Source: Curvibacter lanceolatus ATCC 14669 (GTDB taxonomy: Bacteria; Pseudomonadota; Gammaproteobacteria; Burkholderiales; Burkholderiaceae_C). From it: 64,000 nt of DNA. Positions 1-64,000 of the stretch are shown here, piece after piece. The notes under the pieces were generated by a model. It did not search any database, was not told where the DNA came from, and saw nothing but the letters and a program-made list of their open reading frames with translations. The DNA lies in NCBI RefSeq assembly GCF_000381265.1, contig NZ_KB906264.1, positions 124,001 through 188,000 on the forward strand, read 5' to 3'. The translations under genes were made by a program, and so were the position numbers. Numbering within the stretch: the first letter of the stretch is position 1; each line of letters starts with the position of its first letter.

Positions 1-312
1 GAAAAACAGGTCGTAGATGATGAAGCCCAGGTAGGACTTGCCGGCGCCGTGGTCCGCCAGCGTGGGGCCTTGCTCGGAGGCAGGCAGTTCCTGGAGCAGC
101 TTCTCGATGAACTGGAACAGGTGATAGACCTGCTTGAGCTTGCGACGCGAGTCCTGGTTCAGACGCCCCTCGCGGGTGAGGATGTGGAGCTCCTTGAGCA
201 GCTCGATCGACTGCCCGGGCTTGAGCTCGGCCGCCAGTGCGGCATCGGCATCCACCGACTTGCCCCCCTTTTTCGGGCGGGAGGCGTCGGGGCGTGAGGA
301 TTTCTGGGTCAT
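1..312 (-). CDS. class I SAM-dependent methyltransferase, N-terminal part (cut by window edge)
   Basis: The first 104 codons are visible and the rest lies left of the window. After a polar basic N-terminus there is a helical stretch (LKPGQSIELLKEL, then KLKQVYHLFQFIEKLL). It is followed by DHGAGKSYLGFIIYDLF, which looks like the SAM-binding motif I (D-x-G-x-G-K-x-Y-L) of the Methyltransf_32-type family. The start ATG at 312 overlaps the stop of the DUF1415 gene (ATGA), so the two are probably translated together as the tail of the dgt-side gene group. The substrate cannot be deduced: the catalytic part is outside the window. Confidence 0.7.
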   Translation of the reverse strand, partial: MTQKSSRPDASRPKKGGKSVDADAALAAELKPGQSIELLKELHILTREGRLNQDSRRKLKQVYHLFQFIEKLLQELPASEQGPTLADHGAGKSYLGFIIYDLFF

Positions 313-881
313 GGGGTTTCCGGGCTGGCGCCCACATTCAGGGCGGCCCAGCCGTCGTGGCCGAGTTTTTCCAGGGTTTCGATGTTGCGTTCGTAAATCA
401 TTTCCGCCTCGGGGAAGACGGCCACCGCGCGGTCAATGCTGGCTTCACGCAACAGGTGCAAGGTGGGGTACGGCCCGCGGTTGGTGCAGTTGCTGATGTC
501 GTCCGCCTGGGTGCCGGCAAACTGGAACTGCGGGTGAAAACTGGCCACCTGCAGGATGCCATCGAGCTCCAGCGACTCCAGCACTTCGTCGGCCAGGGCA
601 CAGAAATCGTTGAAATCGAGAAAGTCGGCCAGCGCGTCGGGCATGACCAGCAAGGTGGTGTCGCGCAGCTCGGGGTCGGCATCGGCCAAGGCCTGCAGCT
701 CGGTGGCCACCGTGGCCAGCAGGGCCTCGGCGTCGGTGCCGAAGTCGACCACGTAGTGGACCTGGTTCTTCACATGCACCGATTTGGCAAAAGGGCACAG
801 GTTCAGGCCGATGACGGCCCGCTCCAGCCAGCGCCGGGTATCGGCCACCGCCTGTTCACGGCGGGTTTCAAGGGAATTCAT
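309..881 (-). CDS. DUF1415 family protein
   Basis: 190 aa soluble protein. The N-terminus ETRREQAVADTRRWLERAV, then GLNLCPFAK, and the later SFHPQFQFAG and NRGPYPTLHLLRE segments are the signatures of the DUF1415 family, widespread in Proteobacteria. The conserved Cys-Pro-Phe and His-Pro-x-Phe motifs suggest a catalytic or redox role, but no function is established. Both ends overlap neighbours by 4 bp (878-881 and 309-312), which indicates one transcript with the upstream conserved protein and the downstream methyltransferase. Confidence 0.85.
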   Translation of the reverse strand: MNSLETRREQAVADTRRWLERAVIGLNLCPFAKSVHVKNQVHYVVDFGTDAEALLATVATELQALADADPELRDTTLLVMPDALADFLDFNDFCALADEVLESLELDGILQVASFHPQFQFAGTQADDISNCTNRGPYPTLHLLREASIDRAVAVFPEAEMIYERNIETLEKLGHDGWAALNVGASPETP

Positions 882-1525
882 AAAAAGGCTCCGGCCTGGC
901 CGACGATGAGGCGGGCCAGTTCGTCCAGCAGGACGCTGTTGATGCGTTGCACCGGGTGGCGCACCTGCGCCACCTCGAAGCCACGCAGGTTGGCGGCGCG
1001 AAAATGAACCTCGCCCGCCTCATGATCGGCCGTGGCACGCACGCTGCCAAAGGCCTGGGTCTGGTAATCGAAACGCAGTGCCAGCAGGCTGCTCTTCTCG
1101 GGGTGGCGCACTTCGTGGCGCTCATGCCGGATCTGGCCCAGCGAGAGCCGGTGGGTCACCCGCTCCAGATCGGGCGGAAAGTTGACGCTGACCGAGGTGG
1201 CCAGGGGCTTGCCTTCACGCGGGTTGATGGTCCAGCCCAGGGACAGGTGGTCGTACACCTCGCGGTTCATCCAGAACTTCTTGCGTGCATCAGAGCGGAA
1301 ATCCACCAGGCACATCTCGGGCCAGGCCTGGCGGTTGTCCAGCGACAGCGTGGGGCCCGGCGGCACGATCACATTGAGCTGCCGCGCCAATTCATTGAAG
1401 TAGCGCCAGATGGTCTCGCAGGCCTGCTCGGTTTGCGCGATGCGGCCGGCCAGATCCTGCTGCTGGGTGCTGCGCTGGCTTTGCAGGGCGTTGGCCTGGG
1501 ATTTGAGTTGGTCGAGAAAACTCAC
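878..1525 (-). CDS. conserved hypothetical protein, coiled-coil N-terminus
   Basis: 215 aa. It starts at a GTG (1525). Residues 1-35 are Gln-rich and likely coiled coil (LKSQANALQSQRSTQQQ). The rest is a mixed alpha/beta domain with conserved-looking PPGPTLSLDNRQ and FRSDARKKFWMNREVYDHLSL segments. There is no signal peptide or membrane segment. I recognise it only as a type of protein often found in Burkholderiales genomes; no function is known to me. It overlaps the DUF1415 gene by 4 bp and lies 70 bp downstream of the MFS gene. Confidence 0.7.
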   Translation of the reverse strand: MSFLDQLKSQANALQSQRSTQQQDLAGRIAQTEQACETIWRYFNELARQLNVIVPPGPTLSLDNRQAWPEMCLVDFRSDARKKFWMNREVYDHLSLGWTINPREGKPLATSVSVNFPPDLERVTHRLSLGQIRHERHEVRHPEKSSLLALRFDYQTQAFGSVRATADHEAGEVHFRAANLRGFEVAQVRHPVQRINSVLLDELARLIVGQAGAFL

Positions 1526-1595
1526 CGTTTCACCGTGATGGGGCAGAGCCGGCCATTTTAGGGTGCTGGCCCGTGCACAGGCGGCAATCCCGACT

Positions 1596-2792
1596 TCAGC
1601 GGCGCGGCCGCAAGCGGCTCAGGCCCTGGGCCAGTGCGATACCGGCCAGCGAGCACAGGCCGGTGATCACCCAGGTCCACTGCCAGCCGCCCACCCGGGC
1701 CGCCAGCAGCCCGACCAGCGGGGGCGACAAAAACTGGCCCAGCGAGGAGCACTGCTGCATCCAGCCGACGGTGGTGGAGATCGTGTCGTCGTCGGGGGCA
1801 TGGCGCACGGCCTGCGCAAACAGAGTGCCCGGGATGATGCCGCCGACCATCGAGAAGCACAGCACAGCCCCCATGCGCGCCGGCAGGCCCAGGGGCCAGA
1901 CATCCTGGAACGCCAGCCAGGCCCCCAAGGCCATCACCGCGTAACCGGCGCTGAGCAGGCGCGCCGGCGCCACGCCCCGGGCCTGCAGCGGCCCCGACGC
2001 CAGGTTGCCCGGCATGTTGACCGCGGCCAGACCGGCCGTGATCCAAGCCACCGCAGCCGGCGACCAACCCGCCTGATGCACGATGGAGGGCAGAAAGCCG
2101 ATCACGGCCAGCCATTGCCCTGAATACACCGCAAAAGCCCCCGCCACCAGCCAGGGCCCGGCACTGGTCCAGGTGCGGCGCAGGCGCGCGGCCAGTGCGG
2201 GCCATTTCAGGCCGGCGCCTGCCAAGGGGTCTCGCGGGACCACGGCGAGCACCCACCCTGCCATGGCGCCGGTACACGCCGCCGCCAGCCACCACCAGGC
2301 GGCCCAGCCCAAAGCCGGAATCAGCGCCGGCCCGAGCAGCAAGGCCATGGCTGTGGCCCAGGGCATGTACGTCCCCCAAACCCCCAACATCAAAGGCATG
2401 CGTGCCGGCTGCACCAGGCGCCGCACCAGGGCGGCGGCAGGCATGGTGGCCATCAGAAAACCAAAGCCCTCCAGCGCCCGCAAAGCCAGCAAGGCCTCGA
2501 AACCCGGGCCCAAAGGCCCCAGGGCGCTGGCCAGCGTGAGCACCAGCAGACCGGTCAGCATGCAGCGGCGCAGGCCCCATCCATCGGCAAACACCCCCAT
2601 CACGGCGCCCAGCAGCATGCCCGCCCCCTGGACGGTAGACAACAACCAGCCCGCCTGGGCCAGGGACAGGCCCAGCGATTCGCGCAGCGTGGGCAAGGCC
2701 GGGGCCAGCTTGGCGACGTGCAGCGCCGCCGCCACGCCGGCCAGAATCACCACCCCAGCAGGCGCGGGCAGCCAAGACCGTGGCGCACTCAT
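1596..2792 (-). CDS. MFS transporter (CynX/NimT-like)
   Basis: 398 aa, almost entirely hydrophobic with about 12 predicted membrane segments. The first segments carry typical major facilitator features: a GMLLGAVMGVFADGWGLRR loop between TM2 and TM3, and LRALEGFGFLMATMPAAALVRR around TM4/5. The overall composition resembles the cyanate/nitroimidazole (CynX/NimT) branch, so export or uptake of a small organic anion is possible; the substrate is unknown. The start ATG overlaps the dgt stop by 4 bp, so it is co-transcribed with dgt and aroB. Confidence 0.8.
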   Translation of the reverse strand: MSAPRSWLPAPAGVVILAGVAAALHVAKLAPALPTLRESLGLSLAQAGWLLSTVQGAGMLLGAVMGVFADGWGLRRCMLTGLLVLTLASALGPLGPGFEALLALRALEGFGFLMATMPAAALVRRLVQPARMPLMLGVWGTYMPWATAMALLLGPALIPALGWAAWWWLAAACTGAMAGWVLAVVPRDPLAGAGLKWPALAARLRRTWTSAGPWLVAGAFAVYSGQWLAVIGFLPSIVHQAGWSPAAVAWITAGLAAVNMPGNLASGPLQARGVAPARLLSAGYAVMALGAWLAFQDVWPLGLPARMGAVLCFSMVGGIIPGTLFAQAVRHAPDDDTISTTVGWMQQCSSLGQFLSPPLVGLLAARVGGWQWTWVITGLCSLAGIALAQGLSRLRPRR

Positions 2793-3988
2793 GAGAGCAG
2801 ACGCTGGCCGGTCAGGCGTTCGTGCTCACGCAAGGCGAATCGGTCCGTCATGCCGGCAATGAAGTCGGCCACGGCCCGCGGCACATCGGGGCGCCGCGCA
2901 AAGCGTTCGCGCATCTCGGCCGGTCGGGCCAGGTAGATGTCGAAGAGCTCGCGCACCACCTGTCGGGCCCGGCCCGTGGTCTCCATCACACTGGGGTGGC
3001 GGTACAGGTTCTTGAACAGAAACTGCTTGAGCTGGGTGGATTCGGCCCGCATGGCCGGTGTGAAGCACAGCAAGGGTGGCAGGTGCCGGACCGCGTCGAC
3101 GCTGGCCGGTGCGCTGTGGGCCAGGGCCGCACGGGTGGCATCAATCACGTCATACACCTGCTGGCTCAGCATGCGCCGGATGGCCTCGTACAGCAGACGC
3201 CGCCCCGCCCCAGGCTCGGCCAGGGTCGGGAACTCATCCAGCGTCTGCTGGCGGAAGCGTTCGAACAGCGGCACCGCCTGCAATTGATCGAGGGTGATCA
3301 GGCCCGAGCGCACGCCATCGTCGATGTCGTGGGCGTTGTAGGCGATCTCGTCGGCCAGGTTGCACAACTGGGCTTCCAGGCTGGGCTGGGTGCGCTCCAG
3401 AAAGCGGTGCCCCACCCCACCGGGCTCGCGCTGCTCCAGCTTGCGCGCATTGGCGGCCGAGCAGTGCTTGAGAATGCCCTCACGGGTTTCGAAGCTGAGG
3501 TTCAGGCCGTTGTAGCGCGGGTAACGCTCTTCCAGTTCATCGACCACGCGCAGGCTCTGCAGGTTGTGCTCAAAGCCGGCCTCAGCGTCTGGCCCCTGTT
3601 GAGCGCGCACGCACTCATCGAGCGCATCCTGCCCGGCGTGACCGAAGGGGGTGTGGCCCAGGTCATGGGCCAGGGCGATCGCCTCCACCAGGTCTTCGTT
3701 CAGGCCCAGAGAACGCGCCACCGAACGCCCCAGCTGCGCCACCTCCAGTGAGTGCGTCATGCGGGTGCGGAACAGGTCACCTTCGTGATTCAGAAACACC
3801 TGGGTCTTGTAGACCAGGCGGCGAAAGGCGGTGGAGTGGACGATGCGGTCCCGGTCGCGCTGGAACTCCGAACGCGTCGGAGCCGGCACCTCGGGATGCA
3901 GGCGTCCCCGGCTCTGGCTGGGGTGACAGGCATAAGGTGCCAGGGCCTGCTCCCCAGGCGCTGGCAGGCTCAGGGGCAGCGCCGACAT
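2789..3988 (-). CDS. dgt: deoxyguanosinetriphosphate triphosphohydrolase-like protein
   Basis: 399 aa, cytosolic HD-domain enzyme that hydrolyses dNTPs (classically dGTP) to the nucleoside and triphosphate. The metal site is visible: His79 in RTRMTHSLEV, His108-Asp109 in AHDLGHTPFGHAGQDAL, and a downstream Asp in DEIAYNAHDIDDG. The N-terminal FQRDRDRIVHSTAFRRL is the usual dGTPase nucleic-acid-facing segment. Length fits the short (about 380-400 aa) dGTPase-like class. It sits 3 bp after aroB, an arrangement common in Burkholderiales. Confidence 0.92.
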   Translation of the reverse strand: MSALPLSLPAPGEQALAPYACHPSQSRGRLHPEVPAPTRSEFQRDRDRIVHSTAFRRLVYKTQVFLNHEGDLFRTRMTHSLEVAQLGRSVARSLGLNEDLVEAIALAHDLGHTPFGHAGQDALDECVRAQQGPDAEAGFEHNLQSLRVVDELEERYPRYNGLNLSFETREGILKHCSAANARKLEQREPGGVGHRFLERTQPSLEAQLCNLADEIAYNAHDIDDGVRSGLITLDQLQAVPLFERFRQQTLDEFPTLAEPGAGRRLLYEAIRRMLSQQVYDVIDATRAALAHSAPASVDAVRHLPPLLCFTPAMRAESTQLKQFLFKNLYRHPSVMETTGRARQVVRELFDIYLARPAEMRERFARRPDVPRAVADFIAGMTDRFALREHERLTGQRLLS

Positions 3989-3991
3989 GGC

Positions 3992-5110
3992 TCAGGCCAC
4001 CACGCAGCTGGCGTCAATCACCTCGCGCACCAGGGCGTCGGGTGCGCCACGCACCGTGGCCTGGCCCGGGCCGTCGATCAGCACGAACTTGATCTCGCCG
4101 GCTTCAGACTTCTTGTCGACCCGCATCAGCGCCAGGTAACGCCCGGCGTTGTCGGCCGCATCCAGCACCGGCGCCACCACGGGCAGGCCGGCAGCGGCAA
4201 TCAGGGTGGTCAGGCGGGCCACCCAGGCCGCATCCACCAAGCCCAGGCGTTGCGACAGGCGCGCCGCCATGACCATCCCGCAACCCACGGCCTCGCCGTG
4301 CAGCCATTCACCATAGCCCAGGCCCGCCTCGATCGCATGGCCAAAAGTATGGCCGAAGTTGAGGATGGCACGCAGGCCCGATTCACGTTCGTCCACGCCC
4401 ACCACATGGGCCTTGATCTCGCAACTGCGGCGCACGGCATGGGCCAGCAGGTCGAGCTCGCGGCGGCGCAGGCCCGCCATGTGGGCTTCGATCCAGTCCA
4501 GGAAGGCGGTGTCAGCAATCGGGCCGTACTTGATGATCTCGGCCAGGCCGGCGCTGAGCTCGCGCTCGGGCAATGTGGCCAGGGTGGCCAGGTCGCAGAT
4601 CACACGCTGGGGCTGGTAGAACGCGCCGATCATGTTCTTGCCCAGGGGGTGGTTGATGGCGGTCTTGCCGCCCACTGAAGAATCGACCTGCGCCAGCAAG
4701 GTGGTCGGCACCTGCACAAAGGGCACACCGCGCATGTAGGCCGCCGCAGCAAAGCCGGTCATGTCACCCACCACGCCGCCACCCAGGGCGTAGACCACCG
4801 TCTTGCGGTCGCAGCCATGGCCCAACAAGGCGTCGAAGACCAGGTTCAGGGTTTCCCAGGTCTTGAAGGCCTCACCATCGGGCAGAACCACCTCATGCAG
4901 TTGAGCATGGTGCCCAGCCAGGGCCTGCTTCAGTTGGGACAGGTACAGCGGCGCCACCGTGGTGTTGGTGACGATCAGGGCCGAGCTGCTGGCCGGCAGG
5001 CCTTCGTAGGCGTCGGCCCGGCCCAGCAGGCCGGAGCCGATCAGGATGTCGTAGCTGCGATCGCCCAACTCAATCGAAATACGGGCGGCAGGTGCGGGCT
5101 GAGACGTCAT
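3992..5110 (-). CDS. aroB: 3-dehydroquinate synthase
   Basis: 372 aa with the chosen ATG at 5110. It converts DAHP to 3-dehydroquinate (second step of the shikimate pathway) using NAD+ and a divalent metal. Visible family motifs are [16 protein letters not shown] (NAD binding), [20 protein letters not shown] (substrate-binding Lys) and [11 protein letters not shown] (metal His pair). An in-frame extension upstream to 5185 is possible, but it lacks family similarity and would exceed the normal length. It follows aroK, with a 121-bp gap that holds no recognisable gene. Confidence 0.95.
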
Positions 5111-5231
5111 CGGAATCCATCCAGGAAAAGTCGGTGAGAAGGCGATCAAAAAGGCCGAGAAACAGCGGCGGTCGGACCGCAACAAGCACGTTGAGCGCCC
5201 GCGCAGGCGGTTGAACCACCGCCGGCCAGCC

Positions 5232-5771
5232 TCAGAGTTTAGGCGCTGAGGCGGAAACCCCAGGGGACGCGAGGTCGAGTTGCATCGAAATCATGTTGAC
5301 CAGGGCGGCCACGCTGGGTCGCCCGGTCTCCACCACAAAGCCGGCCGCTTCGCGGTAAAGCGGGTCGCGCTCGGCATAAAGCTCCTTGAGCTTGCGCAGC
5401 GGATCGGCCACCTGCAACAAGGGGCGGGTGGTGTCGTGGCGCAGGCGGCGGTAGATGTCTTCGGGGCTGGCGCGCAGGTAAATCACACAAGGCGCGGCAC
5501 GCAGCAGCTCACGGTTGGCCGGGCGCAGAACGATCCCGCCGCCAGTGGAAACCACGCCGTGCTCATTGGACAGGCATTCAGCCAGGGCCTGCTGCTCGCG
5601 CTCACGAAAGGCGGCCTCGCCCTGGGCTTCGAAATACTCGCGGATCGAACACCCTAGCCGCGACTCCAGCAAGTGATCGGTGTCGAAAAAGGACACCCCC
5701 AGCCGCCGCGCCAGTTGGCGCCCGACAGTTGATTTGCCGGAGCCCGGCATGCCGATCAGGACACAAAGCAT
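5232..5771 (-). CDS. aroK: shikimate kinase
   Basis: 179 aa from the ATG at 5771. It phosphorylates shikimate at the 3-hydroxyl with ATP. The Walker A loop GMPGSGKST lies at the N-terminus, followed by FFDTDHLLE (substrate Asp), the STGGGIVL motif of the shikimate-binding loop, and RPLL in the lid. A longer in-frame start at 5807 would add 12 residues before the first beta strand; the shorter start matches the family. It is directly upstream of aroB and separated from the pil operon by the terminator at 5818-5849. Confidence 0.95.
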
Positions 5772-5817
5772 GAGTTTCGAAGTTGGCCCGGGCCCGCACC
5801 AGCGCAAGCCGCAAAAA

Positions 5818-5849
5818 TGAAAACGCCTGGCAACCGAGGTTGCCAGGCG
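5818..5849 (-). terminator. Rho-independent terminator of the pil operon
   Basis: CGCCTGGCAACC (5824-5835) and GGTTGCCAGGCG (5838-5849) form a perfect 12-bp inverted repeat. Read on the minus strand, the hairpin is followed by TTTTCATTTTT. It lies 37 bp past the stop of the Ig-like lipoprotein gene. Confidence 0.9.
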
Positions 5850-5885
5850 GTTGGATGCCCTGAGTTTAGTGGCTCGCGGCAGTCT

Positions 5886-7901
5886 TCAGAACTTGTAGGT
5901 CCCGGTTGTGACCGACCCGGCGGGCGTGGTCACCGTGAAAGACAAAGTGCAAGAAGTGGGGGAATCAGAAAACGACACCGCCACAGTGACCGGATAGATC
6001 GAGTCAGGCGTCTTGCCTCTGGACAAGGTGACCTTCGGCGTCGTGGTCACGGTTGAAGGGCAGGACATCGAACCGGTCAGCACGCTGTTGCTTGGCATGG
6101 CGTTGCCCAAGTCATCCGCAACCTGAATTGTGATACCTGATGTGGACGAATTGGAAGATGTCAGGGTCGCATAGGAACTGGACCAGTTCATGGTCACCCC
6201 AAGACGGACTCTGATGGAACTTGTCCAGGCGTTGTCGCAGGTGTTCGGAATCATGTAGGGAATGACCGTGGAATTGGTCACCGCGCAGGCGACCGTACCA
6301 ATGGTTCCTCCCGCGATGGGTTGATCTGTCGCAGCGCTGTAGGCCGAGGCCTTGGCATCCTTGGGCAGGTAGGCTTGGCCTTCGTCGTAGAAAGACTCCC
6401 CGAGGTCGTATTGGTTGTTGCCGTTCGCATCCACGAAGTCTTCTTCGCCATCGAGGTAGGCCAGCACCGTGAACCAACCGTTGGAAGGCCGCGCCGCCGC
6501 GGAGGTCCATACCGCGGTGCACTGCGAGGCACTGTTGACGATCGCCACGGTACAGGCCCCTGAGATTTGACCATGCGAGGCAATCAGATTCACCACCGTG
6601 CCAGCGGGAATCGGATTGCCCATGCGATCAGACAAAAGCACCGTGATGGTGGCCTGAACACCCTGGATGATCGACGCTCCCCCCGGAGATGCCTCAACAC
6701 TCAGAGGCGCCGAAGCAATGGAGGAGCGCAACTGGGTCGGCCGACCATTGGTCACAGCCAGCCCCACGGATGTGGCCGTGAGACTGCTGTTGGAGGCGGC
6801 GGTCGCCGTGACCAACACGGGGGTCGGCAAGGTGCCTGAGGCGACGTTGATGGAGACCAGGCCATTCTGATCCGTGACCAAGGTCTGAACGCCGGTGCTG
6901 GTCGTCCCATTGACGACAAAGGCAACGCCAGCGCTGATCGATTGAGCGTTCAGGCTCAAATTGACCGACTGCCCGGACACGCCCACACCCTGGCCGTTCG
7001 CCAGTTTGAAGACGACGGTCGACAGTTTGGTGCCGGTGCTCGCATTGCTGACCACGATCGAGGTGGGTGTCGCAGAGACGAACGACAGCGAGGCAGCCAC
7101 GCTGGCGGAAGTGACTTGATAGGACACCGCAGAAGAGGAGTAGGAGGTGCCGTTCACCGACGCAGAGGCCTGGACGCTGCCCGCCCCTGTGAGAGTCAGC
7201 GGCACGATCTGTACCGTGGCCACACCATTGGCATCCGTCAATGCGCTGGTCGGCGAAATGGTGGCCAGCGTAGCGTCGGTCGTGAAGTTCACCACCAGAT
7301 TCGAGATTGGCGCGCTGGTGGCATCCAGCACTGTCACCTTGGCCTTGTAGTTGGAGCCCGTCAAGAAAGTACGAGGCGTGGACAACGCAACACCGGATGA
7401 ATCCGTCAGCGCCAAAGACAGCGTCGGCGTACCGGTCGCCGCGGACGGGGTGACCTGGTAGGAGGCAGCCGTCCCGGTGATGGCGGTCGCCGTGGTCGAA
7501 CCTGAAGCCATGTAGGACATCGAAGCCCCCACCGATCCTGCTCCTGCAACGGACAAGGGGGTCATCTTGACGCTGGCCACACCCGTCGAATCCGTCAGCG
7601 CCGTGGGAGCTGCCAGGGTCACCAGAGTGCTGTCAGTGGTGAATGTGATCACTTGGTTGGCAATCGGGTTGCCCGACGAATCAAGCGCCTTGGCCTGTGC
7701 CAGGTAGAACAGGCCGGCCTTGAGTGTGTGCGGCGTAGCCAGCGCTGCGCCCGACGAATCCGTGAGCGTGACCACCAAGGTGGCCTTGGTGGTTGAACCC
7801 GACGAACCGCTGCTGGCCGTGCCGGCACTGCCACCGCCACCGCCACAGGCGGCCAGCAAGGACGCCGTCAGCAGAACAAAAAGAAATTTCAAATACTTCA
7901 C
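5886..7901 (-). CDS. Ig-like (Big_1-type) domain lipoprotein at the end of the pil operon
   Basis: About 671 aa. The N-terminus KYLKFLFVLLTASLLAACGGGGG is a lipoprotein signal with lipobox LAAC, so the mature protein is lipid-anchored in the envelope. It is followed by at least two clear repeats of a bacterial Ig-like (invasin/intimin Big_1) domain, with pattern TLTDSSGxAL...ITFTTDSTLxT...LTDxxGVAxVxxxPL. Further degenerate Ig-like domains follow. A 12-residue EF-hand-like loop (DANGNNQYDLGE) lies in the C-terminal half. Start choice: a strong GGAGGT lies immediately before the ATG at 7907 but 7 bp from the in-frame GTG at 7901, so I prefer GTG. It is 15-21 bp downstream of pilQ, hence the last gene of that operon; a surface adhesion or pilus-associated role is inferred. 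Confidence 0.75.
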   Translation of the reverse strand: MKYLKFLFVLLTASLLAACGGGGGSAGTASSGSSGSTTKATLVVTLTDSSGAALATPHTLKAGLFYLAQAKALDSSGNPIANQVITFTTDSTLVTLAAPTALTDSTGVASVKMTPLSVAGAGSVGASMSYMASGSTTATAITGTAASYQVTPSAATGTPTLSLALTDSSGVALSTPRTFLTGSNYKAKVTVLDATSAPISNLVVNFTTDATLATISPTSALTDANGVATVQIVPLTLTGAGSVQASASVNGTSYSSSAVSYQVTSASVAASLSFVSATPTSIVVSNASTGTKLSTVVFKLANGQGVGVSGQSVNLSLNAQSISAGVAFVVNGTTSTGVQTLVTDQNGLVSINVASGTLPTPVLVTATAASNSSLTATSVGLAVTNGRPTQLRSSIASAPLSVEASPGGASIIQGVQATITVLLSDRMGNPIPAGTVVNLIASHGQISGACTVAIVNSASQCTAVWTSAAARPSNGWFTVLAYLDGEEDFVDANGNNQYDLGESFYDEGQAYLPKDAKASAYSAATDQPIAGGTIGTVACAVTNSTVIPYMIPNTCDNAWTSSIRVRLGVTMNWSSSYATLTSSNSSTSGITIQVADDLGNAMPSNSVLTGSMSCPSTVTTTPKVTLSRGKTPDSIYPVTVAVSFSDSPTSCTLSFTVTTPAGSVTTGTYKF

Positions 7902-7922
7902 AAACATACCTCCATCCCCAAA

Positions 7923-10080
7923 TCAACGGTTGGTCGCACGATCGGACACCATCTTCGGGGTGATGAACACCAGCATTTCCTGCTTGTTGACCGACTTGGT
8001 TTTGGTCTTGAACAGATTCCCCATCACAGGGATGTCACCCAGGACTGGCACCTTGGCCTCGCTATCCGACTCGGTCAATTCAAAAATGCCGCCGATGACC
8101 ACCGTGCCGCCATTCTCGACCAGCACCTGGGTCTTGATGTGCTTGGTGTTGATGGCGATGCCTTGGGCGGTTGTTTCACCCTTGCTGTCCTTGTTGATGT
8201 CCAGCTCCAGAATGATGTTGCCTTCGGGCGTGATCTGGGGGGTCACTTCCAGCTTCAGGTTGGCCTTGCGGAAGGCCACCGACGTGGCGCCGCTCGAGGT
8301 CGCCTGTTGATAGGGGAATTCCGTGCCTTGCTCGATCAGCGCCTTGGTCTGGTCGGCCGTGATGACACGCGGGCTGGACACCACCTTGCCCTTGCCATCG
8401 GCCTCCAGGGCCGAGATTTCCAGGTTCAAAAAGCGATTGGCGGCCGAGTTGAAGATCGACAGCGCAAACGAAGAGGCTGTATAGCCACCCTGACCCGTGG
8501 CGGGCAGATTCACAAAGCTGGTGTTCGTGGTGGTCATGACGTTGGAGCTCTCCGTGGTGGTGGAGGACACCGCGTCATACGATCCCCCAATGGCCACTCG
8601 ATTACCGTTGCCAACCGAGTAACCAGCATCGCCGCCACGCACGCCGCGCAAGTCACTGCCGCCCAAGCGGACCCCCAGAGAACGGCCAAAGGTATCCGAC
8701 GCCTCGACGATGCGGGCTTCAATCAGGACCTGCCGCACCGGAATGTCGAGCTTGGTCAGCAACTCCTGAACCTCATTGAGCTTCTTGGCAGTGTCGGTCA
8801 CGAACAACTGGTTGGTGCGAGGCTCGGCAATCACACTGCCGCGTTCAGACAGGAAACGGGTCACGCCACCAACGGCGCCCCCCCAAAGCAGCGCCGACAG
8901 CGGCGCCACGCAACTGCACCACCATGTCGGTCGCTCGGGCGTAATTGAGCTGGAACGACTGCGTGCGAAGTGGCTCCAGCCGTTCGATGGCCTGCAGCGC
9001 CTCCAAGTCTTTCTTGGTGCGGGCATCCAGCTCATCCCGTGGCGCGATCCAGAGCACATTGCCGGCCTTGCGCATGCCAAGCCCCTTGGAGTCCATGATG
9101 ATCTGCAGCGCCTGGTCCCAAGGCACATCCTTGAGCCGCAGGGTGAGGTTGCCCGACACGGTGTCGGAGGTGACGATGTTGAAATTGGTGAAATCTGCGA
9201 TCACCTGCAGCAGAGATCGGACATCGATGCTCTGGAAGTTGAGGGACAGCTTCTCGCCCGAGTAGGCAGGCCCCTGCAGCAGCTTGCTGGTGTCCACTTT
9301 CTTGAGCCGCACCTCGACCACGAACTGGTCATCGCTCTGGTAGGCCGAATGCTCCCAGTCGCCCTTGGGCTCGATCAGCACACGTACGCGGTCGCCCACT
9401 TGGGTGGAGGTGATCAGTTGCACCGGCGTGCCAAAGTCCGACACATCAATGCGCCGACGCAGGCCTTCCGGCAGCGAGGATTTCTGGAACTCGACCACCA
9501 GACTCTGACCTTGTACCTTGAGATCCACCCCGGTCTGGTTGTTGGGCAGACTGACCACCACGCGACCCGCACTGTCATTTCCGCGGCGGAAATCGATGTC
9601 CTTGAGCGGCAGCACGTCGGCGTTGTGCGACTCCGCAAAGGCCGACGAGACCGTGGTGCCGGACGGCGTGCTGGACGCCGCCGGTTCAAAGGTAACCAGA
9701 ACCGACTTGCCCACCACCTGGGTGCTGTAGGCCTGATACCGCTTCAGGTTCAGGACCATCCGGGTGCGATCCGAGGCCTGGATCACATTGACGGACTTGA
9801 TATTGCCCTGGGTGAATTCGACCACGTTCTTCTGCAATGCACTCCCGACCACGGGCAGGTCGAGTGCGACGCGGGCCGGCGACTGGATGCCAAACCCGTT
9901 CAGGCGGAAAGTCACAGCTTCGGAAAAATCAAATCGGACCACTTCGGCGCCGGAGTGGGAGGAAACCGATATGGCCTTCAGGGTCTGAGTCTCCTGGGCC
10001 CTCAAACCGCCAACCGAAGCCACCAGGCCCAGCGAGAAAATCAGCCGTAGCGCCAACTTTATAAATTGATTCATTTTCAT
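7923..10080 (-). pseudogene. pilQ: type IV pilus secretin PilQ, interrupted by a +1 frameshift
   Basis: The gene encodes the outer-membrane secretin through which the type IV pilus exits. Upstream part (10080 to about 8878): signal peptide, AMIN-type beta domains, and the STN/secretin N domain (KLSLNFQSIDVRSLLQVIADF, then DVPWDQALQIIMDSKGLG). Downstream part (about 8884 to 7923), in another frame: the rest of the N1 domain and the secretin domain, ending with VPVLGDIPVMGNLF and LVFITPKMV. The two frames meet at a run of seven G on the coding strand (8878-8884). With six G the reading continues cleanly as ALGGAVGGV into TRFLSERG, giving one protein of 718 aa. Total length 2158 nt is 3n+1, which agrees with one extra base. 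It may be a true mutation, a slippage-switched allele, or a sequencing error. Confidence 0.9.
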
Positions 10081-10625
10081 TTTCCCCGCTCCTGCAATTG
10101 CAGAGAGGCCGGTCGCTCGATCCAGTCACCCGAGGAGGAGTCTTGGACCACCTCACGCAGTTGGACTTCGGTCTCGGTGATTTTCATGATTCGGCCAAAA
10201 TTCTGCCCCAGATAATTGCCGACCTTGACTTGGTACAAGAGGTTGTCGATGCGCAGCAGTGCCACAGGCACGCCCCCTTTTTGCATGCTGCCCACCATGG
10301 CCATCGAATCCAGCGGCATCATCTCGAGCGCCTCTTTGCGCCGAGCCATTTCAGGCGCAATGATGGCCATATTGCCCGGCGACGCTGAATCACGTTTCAG
10401 CGCCTGAGTGAGTTTCTGGGCATTGAACGGGTCCATAGCATCCGCTCCCAGGTATTCCTGGGGAATGAACTTCTTCGGCTCGGAGATCGGCGCCACCTTG
10501 GGTCGGCTCTGGGCTCTTTGCTCAGCCATCCAGGTGCTGATTTCAGACTCATCCGAACCGCACGCGGCCAAGACCGTTGTCGCCACGACCAGCATGGGCC
10601 ATAAAGATTGCAGGGACCGGTTCAT
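10077..10625 (-). CDS. pilP: type IV pilus assembly lipoprotein PilP
   Basis: 182 aa inner-membrane lipoprotein (signal VVATTVLAACG with lipobox) of the PilNOP alignment complex that links PilM to the PilQ secretin. The linker is followed by the beta-domain that contacts PilQ (VALLRIDNLLYQVKVGNYLGQNFGRI, then LREVVQD, ending WIERPASLQL), as expected for the family. The 3' end overlaps the pilQ start by 4 bp and the 5' end overlaps pilO by 4 bp. Confidence 0.95.
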   Translation of the reverse strand: MNRSLQSLWPMLVVATTVLAACGSDESEISTWMAEQRAQSRPKVAPISEPKKFIPQEYLGADAMDPFNAQKLTQALKRDSASPGNMAIIAPEMARRKEALEMMPLDSMAMVGSMQKGGVPVALLRIDNLLYQVKVGNYLGQNFGRIMKITETEVQLREVVQDSSSGDWIERPASLQLQERGK

Positions 10626-11284
10626 TTGCCCCCCTTGGCCTGCCGCTGGCTGGCCACTTCATCCGGATCCAGATAACGGAAGGTTCGGGCCGTGGCATCC
10701 ATCACCAATGTCCCATCCTTACCCGGACCCAAGGTCAGGTTGTTCAGGGTCACGATGCGTGACAGATGAGCCACATCGGAGGCAAAAAAGCCGATGTCAT
10801 GGTATTTGCCCGTGACGCGGATCGAGATCGGCAACTCAGCGTAATACTCTTTGACCGCCATCTGCCCGGGGCGGAACAACTCGAACTGCAGACTGCGCCC
10901 CAGACCGGCCTGATTGATGTCAGATAACAAGGCCGACATTTCCGCCTTGCCCGGCAATTGCTTTTCCAATTGATTCACATACTGCAGAACCTGCTCGCGC
11001 TGCTTTTTCAACGCATCCAGATTCACCGCTTTGGTCAACTTGGCACTGAAATCAGTCTTGAGTTTTTCTTCAGTCAGCACTTCTTGTTCCAGCTCTGCCT
11101 GGAAATCGGTGAGCCAAGCGAACCACGCCACGATGACCACCGCAGCGGCGGCACACACAAAAGTCAGATAACGCGGAAACGCCGGCCACGCCGAAGGATC
11201 TTTGGGGTCGAGGTCGGAAAACTGGGACCTCGCCTGCTCCAACAGAGCAGGAAAATCGATTGAAAGCTTGGTGTTGATCGCCAT
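10622..11284 (-). CDS. pilO: type IV pilus inner-membrane platform protein PilO
   Basis: 220 aa from the ATG at 11284 (MAINTKLSIDF). A GTG at 11296 that overlaps the pilN stop is an alternative start. The layout is the PilO one: a short cytoplasmic segment (FSDLDPKDPSAWPAFPRYL), one membrane helix (VCAAAAVVIVAWFAWL), a coiled coil, and a C-terminal ferredoxin-like domain (FELFRPG, then YYAELPISIRVTGKYHDIGFFASDVA). It forms heterodimers with PilN. Confidence 0.95.
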   Translation of the reverse strand: MAINTKLSIDFPALLEQARSQFSDLDPKDPSAWPAFPRYLTFVCAAAAVVIVAWFAWLTDFQAELEQEVLTEEKLKTDFSAKLTKAVNLDALKKQREQVLQYVNQLEKQLPGKAEMSALLSDINQAGLGRSLQFELFRPGQMAVKEYYAELPISIRVTGKYHDIGFFASDVAHLSRIVTLNNLTLGPGKDGTLVMDATARTFRYLDPDEVASQRQAKGGK

Positions 11285-11292
11285 CGTGAGAC

Positions 11293-11892
11293 TCACTTCT
11301 TCGCCGCCGCTTCGGCGGCCTTCTCAACATCCGAGGCTCGCAGCAACTGGAATCTCATACCGAAATTAGCCACCCGGCGTTGATCCCGGGGGCTCAGATT
11401 CACGGTGCCGGCTTGAATTTCAAGCAATTCAGGCCGGGCAAACCAAGGAGAACCCGAGGAAAAATTCTTCAGCACCTCAGAAACGCGCTGATTGGACTGG
11501 GCCACTCCCTGAATCAGGATGGTCTGGCCCTCCTGCCGCATGCTCGTCACATAAACCCCATCGGGCAATTGTTTGACCAACTCATTCATGAGGTAGGTCT
11601 GGGCATTGCGATCGGACTGCAGGTCTTCCACCGCCTTCTGGCGAGCCTTCAGCGCGGCAATCTCGGCCTCGATGTTCGAGATCTCCTTGATCTGCACTTC
11701 AAGCGACTTGATCTCGGCCTTCAGCGTCTCGTTGCGCTCACGCTGGTCCGTCAGGCTGGACTGGTACACCAGGTACACCACCGCCACCAACAGGGCCCCG
11801 AGCATCATCGACCCCACCACAGCCACTTTGAAGGCTTCCTTGCGCTTGAGGCGGGCCTCTTCGCGATGAGGCAGCAGGTTGATCAGGATCAT
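11293..11892 (-). CDS. pilN: type IV pilus inner-membrane protein PilN
   Basis: 199 aa from ATG 11892 (MILINLLPHRE). The conserved INLLPHR N-terminal peptide binds the groove of PilM. It is followed by one membrane helix (VVGSMMLGALLVAVVYLVY), a coiled coil (residues about 55-105) and a ferredoxin-like domain (LPDGVYVTSMRQEGQTILIQGVA). The ATG overlaps the pilM stop (ATGA). Confidence 0.95.
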   Translation of the reverse strand: MILINLLPHREEARLKRKEAFKVAVVGSMMLGALLVAVVYLVYQSSLTDQRERNETLKAEIKSLEVQIKEISNIEAEIAALKARQKAVEDLQSDRNAQTYLMNELVKQLPDGVYVTSMRQEGQTILIQGVAQSNQRVSEVLKNFSSGSPWFARPELLEIQAGTVNLSPRDQRRVANFGMRFQLLRASDVEKAAEAAAKK

Positions 11893-12968
11893 GTCAGGAA
11901 CCTCCGCATGGCCAGTCCACATGCGGTGAGGTAGGCGGGCGCCTCACGGGCCATTTTCTTCAGGCGCACGGAGTCTTGAATCTGCATGCCCTCGAAAGGG
12001 TTCACCACACTGCAGGCAAACGAGGTCTGTTGCGTCACCGCTTCAGCCAGGCCCGGCAGGGCCGCAGAGCCCCCCGCCAGCAGAATGTGATCCACGCGAT
12101 TGAACGGCGTGCTGGTGAAGAAGAACTGGAGCGCCCGGCCGATTTCCTGCGCCACGCTTTCCACAAAGGGCCGCAGCACCGACGAGGCGTAATCGTCAGG
12201 CAACTCGCCAGAGCGTTTTTTGGACTCCGCCTCTTCCGGCGAGAAGCCATATTGGCGCACGATCAACTGGGTCAGTTGTGCGCCGCCAAAGGCCTGATCA
12301 CGCTCATACAAAACCTCACCGTCCTTGAGCACCTGCAGGCTGGTGGTCATCGAGCCCACCTCGAACAAGGCCACCATCAGACCGGTGCCCTGCCCTGGCA
12401 GCTGCTCGATCAGGCGGCCAGCCGCCAGGCGGGAGGCAAAAGATTCGACATCGAGCACCACCGGCTTGAGGCCGGCGGCCTCGGCCAGGCCCTGGCGATC
12501 CTGCACCTTTTCCTTGCGCGAAGCAGCAATCAGGACGTCCACATCGCCCTGCGAACTCAGGCTGGGGCCGATGACACAGAAGTCCAGGCTGACTTCATCC
12601 AGCGAAAAAGGAATGTATTGATTGGCTTCGGATTCGACCTGAACTTCCAGTTCCTGGTCCGAGAGACCCCCTGGAAGAACGATGCGCTTGGTGATGACGG
12701 CCGACGCGGGCAGCGCCATGGCCACGTTTTTGGTACGGCTGCCACAACGCTTGATCAGGCGTTTCACGGCATCAGCCACCTCATCGAACTTCTCGATGTT
12801 GCCGTCGATGATCCAGCCCTTCTCCAGCGGCTCCATCATGCAGCGCTCGAGAACATACCCTCCGGACTTTTCGCGACCCAGCTCAACCAGCTTGACGCTG
12901 GACGAACTGATATCAATGCCGAGCAGGGGCGCCACCTGCCGGCCAAACAATGATCCTAAAGAGATCAA
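11889..12968 (-). CDS. pilM: type IV pilus actin-like ATPase PilM
   Basis: 359 aa from a TTG start at 12968 (MISLGSLFG), chosen because a strong GGGGGA lies 5 bp upstream. A GTG at 12986 is an alternative. PilM is the cytoplasmic FtsA/actin-like component that binds PilN. Visible features are phosphate-1-like LLGIDISSSSVKLVELG, a DxG-like segment in ALFEVGSMTTSLQVL, and the phosphate-2/adenosine region HILLAGGSAALPGL. It is the first gene of pilMNOPQ and diverges from mrcA. Confidence 0.95.
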   Translation of the reverse strand: MISLGSLFGRQVAPLLGIDISSSSVKLVELGREKSGGYVLERCMMEPLEKGWIIDGNIEKFDEVADAVKRLIKRCGSRTKNVAMALPASAVITKRIVLPGGLSDQELEVQVESEANQYIPFSLDEVSLDFCVIGPSLSSQGDVDVLIAASRKEKVQDRQGLAEAAGLKPVVLDVESFASRLAAGRLIEQLPGQGTGLMVALFEVGSMTTSLQVLKDGEVLYERDQAFGGAQLTQLIVRQYGFSPEEAESKKRSGELPDDYASSVLRPFVESVAQEIGRALQFFFTSTPFNRVDHILLAGGSAALPGLAEAVTQQTSFACSVVNPFEGMQIQDSVRLKKMAREAPAYLTACGLAMRRFLT

Positions 12969-13179
12969 GATGGTCCCCCGTAACACGCCCGGACGGACGC
13001 TTCTACTTCACACTTTGCTTGAATGCTATCAGCAAGGGTGTTGTCAGACCAAGGAATTCCACCCGGCAGCGTTCACCTCTCGTTGTCAAAAGCAGACGAT
13101 TTGTGACTATTTTGCAATAAGTTACGGAACCCGCTGATGTGGCAGGTCAGGGCAAGCCACCCTGCGCGTGCTCAATTTC

Positions 13180-13185
13180 TATAAT
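13180..13185 (+). promoter_or_regulatory. candidate -10 element of mrcA
   Basis: TATAAT matches the sigma-70 consensus exactly and lies 24 bp before the mrcA ATG. No good -35 hexamer is present at normal spacing, so the call is tentative. The 240-bp intergenic region also has to hold the pilM promoter on the other strand, which I could not place. Confidence 0.45.
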
Positions 13186-13209
13186 TCGCAATTCACTTCG
13201 CAATCGACC

Positions 13210-15618
13210 ATGGCACGCTCCACCCCCAAGAACCCTCAGGAGTCCCCTCGCACCGGCTCGCCAGCGAGAACTCACTGGGCGGTACGGGTGCTGCTGTGGC
13301 TGGCCGGGTTGGCGCTGGCAGGCTTGCTGAGCGTGCTGATGCTGGTGGCCGTGGCCCTGGCGGTGGCCTACCCCAACCTGCCCGACATCACCGACCTGTC
13401 TGACTACCAGCCCAAGCTCCCCTTGCGCGTCTATTCGGCAGACGGCGCGCTGCTGGGTGAATTCGGTGAGGAGCGTCGCAACCTGACGCCCATCAAGGAC
13501 ATCCCGAAGATCATGAAGGACGCCGTGCTGGCGGTCGAAGATGCACGCTTCTATCAGCACGGCGGGGTGGACTACATCGGCATGTTCCGCGCCGGCCTGG
13601 CCAACCTGGGCCGGGTCAAGAGCCAGGGGGCCTCGACCATCACGATGCAGGTGGCGCGCAACGTCTACCTCTCCTCCGAGAAGACCTTCACCCGCAAGAT
13701 CTACGAAATCCTGCTCACCTTCAAGCTTGAGCACATGCTGAGCAAGGATCAGATCCTCGAGATCTACATGAACCAGATTTTTCTGGGCAACCGCGCCTAC
13801 GGCTTCTCGGCCGCGGCCGACACCTATTTTGGCAAGCCTCTGAAAGACATCACGGTGGCCGAGGCCGCCATGCTGGCCGGCCTGCCCAAGGCCCCGTCGG
13901 CCTACAACCCGATCAGCAACCCCAAACGGGCTCGCATCCGGCAGCAATACATCATCGACCGGATGGAAGAGAACGGCTTCATCACCAAAGCGCAGGCCGA
14001 TGATGCCCGCAACGAGGCCTTGCGCATCAAGTTCGGCCCCGACAGCTCGCGCATCCACGCCGAGTACGTGGCCGAAACCGTGCGCCAATTGGTGCTCACG
14101 CAATACGGAGCCGAGGCCTACACGCGGGGCCTGAACGTCTACACCTCGATCAATGCAGCCGACCAGGACACGGCCTACCGCGCGCTGCGCAAGGGCATCA
14201 TGGACTACGAGCGGCGTCAGGTGTACCGGGGCCCCGAGCGCTTCATCAACCTACCCGGCAACCCCAAAGAGCTGGACGAGGCCATCGACGACGCCTTCTC
14301 CGACCACCCTGACAACGGCGATGTGATGGCCGCCGTGGTGTTGGATGCCAACCCCAAGAAAATCACCGCGGTACGCCCCAACGGCGACAGCGTCGAAATC
14401 ACCGGTGATGGCTTGAAACCCGCGCAATCGGGCCTGTCTGACAAAGCCCCTCCCAACATCCGGCTGCGCCGAGGCGCTGTGATCCGTGTGGTGAAGACGC
14501 CCAAGGACACCTGGGAGATCACCCAGTTGCCCGAGGTGGAAGGCGCTTTTGTGGCTGTGGACCCGCGCAGCGGGGCCATCAAGGCCCTGGTCGGCGGCTT
14601 CGATTTCGACAAGAACAAGTTCAACCATGTGACCCAGGCCTGGCGCCAGCCAGGCTCGAGCTTCAAGCCCTTCATCTATTCGGCCGCGCTCGAAAAGGGT
14701 TTTGGACCGGCCACCGTGGTGAACGACGCGCCGCTGTTCTTTGATGCCGGCACCACCGGCGGGCAGCCTTGGGAACCGAAGAACTACGACGGCACCTTCG
14801 AAGGCCCGATGACCCTGCGCCGGGGTCTGGCCAAGTCCAAGAACATGATTTCGATCCGGGTGTTGCAATCGATTGGCGCGCGCTACGCCCAGGACTGGAT
14901 CACCCACTTCGGCTTTGAAGCCGAAAAGCACCCGCCCTACCTGACCATGGCGCTGGGTGCGGGCTCCGTCACGCCGATGCAGATGGTGATGGCGTACTCG
15001 GTGTTCGCCAACGGGGGCTACCGGGTCAACCCCTGGGTGATCGATCACATCACCGACCAGAAGGGCAAGCTGCTGGTGCAGAGCAAGACGCCCGCGCTGG
15101 ACGAAAACCCGCGCGCCATCTCCCCGCGCAATGCCTTCATGATGGACAGCCTGCTGCAGGAAGTAGCCCGCTCGGGCACGGCGGCCAAGGCCCAGGCCAC
15201 CCTGAAGCGCCCCGACATCTACGGCAAGACCGGCACCACCAACGACTCCATGGACGCCTGGTTTGCGGGCTTTCAACCCACGCTGGCGGCGGTGACCTGG
15301 ATTGGCTACGACACCCCGCGCAAGCTGGGGGATCGAGAAACCGGGGGCGGCCTGAGCCTGCCGGTGTGGATCACCTTCATGGAACGCGCGCTCAAGGGCG
15401 TGCCGGTCAGCGAGCCCAGCGCCCCCGAAGGCGTGGTCAACGTGGGGGGTGAATGGTATTTTGAAGAGTTCGCCCGCGGCAACAGCGTGAGCAGCCTGGG
15501 CCTGGACGACAAGGGCGGCAGCGCCGGGGTGGCCCCGCCTGCGGCAGCCACCGGGGGCGCCCACCCGCCTGCACCGGCAGACGAGCGCTCACGCATCCTC
15601 GACCTTTTCAGGAACTAG
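13210..15618 (+). CDS. mrcA: penicillin-binding protein 1A (bifunctional transglycosylase/transpeptidase)
   Basis: 802 aa from ATG 13210. It polymerises and cross-links peptidoglycan in the periplasm. It has a cytoplasmic tail, one TM helix (VLLWLAGLALAGLLSVLML), then GT51 transglycosylase motifs (AVEDARFYQHGG with the catalytic Glu, QGASTITMQVARN, RKIYEILLTFKLE). An OB-like insert follows, then the transpeptidase with PGSSFKPFIY (SxxK Ser), SKN in LAKSKNMISIR, and KTGTTN. The C-terminal tail is Gly/Pro/Ala-rich. It is divergent from pilM, the standard betaproteobacterial context. The stop codon runs straight into the 89-bp repeat array. Confidence 0.96.
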   Translation: MARSTPKNPQESPRTGSPARTHWAVRVLLWLAGLALAGLLSVLMLVAVALAVAYPNLPDITDLSDYQPKLPLRVYSADGALLGEFGEERRNLTPIKDIPKIMKDAVLAVEDARFYQHGGVDYIGMFRAGLANLGRVKSQGASTITMQVARNVYLSSEKTFTRKIYEILLTFKLEHMLSKDQILEIYMNQIFLGNRAYGFSAAADTYFGKPLKDITVAEAAMLAGLPKAPSAYNPISNPKRARIRQQYIIDRMEENGFITKAQADDARNEALRIKFGPDSSRIHAEYVAETVRQLVLTQYGAEAYTRGLNVYTSINAADQDTAYRALRKGIMDYERRQVYRGPERFINLPGNPKELDEAIDDAFSDHPDNGDVMAAVVLDANPKKITAVRPNGDSVEITGDGLKPAQSGLSDKAPPNIRLRRGAVIRVVKTPKDTWEITQLPEVEGAFVAVDPRSGAIKALVGGFDFDKNKFNHVTQAWRQPGSSFKPFIYSAALEKGFGPATVVNDAPLFFDAGTTGGQPWEPKNYDGTFEGPMTLRRGLAKSKNMISIRVLQSIGARYAQDWITHFGFEAEKHPPYLTMALGAGSVTPMQMVMAYSVFANGGYRVNPWVIDHITDQKGKLLVQSKTPALDENPRAISPRNAFMMDSLLQEVARSGTAAKAQATLKRPDIYGKTGTTNDSMDAWFAGFQPTLAAVTWIGYDTPRKLGDRETGGGLSLPVWITFMERALKGVPVSEPSAPEGVVNVGGEWYFEEFARGNSVSSLGLDDKGGSAGVAPPAAATGGAHPPAPADERSRILDLFRN

Positions 15619-16060
15619 GGCCCCCACGCTCCCTCACTTCGTGTGGTCGCTGCCCCCCAAGGGGGCCCAGCCCGCCTTCGGGCGGCCGGGCGCCGGGCTG
15701 ATCTCGGGCCCCCACGGTCGCGCACTTCGTGTCACTCCCTGCCCCCCGGGGGGGCCCAGCCCGCCTTCGGGCGGCCGGGCGGCGGGCTGATCTCGGGCCC
15801 CCACGGTCGCGCACTTCGTGTCACTCCCTGCCCCCCGGGGGGGCCCAGCCCGCCTTCGGGCGGCCGGGCGGCGGGCTGATCTCGGGCCCCCACGGTCGCG
15901 CACTTCGTGTCACTCCCTGCCCCCCAGGGGGGCCCAGCCCGCCTTCGGGCGGCCGGGCGGCGGGCTGATCTCGGGCCCCCACGGTCGCGCACTTCGTGTC
16001 ACTCCCTGCCCCCCAGGGGGGGCCAGCCCGCCTTCGGGCGGCCGGGCGCCGGGCTGACCG
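15619..16060 (+). repeat. five tandem copies of an 89-bp GC-rich repeat
   Basis: A unit containing CACGGTCGCGCACTTCGTG recurs with the marker CAC at 15713, 15802, 15891 and 15980 (exact 89-bp period). A diverged first copy lies at 15625 (88 bp before). Each unit contains the stem-loop CCGCC-TTCG-GGCGG with a UUCG-type loop and an outer AGCCCGCC/GGCGGGCT pairing. The last copies differ by only a few substitutions, so amplification is recent. The small ORFs in the array are by-products of the repetition. Confidence 0.95.
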
Positions 16061-16277
16061 CTTCGTTGCAGGTCTGTGGCATCAAGAAGGGGGCCTGATG
16101 GCCCCCTCACTTCGTGTCTTTGACTGGTGCGGCCGCGGACGCAGACGCTCTTTGCCCTGTCCAGCTCTGCGCAGGCAGGCCTGGAGCCGCAGGGCTCAGC
16201 CCCCCCAAGGGGCCCAGCCCGCCTTGGAGCGACCCGGCGGTGGGCTGATCTGAGGCCGGAACCCTGCAGCGCAGGCC
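16061..16277. other. non-coding spacer with degenerate repeat remnants
   Basis: No gene is seen here. A GGGGGCC/GGCCCCC hairpin lies near 16088-16105, followed again by CACTTCGTG. A decayed sixth copy of the 89-bp unit is recognisable at about 16180-16256. Confidence 0.6.
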
Positions 16278-16610
16278 TCAGGGCGCTGGGAATGCCAAGT
16301 TCTGGCCGGTCTGGGCCGTGGCGTCGAGGCTCAGTTGCTCAAAGAATGAGCCCGTGCCCTTGGTGTCACGCCACCCCCCCTCCACCCAACGGTAGTGGTA
16401 GCCGCCGCTGCGCGTGGCCAGCCAGACCTCATGCAAGGGCTTTTGCAGGTTGATCACGATCTGGCTGCGGTTGGGAAAGGCCATCGTGATCATGCCGCCG
16501 CTGCGCTGGGCGTCGATATCGGCATCGGTGCTGTCGTTGAGGGCATCGCAACGGAGTTCCACCGCCTTGAGCAGGGTTTCGGCACGGTCCATGAATTCAA
16601 GGTCGGTCAT
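16278..16610 (-). CDS. cyaY: iron-sulfur cluster assembly protein CyaY (bacterial frataxin)
   Basis: 110 aa from ATG 16610 ([11 protein letters not shown]). It is a small acidic frataxin that binds iron and modulates IscS activity during Fe-S cluster assembly. The N-terminal acidic helix ([11 protein letters not shown]...[17 protein letters not shown]), the beta-sheet segment [18 protein letters not shown] and the [17 protein letters not shown] strand are diagnostic. The gene is head-to-head with lptM with only 12 bp between the two start codons. Confidence 0.93.
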
Positions 16611-16622
16611 TACAATTCGCTG

Positions 16623-16877
16623 ATGTTGAGTCGAATCCAAATTCTAGTCAGGCTGATTGCCCTTGTCGCTGCGGGTGCCTTGTCGAGCGCTTTGTGCGGC
16701 TGCGGCCAGCGCGGCCCGCTGTACCTGCCGCAAGACCCGGCCGCAGCCCAACGGGCCACCCTGCCCCAGGTGCTGACCCCCGACTCGCTGCGCGCCACGA
16801 CGGATCGCAAACAGCCCGCGGATGCCACGCCAACCGCCCCGGCCACCCCCCTCACGCCCACCACAACCACACCATGA
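16623..16877 (+). CDS. lptM: LPS assembly-associated lipoprotein LptM (YifL/LppL family)
   Basis: 84 aa. A short signal peptide ends in the lipobox ALCGC. It is followed directly by the invariant GQRGPLYLP motif of the LptM/YifL family, then a Pro/Thr-rich tail. In E. coli LptM helps LptD oxidative maturation at the outer membrane. No Shine-Dalgarno is visible before the ATG. TACAAT at 16611-16616 would place transcription start at or next to the ATG. The stop overlaps the lysA ATG (ATGA); cyaY-lptM-lysA is a conserved arrangement. Confidence 0.9.
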
Positions 16878-18160
16878 CCCAAGCCCAGTTGCCCGGCCAG
16901 CCCCATATTTCGTACCGTGATCAGGTCCTGACCGTCGAAGGCCTGGCCAGCCCCGAGCTCGCCCAGCGCTTCGGCACCCCCCTGTTTGTCTACTCCAAGG
17001 CCTCCATGCTGGCGGCACTGGCCGCCTACCAGCGTGGCTTTGCCGGTCGCAAGGCGCAGATCTGCTACGCCATGAAGGCCAACTCGTCGCTGGCCATCCT
17101 GCAACTCTTTGCCCAGGCCGGCTGCGGCTTCGACATCGTCTCGGGCGGCGAGCTGGCCCGGGTGCAGGCTGCGGGCGCCGATGTGTCCAAAGTGATCTTC
17201 TCGGGCGTCGGCAAGACCCGCGCCGAAATGCGCCTGGCCCTGCAGGCCGGCATCGGCTGCTTCAACGTCGAAAGCGAAGCCGAACTCGAAGTGCTGAACG
17301 CGGTGGCCCTTGAACTGGGCACCACCGCGCCGGTGAGCATCCGCGTCAACCCCAATGTCGACGCCAAGACCCACCCCTACATCTCTACGGGTCTCAAGGG
17401 CAACAAGTTCGGCGTGGCACACGACCGGGCTCTCGCCACCTACCAGCGCGCCGCCAGCCTGCCCGGCCTGAAGGTGGTGGGCATCGACTGCCACATCGGC
17501 TCGCAGATCACCCAGGTCGACCCCTACCTCGATGCCATGGACCGTGTGCTTGATCTGGTCGAAGCGATCGAGCGGGCCGGCATTCCCATCCACCACATCG
17601 ACTTCGGTGGCGGCCTGGGCATCAACTACAACGGCGACACGCCGCCCGAGGCCGATGCCTTGTGGGCCCAGTTGCTGGCCAAGCTCGATGCGCGCGGCTT
17701 TGGCCAGCGCCAGCTGATGATCGAGCCCGGCCGCTCCCTGGTGGGCAATGCCGGCCTGTGCCTGACCGAAGTGCTCTACCTGAAGCCCGGCGAGCAGAAG
17801 AACTTCTGCATCGTCGATGCGGCCATGAACGACCTGCCCCGCCCGGCCATGTACGAGGCCTACCACGCCATCGTGCCCGTCCAGGCTGACGACACCGCCA
17901 CCGCCACCTCCTACGACGTGGTGGGCCCGGTGTGCGAGAGCGGCGATTGGTTGGGCCGTGACCGCACCTTGGCCGTGGCCCAGGGCGATCTGCTGGCGGT
18001 GCTGTCCACCGGGGCCTATTGCATGAGCATGTCCAGCAACTACAACACCCGTGGGCGCCTGGCCGAGGTGCTGGTGGACGGCGACCAAGCCCATCTGATC
18101 CGCCGCCGCGAGACCGCTGCCGACACCTTTGCGCTGGAAAGCCTGCTGCCTAACGGCTGA
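16874..18160 (+). CDS. lysA: diaminopimelate decarboxylase
   Basis: 428 aa, PLP enzyme that decarboxylates meso-diaminopimelate to L-lysine. PLP lysine is Lys68 in CYAMKANSS. Other family motifs are SGGELARV, HIGSQIT, DFGGGLGINY, EPGRSLVGNAG and the cross-subunit GPVCESGDWLGRD (catalytic Cys) with AYCMSMSSNYN near the C-terminus. It is translationally coupled to lptM by a 4-bp overlap. Confidence 0.96.
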   Translation: MTQAQLPGQPHISYRDQVLTVEGLASPELAQRFGTPLFVYSKASMLAALAAYQRGFAGRKAQICYAMKANSSLAILQLFAQAGCGFDIVSGGELARVQAAGADVSKVIFSGVGKTRAEMRLALQAGIGCFNVESEAELEVLNAVALELGTTAPVSIRVNPNVDAKTHPYISTGLKGNKFGVAHDRALATYQRAASLPGLKVVGIDCHIGSQITQVDPYLDAMDRVLDLVEAIERAGIPIHHIDFGGGLGINYNGDTPPEADALWAQLLAKLDARGFGQRQLMIEPGRSLVGNAGLCLTEVLYLKPGEQKNFCIVDAAMNDLPRPAMYEAYHAIVPVQADDTATATSYDVVGPVCESGDWLGRDRTLAVAQGDLLAVLSTGAYCMSMSSNYNTRGRLAEVLVDGDQAHLIRRRETAADTFALESLLPNG

Positions 18161-18179
18161 TCAATACGGATCAAAGGCA

Positions 18180-18193
18180 TTGATGTGCATCAA
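18180..18193 (+). promoter_or_regulatory. FNR/ANR box in a class II promoter
   Basis: TTGATGTGCATCAA is an exact match to the FNR consensus TTGAT-N4-ATCAA. A -10-like TACAGT lies at 18215-18220, giving a start near 18227 and placing the box centre (18186.5) close to -41. That is the class II activator position for the gene starting at 18259. Confidence 0.85.
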
Positions 18194-18258
18194 GTCACAG
18201 AAATGCCACTTCCGTACAGTGCAGGTTCCGGCTGTGTCGATGGCCGCAGGGAATATGC

Positions 18259-19086
18259 ATGCCTTTGGAACTTTACCGCGACGCTGACCACGCCTGCCTG
18301 ATGTTCACCGACCTCATCGAGGAGGGTGGGCAGGCGGTGCAGGCCAACCAGTTCCTGATCGTGGACGATGGCACGGGCGCCATCATCGACCCAGGTGGCA
18401 ACCTGGCGTTCAACGAGCTGTTCCTGGGCATGTCCAAGCACTTTCCACCCAGCAAGCTCAGCTACCTGCTGGCCTCGCACGCCGACCCCGACATCATCGC
18501 CTCGCTGGACCGCTGGATGACCTCCACCCGCGCCAAGCTGGTGATTTCGCGCATCTGGGAGCGTTTTGCACCCCACTTTGCCAAGGTCGGCAAGACCGAA
18601 GACCGCGTGATCGGCGTGCCGGATGGCGGCGGCAAGCTGCGCATCGGGCGCCATGAAATGTGGCTGCTGCCCGCGCACTTCATGCATTCCGAGGGCAACT
18701 TCCAGTTCTATGACCCGGTCAGCCGCATCCTGTTCACCGGCGATCTGGGCGTGTCACTGACCACCGGCCAGCAGGCCCAGAAGTTCGTCACCGACCTGAC
18801 GGACCACATCCCCTTGATGGAGGGCTTTCACCGGCGCTACATGGTCTCCAACAAGATCCTGCGCCTGTGGGTGCGCATGGTGCGCCAGCTCGACATCAGC
18901 ATGCTGGTGCCCCAGCATGGCGCCCCCATCGTGGGCCAGGTCGCCATCAACCAGTTCTTTGACTGGCTGGAGAACCTGATGTGCGGCATCGACCTGTTTG
19001 ATGACCGCGCCTACCAGTTGCCGACGCTGCAGATCGACCCGCTGCGCGGCGCCCAGCCGGCCCTGCGGGCCGTGGGCGGGCACTGA
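18259..19086 (+). CDS. oxygen-binding di-iron protein (ODP, metallo-beta-lactamase fold), stand-alone
   Basis: 275 aa, cytosolic. It matches the flavodiiron-type di-iron domain and not a hydrolase. The ligand set is complete: His74-x-Asp76-x-Asp78 (SHADPD), His143 (HSEGNFQFY), Asp162 (FTGDLG) and His220 (PQHG). The flavodoxin domain of true flavodiiron reductases is absent, so oxygen sensing or binding, or reduction with a separate electron donor, is more likely than a self-contained NO/O2 reductase. The perfect FNR box upstream indicates induction when oxygen is low. It is convergent with msrQ. Confidence 0.85.
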   Translation: MPLELYRDADHACLMFTDLIEEGGQAVQANQFLIVDDGTGAIIDPGGNLAFNELFLGMSKHFPPSKLSYLLASHADPDIIASLDRWMTSTRAKLVISRIWERFAPHFAKVGKTEDRVIGVPDGGGKLRIGRHEMWLLPAHFMHSEGNFQFYDPVSRILFTGDLGVSLTTGQQAQKFVTDLTDHIPLMEGFHRRYMVSNKILRLWVRMVRQLDISMLVPQHGAPIVGQVAINQFFDWLENLMCGIDLFDDRAYQLPTLQIDPLRGAQPALRAVGGH

Positions 19087-19099
19087 TCAGTCGCCCGGG

Positions 19100-19794
19100 C
19101 TAAGCAACACGCCCAGCCCGGCGACGCTTGAGCCAGGCCTGCTGCAGGCGCCAGCCCAGCAGCGCCGCGATCACCGCCGCATAGAGGGCCACCTCGGCAA
19201 AATTGTGTTTGCCGGCCCGCATCCAGAAGAAATGCAGCAGGCCCAGCAAGGCCACGGCGTACACCCCCCGGTGCAAGGCCTGCCAACGCCGCCCTCCCAT
19301 GGCTTTGATGGCGGCATTGAACGAACTCAGGGCCAGGGGCAGCATCAACACACAGGCCGTGAAGCCCACCAGGATGAAGGGCCGTTTGAGGATGTCACGC
19401 CCGATATCACCCCACTCCAGGCCCATGTCGAACAGGCTGTAGCAGGCCAGGTGCACCAGGGCATAGAAAAAGGCGAACAGACCCAGCAGGCGACGAAAGC
19501 GGGCCAGCGCCGGCAAACGTCCGATCACCCGCAGCGGCGTCACCGCCAGCACCCCACACAGCAGGCGCAAGGTCCAGTCGCCCGTGGCGCGGATCAGGGC
19601 CTCGGCCGGGTTGGCCCCCAGGCCATCGGTGGCGGCCAGCGCCACCAGCCAGGCCAGGGGCAGCAGCAGCAACACCCAGGCCACAGGCTTGGCCCAGGCC
19701 GACAGCAAGGCCGCCGACAGGCTGGCGCGCACACCGCCCGGCCCGGCGGCGCGGCCTGTCGAAACAGTGGAGGCAGAACGCATGGGGGCGGCGC

Positions 19795-19798
<4 letters not shown>
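19100..19798 (-). CDS. msrQ: protein-methionine-sulfoxide reductase heme-binding subunit MsrQ
   Basis: 232 aa inner-membrane protein of the YedZ/MsrQ ferric-reductase-like family with about six TM helices. It passes electrons from the quinone pool or flavin to MsrP. Typical segments are [38 protein letters not shown] (heme His) and [21 protein letters not shown] (heme His pair). The ATG overlaps the msrP stop by 4 bp, so both are made together. Confidence 0.93.
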
Positions 19799-20799
<1,001 letters not shown>

Positions 20800-20875
20800 G
20801 GAAGCTCCTTGAAGTTATGCGTTGGTCGGAGTACGACCCGCATTCTTTCAAGGATTCGCGAAATTCACCGAAAGT

Positions 20876-22222
20876 TCACAATGTCCCGTAACTGTGAAGG
20901 CCACTGAGGAACATGTTGACACCCAGGAAGGCGAAGGTGGTCACCACCAGCCCGCCCAGGGCCCACCAGGCCGACAGCGTGCCGCGCAGCCCCTTCATGA
21001 GCCGCATGTGCAGCCAGGCCGCGTAGTTCAGCCAGACGATCAGGGCCCAGGTTTCCTTCGGGTCCCAGCTCCAGTAGCCGCCCCAGGCCTCGGCGGCCCA
21101 CAAGGCGCCCAGCACGGTGGCGATGGTGAAGAAGGCAAAGCCCACGGCGATCGCCTTGTACATCACGTCGTCCAGCACCTCCAGCGGCGGCAGACGGCGC
21201 GCAATGCGCTCGCGGGCGAACAGAATGCCCGCCACCACCAGCGCCGAGATCGCAAAGTACACCACCCAGTAGCTGCCGCCGGCCTCATTCGTGCTGCGAC
21301 GGAACACCATGGGCTCGAAGCACAGCACAATGCCCAGCAGCCACAGCGGGGTCAGCTTGTACCAGCGCTTCTCGCCCGCCTGCTGCTTGATCAGGTAGGC
21401 AAAGGCCACCATCGCCGACAAGGCAAAGGTGCCGTAGCCGATGAAATTGGCCGGCACATGCAGTTTCATCCACCAGCTTTTCAGGGCCGGCACCAGGGGC
21501 TGGATCTCATGCGCCTCGCGCACCACCGTGTACCACAGCAAAAAGCCCACGGCGGCGCTCACCACCAGCATCACAAAAGCGCCCAGGGCCCGGGTCTTGT
21601 ACTGGGCCTCGAAGTAGAGGTAGAACACCGTGGTGATCCAGCAGAACAGCACGAACACCTCGTACAGATTGCTGACCGGGATGTGCCCGATGTCAGCCCC
21701 CAGCAGGTAGCTTTCATACCAGCGCACCATGGTGCCCGTCAGGGCCATCACCACCGACGCCCAGGCCAGGCGCGAGCCCGTCAGCTCCATGGTGGCCCCA
21801 TGCTGGCCACCGACCAGGCCCAGCCAGTAGAAGATGGTGCTCATGAAGACCAGCATGCTCATCCACAGGATGGCCGACTGGCTCGACAGGAAATACTTGA
21901 GCCAGAACACCGTGTCCGCCCGCGCCAGCGTGGGCGCCTCGCCACTCGCGTGGTAGGACGAGATGGCCAACAGGCTCAGGCCCGCCACCCCCACCATCAG
22001 CACCGCCAACGGGCGCCAGAACCAGCCCAGCCAGATCGCGGCCGGCACGGCGGCGATCAGGATGCCGGTTTCATAGACATCCATGGCCTGCCCGTACATC
22101 GACAGGGTGGCGCCCCCGGCGGCCAGCACCAGGGCAGCAAACAGCCAGTCGAGCCAGGATCGGCGTGAAAAAAACCCTTCGCTCAGGGTGATGCTCGTCG
22201 TGGGACGGGTCGCGGTGTTCAT
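20876..22222 (-). CDS. ccsB: cytochrome c biogenesis protein CcsB (CcsA/ResC family)
   Basis: 448 aa polytopic membrane protein of the system II heme exporter/synthetase. The tryptophan-rich WWD-type motif WGGYWSWDPKETWALIVW is near the C-terminus, with external His residues in HVPANFIGYG and AAWLHMRLM. It works with Ccs1 to deliver heme and ligate it to apocytochromes c in the periplasm. It follows ccs1 by 17 bp. Confidence 0.94.
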   Translation of the reverse strand: MNTATRPTTSITLSEGFFSRRSWLDWLFAALVLAAGGATLSMYGQAMDVYETGILIAAVPAAIWLGWFWRPLAVLMVGVAGLSLLAISSYHASGEAPTLARADTVFWLKYFLSSQSAILWMSMLVFMSTIFYWLGLVGGQHGATMELTGSRLAWASVVMALTGTMVRWYESYLLGADIGHIPVSNLYEVFVLFCWITTVFYLYFEAQYKTRALGAFVMLVVSAAVGFLLWYTVVREAHEIQPLVPALKSWWMKLHVPANFIGYGTFALSAMVAFAYLIKQQAGEKRWYKLTPLWLLGIVLCFEPMVFRRSTNEAGGSYWVVYFAISALVVAGILFARERIARRLPPLEVLDDVMYKAIAVGFAFFTIATVLGALWAAEAWGGYWSWDPKETWALIVWLNYAAWLHMRLMKGLRGTLSAWWALGGLVVTTFAFLGVNMFLSGLHSYGTL

Positions 22223-22239
22223 GGGGTCGACTCCGGTGG

Positions 22240-24435
22240 TCAGTTCGGGGCGGGGCCCTCGGCAGCGTCACGCGACGCGGGTGCCAGGCCCAGCAGCTTG
22301 ATTTTCAGGTGTTCGAATTCACGGTCGCCATCCATGGTCTTGCGATTGCTGGACAAGGCCATCGTGGCACGCGTGCCGTCAGACTCGGGGCGCACCCAGA
22401 TCCAGACGCGGCGTTCGCGCACGTACAGCATGGCAAAGACCCCCAGAATCAGCAAGGCGCAGCCCAGATAGACCACCGTCTTGCCAGGGGCACGCGCCAC
22501 CTGGAACACGCTGGCCTGCACCTGGGTGAAATCTTTCAGCACAAAGGTCAGCGGCACCGGGTAGGCCTGCACGTCGCTGAGTGACAGCACGGCCTGGGTC
22601 ATGAAGGCCTGGGTCTTGGCTTCGTTGGGCCAGGGTTTCAGGCCGGCCTGCTCGCGGCTCAGTTGCTCCAGCTGGAACAGCACCCCGTTGAGGATGCGGA
22701 TCAGCACCTCGCCCGCGCGCGGGCGCTCGGCCTCGGGCACGTTGGACTCGATGAAGTCGGCCACCGCCTGCAAACCACCCGCTGGTCGATCAGAACCCTT
22801 GGCCGCCGCCGGGTTGCCGACAAACAGATCGAGGGCCCGGCTGGCCGAGGCCTGCAACTGGCGCGCCAGCTCCGGCTTGCTGGGGTCGATGGCCAGGGCC
22901 ACATAGCGGGCCACGGCCTGCTCGCGCAGCTTGGGCTGGCCCAGGGCCTTGCGCAGGCGCAAAAAGCTGTCCATGCCGCCTTGGTCATCCACCGGCACCC
23001 GCAGGTAGCGGAACGGTTCGGCTGGCGTCTCGCGCATGCCCAGCAGCATCACCGGCGCACCACCGTCGCCCATGTCGACCGGCAGCATGTAATTGTGGAA
23101 CTCGCGGGCCTGGCCGGCCGCGTCACGCAGCTTGTAGGTGATGCTGGGGCCCACGTTGCGCAGCTCCTTCTTGGTCATCACCTTGTTGGCCGCACCCAGG
23201 CGAGCCTCCACCGAGTCGCGCAAATCGACCTTGCGCACATCCACGCCCGAACCGGAGGGCCCGCCCTGGCCGGCAAAATTTTCCACGTTGATCACGCGCA
23301 GCGCGCTGAACTCGAGGTTGAACTTCTCGCCGGTCTGGCTGCGGGTCAGGCCGGTGCTGCCGCCGATCACGCCCTCGACCTCGAAGCGGGCACCGTCCGA
23401 GTCCAGCGGCAAGGCCTGCAGGCGCACCTTGGAGCCGCCGTCGTCAAAGCTTGATTGGTAGATCTCGATGCCGTGGTAGTTGACGGGGTGGTTCACCTCC
23501 ACCCGCGCCTCGGTCAGCGCGCCGGTGGCCTTGTCATGGATCACGATCTCGCTGGCAAACAGCTTGGGCATGCCGGTGGAGTAGTGCTCGACGATGAATT
23601 TCTTGAGCTCCACCGCAAACGGCAGCTCCTGCAGCAGCACGCCATCGGACTGGTTGAGGATGGCAGTGCTCGACTGCGTGCCCTCAGCCACCATCAGGTT
23701 GCCGCGGAAGGTGGGGTTGTTTTCGCTCAGGCGGTGGCGGGCGGGCACGTCGGCTATCAGGCCGGCACCGGCATAGGGCGCCTTGCCGTTGAACCACATC
23801 TGGGCGCGCACGATCAGGTCGCCGTCCAGCAAGCCGCCCAGGCAGATCAGCACGATGGCCGAGTGCGCGGCGATGTAGCCCAGCTTGTTGGCCGCCCCGG
23901 CCTTGGCCGCCACCATCCAGCCCGTGCCGGGGCCGGCCGAGGTGTCGCGCTGCTGCAGGCGCACCTTCCAGCCGCCTTGCACCAAGCCCTCGCCCAGGCG
24001 ACGGGCCAGCCCCTCGGGGGCCTCAGAGAAATCGGCCTCGGCATGCTGGCCGAAGGCGCGCAGGCTCTGCTCGCGGATGTTTTCCTTGAAGGTCTTCAGG
24101 TCGACCAGGATCTTGGGGGTGTTGCGGGCGATGCACAGCGAGGTGCTGACCACCAGAAAGCCCAGGATCAGCAGAAACCACCAGGCGCTGTACACCGAGT
24201 AGAGGTGCAGCTCGCCAAACAACTGGGCCCAGAAGGGGCCGAACTGGTTCACATAGTTGACCGCCGGCTGGTTCTGCTGCAGCACGGTGCCGATCACCGA
24301 AGCAATGCAGATGACGGTCAGCAGCGAGATGGCAAAGCGCATCGACGACAGCAGGTCCACCAGCACCTTGAGGCGCTCGGGGCTGCTGCGCGGGGGCTGC
24401 GCCTGCGGGCCGGTTTCAGCAAGGGGAAGAGACAT
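22240..24435 (-). CDS. ccs1: cytochrome c biogenesis protein Ccs1/ResB
   Basis: 731 aa from ATG 24435. ResB-family partner of CcsB in system II maturation, holding apocytochrome near the heme. It has three N-terminal TM helices (FAISLLTVICIASVIGTVLQ; WWFLLILGFLVVSTSLCIA; AIVLICLGGLLDGDLI), a large periplasmic domain, and a last TM (VVYLGCALLILGVFAMLYV) followed by a cytoplasmic tail. The NHPVNYHGIEIYQSSFDDGG segment is typical. An in-frame extension to 24609 would run across the cytochrome terminators and is rejected. Confidence 0.94.
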   Translation of the reverse strand: MSLPLAETGPQAQPPRSSPERLKVLVDLLSSMRFAISLLTVICIASVIGTVLQQNQPAVNYVNQFGPFWAQLFGELHLYSVYSAWWFLLILGFLVVSTSLCIARNTPKILVDLKTFKENIREQSLRAFGQHAEADFSEAPEGLARRLGEGLVQGGWKVRLQQRDTSAGPGTGWMVAAKAGAANKLGYIAAHSAIVLICLGGLLDGDLIVRAQMWFNGKAPYAGAGLIADVPARHRLSENNPTFRGNLMVAEGTQSSTAILNQSDGVLLQELPFAVELKKFIVEHYSTGMPKLFASEIVIHDKATGALTEARVEVNHPVNYHGIEIYQSSFDDGGSKVRLQALPLDSDGARFEVEGVIGGSTGLTRSQTGEKFNLEFSALRVINVENFAGQGGPSGSGVDVRKVDLRDSVEARLGAANKVMTKKELRNVGPSITYKLRDAAGQAREFHNYMLPVDMGDGGAPVMLLGMRETPAEPFRYLRVPVDDQGGMDSFLRLRKALGQPKLREQAVARYVALAIDPSKPELARQLQASASRALDLFVGNPAAAKGSDRPAGGLQAVADFIESNVPEAERPRAGEVLIRILNGVLFQLEQLSREQAGLKPWPNEAKTQAFMTQAVLSLSDVQAYPVPLTFVLKDFTQVQASVFQVARAPGKTVVYLGCALLILGVFAMLYVRERRVWIWVRPESDGTRATMALSSNRKTMDGDREFEHLKIKLLGLAPASRDAAEGPAPN

Positions 24436-24460
24436 GGTGTCGCCAGGGCCTGATGCAAAC

Positions 24461-24492
24461 AAAAAGGGCGGGCCGCAGATGAGGCCCGCCCT
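24461..24492 (-). terminator. second Rho-independent terminator after the cytochrome c4 gene
   Basis: GGGCGGGCC (24466-24474) pairs with GGCCCGCCC (24483-24491) around an 8-nt loop. On the minus strand the stem is followed by TTTTTGTTTG. Confidence 0.85.
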
Positions 24493-24500
24493 GCTGAGGG

Positions 24501-24536
24501 AGAGAAAACGGGCAGAGGTTCCGTGAACCTCTGCCC
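24501..24536 (-). terminator. first Rho-independent terminator after the cytochrome c4 gene
   Basis: GGGCAGAGGTT (24510-24520) and AACCTCTGCCC (24526-24536) make a perfect 11-bp stem with a 5-nt loop. The minus-strand tail is GTTTTCTC. It lies 6 bp past the cytochrome stop, so this gene ends in two hairpin terminators in series. Confidence 0.85.
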
Positions 24537-24541
24537 GGGTA

Positions 24542-25171
24542 TCAATGCAGGCCGGCGATGTAGTCGGCCACGGCCTTGATTTCGCGGTCGTTGAGCTTGG
24601 CAGCCACACCCGTCATCTGGATGCTGTTCTTGCGCACACCGTCGCGGAAGGCGGTCAGCTGGGCTGCGGTGTACTCGGACTGCTGGCCTGCCAGGCGCGG
24701 GTACTGGGCCGGGATGCCGGCGCCGTTCGGGCTGTGGCAGCCTGCGCAGGCAGCGATCTGACGGTCGGCGATGCCACCGCGGTAGATGCGCTCGCCCAGG
24801 GTGACCAGGTCTTTTTCCTTGGCAAAGCCGGGCTTGGCCTTGTTCTTGGAGACCCAGGCAGAGATGTTCTTCATGTCGTCGTCGCTGAGCGCGGCAACCA
24901 TGCCGCTCATGACGGCGTTGGCTCGCTGGCCCGACTTGAACTCACGCAGTTGCTTGACCAGGTAGTCGGGGTGCTGTTGCGCCAGCTTCGGGTAGGCCGG
25001 GGTGCCCGAGTTGCCGTCAGCCCCGTGGCAGGCGGCGCAGGTGGCAAAGCTTGCCTCGCCCTTGACCAGATCAGGCTTGGCCGCTGCAGCGGGTTTTTCT
25101 TCAGCAGCACAGGCCGAAAAAGCGGAGGCGGCCAGCACGGCGGCGCTGAGCAAGGTAGCGATCAACTTCAT
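24542..25171 (-). CDS. diheme cytochrome c4
   Basis: 209 aa from ATG 25171, with a Sec signal (SAAVLAASAFSACAA). There are two class I heme domains with CAACH (Cys45-His49) and CAGCH (Cys142-His146), each with a downstream Met ligand region (VMSGMVAAL; QMTGVAAKL). It is a periplasmic electron carrier, probably feeding terminal oxidases. It lies next to the cytochrome maturation genes ccs1-ccsB that assemble it, separated from them by two terminators. Confidence 0.92.
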   Translation of the reverse strand: MKLIATLLSAAVLAASAFSACAAEEKPAAAAKPDLVKGEASFATCAACHGADGNSGTPAYPKLAQQHPDYLVKQLREFKSGQRANAVMSGMVAALSDDDMKNISAWVSKNKAKPGFAKEKDLVTLGERIYRGGIADRQIAACAGCHSPNGAGIPAQYPRLAGQQSEYTAAQLTAFRDGVRKNSIQMTGVAAKLNDREIKAVADYIAGLH

Positions 25172-25245
25172 ATCGTGGCTCAATGATGTTAGGGGCGCAA
25201 AACCACTCGATTCTACAATGAGGCTTCAGGAATACTTCCATTTTG

Positions 25246-26019
25246 ATGACAAACCGCTCCACATCCGCCCCGGCCAAGGCCGCCCGTCCCTCTGCGCCGA
25301 CCCCCTCCACCGAGGCCAAGGCGGCCCTGGGCTGGATGCACACGGCCCGCTTTCTGACCACCGCTGCCCAATTGCACCACCTGCCGCCGCTGGAGGTGCC
25401 CGAAATCGCTTTCGTGGGCCGCTCCAACGCCGGCAAGTCCACCTGCATCAACACCTTGACGCAGCAAAAGCAACTGGCCTTCGCCTCCAAGAAACCGGGT
25501 CGCACCCAGCACATCAACCTGTTCTCCCTCGGGCGCCAGGGTGAGACCGATGCCGTGCTGGCCGACCTGCCCGGCTACGGCTACGCCGCCGTGCCCAAAG
25601 ATGACAAGATCCGCTGGCAACGCGTGATGGCCAACTACCTGGTCAGTCGCGAGAACCTCAAGGGCATCGTGATGATGTGCGACCCACGCCTGGGCCTGAC
25701 CGAGCTGGACGAAACCCTGCTCGAAGTCATCCGCCCGCGCGTCGAAGAGGGCCTGAAATTCCTGGTGCTGCTGACCAAGGCCGACAAGCTGACCCGCTCC
25801 GAAGGCGCCAAGGCGCTGTCGATTGCGCGACTGAACGCGGGCGGCGGCGAGGTGAAACTCTTCTCCGCGCTCAAGCGCATCGGCATCGAAGACACCGCGC
25901 ACCTGCTGTGGCAGTGGGCCCACCCCCCGGTGGCCGCCACTGATCTGGCAGATGCCACGCCCGAACCTGCCGCCGAGCCCCCAGCCGACACCCCGCCCGC
26001 CGAGCCCGAAGTGGACTGA
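25246..26019 (+). CDS. engB: ribosome biogenesis GTPase EngB/YsxC (YihA)
   Basis: 257 aa from ATG 25246. A small GTPase needed for 50S subunit maturation. G1 GRSNAGKST at 58-66, a switch region (FASKKPGRTQHINLF), G3 ADLPGYGYA, G4 LTKADKL and a G5-like region. The C-terminus has an unusual Ala/Pro/Glu-rich extension after the G domain. TACAAT at 25214-25219 is a likely -10. It diverges from the cytochrome c4 gene. Confidence 0.94.
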   Translation: MTNRSTSAPAKAARPSAPTPSTEAKAALGWMHTARFLTTAAQLHHLPPLEVPEIAFVGRSNAGKSTCINTLTQQKQLAFASKKPGRTQHINLFSLGRQGETDAVLADLPGYGYAAVPKDDKIRWQRVMANYLVSRENLKGIVMMCDPRLGLTELDETLLEVIRPRVEEGLKFLVLLTKADKLTRSEGAKALSIARLNAGGGEVKLFSALKRIGIEDTAHLLWQWAHPPVAATDLADATPEPAAEPPADTPPAEPEVD

Positions 26020-26066
26020 GCACAGGGCCAGGCCAGGGGCCCCCATCGCCCCAGGAGCCTTCGCCC

Positions 26067-26984
26067 ATGATCGACACCTTTGAACACGCCCTGCCGCATG
26101 GCATCACCCTGAGCTGCCGGGCTGCCGGCCCGGTCGGCGCGCCCGTGCTGCTGTTCCTGCACGGTTTCCCTGAAGCCGCCTTTGTCTGGGACCCGCTGCT
26201 GCTGCACTTCTCCCGCCCCGAGAACGGCGGCTGGCGTTGCGTGGCGCCCAACCTGCGCGGCTACGAACAATCCAGCCGACCGCCCGAAGTCGAAGCCTAC
26301 AAGGCCCGCCTGCTGGTGCAGGATCTGCAGGCGCTGATCGCCCGCGAATCGCCCAAGGCGCCGCTCGGCGCCCTGGTGGCCCACGACTGGGGCGGCGCCG
26401 TGGCCTGGAGCCTGGCCAACCAGGCCCCCGAACTGATGCAGCGCCTGGTGATCATCAACTCACCCCACCCCGGCGCCTTTGTGCGCGAACTGCGCCACAA
26501 CCCGGCCCAGCTGGCGGCCAGCGCCTACATGAACTTCCTGATCCAGCCCGGGGCCGAAGAGCGCCTGGCCGAAAATGATTTCGCGCGCCTGTGGGGTTTC
26601 TTCCAGCGCTTTGGCGCCCAGGGCGAACCGGCCTGGCTCAGTGAAGACGTCAAGAACCAGTACCGCACGGTGTGGCGCACCAGCCTGCGCGGCGGCTGCA
26701 ACTACTACCGGGCCTCACCGCTGCGCCCAGGCGATGCCCACCACCCCGGGGCCGCCGCCCTGGAGCTGCCTGAGAGCATGCTGCAGGTGAGCTGCCCCAC
26801 CCAGGTGCTGTGGGGCCTGGGCGACCACGCCCTGCTGCCCGGCCTGCTCGACGGCCTGGACGCCTGGGTGCCCCAGCTGCAGGTGCGCCGGCATGACACC
26901 GCCAGCCACTGGATCGTGCATGAGGACCCGATCTGGGTCATGCAGCAGATCCAGGATTTTCTGGGCCAGGCGGTTCAGCGGTAG
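26067..26984 (+). CDS. alpha/beta hydrolase, epoxide hydrolase-like
   Basis: 305 aa. Oxyanion motif HGFPE, nucleophile in the elbow VAHDWGGAVAW (Asp, as in epoxide hydrolases and fluoroacetate dehalogenases), second acid in WGLGDHALLP and catalytic His in TASHWIVHE. The two lid tyrosines expected for epoxide hydrolases may lie in QYRTVWRT and CNYYRAS. The substrate is unknown. The 3' end overlaps the convergent acyltransferase gene by 10 bp. Confidence 0.85.
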   Translation: MIDTFEHALPHGITLSCRAAGPVGAPVLLFLHGFPEAAFVWDPLLLHFSRPENGGWRCVAPNLRGYEQSSRPPEVEAYKARLLVQDLQALIARESPKAPLGALVAHDWGGAVAWSLANQAPELMQRLVIINSPHPGAFVRELRHNPAQLAASAYMNFLIQPGAEERLAENDFARLWGFFQRFGAQGEPAWLSEDVKNQYRTVWRTSLRGGCNYYRASPLRPGDAHHPGAAALELPESMLQVSCPTQVLWGLGDHALLPGLLDGLDAWVPQLQVRRHDTASHWIVHEDPIWVMQQIQDFLGQAVQR

Positions 26985-27844
26985 ACCGGGGGCTCGCCCG
27001 GCGGGCGGGTCTTGAAGCGCTTGTGCACCCAGTAATACTGGTCGGGCATGGTGTCGATCCAACCCTGCAGGCGCTGGTTCATGAGGGCCGTGTCGGCCTC
27101 CACATCGTCGGTCGGGAAGTTCTGCCAGGCTGGCATCACCTCCACCTCGTAGCCCTCGGGCGTGATGCGCGACACCACCGGCACCACCTTGGCCCGCCCC
27201 AGCCGGGCAAAGCGCGACAGGCTGGGCACCGTGGCCGCCAGGTGCCCGTAAAACGGCACGAAGATCGACTCTTCGGGGCCGAAATTCATGTCGGGCAGCA
27301 GGTACAGGGCCCCGCCCTTGCGCAGCGTGTTGATGATGGGCTTGACGCCATCGAAGCGACTCAGCATGGTCACCTCGCCGAAACGTGAGCGCCCGGCCTT
27401 CATCCAGGCGTCCACCGCCGGGCTGGGCTGGGGCGTGAAGATCGAGGTGAACACCCGATCCACATTCATGGACAGCGCCATGCCGCCGGCTTCCAGGCCG
27501 AAGAAATGGGGCGAAAAGATGATCGTGGGCGTGTCGCCCTCGAACTCCTGCCACGGCCCCACCAGGCGGATGCGACGCGCCAGCACCTCGCGCGGCGCGT
27601 GCCAGAGCCAGCCCCGGTCCAGCCACGACTGGGCAAAGTGGATGAAGGCCCGCCGCGTCCAGGCCTTGCGCTGGGCCAGCGGCGCGTCAGGAAAACACAG
27701 CTTCAGGTTCACCGCCACCACGCGCCGCCGCGGCACGGCCAGCCCGTAGAGCACCCAGCCCAAAGCCACGCCCAGGCCCCGCACCCAGGACAGGGGCAGG
27801 TGGGCCATCAGCCGCATGAATGCAATTCCGAACCGACTCCACAT
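26975..27844 (-). CDS. LpxL/HtrB-family lipid A acyltransferase
   Basis: 289 aa from ATG 27844. Membrane-associated late acyltransferase of lipid A biosynthesis (or a related lysophospholipid acyltransferase). N-terminal TM (LPLSWVRGLGVALGWVLYGLAV), catalytic H-x4-E as HFFGLE, then SRFGEVTML, LYLLPDMNFGPEESIFVPFYG and the C-terminal YYWVHKRFKTRPPGE motif. It lies 2 bp after a paralogue, so the two probably add different secondary chains. Confidence 0.9.
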   Translation of the reverse strand: MWSRFGIAFMRLMAHLPLSWVRGLGVALGWVLYGLAVPRRRVVAVNLKLCFPDAPLAQRKAWTRRAFIHFAQSWLDRGWLWHAPREVLARRIRLVGPWQEFEGDTPTIIFSPHFFGLEAGGMALSMNVDRVFTSIFTPQPSPAVDAWMKAGRSRFGEVTMLSRFDGVKPIINTLRKGGALYLLPDMNFGPEESIFVPFYGHLAATVPSLSRFARLGRAKVVPVVSRITPEGYEVEVMPAWQNFPTDDVEADTALMNQRLQGWIDTMPDQYYWVHKRFKTRPPGEPPVYR

Positions 27845-27846
27845 GC

Positions 27847-28677
27847 TCAAAACTCTCCGCGCGGCTGCTTGTAGCGCGCATAACCCCAAAGGTACTGGGC
27901 CGGGCAGGCCCGGATCATCTGCTCCATCTCGGCATTGATCTGGGTCACCGCCTGCGTCATGTCAGCCGCCAGCGGCGACTGCATCTCGTGCACATGGATG
28001 CGCACCCCTCGCCCCCACGACAGGCGCTCGCTCCAGGCCAGCAGCACGGTGGCCCCGGTCTGCTGCACCAGGCGCACGGCCAGGGTCATGGTGTAGGCCG
28101 GCTGGCCAAAGAACGGCGACCACACCCCCATGCCCTCCGGCGGCACCTGGTCGGGCAGCAGGCCCACGGCCCGCCCCTGGCGCAGCGCCTTGATCAGTTG
28201 CCGCACGCCGGCCAAGGTGGTGGGCACGGCCTGCAGCCCCGGTCGCTCACGCACCGAGGCCATGGTGTGCGCCAGCCAGGCCTGGCGGGCCGGCCGGTAC
28301 AGGATGGTCATGGGGCCGAAGCGCTCGGCATAGTCGCGCGCCAGGGCCTGCGGCGACAACTCGAAGCAGCCCATGTGCGGCGTCAAAAAAACCACCCCGC
28401 GCCCGGAGGCCAGGGCCCGTTCGATGCACCCGTTGTCCGCCCACACCGAGGGCAGGGGCCGGCCCAGCCACAGCCGCGGCAGCTCGGCCACCATGCGCCC
28501 GCCATGCCCGATGGCCGCGATCCGATCGCGCAGGCCCACCCCTGCCAGGGCGGCATTGGCCAGAAAGCGCCGGCGATAGGATGGTGAGGCCAGAAAGGCC
28601 AACCAACCCAGCAGCCAGCCCATGACCTGGAGCAACCCCAGGGGAAACAGGGCAAAGACCCGGAACAACGAGAGCAT
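27847..28677 (-). CDS. LpxL/HtrB-family acyltransferase, second paralogue
   Basis: 276 aa from ATG 28677. Same family as its neighbour: N-terminal TM helix (FALFPLGLLQVMGWLLGWLAFLA), catalytic HMGCFE, LLPDQVPPEGMGVWSPFFG, and C-terminal YLWGYARYKQPRGEF. Longer in-frame starts run into the metK promoter and riboswitch and are rejected. It is divergent from metK; this acyltransferase pair next to metK is usual in Burkholderiales. Confidence 0.9.
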   Translation of the reverse strand: MLSLFRVFALFPLGLLQVMGWLLGWLAFLASPSYRRRFLANAALAGVGLRDRIAAIGHGGRMVAELPRLWLGRPLPSVWADNGCIERALASGRGVVFLTPHMGCFELSPQALARDYAERFGPMTILYRPARQAWLAHTMASVRERPGLQAVPTTLAGVRQLIKALRQGRAVGLLPDQVPPEGMGVWSPFFGQPAYTMTLAVRLVQQTGATVLLAWSERLSWGRGVRIHVHEMQSPLAADMTQAVTQINAEMEQMIRACPAQYLWGYARYKQPRGEF

Positions 28678-28685
28678 GACGTGGG

Positions 28686-28691
28686 TAGAAT
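28686..28691 (+). promoter_or_regulatory. candidate -10 element of metK
   Basis: TAGAAT lies 6-7 bp before the 5' strand of riboswitch stem P1, so the transcript would start almost exactly at the aptamer. No convincing -35 is seen. Confidence 0.55.
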
Positions 28692-28693
28692 AA

Positions 28694-28756
28694 ACGGGTC
28701 GCTGAGTTAAATGAGCAACTTGCAGGGCGACGTAAAACACAACTGCTAAAGCGTTC
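28694..28756 (+). promoter_or_regulatory. SAM-II-like riboswitch upstream of metK
   Basis: Stem P1 is GTCGC (28698-28702) with GCGAC (28727-28731). The enclosed loop holds CTGAGTTAA and TTGCAG, and the 3' part holds CGTAAAACAC and GCTAAAGCG. These blocks follow the SAM-II (metA motif/SAM_alpha) consensus in order and spacing. GCAG (28722-28725) can pair with CTGC (28743-28746) as the pseudoknot P2. Ligand-stabilised pseudoknot formation could control metK expression, but the ATG is about 60 bp downstream, so RBS sequestration is not direct. Confidence 0.75.
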
Positions 28757-28815
28757 GCCAAAGCTCCCGAGTCCGAGGCAACGCCCCCAGAACTTGAAAC
28801 GTGGAGTTTATTCAA

Positions 28816-29997
28816 ATGGCGAACGATTTTCTTTTCACCTCAGAATCCGTCTCTGAAGGCCACCCCGACAAGGTGGCCGACCAGATCTCCGACGCGATCC
28901 TCGATGCCATCTTCAAGCAAGACCCGCGCAGCCGCGTGGCCGCCGAAACCCTGACCAACACCGGTCTGGTCGTGCTGGCTGGCGAAATCACCACCAACGC
29001 GCACGTTGACTACATCCAGGTCGCCCGCGACACCATCAAGCGCATCGGCTACGACAACACCGAGTACGGCATCGACTACAAGGGCTGCGCCGTGCTGGTG
29101 GCCTACGACAAGCAGAGCAACGACATCGCCCAGGGCGTGGACCAGGCCAGCGACGACCACCTGAACACCGGTGCCGGCGACCAGGGCCTGATGTTCGGCT
29201 ACGCCTGCGACGAAACGCCCGAGCTGATGCCCGCCCCCATCTACTACGCCCACCGCCTGGTCGAACGCCAGGCCCAGCTGCGCAAGGACGGCCGCCTTCC
29301 CTTCCTGCGCCCGGACGCCAAGAGCCAGGTCACGATGCGCTATGTGGACGGCAAGCCGCACAGCATCGACACCGTGGTGCTGTCCACCCAGCACAGCCCC
29401 GACCAGAGCGAAACCGCCAAGAAGATGAAGGCCAGTTTCACCGAGGCCATCATCGAAGAGATCATCAAGCCCGTGCTGCCCAAAGAGTGGCTGCAGGACA
29501 CCAAGTACCTGATCAACCCCACCGGCCGCTTTGTGATTGGCGGCCCGCAAGGGGATTGCGGCCTGACCGGGCGCAAGATCATCGTCGACACCTACGGCGG
29601 CGCCTGCCCGCACGGCGGTGGTGCCTTCTCGGGCAAGGATCCGACCAAGGTCGATCGCTCGGCCGCCTACGCCGCCCGCTATGTGGCCAAGAACATCGTG
29701 GCCGCCGGCCTGGCCCGCCAGTGCCAGATCCAGGTCGCCTACGCCATCGGCGTGGCCCGCCCCATGAACGTGACCGTGTACACCGAAGGCACCGGCGTCA
29801 TCCCTGACGACCAGATCGCCCGCCTGGTGCAAGAGCACTTCGACCTGCGCCCCAAGGGCATCATCCAGATGCTCGACCTGCTGCGCCCCATCTACGAAAA
29901 AACCGCCGCCTACGGCCACTTCGGCCGAGAAGAACCCGAGTTCACGTGGGAAAGAACGGATAAAGCTGCCGCCCTGCGGGCGGCAGCCGGGCTGTAA
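28816..29997 (+). CDS. metK: S-adenosylmethionine synthase
   Basis: 393 aa from ATG 28816 ([19 protein letters not shown]). It makes SAM from methionine and ATP. The family signatures [12 protein letters not shown] (ATP-binding hexapeptide region) and [19 protein letters not shown] (P-loop-like) are intact. The upstream in-frame start at 28801 is not supported. Expression is probably SAM-regulated by the element at 28694-28756. The last codons ([11 protein letters not shown]) are GC-rich, form a hairpin at DNA level, and are repeated several times downstream. Confidence 0.97.
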
Positions 29998-30530
29998 GCC
30001 CGCCGCGCGCAAGCGCGGTATCCGTTCTTGGGCGAAGTTCATATCGCGCCAGCGATGTGAACGCAGACCAAAGAACCGACAAGGCCGCAGCGCTGCGTGC
30101 AGCGGCTGGCCTGTAAAGGCCAGCATTCGCCACAGGCAAATCTGCAGCCTTGCGGCGCAGGCTCACATCGGCACTGCCGATGTGAAGGCGCAACGCGCCG
30201 GGCCGGAGCCATAAAGCTGCAGCCCTGCGGGCTGCAGCCGGGCTGTAAGCCCGCCGCGCGCAAGCGCGGTATCCGTTCTTGGGCGAAGTTCATATCGCGC
30301 CAGCGATGTGAACGCAGACCAAAGAACCGACAAGGCCGCAGCGCTGCGTGCAGCGGCTGGCCTGTAAAGGCCAGCATTTGCCGCAGGCAAATCTGCAGCC
30401 TTGCGGCGCAGGCTCACATCGGCCCTGCCGATGTGAAGGCGCAACGCGCCGGGCCGGAGCCATCAAGCCGCAGCCAGGCAGTCAACCCGCCGCGCGCACG
30501 CGCGGTGTCCGTTCTTGGGCCAAGGCTCCA
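29954..30530. repeat. tandem hairpin-rich array built from copies of the metK 3' end
   Basis: A unit of 251 bp is repeated (marker AAGCGCGGTA at 30011 and 30262, and a degenerate third marker 236 bp later at 30502). Each 251-bp unit consists of two diverged halves of about 125 bp. Both halves begin with a sequence that would encode [11 protein letters not shown]-stop, as at the metK end. Nearly every segment is an inverted repeat: GCTGCCGCC/GGCGGCAGC, CCGCGC-GCAA-GCGCGG, TTCATATCGC/GCGATGTGAA, GCTGGCC/GGCCAGC, CACATCGGC/GCCGATGTG. GAACGGATA and TATCCGTTC bracket three hairpins, like a cloverleaf. The first copy is part of the metK coding sequence. Confidence 0.9.
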
Positions 30531-30755
30531 AAAGCCCTCGGCCGACTTTTTACATTCGTAACCCTACGTACCCCCCGGCAGGCCAGCCGTGAGACAATTC
30601 GCGCCGCTTTGGCGCAGCCGGTCGGCTGCAGTCGACCGGGCCCAGGGACCACCGGCCCACGCCGGGCGCCCCGACAACCCAAGGCAAGCCTGACCCCGCC
30701 TGCCACGCCCGACGGTGTCCCCCCCCAGCCCGCCCTTTCCAAACTGTTTCCTGCC
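30531..30755. other. leader region before the GT39 gene
   Basis: No independent gene is recognised. GACAAT at 30593-30598 is a possible -10. The frame of the following gene stays open through this region, so part of it could be an N-terminal extension; the Pro-rich sequence gives no support. Confidence 0.4.
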
Positions 30756-32375
30756 GTGCCTGCCGCCCCCTTTTCAGCCCAGCCCCCCGGCCAGCACAGC
30801 ACGCGCCTGCTCATCGTGGCCTATTGCCTGGTGTGGGCCCTGGTGCACTGGTTCGCCTACCCGAACCTGGACCCCTACAACGACATGCTGGAGAACTTTG
30901 CCTGGGGGCAGACCTTCGAGTGGGGCACTTTCAAGCACCCGCCCTTCTTTGTCTGGGCGGTCGAACTCTGGTTTGCCGCCATGCCGCGCAGTGCACTGTC
31001 GTACAAGCTGCTGTCGTATGTGAACGTGGCCATCGGCCTGTGGGGGGTGGCGCATCTGGCGCGACTGCTGGGCTTGCGCAAGATGGCCCCCAGCGCCGTG
31101 CTGCTGCTGATGTGGACCCTGCCCTACACCACGCTGGCGGCCAAATTCAATGCCAACGCCATATTGCTGTCGGTCTGGCCCTGGACGGCCGTGGCCTGGC
31201 TGGCCAGCCTGCGCCAGAGCGGGCGCCCCGGCCTGACCGCCTCGGTGTGGTTGGGCTTTCTGGGCGCGGTGTGCATGCTCAGCAAATACTACAGCGGCGT
31301 GTTCCTGTTCTCGCTGTTCGTCACGGCCCTGCTGCGGCGTGACATGCGCCGCTGGTTCGGCAGCCTGCGCCCCTATGTGGCCCTGCTCAGCCTGGCGGTG
31401 TTCCTGCTGCCCCATGCCTGGTGGTTGTGGCAGCACGACTACCCCACCCTGCGCTATGCCGCCGACCAGGGCGGCGGCCATGTGGAGTGGCACTTCCTGC
31501 TGCATTTCGCCCTCACCCCGCTGCTGTTCGTGCTGCTGGCCTGGCTGCCCTGTGTGCTGGTGTTTGCCTGGCAGGCCAGCCTGGCCGGCCCCGGCCGCTG
31601 GCTCAAGCTGCTGCGCCTGATCCCGCGCCTGGCGTGGCGCAGCTGGCTGCCCCTGCACTGGCAGGACACCGTGTTCTGGCTGGCGGCCCTGCCCGGCGCC
31701 GTGACCTTGCTGGCCGGCATCGCGGGCATGGCCGAGCTGTCCAGCCCCTGGGCCATCCCCATCATCTATGCCTTCCCGCTGCTGTGGCTGCGCAACCTGG
31801 AGCAGGCCACCACCCCGACCACCGCCACCGGGTCGGACACGGACACCCCCACCACACGCAGCCTGCAGGCCCTGCAGGGCTCGGCCTGGCCCGTGCTGGC
31901 CGGCGTGCTGCTGGTCGGTTTGGTGCTGGCCGTGTCCCAGGCCAGCCAGGGCAAGCGCAGCTATTACGAGGCCAATGAAGTGGCGGCCGAGCGCATGGTG
32001 CAGGGCTGGCAGCAACGCCACCCCGACCTGCCCCTGGGCTGGACCGGCGGCGAATGGGCCGAGAACGCCATGGTGGCCTTCTTTGTGTCCGACCAGGTGC
32101 GCGCCCTGCCCGGCATGCCCGACGAGTGGCCCACCACCCTGGCCCCCCACCCCGGCTGGGAGCACCAGGGCGGGCTGATGATCTGCCCGCGCGGCCCCTT
32201 GAAAAAGGCCCAGGTCTACGAGGCCAGCAACTGCGAGGTCGAAGTGCAGGAATGGCTGGAGAAGACCGGCCGCCCCATCCGGCCGCTGTGGGTGACGGCG
32301 GCCCGCTCGGGCTGGCGCTTCCCGCACCCGATGGAGTTCGCCTGGGTGGTCTACGACGTGCTGCCCACGCCCTGA
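30756..32375 (+). CDS. ArnT-like glycosyltransferase family 39 membrane protein
   Basis: About 539 aa if translation begins at the GTG at 30756; the true start is uncertain because there is no ATG and no clear Shine-Dalgarno. The open frame extends upstream into the repeat array. TM1 begins soon after (RLLIVAYCLVWALVHWFAY) and is followed by the periplasmic loop with acidic residues YPNLDPYNDMLENFAWGQ. This resembles the Asp/Glu motif of GT39 enzymes that use polyprenyl-phosphate sugars. About ten TM helices and a C-terminal periplasmic domain follow. It probably glycosylates an envelope lipid or polymer in the periplasm; the acceptor is unknown. The 3' end overlaps psd (opposite strand) by 25 bp. 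Confidence 0.75.
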   Translation: MPAAPFSAQPPGQHSTRLLIVAYCLVWALVHWFAYPNLDPYNDMLENFAWGQTFEWGTFKHPPFFVWAVELWFAAMPRSALSYKLLSYVNVAIGLWGVAHLARLLGLRKMAPSAVLLLMWTLPYTTLAAKFNANAILLSVWPWTAVAWLASLRQSGRPGLTASVWLGFLGAVCMLSKYYSGVFLFSLFVTALLRRDMRRWFGSLRPYVALLSLAVFLLPHAWWLWQHDYPTLRYAADQGGGHVEWHFLLHFALTPLLFVLLAWLPCVLVFAWQASLAGPGRWLKLLRLIPRLAWRSWLPLHWQDTVFWLAALPGAVTLLAGIAGMAELSSPWAIPIIYAFPLLWLRNLEQATTPTTATGSDTDTPTTRSLQALQGSAWPVLAGVLLVGLVLAVSQASQGKRSYYEANEVAAERMVQGWQQRHPDLPLGWTGGEWAENAMVAFFVSDQVRALPGMPDEWPTTLAPHPGWEHQGGLMICPRGPLKKAQVYEASNCEVEVQEWLEKTGRPIRPLWVTAARSGWRFPHPMEFAWVVYDVLPTP

Positions 32376-33262
32376 TCGCCTGCGGGCAACGGATCTTCCG
32401 GCAGGTGCATCAAGGGCTGCCCGGCCCGCACCCGCAGGCCCGTGGCCACGCCCTCGACCAGGCGGAAGCCCTTCGGGGCGAACACGATGATGGTCGAGCC
32501 GTGCTGGAACCAGCCCAGCTCCTGCCCCTTTTCCACCGGCGCATCGCAAGGCAGTTCGTGCGGGCCTGGGTAGCGGCCATGCAGCAGCAGGTCCAGTGCG
32601 TGCAGGCGCAGGCTGGCCACCAGGATGGCCGCCACCGGCACCAGGGCCAGCGGGTGCCCGCCCCGCTCCAGCCGAAGATGCAGGGCCGCGCGCTCGTTGC
32701 GGCAGAACAGGCGCTCCACCCGCTTGAGCGCGATCGGGTTCACGTTCCAGGTGTCCCCCGTCAGGTGCGTCACGTGCTGCAGACGGGCGTCGTGCGGCGC
32801 ATGGAAGCGGTGATACATGGCCGAGGTCAGGCGCAGCGTCACATAGCAGCCATCGCGAAAAGCCTCGGCGCGGGCCGGGTCGCCGAACAGATCCTCCAGT
32901 CGGTACGGAAAGCCCTTGGCCTGCCACACCTGCAGCCCGGCCACCTCGCCACAGGCGCCCACGATGCCGTCGCAGGGGCTGGCCAGCACCTCGGGGTCAG
33001 GGTCGAAGGGGCGCGCACCCGGTTTCAGCTCGCGGGTGAAGCAGTCGTGCAGGCTGTCAAAGCGCGGCTTGCGCGCCTCGCTCAGGTCCAGCTCGGTGAA
33101 CAGGCGCCACACCGCGATCGAGGCGTCGCGCACCAGGGGCTGGCGGATCTGGCTGAACCAGCCCATGAAGCGCGTCAGCGCGATGCGCGGCACGCGGTTG
33201 GTGAGCAGAAAGTTCAGGTCTTCCTGCTGCAGCAGGCGATCACGCAGGTTTTGGAGTTTCAT
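32351..33262 (-). CDS. psd: phosphatidylserine decarboxylase proenzyme
   Basis: 303 aa from ATG 33262. It converts phosphatidylserine to phosphatidylethanolamine at the inner membrane. The charge-relay residues are visible: Asp98 in SPCDGIVG and His154 in MYHRFHAPHD. The autocleavage site Gly255-Ser256-Thr257 (FQHGSTIIVF) generates the pyruvoyl group from the Ser. The residue before GST is His where Leu is usual in E. coli. It is divergent from the aminotransferase gene. Confidence 0.94.
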   Translation of the reverse strand: MKLQNLRDRLLQQEDLNFLLTNRVPRIALTRFMGWFSQIRQPLVRDASIAVWRLFTELDLSEARKPRFDSLHDCFTRELKPGARPFDPDPEVLASPCDGIVGACGEVAGLQVWQAKGFPYRLEDLFGDPARAEAFRDGCYVTLRLTSAMYHRFHAPHDARLQHVTHLTGDTWNVNPIALKRVERLFCRNERAALHLRLERGGHPLALVPVAAILVASLRLHALDLLLHGRYPGPHELPCDAPVEKGQELGWFQHGSTIIVFAPKGFRLVEGVATGLRVRAGQPLMHLPEDPLPAGDQGVGSTS

Positions 33263-33334
33263 CAAGATGTCAATCAGTCAAGTTACAGATGAGGCATCGC
33301 GCTTTCGCGATTTGGAAAATCCGGACCTCTTCAA

Positions 33335-34987
33335 ATGGACGAAACACTGGCTTTCTGGGCCCTGGGCGGCGCGGCCTTTGCCGCCACCCTGCCCCGGCTG
33401 ATCCGCCGACTGGAACTGTCGCGGGCCAAGCACCCCTCGCTCACCGGCCATTCGCGCATGGCCAAACGGGTGGCCTCGTGGCTGCCCGGCTACGCCTACG
33501 GCGAGGAGCGTTTCTTCAACTCCGACGGCGCGCCGGCCGAGGTGGCCGCGCAGCGGCGCCTGGCCCTGCAGCAGTTGGGCGACACGCTGGTGGCCCGCTG
33601 CCCGCGCACGCTGGCCCTCACCGCCAGCGCGCGCGACGGCCTGCCCGACCTGCAGTTCACCGGCGCCTACCGCGTGCCTTTCCAGTACAGCCCGCTGCTG
33701 CGCCAGCATGTGCAGGTGGGTGCCTTCATGGAAGCCTCCGAAGGCGTCACCCTGACCGACCTGGACGGCAACAGCTACTACGACCTGACCGGCTCCTACG
33801 GCGTCAATGTGTTCGGCGTCGACGTGTACCGCCAGTGCATTGCCGAGGGCAGCGCCCGCGCCCAGGCCCTGGGCCCGGTGCTGGGCAGCCTGCACCCCAG
33901 CGTGGCCGCCAACGTGGCACGCCTGCAGCGCATCTCGGGACTGGACCAGGTGTCCTTCCACATGTCGGGCACCGAAGCCGTGATGCAGGCCGTGCGCCTG
34001 GCCCGCTACCACACCGGCCGGCGCCACCTGGTGCGCTTTTGCGGCGCCTACCATGGCTGGTGGGAAGACGTGCAGCCCGGCCCCGGCAACCCCCTGCCCC
34101 CGCGCGAGACCTACACCCTGCGCGACATGCACGAGAACAGCCTGCAGGTGCTGCGCAAACGCCGCGACATCGCCTGCGTGCTGGTCAACCCGCTGCAGGC
34201 CCTGCACCCCAACAAGGCGGCGCCGGGCGACTCGTCGTTGGTGGACAGCTCGCGCAGCGCCGGCTACGACCGCGCCGCCTACACCGAGTGGCTCCAGCAG
34301 CTGCGCGAGGTCTGCACCGAGCGCGGCATCGTGCTGATCTTTGACGAGGTGTTCCTGGGTTTCCGCCTGGCCCCGGGCGGCGCCCAGGAATACTTCGGCG
34401 TCAAGGCCGACATGGTCACCTACGGCAAGACCCTGGGCGGCGGCCTGCCGGTGGGCGTGGTCTGCGGCAAGCGTGAGCTCATGAAGCGCTACCGCGAAGA
34501 TCGGCCGGCCGACCTGTGCTTTGCCCGCGGCACCTTCAACTCGCACCCCTATGTGATGGGCGCCATGGCGGCCTTCCTGGATTACCTGGAAACCCCCGAG
34601 GCCCAACTCATGTACGTGGAGCTGGACGCCACCCAGAACCGCCGCGCCGCGCAGCTCAACCAGCGGCTGCAGGCCATCGGCGCCCCGGTGCAGGTGGCCA
34701 ACATGTCCTCGGTGTGGACCGTGAGCTACACCCGCCCCTCGCGCTACAACTGGATGCTGCAGTTCTACCTGCGTGAACAGGGGCTGGCCCTGAGCTGGGT
34801 CGGCACCGGCCGGCTGATCTTCAGCCTGAACTACACCGAAGCCGATTTCGAAGAGGTCTGCCGCCGCTTTGTCGCAGCCTGCCAGGCCATGGAGGCCGGT
34901 GGCTGGTGGTGGCAGGACGCCGCGCAGACCAACAAGTCGATCAAGCGCAGCATCTTCAAGGAGATGCTGGCGCATCGTCGCGGCTGA
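33335..34987 (+). CDS. class III PLP-dependent aminotransferase (glutamate-1-semialdehyde aminomutase-like) with N-terminal extension
   Basis: 550 aa, about 110 residues longer than typical GSA aminomutases. The N-terminus starts with a hydrophobic stretch (FWALGGAAFAATLPRL) and a helical region before the fold. PLP features are SGTEA (211-215), Asp337 in LIFDEVFLGF and the Schiff-base Lys365 in TYGKTLGGGLPVG. It probably is not HemL itself, given the extension and context. The neighbours are psd, a DUF962-like membrane protein, a GT4 enzyme and lplT. Transamination of an aldehyde or keto group on a lipid or lipid precursor is a reasonable inference. Confidence 0.75.
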   Translation: MDETLAFWALGGAAFAATLPRLIRRLELSRAKHPSLTGHSRMAKRVASWLPGYAYGEERFFNSDGAPAEVAAQRRLALQQLGDTLVARCPRTLALTASARDGLPDLQFTGAYRVPFQYSPLLRQHVQVGAFMEASEGVTLTDLDGNSYYDLTGSYGVNVFGVDVYRQCIAEGSARAQALGPVLGSLHPSVAANVARLQRISGLDQVSFHMSGTEAVMQAVRLARYHTGRRHLVRFCGAYHGWWEDVQPGPGNPLPPRETYTLRDMHENSLQVLRKRRDIACVLVNPLQALHPNKAAPGDSSLVDSSRSAGYDRAAYTEWLQQLREVCTERGIVLIFDEVFLGFRLAPGGAQEYFGVKADMVTYGKTLGGGLPVGVVCGKRELMKRYREDRPADLCFARGTFNSHPYVMGAMAAFLDYLETPEAQLMYVELDATQNRRAAQLNQRLQAIGAPVQVANMSSVWTVSYTRPSRYNWMLQFYLREQGLALSWVGTGRLIFSLNYTEADFEEVCRRFVAACQAMEAGGWWWQDAAQTNKSIKRSIFKEMLAHRRG

Positions 34988-35021
34988 GCAATGGCCAAAG
35001 AGCCGTACTGAGCCAGTCGCC

Positions 35022-35633
35022 TCAGTGCTGCTTGCGGGCGTGGGCCATCGGGTCCAGCAGCTCGCCGCGCAGCAGGTAGAGGGGTGCCTTGTGGTACAGG
35101 TACACGTCATGGAAGGGGTCGGTCAGGATCTTGGTCATCCACACCAGGCCGGTCTGCACGTCCTTCAGGAAGAACAGGTGCACGGTGCGGAACAGCAGGC
35201 CGCCCACCCCCACCACCAGCCAGGCCCAGCCCACCTGGTGCCAGAAGGCCGAGAACGATTCGGCCGGTGCGATCAAGCCGCCCAGGCTGGGGCTCAGCCA
35301 CAGCGCCACGGGGGCAGCCACCCACAGGGCCATCAACACCACCTTGCGGCGCAGGTTGTAGCCCACCTTGATCTCTTCCTTGTGCTCATGCGTGGCCTGG
35401 TTCACCTCGTCATAGCCGCGCGGCTCGAAAAAGAAATGACCCGACTGGCGCGACACCATGGACACGCCCCAGGCCAGCAGGGCGGCGCCCGCCGGGTCGC
35501 TGAACAGCAGTCCATAGGCCACCAGAAAACTCAAAGCGCTGATCAGGTGCAGGGTCTGGTTGATGCGGCTGTGGTGGTAGTAGCGGTGGTCGTCCCAGCG
35601 CTGCGTTTTCAAGGCACTCAGAAAATCTTTCAC
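35022..35633 (-). CDS. DUF962/Mpo1-like membrane protein
   Basis: 203 aa from a GTG at 35633, chosen because AAAGGA lies 6 bp upstream; the open frame further upstream has no family similarity. The pattern YYHHSRINQTLHLISAL...WGVSMVSRQSGHFFFEP resembles the His-rich motif of DUF962/Mpo1 proteins (HxxxxN...H and QxxGHxxxE). In yeast, Mpo1 is an Fe-dependent dioxygenase acting on 2-hydroxy fatty acids. A second His-rich stretch follows (NQATHEHKEEIK), then about three more TM helices, longer than Mpo1. The role in lipid modification is an inference. Confidence 0.55.
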   Translation of the reverse strand: MKDFLSALKTQRWDDHRYYHHSRINQTLHLISALSFLVAYGLLFSDPAGAALLAWGVSMVSRQSGHFFFEPRGYDEVNQATHEHKEEIKVGYNLRRKVVLMALWVAAPVALWLSPSLGGLIAPAESFSAFWHQVGWAWLVVGVGGLLFRTVHLFFLKDVQTGLVWMTKILTDPFHDVYLYHKAPLYLLRGELLDPMAHARKQH

Positions 35634-35706
35634 CTTCGATCCTTTGACGTGTGAGCAGGCCCGGTGGGCCGGTGGGTGGTTTTTTGTGACGGCCCTCAGG
35701 CGGGCG

Positions 35707-35725
35707 CGTGACCGGATGGTGACCA
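35707..35725 (-). promoter_or_regulatory. candidate PhoB-like direct repeat upstream of the DUF962-like gene
   Basis: GTGAC occurs at 35708 and 35719, exactly 11 bp apart. On the minus strand this reads GGTCAC-CATC-CGGTCAC, the 7+4+7 geometry of a Pho box (CTGTCAT-N4-CTGTCAT) with GTCA in both halves. A single CTGTCAC half-site also lies at 35767-35773 on the plus strand before the GT4 gene. Confidence 0.35.
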
Positions 35726-35806
35726 GCGAATATGAAAGTCCGGTGACGCACTTCCTGAACGCAGGGCTGTCACACAACGGTTGCAATCGGGCCCCACCAT
35801 CAGCGC

Positions 35807-37060
35807 ATGAACGCCCCGGCTGAACACCCCATCGTGGTGGACGAATTCCCTGCCCTGCGGCGCTCGCTGCGGGTCTCGATCGTCACCGAAACCTACCCGC
35901 CCGAAGTCAACGGGGTGGCCCGTACCCTGGCCTGCGTGGTCGAGGGCTTGCGCGAGCGCAACCACGAGATCCAGCTGATCCGCCCCAACCAATCGAAAGC
36001 CGAGACCCGGGGCGAGCAGGCCAGCGACGACGTGCTGTTCCACGAGGTGCTGATGCGGGGCCTGCCCATTCCGCGCTACCCGCACCTGCGCATGGGCCTG
36101 ACCTCCAAAAAGACGCTGGTCAGCCTGTGGGCACGGCGGCGGCCCGATGTGGTGCACATCGCCACCGAAGGCCCCATGGGCTGGTCGGCCCTGCAGGCAG
36201 CCGTGCAGCTCAAGCTGCCGGTGTGCTCCGACTTTCGCACCAACTTCCACGCCTACAGCAAGCACTACGGCATGGGCTGGCTGCACAAGCCCATCATGGC
36301 CTACCTGCGCAAGTTCCATAACCTCACGGCCTGCACCATGACCCCCGACGAGGGCCTGCGCCAGGAGCTGACCGACTACGGCTTTCACAACGTCGAGGTG
36401 GTGTCGCGTGGCGTGGACACCCGCTTGTTCGACCCGGCGCGGCGCAGTGCCGCCCTGCGGCAGAGTTGGGGCGTGGCCCCCGACGACCTGGTGGTGCTGC
36501 ACGTGGGGCGCCTCGCACCCGAGAAGAACCTGGGCACCCTGACCATGGCCTTCGAGGCCATCCGCCGCGTGCAACCCCGCGCACGCCTGGTGCTGGTGGG
36601 CGACGGCCCCTCGCGCAAGGAGCTGCAGGCCCGCTGCCCCGATGCGATCTTTGCCGGCATGCGCCATGGCGAAGACCTGGCCGCCCATTACGCCAGCGGC
36701 GACCTGTTCGTGTTCCCCAGCGTCACCGAGACGTTTGGCAACGTGACCCTGGAGGCCCTGGCCAGCGGCCTGCCGGTGCTGGCCTACGACTACGCCGCCG
36801 CCAGCCAGCTGGTGCAGACCGGGCGCCACGGCGCCCTGGCCCCCTTTGGCAACATGAACGATTTCGTGCAACTGGGCGCCCGGCTGGCCGCCGACCCGGC
36901 CGCCCTGCATGAGATGGGGCGGCAGGCCCGCGAGGCCGCCTGCCAGGCCAGCTGGGAGCGCATCATCAGCCGCATCGAGGGCCTGTACCACGCCCTGACC
37001 GAAGGGCGCCCCCTGCCCCAGCCGGAATCGGCACCGGCAAGGCCGCGCCTGGCCGTCTGA
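35807..37060 (+). CDS. glycosyltransferase family 4 (MgtA/SqdX-like)
   Basis: 417 aa GT-B fold. The N-terminal donor/acceptor domain begins VSIVTETYPPEVNGVARTL, with VVHIATEGPMGWSA and FRTNFHAYSKHYGMGWL. The C-terminal domain has VVLHVGRLAPEKNLGTL and the E-x7-E motif ETFGNVTLEAL. The segment order matches glycosyltransferases that add sugars to diacylglycerol or other lipids (MgtA, SqdX, PimB-type), but the sugar and acceptor are not determinable. It lies between the DUF962-like gene (divergent) and lplT (convergent). Confidence 0.85.
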   Translation: MNAPAEHPIVVDEFPALRRSLRVSIVTETYPPEVNGVARTLACVVEGLRERNHEIQLIRPNQSKAETRGEQASDDVLFHEVLMRGLPIPRYPHLRMGLTSKKTLVSLWARRRPDVVHIATEGPMGWSALQAAVQLKLPVCSDFRTNFHAYSKHYGMGWLHKPIMAYLRKFHNLTACTMTPDEGLRQELTDYGFHNVEVVSRGVDTRLFDPARRSAALRQSWGVAPDDLVVLHVGRLAPEKNLGTLTMAFEAIRRVQPRARLVLVGDGPSRKELQARCPDAIFAGMRHGEDLAAHYASGDLFVFPSVTETFGNVTLEALASGLPVLAYDYAAASQLVQTGRHGALAPFGNMNDFVQLGARLAADPAALHEMGRQAREAACQASWERIISRIEGLYHALTEGRPLPQPESAPARPRLAV

Positions 37061-37107
37061 CCTCCTCTTGCCGCCCCCTGCGGCCGCCCCCTCTGGCCGG
37101 AAGAACT

Positions 37108-38358
37108 TCAGCCGGCAGGCAGGGTCAGCACGCGGTGCCGGCAACGCCACCACAACACGGCCATGCTGGCCGCGATCAGCAGGCCGAACACCCCCATCAG
37201 CGGCACCACCGGCAACTCCAGCGCCAGCAGGCCGGCATAGCCCGCCAGCATCACCAGGATGCTCAGATTCTCGTTGTAGCCCTGCACGGCAATCGAGCGC
37301 CCGGCCGTCAGCAGCTGGTGCCCGCGGTGCTGCAACAGCGCATTCATGGGCACCACCAGCACGCCCCCCACCAAGCCGACCAGCGCCAGCAGGGGCAGGG
37401 CCACGGCAAAGCGCTGCGTCAGCGACACGGCGGTGATCAGCAGCCCCAGCAAGACCCCGGCCGGCAACACCCGCACCGCCTGGTGCAGCGCCACCCGGTG
37501 GCCGGCCACGCCGGCGCCCAGCACCACGCCCACCGCCACCATGGCCTGCAGGTAGGCCGCCTGGTCCAGCGGCAGGCGCAGCGACTCCTGGGCCCAGCGC
37601 AACACCGCAAACTGCAGCGTGGCACCCACGCCCCAGAACAACGTGGTCACCCCCAGCGACAGGCCGCCCTCGGCATCGCGCCACAGCAAACGGTTGCTGG
37701 CGGCAAAGTCGCGCAGCAAGGCCAGGGGGTGGATCTCGCGTCGGGCGTAACGGGCGCCGCTGTCCGGCACCCCCAGTTGCAGCAGCGCGGCCACGCCATA
37801 CACGCTGAGCAACAGGCCCAGCGAGCCGGCCAGGGCCGAATCCAGCGGCAGCCCCCAGGCCAGCAAGCCCTGCCGGGCCTGGCTGGCCAGCGCCGAGCCA
37901 CACACCAGGGCACTCACCAAAAAGCCCCCCGTGACCGCCCCCAGCAAGGCGGCGCAGACGATGGAGATCTCGATCCAGCTGTTGGCCACCACCAGCTGCC
38001 GCGCCGGCACCATCTCAGTCACCAGCCCGTATTTGGCCGGGGCGTAGCCCGCTGCGCCGAGGCCCACCACCGCATAGGCCAGCACGGGGTGCACGCCCAC
38101 CAGCAGGCCCAACACGCCCAGCACCTTGATGGCGTTCATCCAGGCCATCAGGCGGGCCTTGGGCATGGCGTCGGCCAGCGGGCCCGCCACCGGCGCCAGC
38201 ACCACATACGACAGCGTGAACGCGAACTTCAGCAAAGGCGCCCACCAGCCCGGCACGCCCTGCTCCTGCAGCAGGGCCATGGTGACGATCAGCAAGGCGT
38301 TGTCGGCCAGGGCAGAGGTGAACTGGGCCGCAATCAACAAGGAGAAACCGGTGGGCAT
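37108..38358 (-). CDS. lplT: lysophospholipid transporter LplT
   Basis: 416 aa from ATG 38358, MFS fold with 12 TM helices. It flips lysophospholipids into the cytoplasm for re-acylation. Diagnostic stretches are the N-terminal FSLLIAAQFTSALADNALLI, LKFAFTLSYVVLAPVAGPLADAMPK, YGLVTEMVPARQLVVANSWIE and the C-terminal VPMNALLQHRGHQLLTAGRSIA. The usual partner gene aas is not adjacent. The long upstream region contains the 11-bp repeat array. Confidence 0.92.
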   Translation of the reverse strand: MPTGFSLLIAAQFTSALADNALLIVTMALLQEQGVPGWWAPLLKFAFTLSYVVLAPVAGPLADAMPKARLMAWMNAIKVLGVLGLLVGVHPVLAYAVVGLGAAGYAPAKYGLVTEMVPARQLVVANSWIEISIVCAALLGAVTGGFLVSALVCGSALASQARQGLLAWGLPLDSALAGSLGLLLSVYGVAALLQLGVPDSGARYARREIHPLALLRDFAASNRLLWRDAEGGLSLGVTTLFWGVGATLQFAVLRWAQESLRLPLDQAAYLQAMVAVGVVLGAGVAGHRVALHQAVRVLPAGVLLGLLITAVSLTQRFAVALPLLALVGLVGGVLVVPMNALLQHRGHQLLTAGRSIAVQGYNENLSILVMLAGYAGLLALELPVVPLMGVFGLLIAASMAVLWWRCRHRVLTLPAG

Positions 38359-38424
38359 GCGCGTGAGCCTGAGCGGCCGTGGAGACGGCCTGATGGAGTG
38401 AATCCCCCATTGGGACCGGAGGCG

Positions 38425-38484
38425 ATGACGCCGCCATGACGTCAACATGACGCGGTCATGACGCCTGCATGAACCCGCAGTGAG
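38425..38484 (-). promoter_or_regulatory. 11-bp phased direct-repeat array (Pho box-like) upstream of lplT
   Basis: ATGACG starts at 38425, 38436, 38447 and 38458. ATGAAC at 38469 and GTGAGG at 38480 continue the series at an exact 11-bp step. On the minus strand (towards lplT, 67 bp away) each unit reads (C)GTCAT, the core of the PhoB half-site, which also recurs every 11 bp. A response regulator of the OmpR/PhoB family is the natural candidate. The rest of 38359-38655 shows no gene. Confidence 0.65.
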
Positions 38485-38655
38485 GCGGCATCCCGATGCA
38501 CCGGTTTGGCGCCACCCGGAAAGAAAGCATCACTCCGGTGCACGCCAACACCAAAATGCACCACATTGAGGCAGCAGAACGCCCAACCCTGGGGCAGCCG
38601 CCGACCGTGGCGGCACGGATCCTGCTGTGACAGCCGCTGCAGCAGCTTGAGACCC

Positions 38656-40959
38656 ATGTCAGACCTGAATCAAAAGAGCGGCCACCTTGCCCGCACGGTG
38701 ATGCCGCCCCCCGCCCCCTCCCGCACCCAGGCGTACCCCTCCGCGCGCCCCTCGGCGCGGGCCTTCGCGCGCACGCCCCAGGTCCTGGAAGCCGCTGCGG
38801 GCTTTGGCCAGTGGGCCCATGCCGAAGGCTGGCTGAGCCTGTCGCCCCAGGCGGCCGAATTCTTCGATGCCCAGGGCCAGCTCGAAGGCCCGCTGGACGA
38901 CGCCCTGACCCAAGTGGTGATGGACGACCTGGTGCGCCTGCGGCCGCGCTTCAAGGCCCACGCCGGCCAGCTCTGGCAACAGGACCTGCGCGTGATCAGC
39001 CGCACCCAGGGCCTGCGCTGGCTGCGCATGACGGCCTTGCCGGCCGACCCCGACCAGCCCGACCTGCAGCAAGGCATCGTGCAGGACGTGACCGAACTCA
39101 AGCACGCCCAGATGCGCGAGCGCCTGGGCTTCGAGCTGACCGAGTTCCTGGTCGGCTCGCACTCGCTGGGCAGCGCCATCCTGAATGTGATCCAGGGGGT
39201 GTGCAACAGCCTGGGCTGGGATTGGGGCGCCTACTGGGCCCTGGAAACCGACCCGGCAGGCCAGCCCCAGCTGGCCTGCCACCAGTTCTGGCACCCCAGC
39301 GAACACGACATGAGCGCCTTCAGCCAGGCCAGCCAGCAACTGCGCCTGCGCCCCGGCGAGGGCCTGGTGGGCCGGGTGTGGCAAAGCGGCCAAGCCACCT
39401 GGGTGGAAGACATGGCCACCGACCCGGGCTTTGTGCGCCGCGCCAGCGCCCGCGCCAGCCACCTGCGCTCGGGCTACATCTTTCCGGTCACCTTCCAGAG
39501 CGGCGACGGCTCGGACCACCGCCCCGGGGTGCTGGAGTTCTACAGCAGCCTGGCGCGCCAGCCCGATGCCCAGCTGCCCCTGCTCTCGGGCACCATCGGC
39601 GCCCTGCTGGCCCAGACCGCGCAGAAGCTGGAGCAACAGGCCACGGTGCTGCACCTGTCCCAGGTCGATGGCCTGACCGGGCTGGCCAACCGGCGCCACT
39701 TCTACGAGGTGCTGGGCGCCACCTGCCGCCAGGCCGAGGCCCTGGGCCAGCACTTCGGCCTGATGTTCATCGACCTGGACCGCTTCAAACCTATCAACGA
39801 CGCCTTCGGCCATGACGCCGGCAACACCGTGCTGCGCGAGTTCGCACAACGCCTGCAGGCCCTGGCACCCGCCGGTGCCACCGCCGGACGCCTGGGCGGC
39901 GATGAATTTGCCCTGCTGCTGCCCGGGGTCGACCTGCAGGCCTTTGCCGAGACGGCTGAGCGGGTGCGCCAGGCCGCCCGGCGCCCCATGCTGCACGAAG
40001 GCGTGGAGCTGAGCCTGAGCGCCAGCGTGGGCATCAGCCTGTTCCCGGAGAACGGGCGCACCCCGCCCGAGCTGCTGCGCAGTGCCGATGCGGCCATGTA
40101 CCGCATCAAGCAAAACGGGCGCGACGGCAGCGACTTCTTCTCGCAGACCAGCCCGCACGCCCTGGCCGAACAACAGAACATCCTGATGCAGCGCCTGCAG
40201 ATGGCGCAGGACCTGCACCTGGCCCTGCAGCGCCAGGAGCTGTTCCTGCACCACCAGCCCATCTTCGACCAGGCCAGCGGCCGCCTGCACGGCACCGAGG
40301 CCCTGGTGCGCTGGCGCCGGCCGGATGGGCAACTGGTGCCGCCCGATGTGTTCATCCCGCTGGCCGAAGAGGCGCACCTGATCGTGCAGATCGGCCAATG
40401 GGTGGCCGCCCAGGCCTGTACCGACCTGGCCACCCTGGAGGCCGCCGGGCTCAAAGGGCTGCGGGTGCATGTGAACATGGCCTCGCCCGAATTCCACCGC
40501 GATGCCCTGCCCGAAGAGCTGCTGGCCCTCACGCGCCGGCACGGCCTGGCACCGGCCCAGCTCTCGCTGGAGCTGACCGAAACCCTGGTGATGGAACAGC
40601 CCGCACAGGTCACTGCCGTGATGGGCCGGCTGCGCGCGGCCGGCTTCGAGATCAGCCTGGACGATTTCGGCCAGGGGCATTCGGCGCTGTCGCTGCTCAA
40701 GCAACTGCCGCTGAACACCCTGAAAGTCGACCGCTGCTTTGTGCGCGGGCTGGGCGAAGACGTTAGCGACGAGGCCATTGTGCGCACCATTCTCGACCTG
40801 GGCCGGCACCTGGGCCTGCGCGTGATCGTGGAGGGCGTGGAAACGGCCGCCCAGCTGCAACGGGTGCGCGCCTGTGGCGGCCAGTTCGTGCAGGGCTACC
40901 TGCTGGCGCGGCCGATGCCCTTGGGCGATCTGCTGCAGCGCTTCGCGCCCCCAAGCTGA
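38656..40959 (+). CDS. PAS/GAF-linked diguanylate cyclase/phosphodiesterase (GGDEF-EAL)
   Basis: 767 aa from ATG 38656, no TM segments. After an Ala/Pro/Arg-rich N-terminus there is a PAS-like region (about 40-150) and a GAF domain (about 160-330, GEGLVGRVWQSGQATWVED). A GGDEF domain follows with an intact GGDEF near 414 (GRLGGDEFALLLPG), then an EAL domain with intact EAL near 547 (GTEALVRWRRPDG), ELTETLVM, DDFGQGHSAL and EGVET. The RxxD inhibitory site before GGDEF is absent. DDFGQGHSA deviates from the usual DDFGTGYSS, which may matter for phosphodiesterase activity. Cytosolic c-di-GMP turnover is expected. It is convergent with recD, 2 bp apart. Confidence 0.92.
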   Translation: MSDLNQKSGHLARTVMPPPAPSRTQAYPSARPSARAFARTPQVLEAAAGFGQWAHAEGWLSLSPQAAEFFDAQGQLEGPLDDALTQVVMDDLVRLRPRFKAHAGQLWQQDLRVISRTQGLRWLRMTALPADPDQPDLQQGIVQDVTELKHAQMRERLGFELTEFLVGSHSLGSAILNVIQGVCNSLGWDWGAYWALETDPAGQPQLACHQFWHPSEHDMSAFSQASQQLRLRPGEGLVGRVWQSGQATWVEDMATDPGFVRRASARASHLRSGYIFPVTFQSGDGSDHRPGVLEFYSSLARQPDAQLPLLSGTIGALLAQTAQKLEQQATVLHLSQVDGLTGLANRRHFYEVLGATCRQAEALGQHFGLMFIDLDRFKPINDAFGHDAGNTVLREFAQRLQALAPAGATAGRLGGDEFALLLPGVDLQAFAETAERVRQAARRPMLHEGVELSLSASVGISLFPENGRTPPELLRSADAAMYRIKQNGRDGSDFFSQTSPHALAEQQNILMQRLQMAQDLHLALQRQELFLHHQPIFDQASGRLHGTEALVRWRRPDGQLVPPDVFIPLAEEAHLIVQIGQWVAAQACTDLATLEAAGLKGLRVHVNMASPEFHRDALPEELLALTRRHGLAPAQLSLELTETLVMEQPAQVTAVMGRLRAAGFEISLDDFGQGHSALSLLKQLPLNTLKVDRCFVRGLGEDVSDEAIVRTILDLGRHLGLRVIVEGVETAAQLQRVRACGGQFVQGYLLARPMPLGDLLQRFAPPS

Positions 40960-40961
40960 CG

Positions 40962-42796
40962 CTACATCGTCAGGCCACCGCTGCGCACGATCTGGCGCTC
41001 CACCGAGCGCAGCAACACCGGCACGGCCGGTACCGCCAGGGTCAGCCGGGTCTTGGCGCGGGTGATGCCGGTGTAGAGCAACTCCCGCGTGAGCACGGCC
41101 ACGGGCTGCTCGGGCAGCACCAGGCAGACATGCTCGAACTCCGAGCCCTGCGATTTGTGCACGGTCATGGCGAACACGCTCTCCACCGCGTCCAGGCGCG
41201 AGGGCTGCACCCAGTGCACGCCCCCCGCCCCATCGGGGAAGGCCACCCGCAAGCCCTTGGCATGCGGCAGGCACAGGCCGATGTCGCCGTTCATGAGCTT
41301 GAGGGCGTAGTCATTGCGCGTGGCCATCACCGGCCGCCCCGGGTACCAGCCCTCGGGCGGAAAACCCAGCGCCAGCGCGATGCGCCGGTTCAGCGCCTGC
41401 ACCCCCCAGGCCCCCTCGCGCACCGCACACAGCACCTGAAAGCGCGCCAGCGCGGCCAGGGCCTGCAAGGCCTGGGCGTCGCTGCTGCCGCCGGCACCGA
41501 TCCGGGCCAGGGCCTCCAGCCCCGGTTGCCAGCCCTGGCGCCACAGCGGGGCCAGGGCCGGGTCGCCCCCGGGGCGCGGCTGCAGGCGCTGCACCGAGGC
41601 GGTGCTGCGGCCCGCCACCGGGGCCTGCTGCCAGAGCTGGCGCACCGAGCCCACATCGCCCGCATTCACCGCCCGCGCCCATTGGCCGATGGGGCTGTCA
41701 CCGGCAAAACGGCGGCTGTGGCGCAGCATCACCGTCTGCTGGGCCAGCACGCCGCCGTCGCCCTGCCAGGGGCGGAGGTCCACCTGGGCCACCTCGGCCA
41801 GCCAGGCCACGGTGGCCGCGCTGTAGCGGCCGGCCTGGGCGCCGTGGCACAGTTGGCCCATCACCGCGCCGGCCTCGACCGAGGCCAGCTGGTCTTTGTC
41901 GCCCAGCAGGATCACGCTGGCGTGCAGGGGCACGGCGCGCAGCAGGCGGGCCATCATCTCCAGGTCGATCATCGAGGCCTCGTCCACCACCACCAGGTCC
42001 AGCGCCAGCGCGGGCAGCGGGGCCGCAGCGCCGCCACCGGGGCGCACCTGCAGCAGCTTGTGCAGGGTGGCGGCATGGGCCGGGATGTCGGCGCGCAAGG
42101 CCTCGGGCAACGAGGCCAGGGCCGAGGCGATCGATTCGCCCAGGCGCGCCGCCGCCTTGCCGGTGGGCGCGGCCAGCGCCACGCGCAAGGGCCGGCCCAG
42201 CTGGGCCCGCGCATGCGACTGCAGCAAGGCCAGCAGGCGCACCACGGTGGTGGTCTTGCCGGTGCCGGGCCCGCCGGTGACCAGGGTCAGGCGCTGGCGC
42301 GCCGCCAGGGCACAGGCCACCTTCTGCCAATCGGGCCCGGGCACCGCCGGGTCGGGCGGAAACAGCTGGGTCAAGGCCTGGGCCAGGCCTTCAGGGGCCT
42401 TGGGCGGCAGGGCCAGGCGCGCCTCGATGCTGTGGCGGATGGCCTGCTCGGCCTCCCAGTTGCGGCGCAGGTACAGGCGCTCACCCTCGCGCACCAGGGG
42501 GCTGCTGGGGCCGTGCACCCAGGGCAGGTGCTCGGCACCAGCGGCCAGGTCGGGCGGCAGGGCTTGCAGGGCGGGCTCCTCCCAGCCCAGGGTGGGGCCG
42601 GGCTCGCGCTGCAGTGCTGCCAGATCCAGGCAGGCGTGGCCGCGGCCGTACTGGTGGCTGACCAGGGCAGCCAGCCAGGCATGGCGTGGGTCATCGCTGG
42701 GCTGGGCTTGCTGCACAAAGGCGGCCAGGGCCCGATCCAGGCGGTTCAGCGGCGTGGCTTCAGCGGCATCGACCGTGCGGGCCAGGAGAGAGGTCG

Positions 42797-42800
<4 letters not shown>
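40962..42800 (-). CDS. recD: exodeoxyribonuclease V alpha subunit RecD
   Basis: 612 aa, 5'-3' helicase of RecBCD. The N-terminal domain is followed by Walker A GGPGTGKTTT at 176-183, Walker B VVVDEASMIDLEMM, GDKDQLASVEAG (motif III) and the C-terminal MTVHKSQGSEFEHV and YTGITRAKTRL motifs. The ATG overlaps the recB stop (ATGA). Confidence 0.95.
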
Positions 42801-46425
<3,625 letters not shown>

Positions 46426-46429
<4 letters not shown>

Positions 46430-49400
46430 TCAGCGTCTCCGATCGGGCCCAGGTGCAGTTGGCGGGCCAGCTCGCCATACAGGGCTTCGCCCCAGCGGGG
46501 CAGCTCGGCCTGCAGCTCGGCATAGCCCTGGAAGCAGCGTTGCAGGTAAGGCGAGCGCGCGGCCTCGCCCTCGCGCTGGAAGTCGCCCTCGTAGGCGGCG
46601 CGGGCCAGCTCATGGGCCTGGGCCTCGTCCTTGCCACGGCGCAGGGCCTGGCCATAGGCCCAGGCACTGAGGCAGGCCACGGGCAGGGGCTGGGCCCAGG
46701 CGGCGCGGTAGACCTGCACCAGGCCGCTCAGCACCGCCAGCGCCTGCGCGGGCGCCAGCGGGCGCAGCACAATCTGCCCGTCCAGCCCCAGCACGGTGCT
46801 GGTGAGCGCCAGGCCCTGGGCGCAGCCGGCCAGGTGGTTGACCCAGACCGCCGCCACCACCTCCACCCGGGCGCCTTGCTCCTTGCCCTTGCCTTGCAGC
46901 ACCGCGCCCGGGCGCATCACCCGCTGCAGACAGGGTCCGCGCCACAGGCTGTCGCCCCCCTCTGCCGGGGCCGGAGCGTCCGCCGACCCGAACAGGCCGC
47001 CGAGCGAATCTTGCAGCCGCAGGCCATCCACCACCAGGTCGATGGGCTGCGCGGGCAGGGTCTGGGGGTAGCGCTCGGCCCAGGGCGCCAGGCGCTCCTG
47101 CACCACGGCGACGCGGCCCTGCAGCTCGTGCAAGTCGCGCTGGCCGAAGGCGGCCAGGGGCAGCAGGCCGCGCAAGGGCAGCTCGGCCAGGGCCTGCACG
47201 GGGTCGGCCGCCTCCAGCACCGACTGGCCAGCCAGGTACTTGTCCAGCCCGTCGAGGGCAAAGGGCTCGGTGTCTTCGCCGGCCTCGTCCAGCTCGCTCA
47301 GCACCACGCCCAGGCGGGCCTTGAAGAACACCTCGACCGGCTGGCGCAGCAACTGGCGCAGCGCGTGCAGGCTCAAGGGGTCGGGCACGGGCACGAGCAC
47401 GGGCACCAGGGAGGCTGGGGGCGGCAACGCGACCTCGGCCACCACCGTGCTCTGGTGCGCCTGGGCCCAGTCGCTGTCGTAGGTGCGAAAGCCCGAGCCG
47501 GCGCGAAAGTAGGCCTCGGAAAACGGCTGCAAGGGCTGCTGCCGCACAGGCCGCGCCGGGCGCCAGCCACTGTGCAGGTGCTCGATCAGCTGCGCCACCA
47601 GCACGGAAGGCGGTCGCTCGGCGTTGTCGGTGGCGCGGCGGCCCTGCCAACTCAGGTAGAGGCGGTCGCGGGCCGACAGCAAGGCCTCCAGGAACAGGTA
47701 GCGGTCGTCTTCTCGCCGCGAGCGGTCACCGGCGCGCCAGCTGCTGGCCATCAGGTCGAAGTCGCGCGGCGCGGTCTGGCGCGGGTAGTCGCCATCGTTC
47801 ATGCCCAGCAGGCACACGGCCCTGAAGGGGATGGAGCGCATGGGCATCAGGGTGCCGAACTGCACGCCGCCGCCCAGAAAGCGCTGCTGCAGGCCACTGT
47901 CCTGCAGCTGGGCCAGCCAGTGCTCGCGCGCCACCTCCAGCGGCAGTGGGCTGTCCAGGCCGGCCTGCTCGCAGGCCTGCAGCCAGGCGTCCAGGGGCGC
48001 CAGCAAGGCCTCGATCTGGCGCGCCTCCAGCTCGTCGGCGGCCTCGAAGAAGCGCTCGACCACGCCGCGGAACACCTGGCCCCATTCGGCGGGGGGGCGC
48101 TCGCACGCCAGCGCCTGCAGCGTTTCAGTGACCCCATCGACCCAGTCGAGCAAGGCGTCGGCCACGGTGGCATCCAGGCCGCTGAGCGCGGGCTGGGCCA
48201 GGGTGTCGGCCCAGACCTGGCCGTCGCCCTGAGCGCCCCCCTCGCCCAGGGCATAGCCCAGCAGCAGGCGGCGCAAACCGAAGGCCCAGGTGTTGTGCCC
48301 GGCACCGGCCACCCCCACCGGCAGGCCCCAGCGGCGGCGGTGCGGCTCGTCCAGGCCCCAGCGCACGCCGGCCTGCTGCAACCAGGTGTGCAGCTCGTCC
48401 ACCTCGACCTCGCCCAGGCCGAAGCGCTGGCGCAGCGCCCGCACCTCGAACAGGCCCAGCCAGTCCGACAGGGTGAGGCGCGACTGCGGCAGCGACAGCA
48501 GGGCTTGCAGCGCCTGCACGATGGGCGACTGGCGCGGCGAGCGGTCGGCCACCGAGTAGGGGATGTGGCGCGGCTGGCCCGGGGCAAAGCGGCCGAACAC
48601 GGCCTGGATGTGGGGCGCGAAGACGGCGATGTCGGGCACCATGACCATCACATCCCGCGGGCGCAAGGCCGGGTCGGCATCGAACCAGGCCAGCAATTGG
48701 TCGTGCAGCACCTCGACCTCACGCTGCGCCGAGTGGCAGGTGACCAGGGTGATGGAATGATCGTCCGGCGGCAGCGGCCAGGGCTCGGCGGGCGTCTGCA
48801 GGTGCAGCATGCCCGACTGCAGCTGGGCCAGCTGGCTGGGCTGGGCCAGGCCGGCCAGCGGGTCGACAAAGGCATCGACGCGCACAAAGCGGTGGCGGTA
48901 GCCCTCCACGTTGTCGAACTCGTCAAGCATGTGCAGGTAGTCGCGCCCCTGCTTGCCCCAGGAGGCCAGCAGTGGGTGCCCCGGGCGCGCGGCCTGGGCG
49001 GCCTCCAGCTGGGCCGGCTTGACGCGCTGGCGCCGCCGCAGCACCTGGCGCAGCTGGGCGTGGCCCTCGACCAGATCGCCCCAGTAGTACTGGCTGGGGT
49101 TGTGCACCAGCATCAGCACCTGGCTCAGTTGGCCCAGCGCGGCCAGGGCTTCGACCGCCTGGTGCGACATGGACGAGATGCCGAACACCACGATGCGCTC
49201 GGGCAGGCCGGCCGGGCGTTCGCCCCCCGCGGCCAGTTGCTGCAGCCGCGCCATGAAGCGGGCGTGCACGGCGGCCCGCGAGGCCTCGGCCAGCGCCTCG
49301 CCCACATCGGTGCGCAGATCGCGCCACAGGGCCGGCTGCCAGGCCTGGGCCGGGTCCAGCGGCAGGTCGGGGCCTTGCGGCTGGCTCAGCACATCGCGGC

Positions 49401-49899
49401 CCTGGGCCCAGGCGGCCAGCCAGTCGGCACGGTAGCTCTGGTAGCCGTCGAACACATCGGCCAGTTGCAGGGCCAGCTGGTAGAGCTTGCGCCCGTCCGG
49501 CGCCTCGCTGAGGTAGCGCTGCAGCGGCTGGTACACCGGGCGCTGCTCGATCAGCGCCGGCAGCAGGCGCATCAGCCGCCACACCAGGCTGGACTTGTCG
49601 AAGGGCATGTGGGTGGGCACCTGCTCGGCGCCCAGCACCTGGCGGTACACCTGCCACAGAAAGCCGCTGGGCAGCTCCATGCGGGTGGCGGCAAAAATGC
49701 CCAGGGCAGTGTCGTCGGCCAGCGACACCTCCAGCCAGTGCTTCATGCCGGCGCTCTGCACCAGCAGCACCTCGGGCGCCAGCGGCGCCAACGGCTGGGC
49801 CCGCAGAAACTGCACCAGCAGATCGCGCAGGTCTTCCAGGCGATTGCCGTGCAGCACCATGAAGCCGGGCGGGTGCGAAGGCCGGGAAAGGGTCGACAT
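46426..49899 (-). CDS. recC: exodeoxyribonuclease V gamma subunit RecC
   Basis: 1157 aa from ATG 49899 (MSTLSRPSHPPGFMVLHGNRLEDL). It is the inactive helicase-like subunit that recognises Chi and holds the complex together. Family stretches are FAATRMELPSGFLWQVYRQ, FGISSMSHQAVEALAAL, PRDVMVMVPDIAVFAPHIQAVFG and FGTLMPMRSIPFRAVCLLGMNDGDYPR. It is the first gene of recC-recB-recD. A longer frame to 49995 has no support. Confidence 0.95.
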
Positions 49900-50014
49900 G
49901 AGCAGAGACGGCGCAGTGGAGGAAAAACCAGGGTCCGCCGCGGCGCGGGCCACGGCGCCGGCAGTATGACATGCGGGGGCGGGCCAACCAGCCACCGGCC
50001 CCCTACCGGCGGCG

Positions 50015-50938
50015 TCAGGCGATCAACCAGGCGGCAGCGCTTTGAGGCGAGCGGAAATCCTCCAGCGCACGCACCGGAATGGCCGGAAACTGACGCGACC
50101 ACATGGCGCTCAGCGCGCGGCCGGGGCCGATCTCGATCACGCGATCGACCTGGCGCTCGGCCAGGGTTTCCAGGCAGGCGGACCACTGCACCGTGTGGTC
50201 GATCTGCTGGCTCAGGGCGGGCCGCATCTGCTCGACCCGGCGCAGGGCACTGCCGGTGGCATTGGCGGCCACCGCGCAGCGCAGGGGCTGCCAGGTGATG
50301 CCGGCCAGGGTGTGGGCAAAGGCCTCGGCGGCCGCACGCAGGGCCGATGAATGCGAGGCGATGCGGATGGGCAGGGGCTTGCAGTGCACCCCTGCGGCCG
50401 CCAGCAAGGCCTCGGCCTGCTGCAGCAGCGCCACGCTGCCGGCCAGGATGAGGTGGTCCGGGCCGATGCGGATGGCGACCTCGAGGGGCCAGCCCGCCAG
50501 TTGGCGGGCAATGCTGTCCTGGTGCAGGCCCGACACCGACAGCAGCCCGCCGGGCACGCTGCCGGCGGCGGCGTCCATGGCCTGGGCCCGTTGCGCGGCC
50601 AGGGCCACGGCGACGGCCGGGTCGAAAGCGCCGGCACAGGCCACGGCCGCCAGTTCGCCGACGCTGTAGCCGGCCACGATGGCCGGCCCCTCGGCCAGGT
50701 GGGCCGACACCGCCCCCCAGGCAGCCAGTGAGACCCCGGTGATCAGCACCTGCGCAAAGCGGTTGCGCGACAGTTCTTCGGGATCACCCAGCCGGGCCCG
50801 CCAATCGGCGCCCAGGTGCTGGGCCATGGCCTGCAGCGGTGCGGCCACGCTGACCTCGACCCGGGCCTCGGCCTCCAGCCAGGGCAGCATGTCAGCGTGC
50901 TGGCTGCCCTGGCCCGGAAACAGAACGGCGTAGCTCAT
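50015..50938 (-). CDS. mdcH: malonate decarboxylase subunit MdcH (malonyl-CoA:ACP malonyltransferase, epsilon)
   Basis: 307 aa from ATG 50938. Acyltransferase fold with VLFPGQGSQ at the N-terminus, nucleophile Ser92 in GYSVGELAA and a catalytic His in RIASHSSAL. It charges the MdcC carrier from malonyl-CoA to start the cycle. It is the last gene of the mdc operon and overlaps mdcB by 4 bp. Confidence 0.93.
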   Translation of the reverse strand: MSYAVLFPGQGSQHADMLPWLEAEARVEVSVAAPLQAMAQHLGADWRARLGDPEELSRNRFAQVLITGVSLAAWGAVSAHLAEGPAIVAGYSVGELAAVACAGAFDPAVAVALAAQRAQAMDAAAGSVPGGLLSVSGLHQDSIARQLAGWPLEVAIRIGPDHLILAGSVALLQQAEALLAAAGVHCKPLPIRIASHSSALRAAAEAFAHTLAGITWQPLRCAVAANATGSALRRVEQMRPALSQQIDHTVQWSACLETLAERQVDRVIEIGPGRALSAMWSRQFPAIPVRALEDFRSPQSAAAWLIA

Positions 50939-51846
50939 GACCCGGCTTCCAGCACCGGGGAAGGCATAGGCTCGCCCAGCGGGCGGGCTGTCACGGCATC
51001 CAGCCAGCAGGCCGCGCCCAGCAGGTCGGCCGCGCCGCCGGGGGAGAGGCGGCGCGCCACGAACTGGGCGTGGATGGCCCGCGCACGCTCGGGCCAATCG
51101 GCCCCCTGGGCGCCGCCTTGGTTCAGAAAGCCGCGGGCCTGTTGGCGCGCGAAGTGCAGGCCCTCGATACCCCCGCGGTGAACCAGGTTGGTGTCGTCCA
51201 GCACCGCCAGGGTGGCGAACAAGGCCTGCACCCGGGCCCGGCGGTCGGGCCAGCCCGCACGGCGGGCTTGTCGCAGCGCCGGCAGGCTGTGCTCGAACAG
51301 CACCGGAAAGCCCAGCGCGGCCTCGTCGCCCGCGCTGCGCAGCCCGTGTGCGCGGGCGGCGCGCTGGCCGTTCGAGGCTGGGGGGCGGCGGCGCACCTGG
51401 GCGGCGCGCTCGCTCAAGGCCGGGCCCCAGCAGCGGCGCAGGGTGGCACGCAGGCCCTCGGCGTTCAGGGGCTGGCCCTGGGCCACCCGCCAGCCCGCGC
51501 TGGCGCACAACAGGCCCAGGCAGAACACCGCGCCGCGGTGGGTGTTGACGCCCCCGGTGGCGCGCAGCATGCGGGCCTCGGCCTGCAGGCCCAGGGCTTG
51601 CAGATCATCGAAGGCCGCCTGGCGGGCACCAGCGCGCACCATGTGAGCGAAATAGTGGCGCAAGGCAAACAGGCTGCGCACGAAATGGCTCGCGTCCATG
51701 TCGCGGTGGCTGCCGGTGTCGCGCAGCGAGACCAGGCCGGGCTTGGGCTCGAGCACCAGCTCGGCGTAGAGGGCGCGCACGGCTTCCCGGGCCAGGCGAA
51801 ACGCGGCCGCCTCGATGGACTGGGGGGGCTGGCAGGTCGAGGGCAT
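50935..51846 (-). CDS. mdcB: triphosphoribosyl-dephospho-CoA synthase MdcB
   Basis: 303 aa, CitG/MdcB family. It builds the precursor of the carrier-protein prosthetic group from dephospho-CoA and ATP. Family motifs are LEPKPGLVSLRDTGSHRDMD, GGVNTHRGAVFCLGLL and DDTNLVHRGGIEGL. It is placed between mdcG and mdcH. Confidence 0.93.
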   Translation of the reverse strand: MPSTCQPPQSIEAAAFRLAREAVRALYAELVLEPKPGLVSLRDTGSHRDMDASHFVRSLFALRHYFAHMVRAGARQAAFDDLQALGLQAEARMLRATGGVNTHRGAVFCLGLLCASAGWRVAQGQPLNAEGLRATLRRCWGPALSERAAQVRRRPPASNGQRAARAHGLRSAGDEAALGFPVLFEHSLPALRQARRAGWPDRRARVQALFATLAVLDDTNLVHRGGIEGLHFARQQARGFLNQGGAQGADWPERARAIHAQFVARRLSPGGAADLLGAACWLDAVTARPLGEPMPSPVLEAGS

Positions 51847-51850
51847 GGCG

Positions 51851-52531
51851 TCAGGCCGGCAAGGCTTCAGCCCTGGGCTGCAGCGCGTCGAGACCGATCA
51901 GGGCGATGCCATCGAGCCGTTTGGCCAGCACCTGGGGCACCTGCCCTTGCAGCAGCTGGGCCATTTCGCGCCAGGCCACCGCGCAGCCCCCGGGAAACAC
52001 CAGCTCGCCATCGATGCGGCAGGGCAGGCTTTGGCTGGCCAGCAAGCGGACCACCGCTTGCGCGGCCGACAGATCGGGCACCGCCAGGCGGAGGTCCAGG
52101 TCGGATTCCTCGCGCACATAGCGCAGGCCGGTCAGGCATTGCCAGCCGAAGGAGCCATAGACCTGCACCGCGCCCACGGCGTGGCCCAACAGCTCGCCCA
52201 GCGCCAAATCCAGGGCCTGCGCGCGGCGCCGCCAGCGTTGCCGCACGGTGGCCTCCGACAGCCTGGGAAAGCGGCCGCTGTAGGCGAGCTGGCTCAGGGG
52301 CAGCGCAAATGCCAGGCGGCGGCGCTCCCATTGGGCGGGTGCGGGCAGGCCCAGGGTGACGGCATCCTGCAAGGGGACACAGGGCTGCCGGCTCACCACC
52401 AGGGGCAGGCGCTGCGCGTGCCAGTGCCGGACGACGGCCTGGGCCACGGGGTCTGGCAAGGCCTGAGCGTGCAGCGTGGCCCAGCCCTCGGGCGTGGGCC
52501 AGACCAGGCTGTTGCGTTCGAGTTGCAGCAT
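51851..52531 (-). CDS. mdcG: malonate decarboxylase holo-ACP synthase MdcG (phosphoribosyl-dephospho-CoA transferase)
   Basis: 226 aa from ATG 52531. A nucleotidyltransferase that attaches the 2'-(5''-phosphoribosyl)-3'-dephospho-CoA group to the Ser of MdcC. The polymerase-beta-like motif is YGSFGWQ...ESDLDLRLAV, with the Asp pair binding metal. It lies 4 bp upstream of mdcB. Confidence 0.9.
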   Translation of the reverse strand: MLQLERNSLVWPTPEGWATLHAQALPDPVAQAVVRHWHAQRLPLVVSRQPCVPLQDAVTLGLPAPAQWERRRLAFALPLSQLAYSGRFPRLSEATVRQRWRRRAQALDLALGELLGHAVGAVQVYGSFGWQCLTGLRYVREESDLDLRLAVPDLSAAQAVVRLLASQSLPCRIDGELVFPGGCAVAWREMAQLLQGQVPQVLAKRLDGIALIGLDALQPRAEALPA

Positions 52532-52550
52532 GACCGGCTCCTCGGGGGGG

Positions 52551-53261
52551 TCAGGCCTGGGCAGGATGCTGAGCCACACGCTGGGCCACCTCGGCCGCCA
52601 GCCGGCGGCCACCGCGCTCGGCCCCATCGCGGGCGCGCTCATCGGTGATGGGGGCCTGGGCCAGTGCCTCGCGCAGCTGGGCCGCCAGATCGCCGCGCCA
52701 CAAGGCCCGCACGCCGCCCATGGCCACATAGTTCTCCACCCCCGGGGCGAACACCGGGTTGGACTCGGCGAGTGCGGCCAGGCGGGCTTCGTCGATCTTG
52801 GTCACCCGGGCCATGGCGGGCAGGCGCATGACGCGGATCTCGGCCTCCGGCAGGGCGTAGCAGGCGTCGGCAATCAGGCCCGAGGTGATGAAGCCGCCCG
52901 ACAGCGCCTGGTCGTACACCAGGCCGATCACGCGGTGGCCGCGCTGGCGGGCCAGTTCGATGCACAGGCCCAGGTGGGCCATGTAGCGGTTGATGCCCAA
53001 CAGCTCGTCGCGCCGGCGCAGGCGCTGGCCTTGGGTGTCGACCAGCAGCAGGATGGGGCGGCCGGGGTGGTCGCGCACCGTGTCGAGCACCGCACGGGCC
53101 TGGGCCAGGGCCAGCTCGATGCCGATGGCGGCGTGGTCGGTGGTGCCCACCACGGCCAGGGTCCGGCCATCGAGCTGGGCGGTGCCGCGCAGCAGTTCGC
53201 CTTCGCGGCTGACCTGATGGTGTTCACCGAACAGGCCTGGAAGCAAATCGGTCCAGATCAT
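52551..53261 (-). CDS. mdcE: malonate decarboxylase gamma subunit MdcE
   Basis: 236 aa from ATG 53261. Crotonase-like carboxyltransferase subunit that with MdcD decarboxylates malonyl-S-ACP to acetyl-S-ACP. Recognisable stretches are VVGTTDHAAIGIELALAQA, LLLVDTQGQRLRRRDELLGI and ALSGGFITSGLIADACYALP. The ATG overlaps the mdcD stop. Confidence 0.93.
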   Translation of the reverse strand: MIWTDLLPGLFGEHHQVSREGELLRGTAQLDGRTLAVVGTTDHAAIGIELALAQARAVLDTVRDHPGRPILLLVDTQGQRLRRRDELLGINRYMAHLGLCIELARQRGHRVIGLVYDQALSGGFITSGLIADACYALPEAEIRVMRLPAMARVTKIDEARLAALAESNPVFAPGVENYVAMGGVRALWRGDLAAQLREALAQAPITDERARDGAERGGRRLAAEVAQRVAQHPAQA

Positions 53262-54166
53262 GGCTGGGCTCCTTCTTGGACAGCGTGTTTGAGCAAGCGC
53301 ACATCGGCCGCATCGAGGTTGACCACCGACGGCGCGTCGGGGATGCCCAGGTGGCGCCAGATGTCCACCGCGTCGGCACAGTCGCCATGGTCGGCCAGCC
53401 GTGCGGCCAGCAAGGCGTGCTCCTGCTCCAAGGCCTCCAGGGTCAGGGGGCGGGCCTGGCCCAACAGCTGCAGCGCAGCCTCGCGGAAGGCGCCCAGTTG
53501 ATCGTCCACCAGCACGTCGCAGTCGCCCATCAGGTAGCGGTGTTTGCCCCCGGTGGTGCGCCACACCAGGGCCCGGTCCTTGGCATCAAACTCTTCGACG
53601 CCGTGCGAGGATTCAATCACCTCGGGGCCCGACATGGACAGGCGCGCCGCGTCGCTCATGACCACGTGGTCGGCGCAGCGGGCCACCAGGCCCATGCCCC
53701 CAAAGCAGCCATTGGCGCCCCCGATCAGCATCAGCGTGGGGATGCCCGCCGCCCGCGTGGCCAGCAGGGCCCGCATGACCTCGGACACCGCGATCAGCCC
53801 GGCATTGGCCTCGTGCAGGCGCACGCCGCCCGATTCGGCCAGCACCAGCACGGCGGCCGGCCGCTGGCGCAGCGCGCGCTGGAACAGGCCCACGAGCTTG
53901 GCGCCATGCACCTCGCCCACGCCCCCGCCCATGAATTCGCCCTCCTGGGCGGCCACGAGCACGGGCTGGCCGCCCAGCCGGCCCTCGCCCACGACCACGC
54001 CGTCGTCAAAGGACGAGGGCACGCCGAGCTGGCTCAGGTGCGGGCTCATGACGCGGGCCGAGGGGCCGAGGATCTCGGTGAAGGAGCCCGCGTCCAGCAG
54101 TTGCAGCACGCGCTCGCGCGCAGTGGATTCGGCGAAGCTCGCCTGCAGGGGGTTGGCAAGGCTCAT
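53258..54166 (-). CDS. mdcD: malonate decarboxylase beta subunit MdcD
   Basis: 302 aa, carboxyltransferase beta-like subunit, partner of MdcE. Motifs: SFTEILGP, GVVVGEGRLGGQPVLVAAQEG, MGGGVGEVHGAKLVGLF, VLVLAESGGVRLHEANAGL and GGANGCFGGMGLVA, where the oxyanion-hole glycines lie. Overlaps of 4 bp on both sides couple it to mdcC and mdcE. Confidence 0.94.
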   Translation of the reverse strand: MSLANPLQASFAESTARERVLQLLDAGSFTEILGPSARVMSPHLSQLGVPSSFDDGVVVGEGRLGGQPVLVAAQEGEFMGGGVGEVHGAKLVGLFQRALRQRPAAVLVLAESGGVRLHEANAGLIAVSEVMRALLATRAAGIPTLMLIGGANGCFGGMGLVARCADHVVMSDAARLSMSGPEVIESSHGVEEFDAKDRALVWRTTGGKHRYLMGDCDVLVDDQLGAFREAALQLLGQARPLTLEALEQEHALLAARLADHGDCADAVDIWRHLGIPDAPSVVNLDAADVRLLKHAVQEGAQP

Positions 54167-54504
54167 GGCTGGGCGCTCCGCATCTGGGCCACGGCCTGGT
54201 CCAGCCGCAGGTTGACCACGGCGGGCGTGGCCCCCATGTCGTTGATGGAAATGAGCACGCCGCCCAGGGGGTGGCGGGCATGGAAGTCTTCGGCCACGGC
54301 ACGCCAGATCGGGGCGAAGCCGCGGGCCGAGGTGCTGACCTCAAGGCGGCACTCGCTGACCGCGCCGCTGTCGGCAAGCGGCTCGATCAGCACTTCGAGG
54401 TTGCCCGAGCCGACCACGCCGACCAGCACCGGCGCAAAGCGGCCGGCCGGCTGGGTGCCGGTGAATGAGAAATGGAGGGTTTCAAGCCCGTGGGGAATGC
54501 TCAT
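54163..54504 (-). CDS. mdcC: malonate decarboxylase acyl carrier protein MdcC (delta)
   Basis: 113 aa from ATG 54504. It is the carrier protein that receives the phosphoribosyl-dephospho-CoA arm; the expected attachment residue is Ser33 in VVGSGNLEVLIEP. It carries the acetyl/malonyl group between MdcA and MdcDE. It follows mdcA by 43 bp and overlaps mdcD by 4 bp. Confidence 0.93.
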   Translation of the reverse strand: MSIPHGLETLHFSFTGTQPAGRFAPVLVGVVGSGNLEVLIEPLADSGAVSECRLEVSTSARGFAPIWRAVAEDFHARHPLGGVLISINDMGATPAVVNLRLDQAVAQMRSAQP

Positions 54505-54547
54505 GGTGTTGGCCTTGTTCGCTGTGGGTTTCGCCGTAGATTGCGCA

Positions 54548-56218
54548 TCACCAGTTGCGGAAGCGCTTGGGCGGCTGGTAGAGGCCACCCGAGGCCCGCA
54601 CCAGGTCGCGCATGGAGCGCGCCGCCAGCAGGTTGCGGGTGGCATCGCGCTGGTCGATGCCCAGGTCTTGGGCGCGGCGGATCACGCCGCGGTCGCGCAG
54701 GTTCTCGACCATGCGACGATCGCGCCCCAGGCCGATGGGGGTGTAGCCGGCCACGCCGCGGATGGCCTGCTCGCGCTCCTCGTCGCTGCGGCACAGCAAC
54801 AGGTTGGCAATGCCTTCTTCGGTGAGGATGTGGGTCACGTCGTCGCCATAGATCATCACCGGCGGGATCTCCATGCCGGCCTGTTCGGCCAGTTGCCAGG
54901 CGTCGAGCTTTTCCACGAAGGCCGGCTGCATGTGTTCGCGAAAGGTCTCGACGATCTGCACCACCAGCTTCTGGCCACGCGGCATGGCGGCCACGCCGCC
55001 GCGCCCCTGGCGGGCCTGGGCACCGGCCTTGAGCCAGGCCGGCGACACATGGCGGCGGCCCCGGGCGTCGGCGCCCATGTTGGGGGCCCCGCCAAAGCCC
55101 GAGATGCGGCCCAGGGTGGCGGTGGAGCTGTGGCCGTTGAGGTCGATCTGCAGCGTGCTGCCGATGAACATGTCGCAGGCATAGTGGCCCGCCGCCTGGC
55201 TGAAGGCCCGGTTGCTGCGCATGCTGCCGTCCGGCCCGGTGAAGAACACATCGGAGCGGGCGCGGATGTAGTCCTCCATGCCCAGCTCGGAGCCGAAGGA
55301 GTGCACGCTCTTGACCCAGCCCGCTTCGATGGCCGGGATCAGGGCCGGGTGCGGGTTCAGCGCCCAGTGGCTGCAGATCTTGCCCTTGAGGCCCAGCGAC
55401 TCGCCATAGGTGGGCAGCAGCAGCTCGATGGCCGCGGTGTCGAAGCCGATGCCGTGGTTGAGGCGCTGCACCCCGTATTCGGCATACAGGCCCTTGATGG
55501 CCATCATGGCCATCAGCACCTGGATCTCGCTGATCTGCGCCGGGTCGCGGGTGAACAGCGGCTCGATGAAGTTGGGCTTGGGGGCCAGCACCACGAAGTC
55601 GACCCAGTCGCCCGGGATGTCGACCCGGGGCACGGCATCGACCAGCTCATTGACCTGGGCGATCACGATGCCGCTGCGAAAGGCGGTGGCCTCGACGATG
55701 GCGGGCGTGTCTTCGGTGTTGGGCCCGGTGTAGAGGTTGCCCTGGGCATCGGCGGCCTGGGCACACACCAGCGAGACCCGCGGCGTGAGGTCGACAAAGT
55801 AGCGCGCAAACAGCTCCAGGTAGGTGTGGATGGCCCCGATGCGCAGCTGGCCCGCCGACACCATCTTGGCCAGGCGGGCGGCCTGCTGGCCCGAGAAGGA
55901 GAAATCGAGCCGCGAGGCAATGCCGTTCTCGAACAGGTCCAGGTGCTCGGGCAGGGCCAGCACCGACTGCACCATGTGCAGGTCGTGCACCCGGGCCGGG
56001 TCGAGCTGGGTCAGCGCACGGGCCAGAAAGTCGGCCTGCTTCTGGTTGTTGCCCTCCAGGCAGACCCGGTCACCGGGCTCGATGACCGCATGCAGCAGGG
56101 TGCCGATGGCCTGGGCCGCCACGGTCTTGCCCTGCAGCCGGGGGCCGAGGGCCTCGGCCGCCCGGACCTGCCGCGCCCGGCGGTTGCTTTGTTGGGTGTT
56201 CCAGTTCTTTTGTTCCAT
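54548..56218 (-). CDS. mdcA: malonate decarboxylase alpha subunit MdcA (acetyl-S-ACP:malonate ACP transferase)
   Basis: 556 aa, CoA-transferase-like fold. It exchanges acetate for malonate on MdcC. Conserved stretches are VCLEGNNQKQADFLARAL, LYTGPNTEDTPAIVEATAF, RLNHGIGFDTAAIELLLPTYGE and HSFGSELGMEDYIRARSDVFF. It is the first enzymatic gene after the transporter pair. Confidence 0.95.
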   Translation of the reverse strand: MEQKNWNTQQSNRRARQVRAAEALGPRLQGKTVAAQAIGTLLHAVIEPGDRVCLEGNNQKQADFLARALTQLDPARVHDLHMVQSVLALPEHLDLFENGIASRLDFSFSGQQAARLAKMVSAGQLRIGAIHTYLELFARYFVDLTPRVSLVCAQAADAQGNLYTGPNTEDTPAIVEATAFRSGIVIAQVNELVDAVPRVDIPGDWVDFVVLAPKPNFIEPLFTRDPAQISEIQVLMAMMAIKGLYAEYGVQRLNHGIGFDTAAIELLLPTYGESLGLKGKICSHWALNPHPALIPAIEAGWVKSVHSFGSELGMEDYIRARSDVFFTGPDGSMRSNRAFSQAAGHYACDMFIGSTLQIDLNGHSSTATLGRISGFGGAPNMGADARGRRHVSPAWLKAGAQARQGRGGVAAMPRGQKLVVQIVETFREHMQPAFVEKLDAWQLAEQAGMEIPPVMIYGDDVTHILTEEGIANLLLCRSDEEREQAIRGVAGYTPIGLGRDRRMVENLRDRGVIRRAQDLGIDQRDATRNLLAARSMRDLVRASGGLYQPPKRFRNW

Positions 56219-56227
56219 GGCAATGGC

Positions 56228-56992
56228 TCAGCCCACGAGGGCTTGGGTGGCAAAAAACAGCAGCGAGGGCCCCAGCAGGCAGCCCAGGCCGGTGTGAAAG
56301 GTGGCGACCAGCGCGCCATAGGGCACCAGCTTGCGATCGGTGGCAGCCAGCCCGGCGGAGACGCCGCTGACCGTGCCCGCCAGACCGCCGAAGACCATGG
56401 CGGAGCGCGGTGTCTTGAGGCGCAGGAAGCGCGCCGCCACGGGGGTGCCGACCATCACGAGGATGGCTTTCACGAGGCCGGTGGCGATGCTCAGGGCCAT
56501 CACATCGGGGCTGGCGCCGATGGCGGCCCCGGTGACCGGGCCGACGATGTAGGTCACGGCGCCGGCGCCGATGGTGGTCATGCTCACGGCATCCGAGTAG
56601 CCAAAGCCCCAGGCGATGGCCGCCCCGACGATGAAGGGCAGCACGGTGCCCAGCAGCAGGGCCACCACGCCGATCAGGCCGGCCTTGCGCGCCTCCAGCG
56701 GCTGCACTTCAAAAGCCGTGGCAACGATGGCGAAGTCGCGCAGCATGGCGCCGCCCATGAGGCCGATGCCACCGAACAAGGACAGGTCGGCCAGCCCCTT
56801 GTGCCCGCCCGTCTGGGTGCCGCCCCAGTAGGCCAGCGCCAGGCCGATGACGATGGCGATGGCCGAGCCGTGCACCCGGCCGAAGGTCAGGTGCTTGGAG
56901 ATCTGCCCGGCCAGCAGGACGATCAGGCCGACCACGGCAAAGGCGGTGACCAGACCATTGTGAAGCGCTGCTTTTTCGAGAATTTCGAGCAT
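56228..56992 (-). CDS. madM: malonate transporter subunit MadM
   Basis: 254 aa, about eight TM helices. Family features are GLIVLLAGQISKHLTFGRVHGSAIAIVIGL, GGIGLMGGAMLRDFAIVATAF and AGTVSGVSAGLAATDRKLVPYG. With MadL it forms the Na+-dependent malonate uptake system. It starts 4 bp after madL. Confidence 0.92.
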   Translation of the reverse strand: MLEILEKAALHNGLVTAFAVVGLIVLLAGQISKHLTFGRVHGSAIAIVIGLALAYWGGTQTGGHKGLADLSLFGGIGLMGGAMLRDFAIVATAFEVQPLEARKAGLIGVVALLLGTVLPFIVGAAIAWGFGYSDAVSMTTIGAGAVTYIVGPVTGAAIGASPDVMALSIATGLVKAILVMVGTPVAARFLRLKTPRSAMVFGGLAGTVSGVSAGLAATDRKLVPYGALVATFHTGLGCLLGPSLLFFATQALVG

Positions 56993-56996
56993 GGTG

Positions 56997-57410
56997 TCAC
57001 TCCTCGGCGGCCACGAGCGGGTTGTTCAGCTGGGCCGCGTCGGGCGCCTGCGGGCTGAGCACCTCGGCCCGGTTGATCAGGGTGATCACCACGGCACACA
57101 CGGCCACCGCCGCCACGGCCGACAGCAGCGCGACAGGGCCGCCACGCAGCGCCGAGACCATGTCCTGTTGCGCCGCCATGGCCACCACCACCGGGATGTA
57201 CATGGCGCCCCAGTATTCGACGCCGAGCTCGGTGAGCTTGGGCAGCTTGTTGTTCTGAAGCATGTAGAGCCGGGCCGCCATGAGCAGCAGCATGGCGATG
57301 CCCACCCCGCCGACATTGGTCTTGACCCCGAGCAGTTGCCCGAGCAGGTCACCGATGAAGATGCCCAGCAAGTGGCAGGCCGCCAGCAGCGCTGTTCCGT
57401 AGATGATCAT
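56997..57410 (-). CDS. madL: malonate transporter subunit MadL
   Basis: 137 aa from ATG 57410, chosen because GGAGAC lies 4 bp upstream; a longer frame to 57437 lacks this. It has four TM helices with LLGIFIGDLLGQLLGVKTNVGGVGIAML and GAMYIPVVVAMAAQQ. First gene of madLM-mdcACDEGBH. Confidence 0.92.
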   Translation of the reverse strand: MIIYGTALLAACHLLGIFIGDLLGQLLGVKTNVGGVGIAMLLLMAARLYMLQNNKLPKLTELGVEYWGAMYIPVVVAMAAQQDMVSALRGGPVALLSAVAAVAVCAVVITLINRAEVLSPQAPDAAQLNNPLVAAEE

Positions 57411-57603
57411 GTCTGTCTCCGTTTTTGTGATGTGCAAGGGTGAATCCCTTGGCGTGCATCGTAGGAAGGCAGACCGGCTGGATCAATTAACCTGGGCAGC
57501 GAACGTTTTCACGGTGCGCAACGGTTGCGGCGTGAGCCCGCTGGCCCCTGTCGGTGCCGCTGGCCGGGCGGGTCGGCAAGCCGGGCGGATCGGCCCGCTG
57601 CGC
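57411..57603 (-). promoter_or_regulatory. mdcR-madL intergenic region with a 13-bp palindrome
   Basis: This is the only sizeable gap in the malonate cluster and should hold the operon promoter and LysR-type operator. CGCAAC-G-GTTGCG (57517-57529) is a perfect palindrome about 107 bp upstream of madL. It sits nearer to mdcR than a classic LysR activation site, but it could be the recognition site. -35/-10 elements are not clear. Confidence 0.4.
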
Positions 57604-58518
57604 TCAGCGCAGCGCGGCCTTGGCGCCGCGGCAGACGGCCAGCAGGGTGAGCAGGTTGGGATCGCGCTCGCGGGTGCGCAGGAAGTTGAGCGCGATGGTC
57701 TGGCGCATCAGGAACCGGGGCTGCAGCGGAATGAAGCGCACCTTGTCAGGAAACACATCGCGCACCCGGCCGGGCAGCAGCGTGCAGCCCAGCCCGCCGC
57801 TGACCAGGTTCATGAGCGAGAAGATGTCGCCGGTCTGCATGACCACGTTCGGCGTGAAGCCGGCCACGCTGAACGACTGCAGAAAGCCGTTGTAGGTGGC
57901 AAAGCCCTCGCCCAGGCTGACAAAGCGCTCGGCGGCACACAGGCTCAGGTCCACCTCGTCCAGCGCTTCGTAGCGCGAGCCCACGGGGGCCGCGAAATAG
58001 ATTTCGTCTTCGAACAAAGGCTCGGACTCGATGTCGGGGGAGGCCGGCGGCAGGGCCATCAAGGCGGCATCGATGGCACCGTCGCGCAGCTTCTGCTGCA
58101 GATCGTCGTTGGAGCCGAGCACCAGTTCGGCCATCAGCTCGGCCCGGCGCACCTTGAGCGCGATGATCACCTCGGGCACGGTCTTGACGGTGAGCGAGTA
58201 GAGCGAGCCGATGCGGATGCGGCTGGCCGAGTAGCCGGCCACGTTGCGGGTGGTGTTGATGCCCTCGTTCATGCGCCGCAGCACATCGCGCGCCACCTCG
58301 GCCAGGGCGTAGGCGGCTTCGGTGGGGTGCAGGTTGCGGCCTTCGAGGCGGAACAGGCTGCAGCGCAGGCCCTCCTCCAGCGAATGCAGCGCACGGTGCA
58401 CGCTGACCGTGCTCACGTCGAGCAACTCGGCCGCGCGCGTGAGGTTGCCGGTTTCCATGAACGCCAGCAGCACCTCGAGCTTGCGAAAGGTGATTTCTTC
58501 ATCAACATGGAGACGCAT
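57604..58518 (-). CDS. mdcR: LysR-type regulator of malonate utilisation, MdcR-like
   Basis: 304 aa. N-terminal winged HTH (FRKLEVLLAFMETGNLTRAAELLDVSTVSVHRALHSLE) and a periplasmic-binding-like effector domain (RIGSLYSLTVKTVPEVI...IDAALMALP). It is transcribed in the same direction as madL-mdcH and upstream of them, so it probably activates them with malonate as signal. The assignment to MdcR rests on family plus position. Confidence 0.85.
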   Translation of the reverse strand: MRLHVDEEITFRKLEVLLAFMETGNLTRAAELLDVSTVSVHRALHSLEEGLRCSLFRLEGRNLHPTEAAYALAEVARDVLRRMNEGINTTRNVAGYSASRIRIGSLYSLTVKTVPEVIIALKVRRAELMAELVLGSNDDLQQKLRDGAIDAALMALPPASPDIESEPLFEDEIYFAAPVGSRYEALDEVDLSLCAAERFVSLGEGFATYNGFLQSFSVAGFTPNVVMQTGDIFSLMNLVSGGLGCTLLPGRVRDVFPDKVRFIPLQPRFLMRQTIALNFLRTRERDPNLLTLLAVCRGAKAALR

Positions 58519-58599
58519 GGGGGCCTGGCGGTTCGTCGTGGATCGCGCAATGGTAGTGCCTGGGCCGAGGCCCCAACCCCTGCGGGCGCCGGGCCCGGC

Positions 58600-59172
58600 T
58601 CATCGCTGAGCCTGGTCCATGCAGGACTGCACCCAAGTCTGCAACTGCTCCAGGCTCGGTGGCGCGGGGCCGAACAGGCCCCGGAAGATGATGGGCGCCA
58701 CCACGCTGTCCATCAGGGCTTGAGCGGTGGGCAGCACCTGACCCGACGACCTACCGCGCTGCAGGATCACGTCCAGCTGGCCTTGCAGGTAGGCCGCGCA
58801 CTGGCTGGGAGGGGCCGGCACGGTGCGCGACTGGCCTGCCAGAACATCCCGCATCAGGGCCCGACCGGGCTCGGAACTCATCTCTTCGAGGTACTGCTCG
58901 GCCCAGGCCAGCAGATCACCCTGCACGCTGCCCGTCTGGGCCGGCTCGGCATCGGCACGCCAGCGGTCCAGCGCCACATCGGCCAGCAGATCAGCCAGTT
59001 CGCCCCAGCGGCGGTAGAGGGTGGACGGGGTGACGCCGGCGCGCGCGGCGATCAGAGGCACGGTCAGCGCCGCGCGCCCTTGTTCGGCGATCAGGTCGCG
59101 CACGGCCTGGTGCACGGCCGCTTGCACACGGGCACTGCGTCCACCAGGGCGAAGACCGGCTTTGGGGTTCAT
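58600..59172 (-). CDS. TetR-family repressor
   Basis: 190 aa. The HTH is AALTVPLIAARAGVTPSTLYRRWGELADLLADVAL, with a variable C-terminal ligand/dimerisation domain (TetR_C type, LQGQLDVILQRGRSSGQVL). It is divergent from an MFS exporter with a palindromic spacer, the usual local-repressor arrangement. The inducer is unknown. Confidence 0.88.
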   Translation of the reverse strand: MNPKAGLRPGGRSARVQAAVHQAVRDLIAEQGRAALTVPLIAARAGVTPSTLYRRWGELADLLADVALDRWRADAEPAQTGSVQGDLLAWAEQYLEEMSSEPGRALMRDVLAGQSRTVPAPPSQCAAYLQGQLDVILQRGRSSGQVLPTAQALMDSVVAPIIFRGLFGPAPPSLEQLQTWVQSCMDQAQR

Positions 59173-59181
59173 GGCGCGATG

Positions 59182-59239
59182 CTAAAGCAAAAAATATGCG
59201 TTAGTGCTCTAATGCTTTAACGCAAAAAATTTGCTTTAG
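59182..59239. promoter_or_regulatory. TetR operator/promoter region with nested inverted repeats
   Basis: CTAAAGCAAA (59182-59191) and TTTGCTTTAG (59230-59239) are a perfect 10-bp inverted repeat. Inside, GCGTTAG and CTAATGC are a second imperfect pair around 59198-59214, and GCTTTAACGCAAA repeats the half-site words. The AT-rich spacer separates the two divergent starts, so two dimers could bind. Confidence 0.7.
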
Positions 59240-59248
59240 AAGACTGCC

Positions 59249-60436
59249 ATGGCCGCCCTCCCCCATCCCCCCGCCGCAGCCCGCCACTGGAGCCCCCGAG
59301 CCGCCTTGTGGCTGCTGGCCTCCATCGTCGTGAGCTTTCTGGCCGCCTCCAGCGCCCCCTCGCCTCTGTACGCGCTGTACCGCGAGGCCTGGGGGTTTTC
59401 GGCCCTGACCCTGACCCTGGTCTTTGCCAGCTACGCCGTGGCCTTGCTGGGCGCCTTGCTGGTCCTGGGCAGCTGGTCGGACTACCGTGGTCGGCGCAGC
59501 GTGCTGATCGGGGCCCTGGTGCTGGAGATGGGCGCCACCGTGCTGTTCTGGTGCGCCGACTCGGTGCCCTGGCTGCTGGCCGCCCGCGTCTTGCAAGGGC
59601 TGGCCACCGGCATCGCCACCAGCACGCTGAGCGCCGCCTTGATCGACCTGGACCGCGACCGCGGTGCCTTGCTCAACAGCGTGGCGCCCATGGTCGGCAT
59701 GGCCCTGGGCTCCCTGGGCAGCAGTGTGCTGGTGCAGTTCGCGCCCGCACCGACCCAGTTGGTGTTCGAGTGCCTGCTGGTGCTGTTTGCCCTGCAGACC
59801 GGGGCCGCACTGGCCCTGTCTGAAACCGTGACGCGCCGGCACATGCCCTGGCGCACGCTGTGGCCCCGGATCGCCCTGCCCGCGCAAGCGCGCCCGACCC
59901 TGCTGCGCATCCTGCCGGTCAACACCGCCCAATGGGCCCTGGGCGGCTTCTACCTGTCGCTGGGCCCCAGCCTGGCCCGCCTGGTGACCGGCAGCCAGCA
60001 ACCCATCGTGGGGGGCGCGCTGATCACCTGCCTGGTGCTGACCGGCGCCGTGGCCATCCTGCTGGTGCGCCAGCGGCCGGCGCACACCGCCTTGCTGGGC
60101 GGGACCCTGGCCCTGGGCCTGGGGCTGGCCATCACCCTGATCGGCATGGTGCTGCCCAGCGGCGCGGCCTTGTTTGGCGGCACCGTGGTGGCCGGCCTGG
60201 GTTTTGGGGCCGCCTTCAATGGCTCGGTGCGCAGCCTGGTGAGCCTGGCGCAGCCCGAAGAGCGCGGGGCCCTGATGGCCGGCTTTTTCTCGCTGAGCTA
60301 CCTGGCCTTCAGCGTGCCCGCCGTGCTGGCGGGCCTGGCCGTGGGTGTGTTCGGACTGGCCGCTGCGGCGCTCGGGTTTGGCCTGGCGCTGCTGGCCCTG
60401 TGTGGGATCGCGGGGGGGCTGATGCTCAGGGCTTGA
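59249..60436 (+). CDS. MFS transporter under TetR control
   Basis: 395 aa, 12 predicted TM helices. Typical MFS loop GSWSDYRGRRSVLIGAL between TM2 and TM3 and RVLQGLATGIATSTLSAAL in TM4. It is probably a drug- or metabolite-efflux pump repressed by the adjacent TetR protein; the substrate is unknown. ATG 59249 lies 10 bp from the operator. Confidence 0.85.
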   Translation: MAALPHPPAAARHWSPRAALWLLASIVVSFLAASSAPSPLYALYREAWGFSALTLTLVFASYAVALLGALLVLGSWSDYRGRRSVLIGALVLEMGATVLFWCADSVPWLLAARVLQGLATGIATSTLSAALIDLDRDRGALLNSVAPMVGMALGSLGSSVLVQFAPAPTQLVFECLLVLFALQTGAALALSETVTRRHMPWRTLWPRIALPAQARPTLLRILPVNTAQWALGGFYLSLGPSLARLVTGSQQPIVGGALITCLVLTGAVAILLVRQRPAHTALLGGTLALGLGLAITLIGMVLPSGAALFGGTVVAGLGFGAAFNGSVRSLVSLAQPEERGALMAGFFSLSYLAFSVPAVLAGLAVGVFGLAAAALGFGLALLALCGIAGGLMLRA

Positions 60437-60584
60437 GCGGGGCGCCCCCTGCAAGAGCTAGAGCAAGGGTGGTGGAGGGGTTCTGGAGGCGACCCCGAGG
60501 GTCCGCAGCATCGTGACTGAAATCAGAACCGCGAGCCGAGAAAAAAGCGCTGGCGTGGCCGAAGTGGGAGAGGCCTTGCAACAC

Positions 60585-61145
60585 TCAGGGTGCAACAGCC
60601 TCCACCCCCTTGAAGACGGTACTCATGGGCAACTTGCAATCAATGCTTTCCAGCCCCAGAACCTCGGCCCCCGTCTGATCCTTCAATATCCATCCGCCGC
60701 CTTCGGTCAAGGTAAACACTTCGACCTCACGTTTGACAGGATCAATCAACGCGTATTCACGCAAAGATTTCAGGGTGCGGTAAAGGATGAATTTTTCGCG
60801 CTTGTCGTACCCTTTGGTGCTGGGGGACAAGACCTCCATGATGAGCGTGGGGTCGGTGATGGTCTGCTCATCTCCCGCTTCAGCCTTGCCGCAGGTGACG
60901 AGCACATCGGGGTACAAGACCCCGTCTGCGACCTGCACTTTCATGCTCTCGGCGAAGACCTGACCTCCCGTGCCATCCAGGTGATCGGCGATCCGGCTGA
61001 CCAAGTTCAGGATCACCCGGTTGTGCCTCGCAGTGCCGCCCACCAGGGCAAACACCTCGCCCTGATGGAACTCATGCCGATCTGCCTGGCTTTCCTCCCA
61101 CGCCATGAACTGGGCCAGGGTCATTTTTTGCAATGGGACTGCCAT
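60585..61145 (-). CDS. Uma2 family (DUF820) nuclease-fold protein
   Basis: 186 aa from ATG 61145. Uma2 proteins have a PD-(D/E)xK-like fold. Visible features are MTLAQFMAWEESQADRHEFHQGEVFALVGG, VLYPDVLVTCG (Asp), LIMEVLSPSTKGYDKREKFILYR (Glu and Lys) and LREYALIDPVKREVEVF. The biological role is unclear; they are common in Cyanobacteria and scattered in accessory regions elsewhere. It lies at the boundary where the sequence turns AT-richer. Confidence 0.88.
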   Translation of the reverse strand: MAVPLQKMTLAQFMAWEESQADRHEFHQGEVFALVGGTARHNRVILNLVSRIADHLDGTGGQVFAESMKVQVADGVLYPDVLVTCGKAEAGDEQTITDPTLIMEVLSPSTKGYDKREKFILYRTLKSLREYALIDPVKREVEVFTLTEGGGWILKDQTGAEVLGLESIDCKLPMSTVFKGVEAVAP

Positions 61146-61315
61146 GTGCGCACCTTGCATCAAAAACTCAATGGGTGCCATGGTACCCATGGGTCATGTT
61201 GTTTCAAGCAACATGGCCTCCCAGTGGCCGGGGCATGGTTCCCCTATCGCTGCAAGCTGTCGATCGAGCCATGGCCCAACAGAACAGCCACGGCGTCCAT
61301 CATGTCGCCGGTGAC
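61146..61315. other. non-coding flank with palindromes
   Basis: No gene is recognised. An imperfect 20-bp palindrome (ATGGGTGCCATGGTACCCAT, 61171-61190) lies just upstream of the Uma2 start and could be an operator. CATGTTG/CAACATG (61195-61201 and 61209-61215) forms a hairpin. Confidence 0.4.
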
Positions 61316-61457
61316 TGTCGATTCTCATTCAGATCTGAACTGACCATCACGATGGATCAACGACTTAGAGAACAGTGGGATGATCAGCTCTGAATTTAGA
61401 AATCATCTAAGTCTGAACTTCTTGCTTTTGTAGTCATTTAAGTCTGAATTTTTGACA
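61316..61457 (+). repeat. possible transposon end with four degenerate direct repeats
   Basis: TGTCGATTCTCATTCAG begins at 61316, where the GC-rich sequence gives way to AT-rich DNA. A word resembling TCATyyAgrTCTGAAyT recurs with TCTGAA at 61334, 61389, 61412 and 61443. A TG-started terminus followed by several transposase-binding-like repeats is what IS21-, Tn7- or Tn5053-type ends look like. No matching right end is in the window. Confidence 0.4.
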
Positions 61458-61740
61458 CGAACTGCCGCAAGAAGTGAGCAGCACCCACTCGATAGGACAC
61501 CAACGCCGAGCGGGTCAACAGCTCAATTGACACTAAGGGAAAACAGGGACGGTCAACCCAACCCTGGATGAACTTGGACCTGAACTGACGCGCGCGGGAG
61601 GATCTAAAGGGATTCATGAGCCAGGACTCTGAGCTGGCACGATGCGGTTCAAGGTGCAACACAGTGTCACGCTGAACCACGCCTACATGGCCCCACTGAA
61701 CTGCCACGTCATAGCCGTAACAGTACCGGTTACCAAGCAT
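61438..61740 (-). CDS. doubtful hypothetical protein
   Basis: 100 aa open frame with no recognised domain and high Arg/Ser/His content. The stop lies inside the repeat cluster. It is kept only because nothing else occupies the interval to 61806; codon use and composition do not support it strongly. Confidence 0.2.
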   Translation of the reverse strand: MLGNRYCYGYDVAVQWGHVGVVQRDTVLHLEPHRASSESWLMNPFRSSRARQFRSKFIQGWVDRPCFPLVSIELLTRSALVSYRVGAAHFLRQFVSKIQT

Positions 61741-61806
61741 TTGAGCCTGGAGGTGCCCAAGGGCTTAGCAAAACGCGCGAGAAAAAAGTAAAGGCCATAA
61801 TGTCGT

Positions 61807-62067
61807 ATGACCGCCAATGACCTGCGTACATGGCAAAAGATCATGAACTTCGACAATGCAGCTGCAGCAGAAGCGCTTGGGCTTGCTGTCGATGACTACT
61901 GCGATCTTCTGAAAGGTTCAGTCGCGATTGAGCAACGAACGGCACTGGCCTGCTCTGCGCTTGCTGCTGGACTGGGTCCATGGAATTCAACGAGCGTCAG
62001 GGAGCAGGTCCCTCCGGGGCGGCAGATTCGTGCAAAGCGGCAGCTCCTGTTGCCAGTTCACGATTGA
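61807..62067 (+). CDS. small HTH-like (XRE-type) DNA-binding protein
   Basis: 86 aa. The N-terminal 60 residues TANDLRTWQKIMNFDNAAAAEALGL, followed by IEQRTALACSALAAGLGPW, match small proteins with a helix-turn-helix in which a plant-homeobox-like AAAEALG helix precedes a recognition helix. The C-terminal 26 residues look unrelated and polar, so the end may be altered. It faces the parB-like genes. Confidence 0.5.
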   Translation: MTANDLRTWQKIMNFDNAAAAEALGLAVDDYCDLLKGSVAIEQRTALACSALAAGLGPWNSTSVREQVPPGRQIRAKRQLLLPVHD

Positions 62068-62112
62068 TCCATTTTCCTGACAAGCGGCCCAGGCACGCTG
62101 GTTTCCACCAGC

Positions 62113-62994
62113 TCATCCCTCCACGGTTGTCATCTCTACGATCTTGCCGAATTCCTCCAGAACCTCTGGGAAGTGACGCTGCATGTAGCGTAGTACTCGG
62201 GAGTTGTCGATCAGCTTGACGATGTACCCGCGGGCCAACATCAGGTTGAGCATGTCCTCGCTGTGCGACTGCTCGGCTAACTTGTACTGGCCGAGCAGAT
62301 TGGACATCTCGTTTTCCATTCGTGCCACCTGTTCGCGCGAAAGAGCGGCAGTACGGTGCGTCTTTTTGCCTCCAACCAACAACTCCTCAGGCGTCGCGGC
62401 CAACATCGCGCGTGCATAGCTGGAAGTGACAGTATTGGCAGCAATCATGAGTTCAGCACATTCGACTTGGCGGGTTGGCTTCATGCGTCGCAACACAACC
62501 GTCAATTCTGTCGAGAACTGGCGGTCCTTCAGGATTTCTATGACCTCGTCACAGATTCCTGCCAGAAGATTGCCTTTCTTCTGGAGCAAACTCACGTCGA
62601 TGCTCAGCCCTTTGGCCAATTTGGCTGTCGAGATGCCGCGGTCGAGCGCTCGGCGGATCATGAGGTGTTCCTGAATCGTCGAAAGGCGGTTGAGTTGGTT
62701 GTTGTAGGTGAAAGACTCGTCGTCGGTAGAGACCAGACATGGAGTCTCCGTGAGCCCTAGCTCCTTCATCGCCATCAAGCGGAGATGGCCATCCAGGACG
62801 AGGTGGTGCGACGTCTTCTTGTCCACAGCAGTCACGATCAAAGGCTCTATGAGCCCGATCTCTGCTATCGATTCCTTGATCTGCCGGTATTTGTGCGTTG
62901 TCGTTATCCGTTGGTCAAGTTTGACCGACGGCAAGATGCTCGTGATTTGGATCAGAAGAGGTTTGGGTAAAAATCCTATGGTGGGTGATGTCAT
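62113..62994 (-). CDS. ParB/RepB-like partition protein, second of pair
   Basis: 293 aa. The N-terminal ParB-like nuclease/CTPase-fold domain has IKESIAEIGLIEPLIV and HHLVLDGHLRLMAMKELG, where canonical ParB has GERRxRA; the Arg patch is reduced. It is followed by an HTH region (LDRGISTAKLAKGLSIDVSLLQKK) and a C-terminal domain typical of plasmid RepB. The start overlaps the stop of the other parB-like gene by 4 bp. Lower GC than the chromosome to the left suggests acquisition with a mobile element. Confidence 0.8.
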   Translation of the reverse strand: MTSPTIGFLPKPLLIQITSILPSVKLDQRITTTHKYRQIKESIAEIGLIEPLIVTAVDKKTSHHLVLDGHLRLMAMKELGLTETPCLVSTDDESFTYNNQLNRLSTIQEHLMIRRALDRGISTAKLAKGLSIDVSLLQKKGNLLAGICDEVIEILKDRQFSTELTVVLRRMKPTRQVECAELMIAANTVTSSYARAMLAATPEELLVGGKKTHRTAALSREQVARMENEMSNLLGQYKLAEQSHSEDMLNLMLARGYIVKLIDNSRVLRYMQRHFPEVLEEFGKIVEMTTVEG

Positions 62995-63893
62995 ATACCA
63001 CCTCCTCCACGCGAAACGCGTTCAGCAAGATATTTGGGCAGCGTGTCCAGCCCTTCCAATCGAAGAACGTTGACCAAGTTCTCATCAGCTAGCATCTTCC
63101 TCAGGGCGCCGTAGACAAAAAAAAGCCGCTGCTGCACCAGCGACGATTTCCGGATCATGATGCGTTGGCGCTCAACCTCCGTCTTGTACGCCCTGACTAG
63201 GCTGGAGGATGTGACGTTTGGTGTCTTGCTAGAAGGGGCTCGCGCAATAGATTTTCCAAGGAACTGACGGCGTTCCACCAGTTTCCTCACGTACATCAAC
63301 TGCTGACCACGGAGCTCTCCCGACTCGTAGGCCTCCTGCATCGCCACCTGCACGGCTTTATCGTCTTCACCCGCCCCAACGATGAGAATGGCAATCGTGA
63401 TGGGCATTTTGCCCAGTTCGACAGCAGCCAGTAGGCGCTCCTCTCCTTTGTCGACCAACTCCAGGATGTGCCGCACGTAGGTTTCGTGCAGGTTGGTCTT
63501 GCTCGCGATGTTATTGATTGAATAGCCCTTGTCCCTCAGCAGCGATATCCCCCTCAATAGTTCCAGCGGCTGGTGCCGACGACGGGCCACATTTTCGGCA
63601 AGACTCATAACGAACGCGTCTTCATCAGAAACAATGACGACGAGTGCTGGGATTCTTGCCTGCCCCAACCGCTGGAATGCTTTGAAACGACCTTCACCGC
63701 AAACTAGCGTGTACCGTTCTGCCCCGTCCTCGCCTGGGCGGGGAGTGACGGTGATGGGCTTTTTCAAACCAATGGCACTTATGTTCTCTACGATGGCACT
63801 GAATTTTCGCTGATCGCGTTCACGCGGATTCAGAACATCGATCCGGTCCATCGGGATCATGCGCAACTCTGGCAGTGTCAACGCATGGGTCAT
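62991..63893 (-). CDS. ParB/RepB/Spo0J-family protein, first of pair
   Basis: 300 aa. N-terminal ParB domain MIPMDRIDVLNPRER, FSAIVENISAIGLKKPITV, LVCGEGRFKAFQRLG (GERR-like box) and SLAENVARRRHQPLEL (ENxxR-like box). The HTH YSINNIASKTNLHETYVRHILEL follows, then a divergent C-terminus. It may bind DNA for partition or for control of an integrative element. It overlaps a gene upstream by 4 bp (ATGA at 63890-63893), so three genes form one operon. Confidence 0.82.
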   Translation of the reverse strand: MTHALTLPELRMIPMDRIDVLNPRERDQRKFSAIVENISAIGLKKPITVTPRPGEDGAERYTLVCGEGRFKAFQRLGQARIPALVVIVSDEDAFVMSLAENVARRRHQPLELLRGISLLRDKGYSINNIASKTNLHETYVRHILELVDKGEERLLAAVELGKMPITIAILIVGAGEDDKAVQVAMQEAYESGELRGQQLMYVRKLVERRQFLGKSIARAPSSKTPNVTSSSLVRAYKTEVERQRIMIRKSSLVQQRLFFVYGALRKMLADENLVNVLRLEGLDTLPKYLAERVSRGGGGI

Positions 63894-64000
63894 GCTGCTC
63901 TCCGCAGGCGCGTACGGGCCGCCATCCCATAAAGGTAATCGAGGTTGTCAAACCGATAGTTCTCCAACTCCACTGGATTGCATTCACCCAAGCTGATGCG
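63890..64000 (-). CDS. C-terminal end of an unidentified protein (cut by window edge)
   Basis: Only the last 36 residues are visible, including SLGECNPVELENYRFD and ending MAARTRLRRAA. The LGxxxPVExE-like pattern recalls the end of some integrase-core transposases, and recombinases are a common partner of ParB pairs, but the fragment is too short to assign. It is coupled to the first parB-like gene by a 4-bp overlap. Confidence 0.55.
   Translation of the reverse strand, partial: RISLGECNPVELENYRFDNLDYLYGMAARTRLRRAA

Follow-up and report, generated by a model that had tools for sequence, protein, structure and literature searches.

PhoB operators (Pho boxes) have the consensus TGTCA-N6-TGTCA. 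Pho-box sequences given in print include CTGTCAT and CTGTCATNNNNCTGTCAT (passages of PMC4415409 and PMC8528852), and complex operators made of multiple units have already been described (passages of PMC4415409). In Pseudomonas aeruginosa, glycosyltransferase genes with Pho boxes and plcP remodel lipids (the PlcP-Agt system; passages of PMC8528852), and in Escherichia coli LplT flips lysophospholipids for re-acylation by Aas (passages of PMC11416262). The words "phosphate" and "starvation" are absent from the main text of the latter paper. The Pho box is a known kind of operator, and a PhoB link of lplT was not found in print: among the matches listed for the open-access literature there was no lplT-phosphate link in Gram-negatives, and no lplT-PhoB link beyond a co-mention in PMC10715205 (polymyxin, Klebsiella). 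For Staphylococcus aureus, PMC10404611 mentions lplt twice and phosphate starvation once.

The locus described here lies in a stretch of 64,000 nucleotides (hereafter the window) of the 6.83-Mb genome of Curvibacter lanceolatus ATCC 14669, in which an array of six half-sites precedes lplT2, a gene for a lysophospholipid-transporter paralogue. Like the E. coli-type Pho box (passages of PMC4415409), the array consists of direct repeats of 11 nt that share a conserved TGTCA-like core of 7 nt and are set head to tail, and like the pstS operator of the same genome it is placed 10 nt before a putative -10 hexamer; unlike the E. coli-type box it has the core CGTCA instead of TGTCA, and it is a predicted operator. 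LplT2 belongs to the same protein family as E. coli LplT (passages of PMC11416262); unlike the LplT-Aas system, no Aas-like gene was found among the frames read beside lplT2. Like the PlcP-Agt system, the neighbouring gene island has a glycosyltransferase gene with a Pho-box-like site, and a plcP-like gene was found near lplT2 in 4/47 loci (L043, L060, L061, and L102), whereas the PlcP-Agt passages of PMC8528852 name no LplT, no aminotransferase, and no p35022 (a membrane protein of the island). Based on the comparative sequence analysis below we consider it very probable that the array is a PhoB operator of the lplT2 promoter and that lplT2 and its neighbours are under phosphate-starvation control.

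The repeat array and the Pho-box-like sites of the genome

The array (38425..38490, minus strand), proposed as an operator on the basis of its sequence, its match to a pstS/ppx matrix and its retention in relatives, has units at 38425 (ATGACGCCGCC), 38436 (ATGACGTCAAC), 38447 (ATGACGCGGTC), and 38458 (ATGACGCCTGC), each with an exact copy of ATGACG, and at 38469 (ATGAACCCGCA) and 38480 (GTGAGGCGGCA), with the degenerate copies ATGAAC and GTGAGG, all at a step of strictly 11 bp. Read on the minus strand these are four CGTCAT, one TTCAT, and one degenerate CTCAC, oriented toward lplT2, the sixth (distal) unit being weak in this genome (CCTCAC). A Pho box is made up of two or more direct repeats of 11 nt that share a conserved core; six such units were found. 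The array was also reported by Tandem Repeats Finder with periods of 11 and 22. Further tandem repeats in the window were an 89-bp repeat at 15618-16057 (five copies, 96% matches) and a 251-bp repeat at 29960-30475 (two copies, 97% matches), the latter just past a SAM-synthetase-like frame.

No exact four-copy or two-copy match arose when the 64 kb was dinucleotide-shuffled 200 times and both strands were searched, and the ATGACG triple at 11-bp steps with up to three mismatches had 3 matches in the window, all in the array, compared to a mean of 0.01 in 100 shuffles. Direct reading and the shuffles thus confirmed the four perfect and two near ATGACG words of the initial annotation. That annotation had also regarded the array as longer than most Pho boxes; its six units do exceed the two at pstS of this genome, but multi-unit operators are known (passages of PMC4415409), and its length alone is therefore not new.

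Across the whole genome, the exact triple GTCAT-N6-GTCAT-N6-GTCAT was found in the array only (two overlapping matches), and up to three mismatches gave 67 places versus 20 for the reversed control pattern. The surroundings were examined for a chosen part of these 67 places. Among the genes with an array-like place in front were ppk1, one coding for a phosphatase of the PhoX family, one of cpdB type (624.6 bits, cut-off 486), one resembling phytase genes, an OlsB-like/phosphoesterase pair, and a p35022 paralogue. Other genes so preceded, such as those of a PP2C phosphatase and of a 4HB_MCP/HAMP/Hpt/HATPase protein, have no evident link to phosphate. By the start of the latter lies a second near-perfect array (TTCAT, GTCAT, GCCAT, and GTCAT at 11-bp steps; G000:C27:24379-24416, L189:4380-4417). 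The names OlsB and PlcP were taken from Pfam folds or from best matches that fall short of the curated cut-offs (149 bits for OlsB, cut-off 350); a plcP-like gene is also present elsewhere in the genome, away from lplT2. One PhoB scored over the cut-off (327.7 bits, cut-off 296.2), and its gene is located beside pst.

For comparison with the Pho boxes of phosphate genes a matrix was built from 20 boxes of pstS/ppx of ten genomes, with no lplT site included. The training boxes were the best matches to the consensus TGTCA-N6-TGTCA in each pstS-ppx intergenic region, and the matrix is therefore consensus-guided. One poor ppx box (genome G015, 8/10 core matches) was kept in the matrix for the scan of the window and excluded for the family counts (19 boxes). 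In the genome studied here, the pstS operator consists of two half-sites (CTGTCACGCAACTGTCAT, 10 nt, TAGAGT), and the box of the divergent ppx is built in the same way. The top matrix scores in the window (both strands) were at 18192 and 35749 (14.9 bits each) and at 10776 (13.1 bits), followed by the array in 4th (12.5 bits), 5th (11.0 bits), 9th (9.7 bits), and 21st (7.8 bits) place, so that with ranks 4, 5, and 9 in 64 kb its core resembles the organism's own pst boxes. Nineteen of the 20 training boxes scored 18.6-28.0 bits and the poor one 11.2 bits. The array boxes score below those 19 because their half-sites are CGTCA, most pstS/ppx boxes having TGTCA, and these low scores count against the reading as a PhoB operator. 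The joint top site at 18192-18209 is followed after 50 bp by a frame with its start at 18259 and has no TAGAGT-like hexamer at 10 nt. A matrix derived without lplT sites thus picked out the array, in support of the Pho-box geometry that had been suggested for it, and the boxes of pstS and divergent ppx, together with the array-like places before phosphate genes, agree with the expectation that a similar motif occurs at pst/pho genes.

lplT2, its proposed promoter and the conservation of the array

The lplT2 gene (37108..38358, minus strand; 416 aa) was assigned by the LplT equivalog model NF008397 of NCBIfam, which its product matched with 471.2 bits (cut-off 297). The protein is paralogous to the canonical lysophospholipid flippase and is predicted to act in transport. 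The closest named record was Curvibacter gracilis ATCC BAA-807, with an lplT 99% identical. A longer ORF start at 38448 reaches into the array, but homologue matches begin with MPTGF at position 38358; a coding origin of the repeat was therefore rejected. In a midpoint-rooted FastTree phylogeny of 131 sequences, lplT2 fell into a clade of 51 tips with a support of 1.0 (34 window and family orthologues, 17 named), which excludes the canonical LplT of this genome. Promoter stretches of 660 bases were absent from the tree because they contain no full gene. The canonical lplT copy adjoins a frame that we take to be alanine racemase. A third LplT-like frame (L287; G000:C10:213804-215660) matched an acyl-ACP-phospholipid acyltransferase model over both its MFS part and the part that follows (472.7 bits, below the cut-off) and is perhaps a flippase-acyltransferase fusion.

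The array lies 67 bp upstream of the lplT2 start at 38358. The proposed -10 hexamer CCCAAT (38409..38414, minus strand) follows the proximal half-site at a distance of 10 nt, equal to that of TAGAGT at pstS. In 18/67 orthologue promoters a hexamer ending in AAT lies exactly 10 nt after the half-site core, and no other offset from 4 to 18 gave more than 3. As a -10, CCCAAT is poor, which counts against the PhoB-operator reading, as does a generic scan of 38300-38700 that detected no sigma-70 promoter.

The array was kept in the close genomes G002 and G003, each with five units, the alignment showing an 11-column gap that corresponds to one unit fewer than here. Compared with C. gracilis this genome has one 11-bp unit more, C. 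gracilis and G003 having five. The distal unit reads GCGTCAT in G002 and GCGTCAC in G003. Among the three closest genomes the array cores are kept and the spacers differ, and the stretch that begins with the proximal core and includes CCCAAT hardly varies.

Promoters of the family were scored over 250 bp upstream using the 19-box matrix, and boxes were considered significant at p ≤ 0.05 by 200 shuffles each. A significant box was present in 45/67 promoters of lplT2 orthologues (52-100% identity), some with match starts (query residue 3 or 4) not moved to the exact start codon, versus 0/27 of the canonical lplT paralogues (27 of 28 fetched, L274 left out). Fresh shuffles gave the same 45/67 (36/50 at identities of at least 60%, 9/17 below). 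Further matches at 50-57% identity had the box in 10/29, or 55/96 overall, several of these 29 beginning with ATGAAA instead of ATGCCN and possibly representing another LplT group, with all 29 absent from the tree. Since the genomes are related, the promoter counts are not independent trials. Named genomes had the box in 4/12 at identities of at least 51% and in 7/58 below, some of them repeating genomes already counted, and slightly shifted windows gave 24/44 significant lplT2 promoters. These lower rates, together with the 22/67 orthologues and 19/29 distant matches without a significant box, count against the PhoB-operator reading. Boxes in the reverse direction were found in 14/67 orthologues, 4/29 distant matches, and 1/27 canonical promoters, the first two exceeding the expected 5%, which also counts against that reading. 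Half-sites at period 11 occurred in 34/67 orthologue promoters (no other period between 7 and 16 gave more than 8; canonical lplT at period 11, 0/27), and in-phase triples in 12/67 at period 11 and in none at the other periods from 7 to 16. The Pho-box trait is frequent among the nearer members of the lplT2 clade and weak among the distant ones, and the conservation in relatives that had been set as a check on the array was borne out by the orthologous and distant promoters as opposed to those of canonical lplT.

Neighbouring lipid genes

In relatives lplT2 recurs together with genes for a GT4 glycosyltransferase, p35022, a class-III aminotransferase, and a psd-like protein, which in the window occupy 32351-37060. 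The GT4 gene (35807..37060, plus strand; PF13692/PF00534/PF13439) is convergent with lplT2 and matched lipid glycosyltransferase models below their cut-offs. Beside lplT2 a GT4 relative of at least 48% identity was present in 39/47 loci (L020 and L044 come from the same genome), and its orientation varies. A Pho-box-like site with one good half-site, CTGTCAC, is upstream of GT4 (35767..35784, plus strand; rank 18, 8.1 bits). The product of p35022 (35022..35633, minus strand) is an uncharacterised, conserved membrane protein, His-rich and all-helical, of which nine homologues were aligned; it had no match in Pfam or NCBIfam, and its predicted fold, a model of moderate quality (pLDDT 74), had no PDB match at E ≤ 0.001. 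Two Pho-box-like 18-mers, from 35749 and 35725, lie upstream of it (35708..35749, minus strand; rank 2 with 14.9 bits and rank 16 with 8.2 bits). An array-like site also directly precedes its paralogue (60% identical; G000:C13, L190:3697-4302).

The aminotransferase gene (33335..34987, plus strand; PF00202) had glutamate-1-semialdehyde aminomutase as its best NCBIfam match, below the cut-off. The Pho-box-like site upstream of it (TTTCATCAAGATGTCA, 10 nt, TACAGA; 33256..33273, plus strand; rank 11, 9.4 bits) overlaps the start of a phosphatidylserine-decarboxylase-like gene (Psd paralogue; 32351..33265, minus strand; PF02666, TIGR00163 over cut-off), which is without its own box and is one of two psd-like genes in the genome, the second being at G000:C21. 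Most flanks are short, so that the aminotransferase, p35022, and psd were visible in only some of the 47 loci. Near lplT2 there was furthermore an olsB-like gene in L061 and L102 and part of ppk in L061. Significant boxes were found upstream of GT4 in 32/37, p35022 in 8/9, the aminotransferase in 6/10, plcP-like genes in 1/4, ppk in 1/1, psd in 0/10, and GGDEF-EAL genes in 0/2 promoters, the window and L039 being near-identical in these counts. The guess that neighbouring lipid genes share the control of lplT2 fits the boxes in the promoters of GT4, p35022, and the aminotransferase.

Alternative readings and the proposed role

Another response regulator of the OmpR/PhoB family with direct repeats of 11 bp as its target, for instance CreB or an uncharacterised paralogue, could bind the array. 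The genome encodes many regulators of this family (the PhoB model had 108 matches, the majority under its cut-off) and the half-sites differ from the preferred TGTCA, but the matrix derived from pstS/ppx still picks out the array along with 45/67 orthologous promoters, and the spacing to the -10 is that of pstS; we regard this as unlikely. CreB itself was rejected as the binder, no protein of this genome scoring over its cut-off (best 218.1 bits, cut-off 273). Replication slippage would insert a unit just like the 11-bp one that this genome has in addition to those of G002 and G003, and the array might then be a functionless tandem repeat that arose by chance or by slippage. Against this, the three closest genomes have retained the cores but differ in the spacers, the 11-bp period extends across the clade, and the box is missing in 27/27 canonical lplT promoters, which makes such an origin very improbable. 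Least of all do we expect the divergent GAF-GGDEF-EAL gene (38656, plus strand), which shares the intergenic region with lplT2, to be the main target of the array: the half-sites face lplT2 at 67 bp, the start of the other gene is about 165 bp away, and a GGDEF-EAL relative is beside lplT2 in just 2/47 loci (L039 and L040), most loci having short flanks. Control of that gene was rejected, as its promoters had no box in its own direction.

For the PhoB operator the following mechanism is proposed. When phosphate is limiting, PhoB in its phosphorylated form would bind to the CGTCAT half-sites in head-to-tail order along a single DNA face, and up to six protomers, equal to three boxes, could occupy the array. 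The proximal half-site would replace the -35 element, with CCCAAT 10 nt downstream as the -10, and bound PhoB would recruit RNA polymerase to lplT2. Given that comparable sites precede lplT2 and its lipid-gene neighbours in many relatives, lplT2 probably takes part in the phosphate-starvation response. Such control would extend to lplT2, GT4, p35022, and the aminotransferase, most likely for the exchange or recycling of membrane phospholipids, and an LplT paralogue in the same regulon as lipid-remodelling genes suggests recycling of lysophospholipids during lipid exchange.

A more far-reaching scheme, which we put forward tentatively and consider rather doubtful, is that the island lplT2-GT4-p35022-aminotransferase-psd2 is an undescribed PhoB-controlled pathway swapping phospholipids for a phosphorus-free amino- or glycolipid, in which LplT2 might flip lysophospholipids inward for phosphate stripping and not for re-acylation, and the array of sub-optimal half-sites might set a high cooperative threshold that is passed in severe starvation only.

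The PhoB-operator reading predicts that low phosphate induces lplT2 and not the canonical lplT. The number of units, six here versus five in C. gracilis and G003, offers a natural series on half-site count at a PhoB promoter. In a large bacterial family, the locus would place a lysophospholipid-transporter paralogue in the phosphate-starvation regulon, together with lipid genes that recur as a set.
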